Of a stretch of DNA of 28,462 bases, positions 1 through 28,462 are shown piece after piece. Origin of the DNA: a virus; IMG/VR virus record IMGVR_UViG_3300044535_000835, positions 1 through 28,462 of that record; one strand, 5' to 3'. Under the pieces are notes generated by a model. It saw only the letters and a program-made list of their open reading frames with translations, searched no databases and was not told the DNA's origin. Within the stretch, counting starts at the first letter, position 1. Every line of letters begins with the position of its first letter. A program made the translations under genes and the position numbers.

Positions 1-1
1 T

Positions 2-100
2 ACCGGCTCGGAGTCGCAAGGCTGGCAACAGCCGGATGAAGAAACAAGTTGCGACGGCATAATTTTCCTTTCGCAGAACCTCAAGTCCAACGACAACTAA
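2..100 (+). CDS. 3' end of an upstream gene (partial, tentative)
   Basis: An open frame enters from the left edge and stops at a TAA whose last base is the first base of an in-frame ATG of the terminase gene (TAATG overlap). That coupling is the main reason to prefer this frame. A second open frame also enters from the edge and stops at 60-62, with a short basic tail, and cannot be excluded. Only about 32 residues are visible, acidic and polar and ending in SNDN, so no function can be assigned. A small terminase or other packaging gene would be expected here by synteny, but that is inference. Confidence 0.4.
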   Translation, partial: TGSESQGWQQPDEETSCDGIIFLSQNLKSNDN

Positions 101-1794
101 TGCAAGGCCAAACTATGGCAGAGCAAGTGTCTGAGAATCCATTGATCGACCACAAGTACGGAATACGCTCGCCCGTCAAGATTCCTGATCTTGAACTAGA
201 GCTGTACGCTTTCCGAAATCGACTCCAACCAAACGAGGGTGGACTAGGCACTTTCGAACATTTTCAGAATGCGACGAAAATGCTCTGGCCGAAGATGAGT
301 TGGAACCCGTGGTTGGAAGCGCAAGTCGAAAGCCTCTGCGAGCATGACTACGTTGGATGGGCGGGATGCGGAGCGAGCGGAAAGACCTTCGGAGCAACGC
401 TTTTCGCGACAGTCTGGTGGTTGGCCAATCCTTCCAAGTCAACAGTCGTTCTGACATCGACGACCGCGAAGATGATCCGAAAGCGTATGTGGGCCAATCT
501 TCAGGATCTTGTTCGGAAATCGCGCGGATTCCCTGGTAACATGGTCGATTCGAAGATGGCGTTACAGGCTGTTAAAGGTGACGACCGGCATTCCATTTCA
601 GCTATCGCAGTCGCAGAAGGCAACACCTCGAAGGCAGTGGCCAACATTCAGGGTATTCACGCAGAACGGGTGATGGTCATCATCGACGAAGCGACGGATA
701 CGCCTGAAGCAGCGTTCGAGGCTTGCACGAACCTCTCCAAGGGTTGCCGCGAGTTTAAGATGCTCGTCATCGGGAATCCGGCATCAAAATTTGATCCGCA
801 CGGCAGATTCTGCACACCGGCAAAAGGGTGGCGCAGCGTCACGATTGAAGATCAGCATTGGCTGACGGAACGCGGCATGTGCCGACGCTTCGACGGCATG
901 AAGTCGCCGAACATCACCGAGGGGCGAACGAAATACCCATACCTCATCACCCAAGATCAGGTCTTGTCGGCAATGCGCCATGAGGGCGAACAGAGTCCTA
1001 CGTTCTGGAAGTACACACGCGGATTCTGGAGTCCTGACGGTATGGTTAAGACCGTGCTGTCCGAGTCGCTCATCGACACGCATTCGCCGAACAAGAAGCT
1101 CACGTTTACGACCAATGTCCAGATTGTCGCGGCTCTCGACCCCGGCTTCGGAGGTGATAGATGTATCCTTCGCTTTGCCAAAGTCGGCACCGCTAACGAT
1201 AAGCTGAGCATACTCTTTCAGGATATCATCCAGATATCACCCAACGCGCAGCTCACCGAGCCGGTCCATTACCAGATAGCCAATCGAGTTAAAGAGGAAT
1301 GCAACAAGCGAGGCGTTCCACCTGACAAGTTCGCTCTCGATTCAAGCGGTGAGGGTGGCGGTCTGGCGGACATTCTGACCAGAGAATGGGGTGTGGTTCA
1401 TCGCGTCGAGTTCGGCGGCTCTCCATCGACCATTCCGGTTAGCGACGAGGATAGTAGGCCATGCAATGAGGCATACGACCGCAAGGTGACGGAACTCTGG
1501 TTCTCGATGCGTAAATGGGTCGTCGAGGAGCGAGTCGGCGGCATGGACATTGAGACGTTGCAAGAGTTCTGTGCGCGAATGTTCGACGATGGGAAGCGAA
1601 AGATATCCGTCGAATCGAAGACCGTGATGAAGCAAAGGACCGGCAAATCGCCTGACTTGGCCGATGCTGCTGTTGTCTTGCTTGATCTGGTGCGTAAAAC
1701 CGCCTCATTTGAACCGCGAGCAACAAAAGCTGACAAGGTATGGGAAAAGCTGGTGAGGGACGCAGACTCCATTTACTACGACGGGGACGTATGA
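100..1794 (+). CDS. terL: terminase large subunit (packaging ATPase/nuclease)
   Basis: DNA-packaging motor subunit: the ATPase domain drives DNA into the prohead and the nuclease cuts concatemers. A Walker A-type loop GCGASGKT lies at 364-387, and a hydrophobic strand ending IIDEATD (about residues 194-200 from this start) is Walker B plus the catalytic Glu. The C-terminal half has the acidic pattern of the RNase H-like nuclease: ALDPGFGGD near residue 345, ALDSSGEGG near 412, and a later SPDLADAAVVLL. About 564 aa is usual for the family. The start is uncertain: ATG100 overlaps the upstream stop; ATG115 and an upstream TTG at 49 are also in frame, and none has a good SD. The stop overlaps the next start as ATGA. 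Family identity is strong; the subgroup is not resolved. Confidence 0.95.
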   Translation: MQGQTMAEQVSENPLIDHKYGIRSPVKIPDLELELYAFRNRLQPNEGGLGTFEHFQNATKMLWPKMSWNPWLEAQVESLCEHDYVGWAGCGASGKTFGATLFATVWWLANPSKSTVVLTSTTAKMIRKRMWANLQDLVRKSRGFPGNMVDSKMALQAVKGDDRHSISAIAVAEGNTSKAVANIQGIHAERVMVIIDEATDTPEAAFEACTNLSKGCREFKMLVIGNPASKFDPHGRFCTPAKGWRSVTIEDQHWLTERGMCRRFDGMKSPNITEGRTKYPYLITQDQVLSAMRHEGEQSPTFWKYTRGFWSPDGMVKTVLSESLIDTHSPNKKLTFTTNVQIVAALDPGFGGDRCILRFAKVGTANDKLSILFQDIIQISPNAQLTEPVHYQIANRVKEECNKRGVPPDKFALDSSGEGGGLADILTREWGVVHRVEFGGSPSTIPVSDEDSRPCNEAYDRKVTELWFSMRKWVVEERVGGMDIETLQEFCARMFDDGKRKISVESKTVMKQRTGKSPDLADAAVVLLDLVRKTASFEPRATKADKVWEKLVRDADSIYYDGDV

Positions 1795-2411
1795 GCGGCT
1801 ACAAGATCCTCAATGAACACAATGTCATTCCCGGCGGATGGAACTACCGCGTTCCTGAAACCGGCATCGAGATACCCGCCGGTTCATTGCCGCAGCTCCG
1901 CGAGTTCGTCCGCAACCATTACGCGGCCAACGCAGTCAAGGTTCCCACCAACCTCGACATCTTAATCACCGAGTATCAGTGTCGTAACGGTGCCGACTGC
2001 TCTTACGACGAAGTTGAGATTCCCAGGCCAAAAGGTTTGAAATCTCTTCAGATCGGAGACGTTATCCGTTTCAGCATGAGCCTGATTCATGGGCTGACCG
2101 TTGGCGGTGGCAAAGTGGATCAGGAGGAAGCGATTCGAAGAGCGAGCATTTGCGCCGGATGTCAGTTCAATCGGAAACCACTCGGATGCACCGGATGCAA
2201 CGCTCGCGTCCTCAAGGAGGCTGTCAGGACACTTTCTCAACACGGGACAACGCCACTAGACGACCAGCTTCAAAGCTGTGAATTTTGTGGTTGCTTCATC
2301 AGAAGCATGGTGTGGTTTCCCATTGAAACGCTCCATAAATTTACGGACGCTACAGAGAACGCAAACTTGCCAGCTCACTGCTGGAAAAAACGACCATGTA
2401 CGGAAACCTAG
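1791..2411 (+). CDS. Cys-rich phage protein, putative zinc binding
   Basis: A 206-aa protein of unrecognised family. Eleven cysteines are clustered: C64/C70, C121/C124, C133/C136, C163/C166/C168, and C197/C203. The CAGC...CTGC pair and the CEFCGC motif look like zinc ribbons or knuckles. The start is the ATG overlapping the terminase stop (ATGA), not the in-frame ATG at 1740 inside the terminase gene. The 3' end overlaps the portal start by 16 bp. Its place between the terminase and portal genes suggests a packaging or assembly accessory role, but that is inference. There is no signal peptide or membrane segment. Confidence 0.8.
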   Translation: MSGYKILNEHNVIPGGWNYRVPETGIEIPAGSLPQLREFVRNHYAANAVKVPTNLDILITEYQCRNGADCSYDEVEIPRPKGLKSLQIGDVIRFSMSLIHGLTVGGGKVDQEEAIRRASICAGCQFNRKPLGCTGCNARVLKEAVRTLSQHGTTPLDDQLQSCEFCGCFIRSMVWFPIETLHKFTDATENANLPAHCWKKRPCTET

Positions 2412-4645
2412 CCCAACTGCCGCTCGAAACCATTAACGAGGAGGGTAAAGCTCCCGAAACTCGTATTGCCGACGCGGCATCGGCTCGCGAGATATTCCAA
2501 AAGCTCATCATGGCCGACGAGCTGCGGAACAGCACCCGCGCAAAGCTCCGTGGTCTTGTTGACGGCAATCCTCCGTACAATCCGGCAGAGCTTCGTCGTA
2601 ACAACCAAGCGTTCCGTACCAACGTCAACTTCCGCGAGTCGGAAGCGTTCCTCACGTTGGCCATGTCAGCCTTCTACGATGTGTTCGCTGAGGTTCCTAC
2701 CTACGCCAACATTCGCACCGCTTACGGCAACGACATGGATAAGCGGGAGGAGTGGTCGAAGATTATCACCGAGGAGTTCGACCGTCTCCAGAAGCTGGAC
2801 AAGGACTTCGACTACATTATGCAGCTCTCGCAGCGTGAGATGGTCCTCATTGGCGATGGTCCGCTGATCTTTGAAGACGGCTCCAACTGGCGGTGCAAGG
2901 CCATCATGGCGACGGATCTTCTCGTCCCCGATGGCACAAAGTCCAATGTCAGCGATTGGAAGGTAGCCTGCGTCCGCACTCGCATGGGCGTCGATGACTT
3001 GTTCGAGAAGATCCAAGACGAGCAGGCGGCGACTGCTGCCGGCTGGAACGTAGATTACGTTCGCCAGCGTATCCGCGCTGCGATGCCTGAGCCGTACCGT
3101 TCCGGCGTTCAGTACGATTGGGAGTTCTTCCAACGCCAGCTTCGCTCGAACGACATCACGTTCTCTGCACGGTCAGAGGTCGTGCTGATGTCCCACATCT
3201 TCTACAAGGAGTTCGATGGTCAGATCAGCCATGCCATCATCGATGAGCGGGACAGCGAGAACTTCATGTACCGGAAGCTGCGCCGTTACAAGCGGTGGGA
3301 GCAGATCATTCATCCGATGTATTACGACCGTGGTGATGGCGAGCATCACGGTGTGAAGGGTCTTGGCATCAAGATGCTTCAGGCGATGGAGCTGAAGAAC
3401 AGGCTCCGCTGCTCGATGGTGGACAGCGCATTCGCTCGCACCCAGATTCTCTTCCGCCCCCTTAACCCGAACGCTCTCAGCAAGACGAGCGTCGTTCAGC
3501 AAGGACCGTATGCCATTCTCCCGCCAGACTACGAAGTCATTCAGCAGAACATTGCTGGCGTTCTGGACGCTCCTATGGCGGTCAACGCGGACCTTGAGAA
3601 TGTTCTTCAAGGCAATCTCTCTCAGTATCGCCAATCGCTCAACAAACCGGCTGGCAACCCACGAACTGCGACTGAAATCCAGGCCATCGTGGCACAGCAG
3701 TCAGCAATCGGTAAGACGCAGCTCAGCCGGTATTACAACCAGCTCGATTCCTTCTTCGAAGAGCGGTACAACCGAGCCTCCAATCCCAACCTGAACCCGA
3801 TTACGAAGTCGGATAAGGACGCGATTGAGTTCCAGCGTCGTTGCGCCGAACGCGGCGTTCCGGTTCAAGCCATGCTGGACATCGACTTCGTGGAAGCGAC
3901 TCGCACGGTCGGCCAAGGTTCTCAGTTCGCGAAGCAGCAGCTCCTTGGTTCTCTGCTCGGACTTCTTGGTTCTCTGCCAGAGGGTGGCAAAGTCAGCCTC
4001 TTGCGCGACTACATCGCCGCTCAGGTTGGCCAACAAATGGTTGATCGGTATCTGCCGACTCAGATCCAGTCTTCGCGAATTCAGGATCAGACCGCGCTGG
4101 CTGTTCTGGAGCATTCGTCGCTGCGCCAGGGCAACATGGCAATCGTCACGGACACGCAGAATCAAATCGTTCACATCGACACGCATCTTGCGGCGGCGAA
4201 CGAAGCTGCTTCCTCGATCCAGCAGGGCGGTAATCCGCAGGAGATTATGCTCTTCCTGCAAGGTATCGGTCAGCACGTTCAGGATCATCTGGCTCGTCTC
4301 TCCACCGATCCTACTCGTCGTCCTCAAGTTGATGCTTACGCTCAGCAGCTCCAGATGCTTGTTCAGACTGTTGAGCAGCTTGGTCAGCTATTGGCCGAAC
4401 AGCAGCAGGCGATGGCGCAGCAGCAGCAAGCGATGGCTATCCAGCAGGGTGTCGATCCGAAGACTGCAGTGATGAATGCGGAGGTTCAGGCGAAAATCGC
4501 TCGCCAGAATGCCGAGACTATGGCCAACATTCAGCGTCAGAACACGAAGGCGATGGCTGATCTGTCACGCCGGAATGCCAAGACAACCGCTGATATTCAG
4601 CGAGCGAATGCAACTGCCGAGTCCAACTTGGCGCGTCAGGGATAA
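2396..4645 (+). CDS. portal (head-tail connector) protein
   Basis: At 749 aa it is in the size class of the P22 portal and long podovirus portals. The portal is the dodecameric ring at one capsid vertex through which DNA passes and on which the terminase docks. Support comes from its place just after the terminase and ahead of the scaffold, an alpha/beta body, and the segment PRTATEIQAIVAQQ near residue 423, which resembles the TATEV(Q/R) motif of podovirus connectors. The C-terminus has a Gln/Ala-rich stretch (about 660-690), then five 11-residue repeats (693-747), consistent with a long helical barrel. It overlaps the Cys-rich gene upstream; the next gene starts 5 bp after its stop. Confidence 0.85.
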   Translation: MYGNLAQLPLETINEEGKAPETRIADAASAREIFQKLIMADELRNSTRAKLRGLVDGNPPYNPAELRRNNQAFRTNVNFRESEAFLTLAMSAFYDVFAEVPTYANIRTAYGNDMDKREEWSKIITEEFDRLQKLDKDFDYIMQLSQREMVLIGDGPLIFEDGSNWRCKAIMATDLLVPDGTKSNVSDWKVACVRTRMGVDDLFEKIQDEQAATAAGWNVDYVRQRIRAAMPEPYRSGVQYDWEFFQRQLRSNDITFSARSEVVLMSHIFYKEFDGQISHAIIDERDSENFMYRKLRRYKRWEQIIHPMYYDRGDGEHHGVKGLGIKMLQAMELKNRLRCSMVDSAFARTQILFRPLNPNALSKTSVVQQGPYAILPPDYEVIQQNIAGVLDAPMAVNADLENVLQGNLSQYRQSLNKPAGNPRTATEIQAIVAQQSAIGKTQLSRYYNQLDSFFEERYNRASNPNLNPITKSDKDAIEFQRRCAERGVPVQAMLDIDFVEATRTVGQGSQFAKQQLLGSLLGLLGSLPEGGKVSLLRDYIAAQVGQQMVDRYLPTQIQSSRIQDQTALAVLEHSSLRQGNMAIVTDTQNQIVHIDTHLAAANEAASSIQQGGNPQEIMLFLQGIGQHVQDHLARLSTDPTRRPQVDAYAQQLQMLVQTVEQLGQLLAEQQQAMAQQQQAMAIQQGVDPKTAVMNAEVQAKIARQNAETMANIQRQNTKAMADLSRRNAKTTADIQRANATAESNLARQG

Positions 4646-4650
4646 GAATT

Positions 4651-5268
4651 ATGGGAAACGAAGAAAACATCGTTCAATTCATCGCCGACAACTTCCCGAA
4701 GATGGGCGGTTGGTGCGATCCGAAAAAAGGTTTGGAAATCGCCAAACTTGTTCTCGAAACGAAACCGCAGCGCATCGCTGAAGTTGGTGTTTTCGAAGGC
4801 AAGTCCACGCTCGCACTCGCCCAAGCCTGCAAGCTGAACGGAAGCGGAACCGTCTACGCTATCGATTCTTGGAAAAAAGAGGACTGCATCGACGACGAGA
4901 CGAATGCCAATCAGGAGTGGTGGGCGACACTCGATCTGGACAAGCATTACGAATCTTTCGTTGGTCATTGCGTTCGCGCGCAGGTCGTAAAGCAGATTCA
5001 GTTCTGCCGCATGTCCTCATGGGATGCGTCGCGATTTCTGCCCGACATGGACATGGTTCACATCGACGCCAATCACGCCGAATGGCCGTCTACGAGCGAT
5101 GTCGTCAACTGGCTTCCAAAGCTCAAGGTTGGCGGATATCTGGTCATGGACGATGTGAACTGGGAATCGACCCAGACTGCTCTCAAGTTCGTCCTGAAAC
5201 GCTGCGAATTTGTTTCGCGATTTGATCTGAGCGAGAGCGTTTTTGCTATCTATCGAAAACTGAAATAA
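4651..5268 (+). CDS. class I SAM-dependent methyltransferase
   Basis: A 205-aa Rossmann-fold methyltransferase. Motif I is EVGVFEGKST (residues 44-53), followed by the acidic strand AIDSW (70-74), MVHIDANH (135-142) and GGYLVMDDV (161-169). The order matches small Methyltransf_24-type enzymes often found in polysaccharide and glycan clusters. The acceptor is unknown. An AGGGATAAG stretch just upstream gives a plausible SD. It is the first of five consecutive glycan-type genes inserted between portal and scaffold, so its substrate may be a sugar, or a protein or base carrying one. The enzyme class is sure; the substrate is inference. Confidence 0.8.
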   Translation: MGNEENIVQFIADNFPKMGGWCDPKKGLEIAKLVLETKPQRIAEVGVFEGKSTLALAQACKLNGSGTVYAIDSWKKEDCIDDETNANQEWWATLDLDKHYESFVGHCVRAQVVKQIQFCRMSSWDASRFLPDMDMVHIDANHAEWPSTSDVVNWLPKLKVGGYLVMDDVNWESTQTALKFVLKRCEFVSRFDLSESVFAIYRKLK

Positions 5269-5272
5269 CCCC

Positions 5273-5875
5273 GTGCAAACGGTCGTTATCACGATGCGAG
5301 GCAGTTCTCGCATCCCGCGCCTACAAAGAAACCTTGATTCCGCTGGAGTCACGGACTACCGCATTTTCTATGGCCTGAACGGCGCGAAGTCTGGCCTGAA
5401 AGCGAGCATTCCGTACGAGATAGATGCCCCCGGCTCAGGCTACCTCATCTGCTCCAAGCACGTTGGATGCAGCATGTCCCATTGGATGCTGTGGAACGCG
5501 CTGGATTTCGATCCTTCCACGCCGGACATGGTGATGGTTCTAGAGGACGACATCCTATTCCGTCCGCATTGGCGCGAAACAATCGAACGTGCGCTGACAA
5601 AGCTGCCTGAGGATTGGGACATTCTCTATCCCGGCTCCTGTTGCGCGCATGGAAAGCTCTCACGCGAGCTGGATTCAAACCTTTTCGAAGGAATGCCACT
5701 TTGCACTCACTGCTACATCGTCCGCAAGAAGGCTCTCAAGACTCTCATCGAGACGAACGAAGAGGTCTTCGCTCCAATCGATTTGCAGATGTACTTCAAG
5801 AGCCGCCAGCATCTGAAATGCTTCACAATTTTTCCGCGAGTTGCCGATCAAGAAGACTGTCCTTTGGCCGACTAA
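5273..5875 (+). CDS. GT25-like glycosyltransferase (first copy)
   Basis: A 200-aa protein resembling family 25 (LPS biosynthesis type) glycosyltransferases, which are GT-A-fold enzymes using nucleotide sugars. An N-terminal strand with basic residues is followed by a conserved SHW (69-71) and the acidic metal-site motif LEDDI (90-94). Further on are LPEDWD, YPGSCCA, CTHCYIV and PIDLQM. A GTG start is used, 5 bp after the methyltransferase stop. The later half matches the second glycosyltransferase downstream block by block, so the two are paralogs. Donor and acceptor are unknown. Confidence 0.8.
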   Translation: MQTVVITMRGSSRIPRLQRNLDSAGVTDYRIFYGLNGAKSGLKASIPYEIDAPGSGYLICSKHVGCSMSHWMLWNALDFDPSTPDMVMVLEDDILFRPHWRETIERALTKLPEDWDILYPGSCCAHGKLSRELDSNLFEGMPLCTHCYIVRKKALKTLIETNEEVFAPIDLQMYFKSRQHLKCFTIFPRVADQEDCPLAD

Positions 5876-5879
5876 AATT

Positions 5880-6470
5880 ATGGGTTCACCTTTCAATGGA
5901 GACACGTTCATCGAGCAGGAGTTTCTTTACCTCAAAGAACGCTTCGAGCTGACGACCGCTGTCGAAACCGGCACTCACGAAGCGGACACCACCGTTTGGT
6001 TGGCCAAGAACTTCCTCAAGACTGTTTCGTGCGAGCTGAACCATGATCTGGTTGAGAAGGCTAAGGAGAAGTTCAAGCGCGAGAATGTCTACGTCGAGAT
6101 GTTCGAGGGCAGCAGTGATGCCTGCATGAACTGGTTCATTCCGCATCACGGAATTGGACACGACACGATCTTCTTTCTCGACGCTCACTGGAACGACTAC
6201 CTGCCGCTGCTCGAAGAGCTTGAGGCAATTAATCGCTACGACCTGCATCCAGTTATCGCCATCCACGACTTCAAGGAACCGACCGGACAGCTTGGCTACG
6301 ACAGCTACAACGGCCACGACATCTGTCTCGGCTACATCAAGGACAAGCTGGACGCAATTTACCGCGCCAAGACGTTGACGCAGAAGTACGGCTACAGCTT
6401 CTACTACAACCACCCCAGCCGCTCTACCGGCGCGCGTCGCGGCATCATCTACATCCTCCCGAACCGATGA
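5880..6470 (+). CDS. class I SAM-dependent methyltransferase-like protein
   Basis: A 196-aa protein with a Rossmann-like order: AVETGTHEADTT (27-38) as motif I, CELN (51-54) ending the second strand, FFLDAHW (98-104), then a late IAIHDF strand. The pattern fits a SAM-dependent methyltransferase but differs from the first methyltransferase in this cassette, so it is not a simple duplicate. The ATG at 5880 follows the GT25 stop by 4 bp; an in-frame ATG at 5841 inside that gene is less likely. The stop overlaps the next start (ATGA). The substrate is unknown; alternation with the glycosyltransferases implies a shared pathway. Confidence 0.7.
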   Translation: MGSPFNGDTFIEQEFLYLKERFELTTAVETGTHEADTTVWLAKNFLKTVSCELNHDLVEKAKEKFKRENVYVEMFEGSSDACMNWFIPHHGIGHDTIFFLDAHWNDYLPLLEELEAINRYDLHPVIAIHDFKEPTGQLGYDSYNGHDICLGYIKDKLDAIYRAKTLTQKYGYSFYYNHPSRSTGARRGIIYILPNR

Positions 6471-7096
6471 AACTACAGCTCGAAAAGACGCCGTGCTTCA
6501 TCGTCTCGAAGCCTGAGAGCGAGAAGGAGCGACGCTGCATTCGCTACATGAAGTCATTCGGAATCGATGCGGTTCCGATGTACGGATTCAGGGCTGAGAA
6601 CTGCGGCATATCGACCGATTACTACCACACACGCGAGAAGGAGAAGGCGAAAGTCAAAACAATCGTCGCCGGACTCAGCCATTTCTCTGTCTGGTCGGCC
6701 ATCAAGTGGATGGTTGAGTCGAAGATAACCGATCATCGCACATTCCTCATCGTCGAGGATGACGTTGAGTTCACATGCTCCGACTGGAAGGCAAAGCTGG
6801 CCGACAATCTGGACTATCTCCCGAGCGATTGGCATGTCGTCTACATCGGAAGCTGCTGCGCCGACCCGATTGAAGACCACGGCTACATCGCGTCGAACCT
6901 TTACAAGCTCGTTCGCGGCATGTGTACGCATGCTTACCTTGTAAATTACGAAGGTGTCTGCAAACTCCTCGAAACGAACCAGAAGGTTTGGGGTCCAATC
7001 GACATCCAGATGCTGGTCGATTCGATGCCTAGGATGAACTTTTACGGGATTCTTCCGAGGCTCGCGACGCAGGAGAACACAAAATTGTATCCATAA
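6467..7096 (+). CDS. GT25-like glycosyltransferase (second copy)
   Basis: A 209-aa paralog of the glycosyltransferase two genes upstream. Shared blocks are GLSHFSVW (69-76; compare CSMSHWMLW), VEDDV (96-100; compare LEDDI), LPSDW, YIGSCCA, MCTHAYLV, LLETN, PIDIQM and PRLATQE. The acidic VEDD motif probably binds the metal and nucleotide sugar. It starts by ATGA overlap with the methyltransferase and ends by TAATG overlap with the beta-propeller gene, so translation is coupled. It is probably a cytoplasmic enzyme acting on an intermediate made by its neighbours; the sugar is unknown. Confidence 0.8.
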   Translation: MKLQLEKTPCFIVSKPESEKERRCIRYMKSFGIDAVPMYGFRAENCGISTDYYHTREKEKAKVKTIVAGLSHFSVWSAIKWMVESKITDHRTFLIVEDDVEFTCSDWKAKLADNLDYLPSDWHVVYIGSCCADPIEDHGYIASNLYKLVRGMCTHAYLVNYEGVCKLLETNQKVWGPIDIQMLVDSMPRMNFYGILPRLATQENTKLYP

Positions 7097-8439
7097 TGAA
7101 AGACATCATCCGAGAACTGTCTCTTAAAGCTCTCAAACGATTTGCAAATGGCGGTGATGGTCAGGCCGATTTGCTGATGCAGATCGAGGATTTGCAGAAG
7201 ACACTTGAGATTCGAACCAAAGAACACGAGGAGCATCTGACCGAGGTCCGCGAGGAGCGCGATCATTGGCTTGCTCTCTACGACGAAATCAAATTCGCAG
7301 CCGAGTTTCTAATGAGCTACGCAAAAAACGACGTACCCAAGCTGGCCGAACAATGCGACTGGGAGGTTGGTAAAATCACGCTTCCTGAGGAGGTTGGAAC
7401 CTACTATTTCAACCCTGCAATCGTTCAGGAACCGAGCGGTCAGATCCTTCTTTTCGCCCGACGTTGCCGCAATAAGCGCGAGAAGGATGAGGACGTTTAC
7501 CTTGAGAAGAACGACATCGTTGTCTTCGAGCTGACCAAGGATCTTGGGGCCATCAAAAAAGCGTTGATCAACCTCACCTCGCACATTCCAGGCGAGCAGT
7601 TCGAAGATCCGCGAGTGGTCAAGTTCGGCGACAAGTACGGACTAAGCTGCTGCACATTTGTGCCGTTCAAGAGTTACGCGCATCAGGCGATGTTCGTCTT
7701 GGACAAGCAGTTCCTGAACGTCGCCCGATTCGACCCGATCTACGGCAACAACTACGCGCAGGCGATGGTGAACGATGGCCATGAGAAGAACTGGCTCTAC
7801 TTCGTCCACGATAACACGCCACACATGGTGTATTCGGCCAATCCTCATGTCGTAGTGCGCCTTAATGGGCGTCTTGAGAAGGAAGCGGAGTACGTCACCG
7901 ACGAGTTCAATCCGCTCTGGAAATTTGGCGAGGTGCGCGGCGGCTCCAACCCCATTCTGGTCGATGGCTTGTACTGGACCTTCTTCCACAGCTCATTGCC
8001 GTGGATCAACAAGAAGCGTCGCTACTACATGGGTGCGTACGCCTTCGAGTCTAAGGCTCCGTTCCGCATCGTCCGCATGACGACGCTGCCGCTTCTCACC
8101 GGCACGAATCAGCAGGACTGGTGGCCGGGATTGCCTGCTGTCGTATTCCCGTGCGGAGCGTTCTACGACAGCGCGAAGAGTCATTTTGTCGTCTCGTACG
8201 GCATCAACGACGTTGATTGCGGATACATCAAGCTGCCATTGGCCGACATGCTGGAGGTGACAAAGGTGATTCGACCTAAACGCGATGTCGTCACGCTTGA
8301 GAAACCGATCAAGCTAGACGAGGTTCTCGACCCGATTCCGCAGAGGCATAAACTGAAACGAAACAAGAAGACAAAGTATGATAAATTGGCTGAAAGGCTC
8401 AACGAAGACCCAGAAATCGGACCTGAAGAATCTGCCTGA
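7096..8439 (+). CDS. five-bladed beta-propeller, GH130/GH43-like
   Basis: A 447-aa protein. Residues 1-80 are helical and probably coiled coil; the rest is rich in beta strands with aromatic and acidic loops. Motifs recall glycoside phosphorylases and hydrolases of the GH130/GH43/GH32 propeller group: YYFNPAIV (103-110), FEDPRVV (169-175), GGSNPIL (282-288), and a late FPCGAFYD with SYGINDVDCGYIKL, resembling the closing blade of GH130 mannosyl phosphorylases. The role could be phosphorolysis, hydrolysis or only glycan binding. The basic C-terminal tail is likely disordered. It overlaps the GT25 gene upstream. The fold is fairly secure; activity is inference. Confidence 0.65.
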   Translation: MKDIIRELSLKALKRFANGGDGQADLLMQIEDLQKTLEIRTKEHEEHLTEVREERDHWLALYDEIKFAAEFLMSYAKNDVPKLAEQCDWEVGKITLPEEVGTYYFNPAIVQEPSGQILLFARRCRNKREKDEDVYLEKNDIVVFELTKDLGAIKKALINLTSHIPGEQFEDPRVVKFGDKYGLSCCTFVPFKSYAHQAMFVLDKQFLNVARFDPIYGNNYAQAMVNDGHEKNWLYFVHDNTPHMVYSANPHVVVRLNGRLEKEAEYVTDEFNPLWKFGEVRGGSNPILVDGLYWTFFHSSLPWINKKRRYYMGAYAFESKAPFRIVRMTTLPLLTGTNQQDWWPGLPAVVFPCGAFYDSAKSHFVVSYGINDVDCGYIKLPLADMLEVTKVIRPKRDVVTLEKPIKLDEVLDPIPQRHKLKRNKKTKYDKLAERLNEDPEIGPEESA

Positions 8440-8446
8440 GGTAAAT

Positions 8447-8701
8447 ATGGCGGAGTGGATGACCAGCGGTGAGAGTGCCGAATTCTCTAAGCTGTTGCAG
8501 ACTCCGCTCTTACGCATGGCAATCCGTATCGTCGCTGAATCCATGCCGGTGCCAATGCCGTCTCATGGAGCGAAGGAATCAGACATTATTTTCGCTGCCG
8601 GTGTAACCGCTGGCTACGCGCATTGTCTTGAAAACCTTCGAAAATTGTCGGTGAATGAAACAACTAAGGAACCTGAAGCAACCTTCGAAAAACAATATTA
8701 A
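8447..8701 (+). CDS. small phage protein of unknown function
   Basis: An 84-aa protein of no recognised family. It is mostly helical, with a central AMPVPMP-like turn and a gly/ala-rich helix. The ATG at 8447 is preceded by TGAGGTAAAT, a good SD at normal spacing, and starts 7 bp after the propeller stop; that favours it over an in-frame ATG at 8378 inside the propeller gene, which lacks an SD. It lies directly upstream of the scaffold, a common position for small assembly proteins, but no function is claimed. Confidence 0.65.
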   Translation: MAEWMTSGESAEFSKLLQTPLLRMAIRIVAESMPVPMPSHGAKESDIIFAAGVTAGYAHCLENLRKLSVNETTKEPEATFEKQY

Positions 8702-8707
8702 CAAATT

Positions 8708-9880
8708 ATGGACGTACCACTGAACTCTCCGCTGACCAATCCGGCGTCGCAGCCTGATTTTGGCAATTCGATTCTCGACGCATTCAATCGCATGGGAGCC
8801 GAAGCCGATGAGGGCATATCGACTCCGGTTACCGAGGAGCCTAAGAAAGCTGCAACGCCTGCGGCATCCGAAACGACCAAGCCAACCAGCAAGTCCGAGA
8901 AGGACATCGAGCGTTTGTTTGGTTCTTCAAAGAAGCAGGCTACCGCCGCCGCCGAGGTTCCGACTTCTACGGACGCTGATTCCGATATCCCCGAGACAAT
9001 CAAGTCTACGAAGGCCGCTGACGCGTTCCGCAAGATCAAGGAGGAGAAGGCGCAGTTGGCCAAGCAACTGGACGAGCTTAAAGCTGGCAAGACCGCTAAT
9101 CCGAACTTTGAGTCGCAGCTCAAGACCTTGCAGGAGGAGCGTGACGCGCTTTCTGAGCGTGTTCGATTGCTCGACATCGAGCGTCACCCTGAGTTCGTTA
9201 AGAAGTATGAGGGCAAGATCAATGGCGTCTTTGAATCGGTGAAGGGTCTTGTCGGCACCGATGGAGAACGGCTTGTTGGCCTACTCAAGTCGCCCGAGAG
9301 CGATTACCGCAACTCGCAGATCGACGACATCGTTGACGGTCTTTCGCCGTCCAAGAAAGCCAAGCTCGGCGCGCTGATCGTTCGCTACGACGAGATTAAC
9401 GGCGAGAAAGCGGCGGAGATGTCCGAGGCTAAGTCCGATTACGACGCCATCATCTCGAAGTATCAGCAGGACAACGAGCAGGGGACGAAGGCTGCATTGG
9501 AGTCGGCCAGTAAGACCTGGGCGAAGGTGAGCGAGAATGCTCGCGCTCTTGAAATATTCGAGCCGCGTGAGGGCGATGAGGAATGGAATGGTGAGCTGAA
9601 CCAGCGTCTCAGCCTCGCGCAGCAGATCTTCAACGGAGAGAACAGCGAAGAAGACCTCGCCAAGGCCGCTCTTTGGGCCGCTGCCGCACCGAAGTACCGC
9701 GAGCTTCTCTATTCTCAGGTTGAGGTAAACAAACGCCTACAAGCCGAACTGGCGAAGTACCGTGGCAGCGAGCCGGGAGTTAGCTCGAAGGCTGTCAGCG
9801 GTGGTTCTCGTCCTGCCAACACGAACAACGCCAAGAGCGAGGACTTCGTTGCGAGCGTTCTGAAGTCGTTAGGACGCTGA
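8708..9880 (+). CDS. putative scaffolding protein
   Basis: A 390-aa, highly charged and helical protein with a disordered Pro/Thr/Ala-rich N-terminus (1-100), a coiled coil (about 105-150, EEKAQLAKQLDELK then LQEERDALSERVRLL), an acidic middle and a basic, Gly/Ser-rich tail. This is the usual build of a phage internal scaffold, which directs capsid polymerisation around the portal. Its place after the portal agrees. No cysteines and few aromatics are seen. It is the last gene of the rightward virion block and is followed within about 20 bp by a terminator. The expected downstream capsid gene is absent on this strand; the candidate lies 4.7 kb on, inverted. Confidence 0.7.
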   Translation: MDVPLNSPLTNPASQPDFGNSILDAFNRMGAEADEGISTPVTEEPKKAATPAASETTKPTSKSEKDIERLFGSSKKQATAAAEVPTSTDADSDIPETIKSTKAADAFRKIKEEKAQLAKQLDELKAGKTANPNFESQLKTLQEERDALSERVRLLDIERHPEFVKKYEGKINGVFESVKGLVGTDGERLVGLLKSPESDYRNSQIDDIVDGLSPSKKAKLGALIVRYDEINGEKAAEMSEAKSDYDAIISKYQQDNEQGTKAALESASKTWAKVSENARALEIFEPREGDEEWNGELNQRLSLAQQIFNGENSEEDLAKAALWAAAAPKYRELLYSQVEVNKRLQAELAKYRGSEPGVSSKAVSGGSRPANTNNAKSEDFVASVLKSLGR

Positions 9881-9901
9881 GCCGCTGCGCTGGAAACAAA
9901 T

Positions 9902-9933
9902 ATCCCCCGATGGTTTCGAAGCCACCGGGGGAT
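9902..9933. terminator. bidirectional intrinsic terminator
   Basis: Imperfect inverted repeat ATCCCCCGATGG / CCACCGGGGGAT around a TTTCGAAG centre, giving a GC-rich stem with one A-C mismatch. On the plus strand it is followed by TTTGCTTT; on the minus strand by TATTTGTTT. It lies between the scaffold gene and the 3' end of the converging minus-strand lysis block, the expected site for a two-way terminator. Confidence 0.85.
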
Positions 9934-9944
9934 TTTGCTTTGAA

Positions 9945-10091
9945 TTATTTGCGGTAAGGACCGCTTCCGCTCGGAACCGGCTTTGGCTGAGGCCGAACAG
10001 GCGGCTTGGGAGGCGGCGACTGTTTGTAAGGTCCGCTTCCGCTAGGTCGTGAGAGAGGCGGTGAACCTTTGTAAGGTGCGTTATGGCTCAT
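9945..10091 (-). CDS. 48-aa Pro/Gly-rich miniprotein with GSGPY repeats
   Basis: A 48-residue protein, about one third proline, with NAPYKGS followed by two copies of SGSGPY(K/R). The DNA carries the matching repeat (GTAAGG-CCGCTTCCGCT twice). Its ATG follows the stop of the lipoprotein gene with no gap, and AAAGGAG just upstream is a strong SD, which supports translation despite the small size. It is the last gene of the leftward block. There is no membrane segment. Function is unknown; a flexible Pro-rich linker or a lysis/virion accessory is possible. Confidence 0.65.
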   Translation of the reverse strand: MSHNAPYKGSPPLSRPSGSGPYKQSPPPKPPVRPQPKPVPSGSGPYRK

Positions 10092-10331
10092 TTACTCCTT
10101 TGGCAGTGCATACCAACCGTCATGGATGGTAATTCGGTTCTTACTACGCACCGTTTTGCCGCTGGCGTCAACAGTCCAGACCTTGGCCTTAACGCTCTCA
10201 GCGAGGCGTACAGGCTCACCGTGGGGGACGTAAATCACTCGGCTCGCGCAGCTCATGCTCATGCTGGCGAACACGATCCAGAAGACCGCGCTTAAGATCC
10301 GGTTGTTTCTTGGCGTCTTCACTTGAGACAT
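10092..10331 (-). CDS. small lipoprotein, putative outer spanin-like
   Basis: A 79-aa protein with a basic N-terminus (KTPRNNR), a hydrophobic stretch (LSAVFWIVFASM) and a lipobox-like SMSC, placing the lipidated Cys at residue 28. The mature part has HGEPVRLAE, VKAKVWT and a C-terminal IHDGWYALP, a pattern seen in small phage lipoproteins next to holin genes. It would be exported and anchored in a membrane. The start lies inside the upstream 59-aa frame, recalling nested Rz/Rz1 genes. The mature part is not Pro-rich as many Rz1 proteins are, so spanin function is inference; lipoprotein status is likelier. Confidence 0.75.
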   Translation of the reverse strand: MSQVKTPRNNRILSAVFWIVFASMSMSCASRVIYVPHGEPVRLAESVKAKVWTVDASGKTVRSKNRITIHDGWYALPKE

Positions 10332-10395
10332 CCTGCTTCGTCAGCGCATGAAGCCAGATGACCAGCTTCATCACCAAGTCGGCCAGAAAGTTCAT
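10216..10395 (-). CDS. 59-aa overlapping frame, possible inner spanin-like protein
   Basis: An open frame starting by ATGA overlap with the holin-like gene. Residues 1-20 (NFLADLVMKLVIWLHALTK) are hydrophobic or amphipathic; the rest is charged and helical. It is the only frame covering 10332-10391 between the holin and lipoprotein genes, and its 3' two thirds overlap the lipoprotein gene in another frame. At 59 aa it is short for an inner spanin, and the end (LREPSDLRPPR) may be a read-out of the overlapping gene. Translation is plausible, function open. Confidence 0.5.
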   Translation of the reverse strand: MNFLADLVMKLVIWLHALTKQDVSSEDAKKQPDLKRGLLDRVRQHEHELREPSDLRPPR

Positions 10396-10583
10396 TCAGC
10401 TTTCGGAGCGTCAGACTTCGCCGCCTTCTTGTTATTGAAGATCGACCAAGCGACGCCAATGATGCTCACGGTAGCACCGGCAAGTTCAGCGACTTGATCG
10501 GCACTAGCCAAGCCTTTGGCGACGAGGAAGCCACCAGCGGCGGAGAGAAGATGGCGAATGAGAGAGGTAAGATTGGGGTTCAT
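10392..10583 (-). CDS. holin-like small membrane protein (Pam3-gp28-like)
   Basis: A 63-aa protein with two hydrophobic segments, HLLSAAGGFLVAKG (about 11-26) and LAGATVSIIGVAWSIF (about 34-49), and a charged Lys-rich tail. The N-terminal MNPNLTSLIRHLL and the WSIFNNKK ending resemble the small Pam3-gp28-type phage holins. A holin would form the inner-membrane lesion that times lysis. Its stop overlaps the next start, and its start overlaps the stop of another small membrane protein, so it belongs to a compact lysis cassette. The matching muramidase candidate is far away on the other strand. Confidence 0.7.
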   Translation of the reverse strand: MNPNLTSLIRHLLSAAGGFLVAKGLASADQVAELAGATVSIIGVAWSIFNNKKAAKSDAPKAE

Positions 10584-10762
10584 TTGAACTTTCGATACAG
10601 GTCGATGGCCTTGGATAGGCAGACGATAAAAGCAGTGACGGCACCGAACGCGAGCGATGCCGTCTTGAGGTTCGGGTCTGAGAAAACCGCGTTCCCGAGT
10701 ATTCCGATAACTGGCCCACTAGCAGCGGCAAACATGTCTCGCATGAAGTGGGATTCAGTCAT
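10580..10762 (-). CDS. small two-helix membrane protein, possible holin/antiholin partner
   Basis: A 60-aa protein with two hydrophobic segments (SGPVIGILGNAVF and ASLAFGAVTAFIVCL) and a basic C-terminus (KAIDLYRKFK). The size and topology match a second holin-type protein. Its stop overlaps the start of the Pam3-gp28-like gene by ATGA, so the two are translated together, as in holin/antiholin pairs. The family is not recognised with certainty. No clear SD precedes the start, and an in-frame Met at residue 7 is an alternative. Confidence 0.65.
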   Translation of the reverse strand: MTESHFMRDMFAAASGPVIGILGNAVFSDPNLKTASLAFGAVTAFIVCLSKAIDLYRKFK

Positions 10763-10773
10763 GGGATGATTTT

Positions 10774-10938
10774 CTACTTAGCGATTTCGATCTGCTGCGA
10801 GGACTTGGCGGCTTCCAGAATCAGGTCGGCCAGAGGTACTCCAACCTTTGCGTTCTGAAAACCGCCAGCTTTGATCGAGATATCGATGAGTTGCAGGAGG
10901 CTGTTAACTTGTTCGATGGTCAGCTCAATTTTAATCAT
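10774..10938 (-). CDS. 54-aa protein of unknown function
   Basis: A 54-residue protein starting MIKIELTIEQVNSLLQLID and continuing with a likely second helix (VGVPLADLILEAAKSSQQ). It looks like a small helical protein of the sort often found beside holin genes. The start overlaps the stop of the upstream gene by ATGA, and the frame ends 11 bp before the next start, which supports it as a gene. No signal peptide, membrane segment or motif is seen. Family unknown. Confidence 0.65.
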   Translation of the reverse strand: MIKIELTIEQVNSLLQLIDISIKAGGFQNAKVGVPLADLILEAAKSSQQIEIAK

Positions 10939-11360
10939 GCCGCCGAAGCATCGGAGACAGACGAATCGCTGGCAACCAAAACCGGCTCCACCTGAGGCAA
11001 CATCGGAGGCACGATCATCTCAGGCTCGGGCGGCGGCACCGGCGGCACCCACGGCAGCGGCAAACTCACCACCGGCGGGTCGATCTGGTTCTGGATCTGG
11101 AGCGAGACGTTCGCCTCAATCGCGCTCTGATCGACTCCGTTGGCGTAGCACCAGCTCAAGACCTGTTCCTGCGTGAGGTCTTCGTAAGGAGTGAACGAGC
11201 CACTCGGAGGAGCGAAGCTGCACGAGCCGTAACAAGTTCCGCTGAACGATTCCTGCGTGCCGTTGCATCGCCAGTCGGCGGTAATCACAACGTCCGTGAG
11301 ACTGCCTTCGGTCGGCTTAACGAGAAGGCGTTCGATGATCCAGACAATGGAGATGTTCAT
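10935..11360 (-). CDS. phage virion-associated protein, DUF7936-like
   Basis: A 141-aa protein. Residues 1-90 follow a pattern common in phages: WIIERLLVK, a VVITADWRC strand, TCYGSCSF, FTPYEDLTQEQVLSWCY and an Ala/Glu helix. These resemble the DUF7936-type proteins near tail fibre genes. The last 45 residues are Pro/Val-rich (PLPWVPPVPPPEPE) and probably disordered. It lies directly downstream of the S74 tail fibre gene (1 bp gap) and overlaps the next small gene. A tail or fibre accessory role fits the context; no biochemical function is known to me. Confidence 0.7.
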   Translation of the reverse strand: MNISIVWIIERLLVKPTEGSLTDVVITADWRCNGTQESFSGTCYGSCSFAPPSGSFTPYEDLTQEQVLSWCYANGVDQSAIEANVSLQIQNQIDPPVVSLPLPWVPPVPPPEPEMIVPPMLPQVEPVLVASDSSVSDASAA

Positions 11361-11361
11361 A

Positions 11362-12723
11362 TTAGGCGTTCTTCAGAGCGTTGACTTCAGCGGCCAGTTC
11401 CTGAATGGCTTTCACCAGCACAGGAATAAGGTCTTGGCGAACGGACTTGTAGGGAGCTTCGCCTTCAGGAGCAGGATCTTTCCACTCGTCGATGAGGTTC
11501 GGGAACACCTGCTCAAACTCCTGAGCGATGAAACCACGATCGCCTTTGATGTCCTTACCCTTACCGGCCTTCCAATCGAACTTGCGCGGCTTTAGAGCGA
11601 GAATCGCGCCGAGTCCAACGTCGATGTCTTGAATGTTTTCCTTCAGTCGCTGATCGGAGATTGCCGCGATAGTCGTGTTAGTGGCATTGATCGTTCCGTT
11701 CATTCCAACGTAGAACCGATAGGCAGCGGCTCCGGTGGAATACACGTTAAATGTGCTTTGAGCCGACACTGCGCTGGCCATCGTCGATGACGTTTCACCA
11801 GTCGATGTAGCTTGGAATCCAACGACGGTGGCGTTGGGCGACGTTTTAGTCACCAACAGATTCCCGCTCGCGTCGAGCGTCATCGCTGCCGATGAGAACG
11901 TCGTAATTGCGACGTTTGCAGTTCCAGAAGCCGCAACGTACCAAGAGTGAAGCCCTCCTTGGACGCTGTAGAATGTAGCGGCTCCGGTTCCTTTGTATTC
12001 CCAACGCGAATCAGTGTTGTCGAAGTAAGCGTTATGGGTGATACCGCCGCTGTAAGCAGCGAGAGCATTTGAACCAATGTCGATTGCTTTTACAGCAGCA
12101 AGCCACGCACTCGGCGTAACCCCCACGCCCAGCCCCGTGGAGTTGAGGGTCATGGCGGTGCCAGCGACTCCGCCGACGTTCGACCAAGTGGCTACACCGT
12201 CGGAAGCGATGCGATAACGCTCAGACAGCGTGACGCTTGCAGACGGGGTTGTATAAAACGCCAAATACGCAGGTGCGCTTGAAGCTGACCATGCAGCATC
12301 GGAATACGATTGAATTGACGCACCTTGAACATAAGTTGTTCCGGTGCTGTATGCGGAGAAATGGAGTCGGCTCAACTGTGTACCGACACTCGACGGAACA
12401 GTCTGTCGCGTTCCGTTAAAACCAGAAAACGAACCTCCCGTGGTTACAGTGATATCACCGTCAAGTACCTGCAAAGAACTGACAGGTGTCGCCGTCCCAA
12501 TACCCACCCGATTGAGCGTCGTGTCCACCTTCAACACGTTCGTATCCACCGTCAGATCGCCGGTGATGGTGGCGTTTCCCGGTACGACGATGTTATTGCC
12601 GCTCGGCCCGACAGCCGTGTACAGCTCGCTGAAGTTGCTGTTCGTGTACTGGAATGCCGTACGCAGCGGCGTTCCCGTTCCGTCATTCGGAGCTGCGCCT
12701 ACGTTAATCGTTTGCTGTGCCAT
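11362..12723 (-). CDS. tail fibre/spike with C-terminal S74 chaperone domain
   Basis: A 453-aa receptor-binding or fibre protein. The N-terminus (INVGAAPNDGTGTPLRTAF, then NFSELYTAV) is a widespread phage fibre attachment motif. The middle is Gly/Ser/Thr/Ala-rich and beta-helical in character. Residues 354-453 form an intramolecular chaperone of the endosialidase type (Peptidase_S74): SDQRLKENI, LALKPRKFDW, RGFIAQEFEQVFP and a helical end. Cleavage would fall between S356 and D357, releasing the chaperone after trimer folding. It is followed by a DUF7936-like gene and preceded by two small virion-type genes. Family assignment is strong; the receptor is unknown. Confidence 0.9.
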   Translation of the reverse strand: MAQQTINVGAAPNDGTGTPLRTAFQYTNSNFSELYTAVGPSGNNIVVPGNATITGDLTVDTNVLKVDTTLNRVGIGTATPVSSLQVLDGDITVTTGGSFSGFNGTRQTVPSSVGTQLSRLHFSAYSTGTTYVQGASIQSYSDAAWSASSAPAYLAFYTTPSASVTLSERYRIASDGVATWSNVGGVAGTAMTLNSTGLGVGVTPSAWLAAVKAIDIGSNALAAYSGGITHNAYFDNTDSRWEYKGTGAATFYSVQGGLHSWYVAASGTANVAITTFSSAAMTLDASGNLLVTKTSPNATVVGFQATSTGETSSTMASAVSAQSTFNVYSTGAAAYRFYVGMNGTINATNTTIAAISDQRLKENIQDIDVGLGAILALKPRKFDWKAGKGKDIKGDRGFIAQEFEQVFPNLIDEWKDPAPEGEAPYKSVRQDLIPVLVKAIQELAAEVNALKNA

Positions 12724-12750
12724 AATCTATGTAAGGGGTTTCTTTCGGTC

Positions 12751-12960
12751 TTAGAAAAACTCGGTCATGTCCGCCGTGATGATCGTGCTGTCCGCACTTA
12801 TCACCGTGTTGTCCGCCGTGATATCGGCATTGCCGCCAAGCGTCGCCGCCTCCCAGAGTAGGCCAATCTCCAGCAGGTTCTTCTCGCGGTTGCTCTTGCA
12901 GGACGCGCCATACGCCTCCGCAATCAATGCCGCCGCTTGTTCGCAGGAGATGTTTGCCAT
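12751..12960 (-). CDS. small protein sharing an N-terminal domain with its upstream neighbour
   Basis: A 69-aa protein. Residues 1-40 (MANISCEQAAALIAEAYG, then a second helix) align with the start of the gene just upstream, sharing MA-I-C-A-LI-EA-C-S-E-L. The C-terminal part is a low-complexity ITADNTVISADSTIITAD run built on a short ADxTxI repeat. The start at 12960 lies 1 bp after the upstream stop; an earlier in-frame ATG at 12993 would overlap that gene and is less likely. It sits 27 bp upstream of the fibre gene. A virion or fibre accessory role is likely but unproven. Confidence 0.65.
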   Translation of the reverse strand: MANISCEQAAALIAEAYGASCKSNREKNLLEIGLLWEAATLGGNADITADNTVISADSTIITADMTEFF

Positions 12961-12961
12961 A

Positions 12962-13396
12962 TCAATGATCGGCCAAGATGAACCAAGCGACACCGTTTGA
13001 CATGATCGTCAAAGCATTCCATTGAGGAGTCAGCGTGTGAGTCGCCGCGCCGTCAATCGTCTCGCTCGCGTAGCCATCAACAATGACCGCATTCGCGCCG
13101 CTGTTGATGCGCTTGAAAGCGTAGATACGACCCGGAACCAGAGCGGCAGGCGGCAAGGTCATCGTAATCGCGCCAGCGGCGGCATCGCAGATGAGCAGAT
13201 AATCTCCGCTCACCACATTGCCGGTCGTCGTAACGCTCCGGTATGCGCCGCGCGTCGCGCCGCCACCCTGAAGATACGTCGCGATGCGATTCTCTAGCGC
13301 GAGCTTGGCCAGCTCGACCTCCCACGGAGAACGACATCCAAGCGATGCCGCCTCATTGATCAGCGTCTCCGCCTCATCGCATGTGATAATCGCCAT
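12962..13396 (-). CDS. virion-type protein with helical N-terminus and beta-rich C-domain
   Basis: A 144-aa protein. Residues 1-40 (MAIITCDEAETLINEAASLG and following) resemble the N-terminus of the next gene downstream. Residues 50-144 are beta-rich and resemble fibre or appendage modules: SVTTTGNVVSGDYLLICD, ITMTLPPAALVPGRIYAFK, ANAVIVDGY and a final WNALTIMSNGVAWFIL. The position between capsid-side genes and the tail fibre agrees with a structural role. The downstream gene begins right after its stop. No enzyme motif is seen. Confidence 0.7.
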   Translation of the reverse strand: MAIITCDEAETLINEAASLGCRSPWEVELAKLALENRIATYLQGGGATRGAYRSVTTTGNVVSGDYLLICDAAAGAITMTLPPAALVPGRIYAFKRINSGANAVIVDGYASETIDGAATHTLTPQWNALTIMSNGVAWFILADH

Positions 13397-13412
13397 ATCG
13401 TTTTCCTATTGG

Positions 13413-13694
13413 TTAGGCCATCGGGCCGCCACGACCGCGCTGCATCACCTCGGCGATGAAACCGCCGCCGCCCTCGGATTCCATCTCCTCGCCCTCCTCC
13501 TCCTCATAGCCACGCTCGGCCATCTTCTTGCCCTTCGACTTCTTCTCGTAGCCGGGGATAGCCATGCCATCAATCTCGATGAACTCAGCCTTGCCGTTCT
13601 TGCCGAGGACAATCGTCGCCATCGTCTGGAACGCTTCGCCTTCCTTCAAATTCTCGGGAATCTCAACGCCTTCGGGGAGAGTAAAACTCGGCAT
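13413..13694 (-). CDS. small acidic protein of unknown function
   Basis: A 93-aa protein starting MPSFTLPEGVEIPENLKEGEAF, with a short beta-type core (MATIVLGKNGKAEFIEIDG), a Lys-rich patch (KKSKGKKM) and then a strongly acidic Glu-rich run ending in a Gly-rich basic tail. It looks partly disordered. It lies between the HNH gene and the small virion-type genes, all on the minus strand, and was probably adjacent to the capsid gene before the HNH gene arrived. Family unknown. Confidence 0.65.
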   Translation of the reverse strand: MPSFTLPEGVEIPENLKEGEAFQTMATIVLGKNGKAEFIEIDGMAIPGYEKKSKGKKMAERGYEEEEGEEMESEGGGGFIAEVMQRGRGGPMA

Positions 13695-13724
13695 ACGGGG
13701 AGCATCAGATTATGAGGTGCGATG

Positions 13725-14492
13725 TCAAGGCATTACCGACTGCGGAACCTTGTCGCTCTTAATGAGGTTCTCCAACGCTTCCAATGGCTGAAGATTGGTC
13801 CAGTGACTCAAGCCTTTTACCTCATCGGAAGTACGACCGCTGGCCAACGGTATGCGATGATCAACATGCCAGTGCGAGCCGTAATTATCCCAAGTCATTC
13901 CGGGCTTAAACTGCCTCTCCAAATGCTCGCGCAGGAAATCGGGAGTGCAGCCGACAATCTCGAAGGTAGATCCGCGACGGGTCTTCTTGCTTCCAAGATA
14001 CGCACGGATTGAACCGCGAATTGCGTCCTTCAGTCGGAATATCGGATCTGAGCGACGTTTCTCGCGGAGTTTCTCCGTCAGCTTTGCGCGATGAACTTTG
14101 CCGTACTTTCTGGCCCAAGCTCTTGTTTTCTCGCGATTCGCGGCGCGGTACTCGTTCTTTTGCTTCTTCAGATGCTCGGCGTTTTCCTTTTGGTACTTTT
14201 TGTGAATCTCACGCATTTTTTCCCTATTGTTCGCGTAATATCCCCTAGCCGCTGCTTTGTAATACTCCGCATTCTTGAGATACTTTTCAGCCTGCTTCAC
14301 GCGGATTTTCTCAGCGTTGTCGGCTGTGTACTTGGCCAACCTCTCCTTATCAGCGGCCATCTTTTCGGCGAAACGCTCGGGCGTTAACCACTGATACCGC
14401 TTGTTTCCCTGCGGATCTTTCCAGGTGTAACCCCAGCAGACCATTCCATCCGATTCGCGTACGTCGCCACGTTTTGGTTCATATTGTTCCAT
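13725..14492 (-). CDS. HNH homing-type endonuclease
   Basis: A 255-aa protein. Residues 40-140 are Lys/Glu-rich helices with repeated NREKxR-type units (NNREKMREIHKKYQ and AANREKTRAWARKYG), typical of DNA-binding arms in phage HNH proteins. The catalytic region has HWHVDHRIPLAS and HWTNLQPLEALENLIKSDK, the H-D-H and N pattern of the HNH (His-Me finger) fold. The start at 14492 (MEQYEPKRGDV) is preferred; upstream in-frame Met codons run into the terminator hairpin. It lies after the capsid terminator, so it needs its own promoter or read-through. It looks like a free-standing selfish endonuclease. Confidence 0.85.
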   Translation of the reverse strand: MEQYEPKRGDVRESDGMVCWGYTWKDPQGNKRYQWLTPERFAEKMAADKERLAKYTADNAEKIRVKQAEKYLKNAEYYKAAARGYYANNREKMREIHKKYQKENAEHLKKQKNEYRAANREKTRAWARKYGKVHRAKLTEKLREKRRSDPIFRLKDAIRGSIRAYLGSKKTRRGSTFEIVGCTPDFLREHLERQFKPGMTWDNYGSHWHVDHRIPLASGRTSDEVKGLSHWTNLQPLEALENLIKSDKVPQSVMP

Positions 14493-14530
14493 GCGATGTA
14501 AAAATAGACGCATCGACTGAACGTGGCAAC

Positions 14531-14562
14531 AAAAAATCCGCAAGCCTTTCGACCTGCGGATT
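14531..14562 (-). terminator. intrinsic terminator after the capsid gene
   Basis: On the minus strand an AATCCGCA / TGCGGATT stem (8 bp) with a 12-nt loop is followed at once by a run of six T. It begins 22 bp after the capsid stop. The layout is that of a factor-independent terminator that would limit read-through from the highly expressed capsid gene into the HNH gene. Confidence 0.85.
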
Positions 14563-14583
14563 CTCGCGTATTTACTGGGCTTT

Positions 14584-15831
14584 TCAGCTACAAATGATCT
14601 GTGTCAGCGAGCCTGTGCAACGACGGAAGATAATCGTCATTCCTTGATTGGTGAACACTGGCTCCACGGCATGAACGAACTCAGCGTAGTGCTGACCCTT
14701 CTTCTCCAGAGGATCGGCGCAATCCACATCGAGCTTGTAGGCACCAGTCACCCACTGCCACTCGCCCATGTAGTTGGTCGGCTGCCAGCTCAAGTCACCA
14801 ACACGGTTCACGGGGCGAACGATATGGCTCTTGATGACGTACGGAGTCGGCACGAACGCACCCTCGTACAGGGCGGTCGTCCAGCTCGGGTTGACGCTGA
14901 ACACAGTACCCTTCGTGCCGGAGGTGCTGGTGAAGGGCTGGATGAGCGTGTACTTGCCGCCAGCATAGCTGAAGCGGGGCGGGAACAGATTCGGGATATG
15001 GCGGAAGTTCTTGATGACCCGATTCGCGCCAATCCGCTTGAGCAGCTCAGCACCCGGACCAGAACCCATATCGGCGAAACGCAGATCCTCGCGCAGCGCG
15101 GCATTGTTCTGAGCGATACGCTGGCTGGCCTCCATGCCGATGTAGAGCGGGAACACCGGGCCGTCGCTGGAGAAGCTGATGAAGCCGGAGCTATCAGGAT
15201 TCGTCGCGCCATTGCGGATCAGCGTGGCGGCGGCGACATCGAGCATCTCCTGCGTCAGCTCGGAGGTAGCCTGATTCAACGACTGACCAACGGAGCCGGT
15301 CTGAATCCAGGGCAGCTCGTTCACACCAGACGGAATCGTCTCCACCTGAGTGAAGGACGAGTCGGCCACCGCCTTGATGGCGTACTTGGCGAACATGTTC
15401 TGATAGCGAGTCTCCCAAGAACGCTGCGCGCGAATGGACAGCTTCTCAAGGTACACGCGGAGGAACGCCTCGACGCGATGGTCGAAGGTCAGATCGTCCT
15501 TACACAGGAGTGGACCTTTAAGGGCGAAACGCTCAGGACCCCAGGTGACAGCGTTATAGCCGACCGGAACGTCATTGTAGGTGACATCGCAAGCACCACC
15601 GTTATCGCCGGGGTTGCCGGACGCGAGGGTGATGGCCGACCACTCTTCAGCCGCAGTCGGCTCGATGGAGGTCGTGGTGAACGAGGTCTGGGTCAGACCG
15701 GTACCTTGTGGGTATTCGCCGCGCTCAATGAGGTTGAGCCACATCGAACGGTACGAGGCGCGTTTGTAAACGTCCTGCGCGAGCGACTCGGTAGCCACCG
15801 CGAAGGCGTTAAAGACATTGGGACAAGACAT
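14584..15831 (-). CDS. putative major capsid protein
   Basis: A 415-aa protein with the size and mixed alpha/beta composition of tailed-phage capsid proteins. The N-terminal helical part (FAVATESLAQDVYKRASYR) is followed by TGLTQTSFTTTSIEP, a long helix (VEAFLRVYLEKLSIRAQRSW), a central domain, and a C-terminal beta-rich end (TGAYKLDVDCADPLEKKG, then MTIIFRR). It stands alone with its own terminator, as expected for a highly expressed capsid gene. Its orientation is opposite to terminase, portal and scaffold, which is unusual. No SD is visible before the ATG. Identity rests on size, composition and context; a motif-level match was not possible. Confidence 0.75.
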   Translation of the reverse strand: MSCPNVFNAFAVATESLAQDVYKRASYRSMWLNLIERGEYPQGTGLTQTSFTTTSIEPTAAEEWSAITLASGNPGDNGGACDVTYNDVPVGYNAVTWGPERFALKGPLLCKDDLTFDHRVEAFLRVYLEKLSIRAQRSWETRYQNMFAKYAIKAVADSSFTQVETIPSGVNELPWIQTGSVGQSLNQATSELTQEMLDVAAATLIRNGATNPDSSGFISFSSDGPVFPLYIGMEASQRIAQNNAALREDLRFADMGSGPGAELLKRIGANRVIKNFRHIPNLFPPRFSYAGGKYTLIQPFTSTSGTKGTVFSVNPSWTTALYEGAFVPTPYVIKSHIVRPVNRVGDLSWQPTNYMGEWQWVTGAYKLDVDCADPLEKKGQHYAEFVHAVEPVFTNQGMTIIFRRCTGSLTQIICS

Positions 15832-15832
15832 G

Positions 15833-16015
15833 ATGAGTAAAATTTCAACCGACGTTATCTGCGTTATGGTAGGCCATCAATTCCACCACACGGTGGCTGA
15901 TAATCCTACCTCCTTTGCGGAGCGTCATTGCCGCTTAGACAGTTTTGCGATGGCTGACCAAGCCGCCGCCTTGCTTAGGGTCGATGAGCGGACTGACGCA
16001 TATGAATGGTCGTAA
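15833..16015 (+). CDS. small divergent frame upstream of the capsid gene (tentative)
   Basis: An open frame of about 60 aa running away from the capsid gene, beginning next to the capsid ATG. Its product (MSKISTDVICVMVGHQFHH, later MADQAAALLRVDERTDAYEW) has ordinary amino-acid composition, not the Arg/Ser-rich look of antisense frames. Against it, there is no SD, no recognised family, and this same DNA must hold the capsid promoter. Four in-frame starts (15818, 15830, 15833 and an internal one) are possible. It fills the only gene gap between the capsid and nuclease-like genes. Confidence 0.35.
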   Translation: MSKISTDVICVMVGHQFHHTVADNPTSFAERHCRLDSFAMADQAAALLRVDERTDAYEWS

Positions 16016-16021
16016 TGTCAA

Positions 16022-16552
16022 TCAGAATAGTGGAGGATCGGGAAGTTCATCGGTCAGCTCCGACTGCTCCGCCATGTAGCTTTTGTAGCCGCAGAGTAGG
16101 CCAAGTTTGTGTGGCTGGATGATCTGTTCCCGCGCAATGAAGCCTCTGAATGTGTACGGACCTGGAAAGCTCCCGGTCATCAGCGCGTAGAAATCCACGC
16201 CTTCGGTCTTCCTGCCTTTGCGCGCATCAACCAGCAGCTTGCCGGTGTCGTACTTGGTCGTTTTGATATCGATGCGGAATCCCGGCGGAGGCGGGATAAC
16301 CGCGTCGTAGAGCGGATGCGGAGGATCGCGGTCGGTATCCAGATCAGGATACACGTTGAACAACTTACAGAACGCTATCTCGCCGCACATTCCCTCCAAA
16401 TCAACCGTATGCGCGTCCTCCGAACTGATCTTCAAGTTCGCCTTGTTGAACGAACGATTGCTACCGTTCCTATGCTTTGCCAAAAAATGAGCGAGCTTAC
16501 GTTCTGCATAGGATAAAGATACAGTTTGACCGATTTTGATTTTGTTTATCAT
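16022..16552 (-). CDS. PD-(D/E)XK nuclease-like protein
   Basis: A 176-aa protein with the signature of a restriction-endonuclease-fold core: an acidic helix (DLEGMCGEIAFCKLF, E53/E58), then YDAVI (D83), then FRIDIKTTKY (D95, K97). The spacing D-x11-D-I-K fits the PD-(D/E)XK catalytic strand pair. The C-terminus has FRGFIAREQI and ends in a Pro-rich DELPDPPLF. The start at 16552 is chosen because upstream in-frame codons read through a low-complexity GC-rich region. It could be a phage resolvase-like, restriction-like or packaging-linked nuclease; which one cannot be told from sequence. Confidence 0.65.
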   Translation of the reverse strand: MINKIKIGQTVSLSYAERKLAHFLAKHRNGSNRSFNKANLKISSEDAHTVDLEGMCGEIAFCKLFNVYPDLDTDRDPPHPLYDAVIPPPPGFRIDIKTTKYDTGKLLVDARKGRKTEGVDFYALMTGSFPGPYTFRGFIAREQIIQPHKLGLLCGYKSYMAEQSELTDELPDPPLF

Positions 16553-16745
16553 GGTCAAAAAGGTGGAAAATTTTTGAGGGGGGTATCGTAAACGAAGCCC
16601 ACCCGCAAAGGGGCCGGGCCTCCGCCAGTCTGCCGCCGATTCTGCCGCCAGAAAAGGATTCTTTGGTGTCCCGATAGACTTTCTGTCCATTAGACAGCCT
16701 AATCTAGATCATCAGTCCGCTTGCGACGCACAAGGTGTGTTATAT
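16553..16745. other. intergenic gap with no supported gene
   Basis: Between the HTH gene and the nuclease-like gene. It holds a G-run (GAGGGGGGTATCG), a GC-rich stretch and a short palindrome CTGTCCATTAGACAG. One minus-strand frame can be read through it as an N-terminal extension of the nuclease gene, but the residues look like low-complexity read-through. No promoter is convincing. Confidence 0.5.
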
Positions 16746-17207
16746 TTACTTCGAATCGGATTCTCCCGTGACTTGAATCTCCGAGATTCGATCCGGCATC
16801 GACCCCAACAGATTGATCGAAACGGACGCCGCTTCGCCTTGTTCGCTCCATCCGAAGACCAGCGCGCTCCGCTTGGCGACGGAACCGAGTATCTGCTCCC
16901 GTGTTGATTCATCTTTGATGCCGTCCAAGTCGTAAGATTCGATGCGCTCGAGCGTGCTAGCGGCATCAGCTGCCAGTTTCGAACGCACTAGAGCAGAGAG
17001 CGCTTCTAAGCTCTTTTCTGTCTTTACAGAAATTTCTGTAAGAGAAATAGATTTCGCCTCCCGCCTCAATTTCGTCAGCCCTTCTCTCTCTGCCCGTTTC
17101 TGTAAAGTCGCTTTCTTCGCCCCTAGTTTGTCCGCAATAGTTCCCCAGTCGCTTCCTGCCAAGTACAGGCCGCGCGCCGTTTTCCATTGGTCATCTGTCA
17201 ATTTCAT
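16746..17207 (-). CDS. HTH DNA-binding protein, small-terminase-like
   Basis: A 153-aa protein. The first 45 residues form a helix-turn-helix: MKLTDDQWKTARGLYLAGSD, then WGTIADKLGAKKATLQKRAE ending REGL. The A-x-LY-AG...IA-LG...T...RA-REG pattern is that of phage small terminase subunits and related recruitment proteins. The remainder is helical with two Ser/Thr-rich patches. Upstream in-frame codons (to 17324) are basic and cross a repeat region, so the Met at 17207 is preferred. Small terminases bind the packaging site and load the large subunit. The large terminase is about 15 kb away on the other strand, so a transcription regulator is the main alternative. Confidence 0.55.
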   Translation of the reverse strand: MKLTDDQWKTARGLYLAGSDWGTIADKLGAKKATLQKRAEREGLTKLRREAKSISLTEISVKTEKSLEALSALVRSKLAADAASTLERIESYDLDGIKDESTREQILGSVAKRSALVFGWSEQGEAASVSINLLGSMPDRISEIQVTGESDSK

Positions 17208-17239
17208 CTGTCGGGAACGTACAGACGGCCTGACGGGCC

Positions 17240-17275
17240 GACAAGCGCGCTGACGACAGGCTGACGACAAGCGCG
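17240..17275. repeat. clustered short direct repeats upstream of the HTH gene
   Basis: GACAAGCGCG occurs at 17240-17249 and 17266-17275; between and overlapping them CTGACGACA occurs at 17250-17258 and 17261-17269. A related CTGACGG lies just before. The array sits about 30-70 bp upstream of the HTH protein start, in the divergent interval, a natural place for an operator or a packaging or replication site. Confidence 0.55.
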
Positions 17276-17332
17276 TTTTCCCCAGCAAATCCGCCCCTTT
17301 CGCCCCTCTCTCAAAATATTTCAAGAAAAGTT

Positions 17333-17361
17333 TTGACTCCCCACCACGTCCACTCTAGTCT
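17333..17361 (+). promoter_or_regulatory. possible sigma70-type promoter
   Basis: TTGACT at 17333-17338, a 17-bp spacer, and TAGTCT at 17356-17361. The -35 is close to consensus, the -10 weak (3 of 6). It would start transcription near 17368, heading the rightward small-gene block. Confidence 0.4.
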
Positions 17362-17371
17362 GTCCGCAGCA

Positions 17372-17476
17372 ATGAAATCCGCGCTCCGCAAACTCTCTTC
17401 CTTCCTAGCCCTTTGCATCACATACGCTGTCCTAGGGTACGCCTTTTACTTCCTTTTCTTCGCCTCTCAATTCTAA
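17372..17476 (+). CDS. 34-aa membrane micropeptide (tentative)
   Basis: A short frame with a basic N-terminus (MKSALRK) and a long hydrophobic stretch with aromatic residues (ALCITYAVLGYAFYFLFF), typical of a single-pass inner-membrane micropeptide. It is 18 bp upstream of the Cys-rich gene and directly after the proposed promoter, which supports expression. There is no SD; if that promoter is used the message would be nearly leaderless. No family recognised. It could also be a leader segment only. Confidence 0.4.
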   Translation: MKSALRKLSSFLALCITYAVLGYAFYFLFFASQF

Positions 17477-17494
17477 CCCTCAATCCAATCACCA

Positions 17495-18163
17495 ATGAAA
17501 GTCCATTTAACCCTCAAATCGTCCAACGCGAAAACCGGACCAATTCCGGTGTCTACTTCGTCCGCTTGCACTTGTTCCGACGCTTGCCCTTTCAAAGCGA
17601 ACGGTTGCTATGCGGACTCCGGTCCGCTTGCGCTTCACTGGTCAAAAGTGACAAACGGACAGCGCGGTTTTGACTGGTCTTCCTTCCTGTCTAAGGTCCG
17701 TTCCTTTCCGGCCGGACAATTGTGGCGTCACAATCAGGCCGGAGATTTACCGGGTGTCGGAGATTCAATTGACGCAACCGCTCTTTCGCAATTGACGGAA
17801 GCAAACACCGGCAAACGCGGTTTCACATACACCCACAAGCCATTGACACCCGACAACCTATCGGCCCTGCGCGCAGCAAACGCGGCCGGTTTTGTCGTGA
17901 ACCTTTCAGCAAACTCCGTTTCACATGCCGACACCTTAGCTAAGCTGGGTTTACCGGTTGCGGCCGTTGTCCCACAAGACAGCGCGGACCGTTTCACGAC
18001 ACCCGACGGAAACCGCGTGGTCATCTGCCCCGCACAACGCGTTGACGGTATTTCCTGCAATACGTGCCGCCTATGCGCGAAAGGAAACCGTGGGTTCATT
18101 GTCGGATTCAAACCGCATGGAACGGGTGCAAAGCGCGTCCAAAAAATCACGGCCGGAAACTAA
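17495..18163 (+). CDS. conserved phage Cys-rich protein (DUF7227-like)
   Basis: A 222-aa protein resembling a conserved phage family of unknown function. Two cysteine clusters frame it: C25/C27/C31/C38 near the start (SACTCSDACPFKANGCYA) and C178/C188/C191/C194 near the end (CPAQ...SCNTCRLC). Between them are RGFDWSSF, QLWRHNQAGDLPG, RGFTYTHKPL and GFVVNLSAN. The clusters suggest two metal sites, zinc or iron-sulfur. It is the first large gene of the rightward middle block, is read from a CCAATG start with no SD, and is followed by a stable hairpin and a second Cys-rich gene. Confidence 0.75.
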   Translation: MKVHLTLKSSNAKTGPIPVSTSSACTCSDACPFKANGCYADSGPLALHWSKVTNGQRGFDWSSFLSKVRSFPAGQLWRHNQAGDLPGVGDSIDATALSQLTEANTGKRGFTYTHKPLTPDNLSALRAANAAGFVVNLSANSVSHADTLAKLGLPVAAVVPQDSADRFTTPDGNRVVICPAQRVDGISCNTCRLCAKGNRGFIVGFKPHGTGAKRVQKITAGN

Positions 18164-18164
18164 A

Positions 18165-18206
18165 GCAACGTGTCAGCCTATGCGAAAGCGTAGGTTGCAA
18201 CGTGTC
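18165..18206 (+). other. stable GNRA-tetraloop hairpin flanked by direct repeats
   Basis: Just after the stop of the Cys-rich gene, a perfect 10-pair stem (C18174 to G18197, two G-U pairs) is closed by a GAAA tetraloop. The 10-mer GCAACGTGTC stands on both sides (18165-18174 and 18197-18206). No T-run follows, so it is not a classic terminator; an RNA stability or processing element is likelier. Confidence 0.65.
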
Positions 18207-18240
18207 TTTAGTCTCAATCAAAACTCAATCCATCAATCCA

Positions 18241-18474
18241 ATGACAAACCGATATCCCGGACAATGTGTCCAATGTCACGAATACGTCCCAAGCGGCCTT
18301 GGCACCGTCACCAAGCGCGGCCGTGTCTGGCGCATAGACTGCAACGCTTGCACCGGAAACATGCCGGAAGAATCCGGCCTGGTTTGCGTCAAACTATCCT
18401 CCGGATGGACTGGCACCCGCAATGCGCGCGGCCGTTGTGAAGACGCACCGTGCTGCGGCTGCTGCACTTTCTAA
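18241..18474 (+). CDS. Cys-rich zinc-finger-type miniprotein
   Basis: A 77-aa protein with ten cysteines. C9/C12 (GQCVQC) and C34/C37 (DCNAC) form a classic zinc-ribbon pair, with C49, C66 and a C-terminal CCGCC group (71-75). The middle is strand-forming (GLGTVTKRGRVWRID). The start at the CCAATG site is chosen over an earlier in-frame ATG at 18064 that would overlap the previous gene and cross the hairpin. A small DNA- or protein-binding adaptor is plausible; no specific function is known. Confidence 0.75.
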   Translation: MTNRYPGQCVQCHEYVPSGLGTVTKRGRVWRIDCNACTGNMPEESGLVCVKLSSGWTGTRNARGRCEDAPCCGCCTF

Positions 18475-18503
18475 GTCTCAAAACCCAACGAATAAAACAC
18501 CAT

Positions 18504-18695
18504 ATGACAACCTGGACATTTGAAACGATAGAATCGGCCGTCGACTTTTCGCGCCTATTCAATCAATGGGGCGCGCGCAGGAATAACGGGGCAACGATAG
18601 CCTTTCGCGACGGAAAGACCGTCACCCTGCGGCCGGAGTTTGACTCTAAGGAAACACGTCGGGAGTTTCTGTATTTGAAAGGATCTTTCGAATGA
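18504..18695 (+). CDS. small protein of unknown function
   Basis: A 63-aa protein (MTTWTFETIESAVDFSRLFN, then NGATIAFRDGKTVTLRPEF) that looks like a small alpha/beta domain. The ATG at 18504 is preceded by an A/C-rich leader without SD. The stop overlaps the next start (ATGA). An in-frame ATG at 18450 inside the preceding gene is rejected. No motif is recognised. Confidence 0.65.
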   Translation: MTTWTFETIESAVDFSRLFNQWGARRNNGATIAFRDGKTVTLRPEFDSKETRREFLYLKGSFE

Positions 18696-18874
18696 AACTT
18701 GTCGAATTCCTACGCGCGCGCGCCTTCGAAGAGCCGTTCCTGATGCATTCTGAAAAGTGGCAGTTCGTCACGATCAGACGCGCGGACGGGGCGGAGGACA
18801 TTGGCGTGTACCGCTTCGCGACGGACTTGTGTTACGACTACGCGGACTTTCGCGCGCATTTCAACCTATCCTAA
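18692..18874 (+). CDS. small protein of unknown function
   Basis: A 60-aa protein (MKLVEFLRARAFEEPFLMHS, then WQFVTIRRADGAEDIGVYRF). It is a short alpha/beta frame coupled to the previous gene by ATGA overlap. The 5' end carries an alternating CG tract that encodes RARA. No recognised family. It is followed by an A/C-rich spacer and another SD-less gene. Confidence 0.6.
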   Translation: MKLVEFLRARAFEEPFLMHSEKWQFVTIRRADGAEDIGVYRFATDLCYDYADFRAHFNLS

Positions 18875-18894
18875 ACCATCAAATCAAAACCATC

Positions 18895-19164
18895 ATGCAG
18901 GCAATCCACACAAAATATCTTCCCGCAACCGATAGCAACGGTTCACGCATTAAAGCAAAGTGTGCGCGCGGTTCTATCGTGATTCCATTCCCGCACGAAT
19001 TGACAGGCGACGAAACCCACCGCGCGGCAGTTCTCGCGCTTGTGACTCGTTTCCTAGATGAAGATTCGGCCAAAGGCAGGCCCCGCGAAACCAATTTTTG
19101 GAACCGCACTTTCGTAAGCGGTTCGCTCCCCGACGGTTCGATGGCGCATGTTTTCCTAAGCTGA
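18895..19164 (+). CDS. conserved small phage protein
   Basis: An 89-aa protein (MQAIHTKYLPATDSNGSRIK, then AKCARGSIVIPFPHE, HRAAVLALVTRFL and LPDGSMAHVF). The ATDxxGSRIKAKCARGS opening recurs in phage genomes as I recall it; function is unknown. The start at 18895 fits the A/C-rich, SD-less pattern of the block; an in-frame ATG at 18757 inside the previous gene is rejected. A hairpin-forming spacer follows. Confidence 0.7.
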   Translation: MQAIHTKYLPATDSNGSRIKAKCARGSIVIPFPHELTGDETHRAAVLALVTRFLDEDSAKGRPRETNFWNRTFVSGSLPDGSMAHVFLS

Positions 19165-19176
19165 CCGTTGACCCAT

Positions 19177-19217
19177 CCTACGCGCATCATGCCGAAAGCC
19201 TGGTGCGAAAGGGTAGG
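19177..19217 (+). other. second intergenic hairpin element
   Basis: After a stop codon, CCTAC (19177-19181) pairs with GTAGG (19213-19217), and CGCATCA (19183-19189) pairs with TGGTGCG (19201-19207) with one G-U pair. The apical loop holds GCCGAAAGCC and an internal loop holds AAAGG. The outer arm matches the arm of the 18174-18197 hairpin. No T-run follows. Confidence 0.55.
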
Positions 19218-19243
19218 CCAATCTATCCGCAGCAATTAATCCA

Positions 19244-19846
19244 ATGAAAACCATTCACGAAATCATCCGCGAAATCCAATTCTTCGACCCTGCAATCCGC
19301 GCATTTGACGCGCACGACCTACCGCAATCCGTCCGCGCGTACCTGCACCATAACTACCGCATGGACGCGCGCCTAACGGACGAGGAGCAGCAATTGATCG
19401 AAGTCTCTTTCGAACCGTTCGCCGATAATCTGCGCGAAACTTTTCAAGATGACCCACGACCGGACGCTACTCGCTTCTATCTTTTCGATGACCTCAGCCT
19501 GTACATCCGCACCAATGCCGGACCGGAACTATGGGCCGACGCGCAGGTGTTTGTCGTGGAACGCATTCTCCCGAGCATGCGCCTGACGCGCCTGGAGGCT
19601 GATTTGATGCGTGAAATCGGAATGGACGAGCAGGTCAGCGAGGTCCGAAACGACTTTTTCGCCGCCTTCGCGCATATCCTCCATCGCGATTGCGGCATCC
19701 CGCACTGCGACGCGCGCGAACATTGGAACGCCTGGTCGAATCAATTGAGCGACTCCGCGTGCGAATCAATCGTCCTGGGCGGTTCCGAATCAGGCCGCGC
19801 CGAAGGCCTTCGTTTCGCGTCGGAATACACCACCACCAAAGCCTGA
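19244..19846 (+). CDS. protein of unknown function, acidic and helical
   Basis: A 200-aa protein, mostly helical and acidic (MKTIHEIIREIQFFDPAIRA, with FYLFDDLSLYIR in the middle and FFAAFAHILHRDCG late). No catalytic motif, membrane segment or signal peptide is seen. It is read from a CCAATG start without SD, after the second hairpin. It is the largest unassigned gene of the middle block. Confidence 0.7.
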   Translation: MKTIHEIIREIQFFDPAIRAFDAHDLPQSVRAYLHHNYRMDARLTDEEQQLIEVSFEPFADNLRETFQDDPRPDATRFYLFDDLSLYIRTNAGPELWADAQVFVVERILPSMRLTRLEADLMREIGMDEQVSEVRNDFFAAFAHILHRDCGIPHCDAREHWNAWSNQLSDSACESIVLGGSESGRAEGLRFASEYTTTKA

Positions 19847-19853
19847 AAACCCA

Positions 19854-20093
19854 ATGAAATCCCACACTCCCGGACCTTTCCCGCTCAAAATCACGCAATC
19901 TGACGACTTTTTCGTCATCATCACGAATCAGGGAAACCATTACGCGAAGACTTTCGACCCTACCGCCGCCCATTTAATCGCATCCGCCCCCGATCTTCTC
20001 TCCGCGCTAGAACGCCTGGCGCATCCAATGGCCGACGACGACGACCTAGACTACGCGCGCGAGGTCATTAAGAAAGCGAAAGGCCAGCTATGA
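19854..20093 (+). CDS. HTPGP-type conserved small phage protein
   Basis: A 79-aa protein with the opening SHTPGPFPL, a central INQG-like strand region (FFVIITNQGNHYAKTF), and AAHLIASAPDLLSALERL, the pattern of the very common phage HTPGPW...LIAAAPELLEAL family. Function is unknown. It starts 7 bp after the previous stop in an ACCCAATG context and overlaps the next gene by ATGA. Confidence 0.75.
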   Translation: MKSHTPGPFPLKITQSDDFFVIITNQGNHYAKTFDPTAAHLIASAPDLLSALERLAHPMADDDDLDYAREVIKKAKGQL

Positions 20094-20239
20094 AAGTCTA
20101 CTGCTGGACGGCCTTCTACGGCAAATTCCGAAAAAGCGAGTATACGTTCCAAGGTCGAAACGCCAAGCGCGACGCGCATCGACTGGTCAAACGATTCGGC
20201 GGTCGTGTGGTTCGTGAAATCATCAAATCCCACGAATAA
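20090..20239 (+). CDS. 49-aa basic protein of unknown function
   Basis: A 49-residue basic protein (MKVYCWTAFYGKFRKSEYTF, then KRDAHRLVKRFGGRVVREI). A short strand pair plus a basic helix suggests nucleic-acid contact, as inference only. The ATG overlaps the previous stop (ATGA), and the frame fills the whole gap to the muramidase gene, which supports it. Confidence 0.65.
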   Translation: MKVYCWTAFYGKFRKSEYTFQGRNAKRDAHRLVKRFGGRVVREIIKSHE

Positions 20240-20260
20240 ACCGCAAAACCGAATCATATC

Positions 20261-20638
20261 ATGCATCCATTGCTCTTATCCGCTCTCATCCAAGTCGAAT
20301 CGAGCGGAAACGACCAAGCGCGCGGCAAACACGGCGAACTCGGCGCGCTCCAAATCAAATCGATCATGGTCCGCGACGTGAATCGGATCATGGGAACGCA
20401 TTACGCGCACAACCAAGTCACGAATCGCGCTGTCTCAATCTTCATCGCGGAGTCCTATTTCTCGCATTACGGACGCAATCTCAGCGACGAATCTTTAGCT
20501 CGACTCTGGCAAGGTGGGCCAAAAGCCCTTAAAAGATCGTCCACGCGCGCCTATGGCCGCCGGGTCATGCGCGAGCTTGAGAAACAAACCGCCAAAGAAT
20601 CCCTGACAGTTGCGACTCGAAACGAAACTCGACAGTAA
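20261..20638 (+). CDS. lysozyme-like/SLT transglycosylase, putative endolysin
   Basis: A 125-aa muramidase-type enzyme. QVESSGND carries the likely catalytic Glu (E13), GELGALQIK is the substrate-side motif, IAESYFSHYG and ARLWQGGP follow, with a helical end. This is the layout of compact phage transglycosylase/lysozyme domains that cut the glycan backbone of peptidoglycan. There is no signal peptide, so release would need a holin, or it may be virion-borne. The holin-like genes are about 10 kb left on the opposite strand. Start chosen at the ATG after an A-rich leader without SD. Confidence 0.8.
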   Translation: MHPLLLSALIQVESSGNDQARGKHGELGALQIKSIMVRDVNRIMGTHYAHNQVTNRAVSIFIAESYFSHYGRNLSDESLARLWQGGPKALKRSSTRAYGRRVMRELEKQTAKESLTVATRNETRQ

Positions 20639-20677
20639 AAACCCCGCTTTCACCGGACGGTAAAACAACAGAAACCA

Positions 20678-20911
20678 ATGAAACTAACCATTCAGTCCAA
20701 AACCAACGCCCAGACGATTGTCGATCTATTCAACGCGATCATAACCGGCGAATGCGAGACGCCAGGAGTCACCCCGCTCTCGATCTACGACGACGACCGG
20801 CATATCTGCTCCCTCATAGACGCGGACGGCAATCAAATCCTTGAATTGATCATCGAACGCGAGATTGGCGACAAATTGGTTCAAACCGGCGAACCGGAGA
20901 CACTGCAATGA
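20678..20911 (+). CDS. small protein of unknown function
   Basis: A 77-aa acidic protein (MKLTIQSKTNAQTIVDLFNA, with strands around ILELIIERE). It looks like a small alpha/beta fold. An ACCAATG start without SD is used, and the stop overlaps the next start by ATGA. No motif recognised. Confidence 0.65.
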   Translation: MKLTIQSKTNAQTIVDLFNAIITGECETPGVTPLSIYDDDRHICSLIDADGNQILELIIEREIGDKLVQTGEPETLQ

Positions 20912-21213
20912 TCGACCGCAAACAATTCTACCAAAACCTTTCCGAAAAGGTCCTTGTGCAGGCTAGTACGATGCCGATTCAGGAGTTGATCGAGAATCTC
21001 GAATCACTCGCGCACATGATGCATTCACCAATGCTCCGCGAGGCGGCGATGCGGCTCCGCAACGCTGATTGCGCGGCAACAATACTGGAGGACTCGCTTT
21101 TCTATGCGCGGATGTACCGCGACACGACGAGCGATGGCGATAATCGGCGGAGAATGCTGATCGACGATGCGGAGACGGTTTGCTCGATAATCCGAAAGGG
21201 AGGGTGCCAATGA
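20908..21213 (+). CDS. helical protein of unknown function
   Basis: A 101-aa, almost all helical protein (MIDRKQFYQNLSEKVLVQ, MPIQELIENLESLAHMM, REAAMRLRNADCAATI). Repeated leucine and hydrophobic spacing suggests helical bundling or dimerisation. Translation is coupled at both ends by ATGA overlaps. AAAGGGAGGG near its 3' end serves as SD for the next gene. Family unknown. Confidence 0.65.
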   Translation: MIDRKQFYQNLSEKVLVQASTMPIQELIENLESLAHMMHSPMLREAAMRLRNADCAATILEDSLFYARMYRDTTSDGDNRRRMLIDDAETVCSIIRKGGCQ

Positions 21214-21452
21214 TCCGCAATCAATTCGCACCGCCCAAGTTCAAGATCCAAATCAGCGGCGCGATTGGCTGGTCCGATCTGAAGGAGCGAGTGGTCCGAT
21301 TCGAGACGGTCGAATTCTCCTCGCGCAAGGAGGCGGATCGAGCGGCCAAGGAACTAAACCCCGGCGAGTACACGCAAGGCCGGATTCGCGTCGTGCCGTT
21401 CGAGATGGCGGAGGATTACGATGTTTATCCGGTAGCGGAGCGGACCAAGTGA
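21210..21452 (+). CDS. small protein of unknown function
   Basis: An 80-aa protein (MIRNQFAPPKFKIQISGAIG, with VEFSSRKEADRAAKELNPGE in the middle). It appears to be a small alpha/beta domain. The start overlaps the upstream stop (ATGA) with a good SD in the previous gene; an earlier in-frame ATG at 21180 is rejected. It is the last rightward gene before the converging HNH gene; its stop adjoins a perfect hairpin. Confidence 0.65.
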   Translation: MIRNQFAPPKFKIQISGAIGWSDLKERVVRFETVEFSSRKEADRAAKELNPGEYTQGRIRVVPFEMAEDYDVYPVAERTK

Positions 21453-21476
21453 GAAGCCTAAAGCCACTTAGGCTTC
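21453..21476. terminator. perfect hairpin between converging genes
   Basis: GAAGCCTAA / TTAGGCTTC, a 9-bp perfect stem with a 6-nt loop, begins right after one stop codon and covers the last codons of the converging HNH gene. No U-tract follows on either strand, so termination efficiency is doubtful. A two-way termination or transcript-end stabiliser is the best reading. Confidence 0.45.
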
Positions 21477-22000
21477 ATGAAGTTCTGAAACTCTTCGTTG
21501 CCAGGAAACTCAGACTTTGCTGACTGATAAGCCTCCTCGAAGAGTTTTGTGAACTCTTCTTTGAACTGCCAAGAAACTCGATCAACCGCGATTCCACGCT
21601 CTGCCTGTTTGCTTAAAACATAACCCCTGAGCTTTCCCTTAACCTCATCCAACTCCCATTGCTGCCATGTCTCCATATGCAAGAGCTTCGAATAACGCCT
21701 TCTCAATCTTTTGTTCGCGTATTCACACCTTTCAGAAAGTGAATCAAAAAAGAAATTTGAAAGAATCAAATTGCACTCATGGCACGCTGGAGTGCGGGGG
21801 CCGAAGTTAGCTGACGCATCCGTTCGCTTTTGCAAAGTCAGCATTGAAAATGGAATCACATGCTCTTGATCGGTTGGAGAAGTTCCGCAGTAAAAACAAC
21901 TCGACCAGCTTCCAAACCTAAAGTCAGACGGCACCCAATTCTTGAGTTTTTCGATTTCACTCTGGCTAAAAAGTACGTCTTTGGCACTTATCTGCTTCAT
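21458..22000 (-). CDS. HNH-family endonuclease
   Basis: An about 180-aa protein with a His-Me finger core: CFYCGTSPTDQEHVIPFSML (first CxxC and the catalytic His), then TPACHECNLILSN (second CxxC and Asn). The two CxxC pairs form the structural zinc site. The helical tail is basic then acidic (YANKRLRRRYSKLL; EFPGNEEFQNF). The start at 22000 (MKQISAKDV) is preferred; the frame stays open to 22156 but through repeat-rich DNA. It is a single minus-strand gene between two rightward blocks, a typical site for a mobile free-standing endonuclease. Confidence 0.85.
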   Translation of the reverse strand: MKQISAKDVLFSQSEIEKLKNWVPSDFRFGSWSSCFYCGTSPTDQEHVIPFSMLTLQKRTDASANFGPRTPACHECNLILSNFFFDSLSERCEYANKRLRRRYSKLLHMETWQQWELDEVKGKLRGYVLSKQAERGIAVDRVSWQFKEEFTKLFEEAYQSAKSEFPGNEEFQNFMKPKWL

Positions 22001-22282
22001 GTTCAAATTATGAGCCTTCAAAACCAAACCTGCAACCTTCAAAACCCAGATTTGGACGACCACGTTCAAATGCCGTTTAAAGCTCATGGACGTAGCCGAA
22101 CACACTTTCGCACCTCCGAACGCTCTACGGGCCATTTCCGGCGCAGCGCGGGGCATTCTAGCATTCGTTCAAAACCTGATTTAGAGCGTTCGAGCGGCGT
22201 TCGAGGGGGAATTCCGCCGCTGCTCGCGCCACCGCCGTTCAAGGCGGGGGTAAAAAGCGAAGCAGCGAAAGCGGAATTCAAG

Positions 22283-22322
22283 CTCCCTATTTATAGGGAG
22301 TTAGTACTCCCTAATAGGGGAG
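22283..22322. repeat. two adjacent palindromes, operator-like
   Basis: CTCCCTAT-TT-ATAGGGAG (22283-22300) is a perfect 8-bp inverted repeat; six bases later CTCCC-TAATAG-GGGAG (22307-22322) repeats the same half-sites. Tandem near-identical palindromes about 24 bp apart centre to centre suggest cooperative repressor sites. Confidence 0.6.
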
Positions 22323-22379
22323 GTAGTAGGATCTATGCTAACTTTTGACGAAGTGAAAGTGGTACCGCACAGAAGTTAG

Positions 22380-22408
22380 TTGACGCGAACAAAAAGGAGA
22401 GGTATTTA
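22380..22408 (+). promoter_or_regulatory. sigma70-type promoter
   Basis: TTGACG at 22380-22385, a 17-bp spacer and TATTTA at 22403-22408. Predicted start is about 22415, only a few bases before the ATG of the first gene of the right-hand block. The spacer contains AAAAAGGAGAGG, an SD-like run that would not be transcribed from this promoter. The CTAACTT/AAGTTAG arms end just upstream. Confidence 0.6.
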
Positions 22409-22417
22409 CAAGTTCCT

Positions 22418-22900
22418 ATGAGTTACTTAGAGAATGGAGCAACACACCGCAGCATGTTCCGATTGATGGAGCCGCTGCATCACGATGCAGACCCTAACCG
22501 CTCGCAGGTCCTGGCCCACATTGCTGAGAACATGCGCTGCGACATGGGTCGAGCGATACGAGCGTTCAATTCGATGCGGCATCCCAAGTCGAAGGTCTTG
22601 GTCTTCGATGCCATCCATCGGATGTGGAAGGGTTGCGACTGGGTGCCTGCCGACAACGATTCGAAGGACAGCATGTTCATCGTCGAGCTTCGCACCCTTC
22701 AACGTCGCGTGGTGGCGATGGACTCGGAGCTAAAGAAGGCTGTGAAGGAAATCAAGAGGCTGAACAAGAAGTTGGCCAACCGTGATTCCGGCGAAGATTC
22801 GAGCGATTCGACTGAGACTAATTGGGCATTTGAGGCTCGGAAAACCCTTGATACGACGAATCACAGCATGAAGTCTGCGGTCGATGCGGCTTGGTCCTGA
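22418..22900 (+). CDS. coiled-coil protein of unknown function, first early gene
   Basis: A 160-aa protein. The N-terminal half is helical with conserved-looking aromatic and basic residues (RAIRAFNSMRHPKSKVLV, FDAIHRMWKGCDW). Residues 90-122 form a coiled coil (LRTLQRRVVAMDSELKKAV, then KEIKRLNKKLAN), and the tail is acidic, Ser-rich. A small regulator or DNA-linked early protein would fit its place directly behind a promoter. The start is uncertain: ATG22418 has an SD-like site 15 bp away, and Met13/Met17 are alternatives. Confidence 0.65.
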   Translation: MSYLENGATHRSMFRLMEPLHHDADPNRSQVLAHIAENMRCDMGRAIRAFNSMRHPKSKVLVFDAIHRMWKGCDWVPADNDSKDSMFIVELRTLQRRVVAMDSELKKAVKEIKRLNKKLANRDSGEDSSDSTETNWAFEARKTLDTTNHSMKSAVDAAWS

Positions 22901-22919
22901 AAAAATCTTCAACTCGCCG

Positions 22920-22948
22920 TTGACACGACTCCAGACAACTGCAACACT
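22920..22948 (+). promoter_or_regulatory. possible promoter for the HTH and recombination genes
   Basis: A consensus -35 TTGACA (22920-22925) with a 17-bp spacer and a weak AACACT (22943-22948) as -10. Transcription would begin near 22955, leaving a leader of about 105 nt before the HTH gene. Confidence 0.4.
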
Positions 22949-22972
22949 ACGTCCGCAACGATGACCAATTTT

Positions 22973-23051
22973 TGGCAACTGGAAATAGAGAGCAGGGAAA
23001 GCCTGCTACGGGGTATTGGATTTTCTCCCCTGATTGAACATCCAGTTGCCA
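22973..23051 (+). ncRNA. candidate three-way-junction leader RNA
   Basis: A perfect 10-bp closing stem, GGCAACTGGA (22974-22983) with TCCAGTTGCC (23041-23050), extended by a T-A pair, encloses 57 nt. Inside are AGCAGG / CCTGCT (22991-22996, 23002-23007) closed by GAAAG, and GGGG / CCCC (23010-23013, 23027-23030). The start codon of the HTH gene follows 11 nt after the closing stem, and no SD is seen between. The arrangement resembles a cis-acting leader or riboswitch. I do not recognise a known class. Confidence 0.5.
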
Positions 23052-23061
23052 TCTCCCTTTC

Positions 23062-23340
23062 ATGAAAGTCTTCACTGCCAAAGACACGGCAAAGATGCTG
23101 CAAATCTGCACCGAGACGCTTCGGCGGATCGTTCGCACCGATGGCATCCAGCACCGGAGAATTGGCCGACGCATTTTGTTCACCGAAGCCGACATCGCGG
23201 CGATTCTTGAGAGTCGAGCGATGACCGGAGCCGTGAACCCCTACGCACCAAGAAAACAAAAACAACAAACCGAGAATACAAATGAGCAGCAGCAACCTAG
23301 TCCCGACATCACCGCAGCCCCTGACGCCTGTCAGCCCTGA
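23062..23340 (+). CDS. excisionase/MerR-type HTH protein
   Basis: A 92-aa protein whose first 55 residues form a winged helix-turn-helix of the excisionase (HTH_17) type: VFTAKDTAKMLQICTETLRR, then IQHRRIGRRILFTEADIAA ending ILE. The basic wing (HRRIGRRI) would contact DNA. The C-terminus is Gln/Pro-rich and disordered. It overlaps the next gene by 59 bp. Such proteins act as excisionases or as small transcription regulators; no integrase is visible here, so a regulator is at least as likely. It is preceded by the structured leader. Confidence 0.8.
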   Translation: MKVFTAKDTAKMLQICTETLRRIVRTDGIQHRRIGRRILFTEADIAAILESRAMTGAVNPYAPRKQKQQTENTNEQQQPSPDITAAPDACQP

Positions 23341-24100
23341 CAGCTCCGAATTCTACTCCCGCATCGGAACCTCCCTTGAAGCAGTCAAGGAGCTAGGATC
23401 ATGGATTGCCCGAAGCGGTGTCTTCAATTGCCAGAAGGACGAGCAAGGCAACATGATTGCCCTTGAATGTCTGGCAACGCGCAAGACTCCGTTCGACTTC
23501 AAGCGAGAGTTCCATTTGGTGAACGGCTCCCTGACGATGCGTTCCGATGCGATGCTCGCCGGATACCGCACTCGCGGCGGCAAGGTCATTTGGAAGCAGT
23601 TCGATTCGACCGCTGCGATTGGCGTCTGGAAGTATGACGGCAACGAATGCGAAATCGGATTCACGACCGAGGACGCCAAGATTGCTGGCCTGCTACCGGC
23701 CAAGCCAGGAAGTGGCTGGGCTAAAGACCCTTCCGCAATGCTCCGTGCGCGCTGCATCTCGAAGGCTATTCGAATGCTCGCCCCTGAAGTTGTTGCTGGC
23801 GTTTATACCCCAGAGGAGGCCGCTGACTTTGCTTCGTCACCACCAACACCCGCTCCCACCGCTACGACGCGCCAGACGGTCAATGTGACGCCGGAACCGG
23901 CCTTCTCGCTGGTCGAGAAGCTGGAGCAGATTCTTGAGCCACATTCCGACATCGCCAATGCGTTTTTGCTGTCGAAGAACCTGATCAAGGAAGGTCAGAA
24001 CTTCCGCGATGTATCCACCAAGGTGGCCAACATGATCATCGCCGACAGCGACAGTTTCCTGATCAAGGCCAAGGCGTTCTCCGAACCGACCATCGAATGA
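23282..24100 (+). CDS. RecT-like single-strand annealing protein
   Basis: A 272-aa protein. The core has WIARSGVFNCQ, PFDFKREFHLVNGSLTMRSD, a gly-rich strand (AGYRTRGGKVIWKQF) and AMLRARCISKAIRMLAPEVV followed by AGVYTPEEAAD. The last motif matches the RxxxxxxxA-R-x-L-x-P pattern of RecT-type recombinases. It would anneal complementary single strands at double-strand ends. The Pro/Thr-rich linker (183-205) separates a helical C-domain. The stop overlaps the RecE-like gene (ATGA), the classic two-component arrangement. Confidence 0.75.
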   Translation: MSSSNLVPTSPQPLTPVSPDSSEFYSRIGTSLEAVKELGSWIARSGVFNCQKDEQGNMIALECLATRKTPFDFKREFHLVNGSLTMRSDAMLAGYRTRGGKVIWKQFDSTAAIGVWKYDGNECEIGFTTEDAKIAGLLPAKPGSGWAKDPSAMLRARCISKAIRMLAPEVVAGVYTPEEAADFASSPPTPAPTATTRQTVNVTPEPAFSLVEKLEQILEPHSDIANAFLLSKNLIKEGQNFRDVSTKVANMIIADSDSFLIKAKAFSEPTIE

Positions 24101-24891
24101 GCATTCTAAACCGCCACGTTAATTTCGACATGGCTGCTGAGAAGTACCATGCCGTTGACGCTCTCTCGAAAAGCATGATGTCCAAGATCCTCAAGTCGCC
24201 AGCGCACTACAAAGCCGCGCTGGAGGAGCATCAGGAGCCGACGAAGGCTATGCAGATGGGTACGGCGATTCACACCGCTGTTCTCGAACCGCACTTGTAC
24301 TCGCAGGTCGTAGCTGTCGTTCCGCCGGATATCGATGGCAGGACGAAGGAAGGCAAGGCATGGAAAGAGGCGCATAAGAGCCGTATCCACATGACTCACG
24401 CCGAAGACATCGATGTGCAGGGTGTCGCGAACAGCGTCCGCCGCCATCCGTTCTGGGACATCATTCATCTCAATCACAAGATTGAGGCATCTGTCTTCGC
24501 TCAAGATGAGGACACTGGCCTACCTCTCAAAGCGCGTCCCGATCTGTGGGTCGAGGATCATACGCTTGTCGATGTGAAGACCACCGACGACGCGACGCCC
24601 GAGGGTTTCAGCCGCACGGTGACTAGCTTCGGCTACCACATTCAGGCCGCGCACTATCTGGAGATGACAGGTGCGGAGAACTTCATCTTCGTAGCGGTCG
24701 AGCGTAAGGCTCCGTATGCGGTTGGCATCTACAAGCTGGATGCCGAATGGCTTCAGGCCGGTGCGAACCTGCGTAGGAAAGCCATCACGCTGCTGCACGA
24801 ATGCAAAGCACTGGACAGTTGGCCAGCCTATCCGACCGCAGTCCAAACCCTTTCTTGCCCAAAGTGGGTCTTGAATAAGTCAGAGAGCTGA
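24097..24891 (+). CDS. RecE-like 5'-3' exonuclease (PD-(D/E)XK)
   Basis: A 264-aa nuclease matching the C-terminal domain of exonuclease VIII/DUF3799 type proteins. It has ALSKSMMSKILKSPAHYKA (22-40), GTAIHTAVLEP (55-65), E130, RPDLW with D149, VDVKTT with D159 and K161, and GYHIQAAHYLEM (179-190). The E..D..DxK set is the catalytic PD-(D/E)XK core; the Gln/Tyr helix is the RecB-type motif. It would resect double-strand ends for the annealing protein encoded just upstream. Full length for the nuclease domain; no truncation seen. Confidence 0.85.
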   Translation: MSILNRHVNFDMAAEKYHAVDALSKSMMSKILKSPAHYKAALEEHQEPTKAMQMGTAIHTAVLEPHLYSQVVAVVPPDIDGRTKEGKAWKEAHKSRIHMTHAEDIDVQGVANSVRRHPFWDIIHLNHKIEASVFAQDEDTGLPLKARPDLWVEDHTLVDVKTTDDATPEGFSRTVTSFGYHIQAAHYLEMTGAENFIFVAVERKAPYAVGIYKLDAEWLQAGANLRRKAITLLHECKALDSWPAYPTAVQTLSCPKWVLNKSES

Positions 24892-24915
24892 AACCAAAAT
24901 CGAAACCTAACAATT

Positions 24916-25344
24916 ATGTTCCAAGTAAACCGTAAGGATGCCGGAGGCCGCTACATCGATGCCGAAGGCGAGTACACCGTCACTCTCACCAAGGTTGAGG
25001 AGAACCTCGATCCGAAGGGCCGCGAGGTCTGCAAGGTGACGTTCACTACGAGCGAAGGTGCCAGCATCACCGACCGTTTCCTCAATCAGGAGAACACTTG
25101 GTTCCGCGTGAACCAGCTTGTCGCCGCCACTAACCACAACGTGCCGGACGGTACGCAGGTTGACTTCCTCGGCGTGAAGGGCAGCTATGCCAACTTCCTT
25201 AAGTCGATGATCGGTCTGGAGTTGGCCATCACGACTCGCTTTGAGGAGTACGAGTACAACGGCGAGAAGAAGAAGACTCTTCGCCTCAAGGGCATGAAGG
25301 CCGTCGCCCCGGTTGCCGCCGAGACTGAGGAAAAGCCGTTCTAA
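24916..25344 (+). CDS. ssDNA-binding-type protein (DUF669-like)
   Basis: A 142-aa, OB-fold-like protein. It has YTVTLTKVEENLDPKGREVC, then KVTFTTSEGASITDRFL, a YANFLKSMIGLELAITTRF strand region and an acidic end EETEEKPF-type (AAETEEKPF). DUF669-type proteins sit beside phage recombinases and bind ssDNA or partner proteins. The acidic, Phe-ending tail resembles SSB tails. The start lacks an SD (CTAACAATTATG). Together with the two upstream genes it makes a compact recombination module. Confidence 0.75.
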   Translation: MFQVNRKDAGGRYIDAEGEYTVTLTKVEENLDPKGREVCKVTFTTSEGASITDRFLNQENTWFRVNQLVAATNHNVPDGTQVDFLGVKGSYANFLKSMIGLELAITTRFEEYEYNGEKKKTLRLKGMKAVAPVAAETEEKPF

Positions 25345-25410
25345 GCATCTCAAACACGGAGGGGAGCGCATTCCGCGATAACGCTCGCAATCAACCTAAA
25401 ATTCGTATCC

Positions 25411-26061
25411 ATGAGAACAAAACTTGTAGCCATCACAAAACCCCTTGTCGGCGACGGAACTCTAACCGCCTCCGACTTCATCACGTTCGCCGCCCGTGTC
25501 AGCAATCCGTCGAACCAGATGAGCCTCCTCACAGCCCCGAAGTTATTGGCCTACTGCATCAAGCACGGCCATTGGAGCATCTTCGAGCAGGCGAGCATGA
25601 CCATCGAGATTCAAACGAGCCGCGCTATCTCCGCCCAAATCCTGCGCCATCGCAGCTTCTGCTTCCAAGAATTCAGCCAACGCTACGCGCCAAGCGACGC
25701 AGCGGAGCCAGTTGAACTCCGCACTCAGGACCGTGTAAACCGCCAGGGAAGCGGCGATGCGTTTCCGCAGGAGTGGGCCAATGAGGTTGTCGCCAAATCG
25801 GTCGATCTGGCGTTCAGGACGTATCGCACTCTGCTTCAGGAGGGTGTGAGCCGCGAAACTGCTCGCATGGTTCTCCCGCTCTGTACGCAGACGACCTTGT
25901 ACATGACCGGCAACATCCGCTCATGGATTCATTACTTCGAGCAAAGGTGCGCGAAAGGTACGCAGAAGGAGCATCGCGACATCGCCATCCAGATCCGTGA
26001 CGAAATCTTCGCCAAGGAATTCGCGGTCATTCACGAAGCCATTACGAGCGATTCCAAATGA
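25411..26061 (+). CDS. thyX: flavin-dependent thymidylate synthase ThyX
   Basis: A 216-aa FAD-dependent enzyme that makes dTMP from dUMP using methylenetetrahydrofolate and NADPH. The signature RHR-x7-S is present as RHRSFCFQEFS (R79-S89). SIFEQASMTIEIQTSRAISA and the late RMVLPLCTQTTLYMTGN and SWIHYFEQRC match the rest of the family. Length is normal for a phage ThyX. Its stop overlaps the next start (ATGA). It would boost dTMP supply during replication, and suits hosts or conditions that need this pathway. An SD is not clear. Confidence 0.92.
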   Translation: MRTKLVAITKPLVGDGTLTASDFITFAARVSNPSNQMSLLTAPKLLAYCIKHGHWSIFEQASMTIEIQTSRAISAQILRHRSFCFQEFSQRYAPSDAAEPVELRTQDRVNRQGSGDAFPQEWANEVVAKSVDLAFRTYRTLLQEGVSRETARMVLPLCTQTTLYMTGNIRSWIHYFEQRCAKGTQKEHRDIAIQIRDEIFAKEFAVIHEAITSDSK

Positions 26062-26219
26062 CCCCCACAAAACCCAAACGTCCCACCCCTAAGATCTTTG
26101 TTGTCAGCGACGACACGCACTTCAGGCTCAAGCAGTACGCAACCAAGAAGGGCTACAAGCTACAGTTTGTGGCCGACGAAGCAGTCAGTGAATATCTCAA
26201 GCGAAAGGAGCAGCAATGA
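26058..26219 (+). CDS. 53-aa RHH-like protein
   Basis: A 53-residue protein with a basic Pro/Lys-rich start (TPTKPKRPTPK), a single strand (IFVVSDD), and two helices (THFRLKQYATKKGYK and FVADEAVSEYLKRKE). This is the layout of the ribbon-helix-helix (CopG/Arc) DNA-binding fold. It overlaps the ThyX gene at its start and the next gene at its end. It could repress its own operon. No toxin partner is evident, so an antitoxin role is not claimed. Confidence 0.65.
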   Translation: MTPTKPKRPTPKIFVVSDDTHFRLKQYATKKGYKLQFVADEAVSEYLKRKEQQ

Positions 26220-26419
26220 GCAAGCAAACCAAAGACCAAGAGCAGGAATACCGTATCACATTCAGGGGGCTTCTTGACCTTTATCTGCCATACAAGACCT
26301 CTGATGAAATCTACAACGCAATTGAACTCTCCTGCCGACGTAACGGCTGGGGCATTGCGATAAACGAAGAGAACCGGCTGGACTTTGTGCAGATGCGACA
26401 AGTGGAGGACAAGCAATGA
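26216..26419 (+). CDS. small protein of unknown function
   Basis: A 67-aa protein (YRITFRGLLDLYLPYKTSDE, then LSCRRNGWGIAINEENRLDF). Helix followed by strands. It starts with an upstream SD (AAAGGAGCAGCA), overlaps the RHH-like gene, and ends by ATGA overlap. No family recognised. Confidence 0.6.
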   Translation: MSKQTKDQEQEYRITFRGLLDLYLPYKTSDEIYNAIELSCRRNGWGIAINEENRLDFVQMRQVEDKQ

Positions 26420-26790
26420 CACGCAATGAAACACGAGCCGCTATCCTAATTATGGAGGCGTATTTGGACGGATACGAAATCCAGCGGTGCGGGAAGCATT
26501 GGAATCCCAAAGAGTCTTTGAAACCAGATTGGTCCGATACAGATGACCCGTGTTGGGATTTCGATAACTGTGACTACCGCATCAAACCCACCGCCAAGCT
26601 CCGCCCGTGGACTGCGGATGAGGTTCCGCTGGGGGCATGGATACGATTCAAGGATAAGCCACAAGATCGACATCTACTGGGCTGGGTATCTGGACAAGCA
26701 GATCGAGATATGTGGCTAGACGAACGTGAACACAGTATCGACGGCGGTAAGAACTGGCTCCCGTGCGGGGTAGTGGAGGAAGCGAAATGA
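26416..26790 (+). CDS. conserved phage protein, WDFDNCDYRIKP type
   Basis: A 124-aa protein with AYLDGYEIQRC near the start, CWDFDNCDYRIKP (about 45-57) and LRPWTADEVPLGAWIRFKD, a pattern common in phage proteins of unknown function. The second half is beta-rich with several Trp. Preceded by an in-gene SD (GGAGGACAAGCA) and coupled by ATGA. Function unknown. Confidence 0.7.
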   Translation: MTRNETRAAILIMEAYLDGYEIQRCGKHWNPKESLKPDWSDTDDPCWDFDNCDYRIKPTAKLRPWTADEVPLGAWIRFKDKPQDRHLLGWVSGQADRDMWLDEREHSIDGGKNWLPCGVVEEAK

Positions 26791-27050
26791 ACCAACCAAT
26801 CAACGACGGCGGACCGGCGTTTCCTCATACAACGCAATGGGACGGAATCACTCCGGCAATAAACCACAACGGCATGACCCTCCGCGACTACTTCGCGGCG
26901 GCGGCTTTGCAAGCAATCATATCGTCTGCTTTGAGTGAAGGCACTAAAACCATGTACAACATTAGAAAACCAGACTTTTTGGAATGCTTGTCTCTTGATG
27001 CTTACGCTCACGCCGACGCAATGCTCAAAGCGAGGGAGGCCAAGCTGTGA
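26787..27050 (+). CDS. conserved phage protein, GGPAFP...MTLRDYF type
   Basis: An 87-aa protein with INDGGPAFPHT near the start and MTLRDYFAAAALQAI, a very widespread pattern in phage genomes with no known function. The C-terminal helix ends in MLKAREAKL, where the DNA also encodes the SD and start of the next gene. The start overlaps the previous stop (ATGA); an in-frame ATG at 26763 is rejected. Confidence 0.75.
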   Translation: MNQPINDGGPAFPHTTQWDGITPAINHNGMTLRDYFAAAALQAIISSALSEGTKTMYNIRKPDFLECLSLDAYAHADAMLKAREAKL

Positions 27051-27229
27051 GTCTTGAACAACGAATACTGACTCTATCGGAGTCTCCCGATTGCAACCAT
27101 CCACGCGAACTCCGCGCAATCGCTCTCGAAGTCCGTAAGCGGGAGGATCGGATCAAGCAACTCGAATCCGAGAACGACGCACTCCGCGCTGATCTGCTGC
27201 TGTGGAGTGAGAAGGAGGCCAAGCCGTGA
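27047..27229 (+). CDS. 60-aa coiled-coil protein, paralog of a downstream gene
   Basis: A 60-aa protein with a GTG start overlapping the upstream stop (GTGA) behind a GGGAGG SD. It has PRELRAIALEVRKREDRIK then QLESENDALRADLLL, a coiled coil. Its middle is nearly identical at DNA level to the gene at 27966. It ends KEAKP, encoded by the SD of the next gene. Function unknown. Confidence 0.7.
   Translation: MSLEQRILTLSESPDCNHPRELRAIALEVRKREDRIKQLESENDALRADLLLWSEKEAKP
27104..27162 (+). repeat. 59-bp direct repeat, copy 1
   Basis: Matches 28023-28081 with one mismatch (27136 T against 28055 G) at an offset of 919 bp. It encodes the RELRAIALEVRKREDRIKQL segment of two small coiled-coil genes. Confidence 0.85.
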
Positions 27230-27336
27230 AGTATCCAAGCCATTGCTGCCAGAAGTGCGGAGAACTGATAGGTTGGATCGGGCGATTCATGTTCCCGTTC
27301 TTCCATAAATGCAGAAAGAAGGAGGTGAAGCCGTGA
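27226..27336 (+). CDS. 36-aa Cys-containing micropeptide
   Basis: A 36-residue peptide (KYPSHCCQKCGELIGWIG, then FMFPFFHKCRKKEVKP) with CCxxC and a later Cys, like a single zinc knuckle. GTG start overlaps the previous stop, with GGAGG placed at normal spacing, and the stop overlaps the next GTG. The tight coupling at both ends argues that it is real. It has a short hydrophobic stretch, so a membrane link is possible. Confidence 0.6.
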   Translation: MKYPSHCCQKCGELIGWIGRFMFPFFHKCRKKEVKP

Positions 27337-27521
27337 GAGACTTAGATTTCCCATATGCGCTGATGTTTGGACTGATAATTGGATCAATCATCTTGGGTGG
27401 ATTCATCGGAGGTGAGGCACAAAGAGATGTACAACAGCGTGAAGCAGTCGCTGCTGGCCATGCAGAGTGGGTGGCCGACAAGAACGGGAAACCTCAATTC
27501 AAATGGAAGGAGTGCAAATGA
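27333..27521 (+). CDS. small single-pass membrane protein
   Basis: A 62-aa protein with one membrane segment (YALMFGLIIGSIILGGFIGG), then a helical and charged part (QRDVQQREAVAAGHAEW) and a KPQFKWKEC end. The REAVxAGxAEW...F.WKEC pattern recurs in many small phage membrane proteins. GTG start by GTGA overlap behind AAGGAGG; an in-frame ATG at 27309 lies inside the previous gene. Function unknown. Confidence 0.7.
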   Translation: MRDLDFPYALMFGLIIGSIILGGFIGGEAQRDVQQREAVAAGHAEWVADKNGKPQFKWKECK

Positions 27522-27766
27522 GCGACTACACAATACCAACGTCGAATACGGTGACTACAATCGACCCACAGGCCACAAAGATCCGCGAGCTTCAATCCGA
27601 TGTGAACGAGCTGAAGGAGCTGGTCGAATACCTGCAAGACCGGATCAAGCTGATGAATAGTACTGGTGACGAGCTGCTTGAGTGGCTGAAGGACGGTACC
27701 ATTTCCGACTCAAACTATCGGTTGCTGGCCAACGCATGGCAGCGAGCAAAGGAGAACAAGCCATGA
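27518..27766 (+). CDS. small coiled-coil protein
   Basis: An 82-aa protein: a short polar start (SDYTIPTSNTVTTIDPQ), a coiled coil (ATKIRELQSDVNELKELVEY, then LQDRIKLMN) and a helical end (LANAWQRAKENKP). Coupled at both ends by ATGA overlap and preceded by GGAGTGCAA. Its Q/L-rich coil resembles those of its neighbours. Function unknown. Confidence 0.65.
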   Translation: MSDYTIPTSNTVTTIDPQATKIRELQSDVNELKELVEYLQDRIKLMNSTGDELLEWLKDGTISDSNYRLLANAWQRAKENKP

Positions 27767-27969
27767 GTGAATCCGAAAAGACAATTCAAGAGCAATGCTA
27801 CGGCACTTGTTGGGGCGCACAGCAACGGATTGACGAGCTAACCCAGCAGCTCAACGCAGCAAACGAGCGAATCAAGCGGTTGGAGAGCGTAGAAAACATC
27901 CATGCCGCTGTTCTAAATGCCATCGACAACTGGATTCAGCAGCGCAAAGCCAAGGAGGCCAAGCTGTGA
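27763..27969 (+). CDS. small coiled-coil protein
   Basis: A 68-aa protein with two Cys near the start (EQCYGTCWGAQQRIDEL) followed by a coiled coil (QQLNAANERIKRLESVE) and a basic end. It ends KEAKL, encoded by the SD-containing junction to the next gene. The ATG overlaps the previous stop; an in-frame ATG at 27682 is rejected. Function unknown. Confidence 0.65.
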   Translation: MSESEKTIQEQCYGTCWGAQQRIDELTQQLNAANERIKRLESVENIHAAVLNAIDNWIQQRKAKEAKL

Positions 27970-28190
27970 CACTTGAAGAACGAATCCTAGAGGTGGCTGA
28001 CAGATCATATTGGTACGACTCCCGCGAACTCCGCGCAATCGCTCTCGAAGTCCGGAAGCGGGAGGATCGGATCAAGCAACTGGAGGACCGCATTGATCGA
28101 GCGTCGAAAGCGTTCTTCAACGACGGCTCAGACGCTAGCGTCGCAAGCGGTATGCTGGCGATTCTGGAGGAGGAACGGAACAAACCATGA
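27966..28190 (+). CDS. 74-aa coiled-coil protein, paralog of the gene at 27047
   Basis: GTG start overlapping the upstream stop behind AAGGAGGCC. It shares SRELRAIALEVRKREDRIK with the gene 0.9 kb upstream, including almost identical DNA, then diverges to a different tail (FFNDGSDASVASGMLAI). Both may bind the same partner through the shared coil. The stop overlaps the next start. Function unknown. Confidence 0.7.
   Translation: MTLEERILEVADRSYWYDSRELRAIALEVRKREDRIKQLEDRIDRASKAFFNDGSDASVASGMLAILEEERNKP
28023..28081 (+). repeat. 59-bp direct repeat, copy 2
   Basis: Second copy of the segment at 27104-27162, 58 of 59 bases the same. The flanks differ, so only the coiled-coil part of the gene was copied or kept. 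Confidence 0.85.
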
Positions 28191-28363
28191 CCATCGAAGA
28201 AATGCGAACCATCGACGGATTGAAGACCTACAAGGAATTGGAGGAGGCCAAGGAGCGGATCAAGCACCTGGAATCAGCCATCCGGAAGACCCTCGACGAC
28301 AACCGACACCTGGCCGATGGGGACAACTGCACCCTCATCGACCTCAAGAAAGCACTCGGATAA
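28187..28363 (+). CDS. 58-aa helical protein
   Basis: A 58-residue protein (MTIEEMRTIDGLKTYKELEE, then AKERIKHLESAIRKTLDD), helical and coiled-coil prone, ending LIDLKKALG. The ATG overlaps the previous stop (ATGA) with a GGAGGAGGAAC SD just upstream. Last of the coupled small-gene chain; the next start is 20 bp on. Function unknown. Confidence 0.65.
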   Translation: MTIEEMRTIDGLKTYKELEEAKERIKHLESAIRKTLDDNRHLADGDNCTLIDLKKALG

Positions 28364-28383
28364 CCAACGAATAGAAGAGAAAA

Positions 28384-28462
28384 ATGACGATACTTCAACA
28401 ATTAGGGTTGACGAAGGAATCCATGTCACGCATGGTCGGCCCCGTCACTCCGTTCAAGGATC
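28384..28462 (+). CDS. 5' end of a gene cut by the window edge
   Basis: An ATG behind GAAGAGAAAA opens a frame that runs to the right edge without a stop. The 26 visible residues (MTILQQLGLTKESMSRMVGP and on) are not enough to recognise a family. Start is supported by the A/G-rich SD-like site and the 20-bp gap after the previous gene. Confidence 0.5.
   Translation, partial: MTILQQLGLTKESMSRMVGPVTPFKD

Follow-up and report, generated by a model that had tools for sequence, protein, structure and literature searches.

Several described RNAs invite comparison with the element reported here. The purine, TPP and glnA riboswitch aptamers are three-way junctions, and some riboswitches occur in tandem. 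In phage lambda, a nut RNA stands between a gene and a terminator in the order cro-nutR-tR1, and its boxB hairpin carries a pentaloop. The put RNA of phage HK022 binds polymerase and antiterminates; it consists of two stem-loops without an enclosing stem, and the putL copy sits just downstream of PL (PMC9378689). Hammerhead ribozymes and related motifs are persistently associated with phage genomes (PMC6155905), while the RAGATH-18/IS607 TnpB guide RNA is a conserved RNA of about 73 nt associated with mobile elements (PMC11061315).

The RNA studied here comes from an IMG/VR virus record of 28,462 bases, analysed over its full length and referred to as the window. An initial annotation had proposed a folded RNA at positions 22,973 to 23,051, formed by a perfect 10-bp stem that encloses two hairpins and ends 11 nt before a start codon. 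The RNA is present at those coordinates, and the three-way junction is supported by the fold and, more strongly, by compensatory changes in relatives. The outer stem (P1) was correctly recognized but measures 11 bp, and the start codon is as close as claimed, although the gap to the ATG at 23,062 is 10 nt (Table 1). The minimum free energy is -33.3 kcal/mol, compared with -20.6 kcal/mol for shuffled sequences (z = -3.85; 1 of 200 shuffles equally stable). Covariance model R1 scores 89.8 bits at this site, with no other strong match in the window, versus 16.5 bits for the reverse strand of the RNA.

Table 1. Positions of the three-way-junction RNA, its parts and the adjoining features in the window
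Feature	Position	Strand	Basis or remark
Promoter-like pair TTGACA - 17 nt - AACACT	22920..22948	+	by eye
Possible 34-aa upstream ORF (MTNFWQLEIESRESLLRGIGFSPLIEHPVAISLS), running through the whole RNA	22961..23065	+	TGA overlaps the HTH ATG
Whole three-way-junction RNA	22973..23051	+	minimum free energy fold, model score, 99-member alignment
P1 5' strand (TGGCAACTGGA)	22973..22983	+	pairs with 23041-23051
J1/2, conserved AAUAGAG	22984..22990	+	UAGAG near-invariant, partly by construction in pattern-found members
P2, 6-bp stem AGCAGG/CCTGCT, pentaloop GAAAG (family: GAGAN)	22991..23007	+	
A, then P3 (CGGGG...CCCTG), variable loop with UAUUGGAUUUUCU	23008..23032	+	GG/CC pairs conserved
J3/1, conserved AUUGAACA	23033..23040	+	UUGAACA near-invariant, partly by construction in pattern-found members
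P1 3' strand (TCCAGTTGCCA)	23041..23051	+	10 nt upstream of the HTH start
HTH_17/excisionase-like gene	23062..23340	+	Pfam PF12728 E 4.7e-11; PHROG excisionase
RecT-like annealing protein	23282..24100	+	PHROG 561 1.9e-24; Pfam RecT 4e-5, just under the Pfam cut-off
RecE/exonuclease VIII-like PD-(D/E)XK nuclease	24097..24891	+	DUF3799 1e-28; PHROG 412 2.2e-78

Relatives were collected by a RecT search, which gave 80 viral loci, and by a pattern search with the P1 arms, which gave further ones. Upstream of the HTH/RecT genes, the P1 arms of different phages are dissimilar yet still complementary, for instance GGCAACTGG/CCAGTTGCC, GGCAACCAAG/CTTGGTTGCC, CTGCAATCAG/CTGATTGCAG and CAGCGTTCGGG/CCCGAACGCTG. 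In an alignment of 26 sequences (A1), 92.6% of the pair cells are intact and 17 of 22 pairs have changed on both sides, including 10 of the 11 pairs of P1; covariation reaches 0.586, as against 0.242 in shuffled controls and no more than 0.125 when partners are slid. The 99-member alignment (A3), which was fitted to the model, has 90.1% of its cells paired, two-sided change at 20 of 22 pairs and a covariation of 0.762 (0.209 when shuffled). All six pairs of P2 show two-sided changes and its length is constant at 6 bp. Homologs lacking compensatory changes had been named beforehand as the outcome that would speak against the fold; when this was examined, first in 26 and then in 99 sequences, P1 and P2 were found to compensate.

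The wider search employed patterns restricted to unpaired letters of the core plus a few letters of P3, followed by scoring with R1, whose E-values are rough; it yielded many members on unrelated contigs. Since UAGAG, GRG, ACRRGG and TGAACA served as search letters, their invariance beyond the RecT set is in part a product of the search; P1 and P2 pairing was not a criterion in the pattern scans but was rewarded by the model applied afterwards. One pattern of unpaired core letters returned 82 distinct instances, 78 of which have five or six of the six P2 pairs, and 72 of these 78 also pair 5 bp or more of P1 without interruption, versus about 13% for swapped partners. The 99 members fall into 49 clusters at 72% identity, with a G+C content between 32% and 64%. 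Their consensus reads P1 - GGAAUAGAG - P2(6 bp) - GAGAN - P2' - ACAAGG - L3(6-65 nt) - CC - UUGAACA - P1', in which the junction letters are AAUAGAG, ACA and UUGAACA and about 20 unpaired letters are near-invariant. P3 is a short GC stem whose loop spans 6 to 65 nt across the family. An unsupervised scan with weighting covered every column pair and 15-nt flanks; the pairs of P1 and P2 rank at the top and those of P3 are weak and lie below them. The same scan detected neither a pseudoknot nor an alternative (anti-P1) pairing backed by covariation. A pseudoknot between an upstream CCAAU and AUUGG in L3, considered for the RecT family, was rejected because several members break it and the unsupervised scan does not show it. 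A pyrimidine tract after P1 was likewise set aside, being strong in the RecT family but weak under cluster weighting.

Within inner P1 and P2 there are 45 G-U cells versus 4 A-C cells, and selection therefore acts on the plus-strand RNA. A DNA-level element (operator, MITE or attC-like site) was rejected on this excess, on the reverse-strand score of the window RNA and on the unrelated P1s of tandem copies. What the alignments describe is a conserved three-way junction at the RNA level, with a P1 that is variable but always paired. Temperature sensing, one of the roles first suggested, is disfavoured because the unpaired core is conserved and a melting hairpin would not need it; a thermosensor thus appears unlikely. 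A further explanation holds that a short coding ORF, a leader peptide beginning MTNF, is the conserved unit and the structure secondary. In the window, L003, L007, L011, L065 and others, the frame from the ATG at 22,961 does span the whole RNA, and its stop overlaps the start of the HTH gene. However, the frame closes early in L019, L041, L017 and L024, the ATG is missing in L010, L025, L168 and L160, the L3/J3 lengths are no multiples of three, and P1 and P2 compensate through unrelated sequences in other phages. As the main explanation, this is already largely refuted, and we regard it as highly improbable.

Rfam 15 has no match to the window RNA at the gathering score or at E<=10, which bears out the earlier statement that known riboswitch classes do not match. 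At loci with divergent relatives, searches at E<=5-10 returned no credible match to the RNA but only weak chance matches far below gathering scores, and true tRNAs were detected at L162. The literature searched holds no description of the family under any name. It is well supported that the RNA represents a previously uncatalogued phage family of the kind 'conserved structured regulatory RNA'. With the purine, TPP and glnA aptamers it shares a P1-enclosed three-way junction, conserved junction letters, a position upstream of a start codon and, sometimes, tandem copies; it differs in the missing Rfam covariance match, in the lack of a ligand-linked gene set and in its occurrence at transcript 3' ends as well. 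An aptamer-like conserved structure in an mRNA leader is found in the window family but not in all relatives. As for the RAGATH-18/IS607 TnpB guide RNA, the likeness lies in a conserved RNA of similar length associated with mobile elements; the present RNA has no Rfam match, and no TnpB is among the top neighbour families listed.

In the window, the RNA is followed by an operon that continues beyond the exonuclease gene with genes for an SSB-like protein and ThyX. The promoter-like TTGACA of the initial annotation lies at 22,920-22,925, and many relatives of the HTH/RecT family have a TTGAC 35-54 nt upstream of P1, but the toolkit promoter scan did not score the TTGACA/AACACT pair as a consensus promoter. 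No Shine-Dalgarno sequence is visible by inspection before the start codon, as had been noted. Across the HTH/RecT family, the end of P1 is 9-15 nt from an ATG, GTG or TTG although the spacers differ. The 34-aa ORF begins at the conserved ATGACCAATTTT, and comparable stop/start overlaps (TTGA, GTGA, TGAATG) occur in several relatives and are lost in others. Five relatives (L002, L010, L021, L024 and L025) carry a free-standing ORF with zinc-finger, HNH-like features between the HTH and RecT genes (about 5370-5950). The best annotated phage relative of the window RecT is that of Verrucomicrobia phage P8625 (33% identity), a sequence likeness that may give a hint on the host; the covariance model found no copy of the RNA at the P8625 RecT locus. 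Elsewhere in the window, there is a strong bidirectional terminator-like hairpin at 9903-9932 and another terminator-like hairpin on the minus strand at 14562-14535.

The family is spread over very different, mostly uncultured phages, far beyond those with RecT. Whole virus records that were scanned hold one to three copies each, except nine records with a pattern match that the model rejected. Tandem copies with differing P1s are present in L011, L014, L016, L066 and others. L304 (3509-3722, three copies in one contig), L339 (record G013, 13394-13553) and L338 likewise carry the RNA as doublets or triplets, every copy having its own P1. Annotated phages searched with the RNA core or its flanks gave no convincing match, and a scan of 201 Chloroflexota genomes, run without a positive control, gave 0 matches to the family. 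The copies lie on the coding strand in intergenic gaps, frequently beside genes for SSAPs, exonucleases, SSBs, T7- and N4-like RNA polymerases, DNA polymerase A, RuvC/RusA resolvases and helicases; a PAPS reductase gene is also among the neighbours. The tie to HTH-RecT-RecE genes drawn at the outset holds for the window, where the RNA is their leader, but the same RNA accompanies other genes in unrelated phages.

The genomic settings are diverse. The window family has the RNA as a promoter-proximal leader, in L148, L219 and L153 it fills a narrow gap between genes, and a start codon follows within about 20 nt of P1 in L148, L219, L228, L273, L162, L198 and L304. Elsewhere it lies upstream of RNA and DNA polymerase genes or 6 nt upstream of a tRNA gene (L162), and in L250 it closes an operon and faces an ORF that is convergent. 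Phages of a marine group have the RNA after an ORF of ~480 aa, and the next gene, about 40-135 nt away, is HTH-like; many of these phages have a second long hairpin after the RNA, and some have a promoter-like TATAAT before the HTH-like gene. This second hairpin, ~80 nt long and downstream of the RNA, has conserved internal-loop letters GUGAGUG ... CGCGAAAC ... GAGGGAA and was seen at the marine loci L182, L185, L174, L178, L202, L230, L183, L177 and L239; by eye, its orientation is forward in some phages and reverse complement in others. In L176, L338 and L208, the RNA or its tandem copies are followed, at a distance of at least a few hundred bases, by a DUF932-like ORF. Because the RNA also precedes terminators, polymerase genes, a tRNA and a convergent ORF, a leader that controls the next gene is not the whole story.

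In L144, L151 and L254, the RNA comes directly after an SSB gene and is followed by an intrinsic terminator; it also precedes a terminator in L187, after a longer gap, and in L186 and L181, after another gene. This order of gene stop, RNA and terminator, like that of lambda cro-nutR-tR1, counts in favour of a put- or nut-like antiterminator, in which the RNA would bind the elongating host RNA polymerase, with or without a factor, and allow terminator read-through in early operons. A universal partner of this kind would account for the breadth of the family, and the number of copies per phage record agrees with it. The GAGAN pentaloop resembles boxB loops. The resemblance to a nut site extends to the early-operon position in some phages and to a stem with a GNRA-like pentaloop; in contrast, no boxA is seen by eye in the family, the stem is free to covary, and P1 and P3 are additional. 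With HK022 put the family shares a structured RNA of about 70-80 nt after an early phage promoter, present in one to few copies per phage, and its promoter-proximal position in a recombination operon compares with putL (PMC9378689). However, put is built of two adjacent stem-loops of ~70 nt with a triplex, whereas the present RNA is a three-way junction enclosed by P1, which put lacks (PMC9378689). Moreover, a strong intrinsic terminator downstream of the RNA on the plus strand is missing from the window and from most RecT relatives, and the next ORF in L250 is convergent. On balance, antitermination is rather unlikely.

The same range of positions (5' leader, intergenic gap, 3' end, the site before the tRNA in L162) could fit a self-cleaving ribozyme of a new type, with early phage mRNAs as the transcripts it processes. 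Its conserved unpaired core, its varied phage neighbours, such as the RuvC-like resolvase and PAPS reductase genes, and the persistent link of hammerhead-type motifs with phage genomes (PMC6155905) agree with such a role, and like the hammerhead and other phage-linked ribozymes it is a small conserved junction RNA in intergenic regions of phages. The hammerhead core (CUGAUGA/GAA/UH between three stems) is nevertheless absent, no Rfam ribozyme matches, and circular permutation was rejected after a dedicated scan that found only tandem copies. Cleavage is considered unlikely.

Occurrence at 5' and 3' transcript ends alike, tandem duplication and triplication, and terminators directly after the RNA, as for 3'UTR small RNAs, would suit an RNA that binds a protein or acts in trans. 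It might be the operator to which a phage or host protein binds, or else a decoy released from leaders and 3' ends that titrates a host or defence factor. Against this stands the lack of a gene family common to the neighbourhoods, with at most 3 matches per family among 104 neighbouring proteins, and we consider this role unlikely.

Our preferred, if tentative, explanation is that the RNA controls early phage transcripts in cis. The conserved junction would fold compactly and bind a partner that is widely available, either a metabolite or a factor of the host (the ribosome or polymerase, for example), and binding would stabilise P1. In the window, P1 ends so close upstream of the HTH start codon that, when closed, it would mask the site where the ribosome lands and would thereby set expression of the HTH-RecT-exonuclease-SSB genes. 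Elsewhere, an RNA module beside a terminator would act on transcription or on the transcript 3' end. Covariation, the G-U excess, pairing in pattern-found instances, the lack of an Rfam match, the recurrent TTGAC, co-directional intergenic placement beside replication and recombination genes, tandem copies and short P1-to-start gaps were counted for control in cis, though short distances can also have genome compaction as their source. Counted against it were neighbouring genes so diverse that they point to no single obvious metabolite, several groups with the RNA at transcript 3' ends, the distant next gene of the marine group and the lack of an anti-P1 pairing. Interpreting the RNA as a leader suits the window family but not all relatives.

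Near-invariant unpaired letters and covarying stems have been kept in 49 clusters that differ widely in G+C content, and the RNA must therefore serve a phage need. The RNA-level structure, its conservation under purifying selection in phage early-gene regions and its wide distribution among phages next to early DNA-metabolism genes are established, and the RNA may act in cis on the early transcripts. A partner shared by very different hosts is probable. The chances seem evenly balanced that it constitutes a new functional RNA class (a riboswitch ligand class, a nucleolytic ribozyme or a factor-independent antiterminator), which would control or process early replication and recombination transcripts in many unrelated phage lineages. 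Since the RNA adjoins replication and recombination genes, it offers a handle on early-gene timing in uncultured phages.
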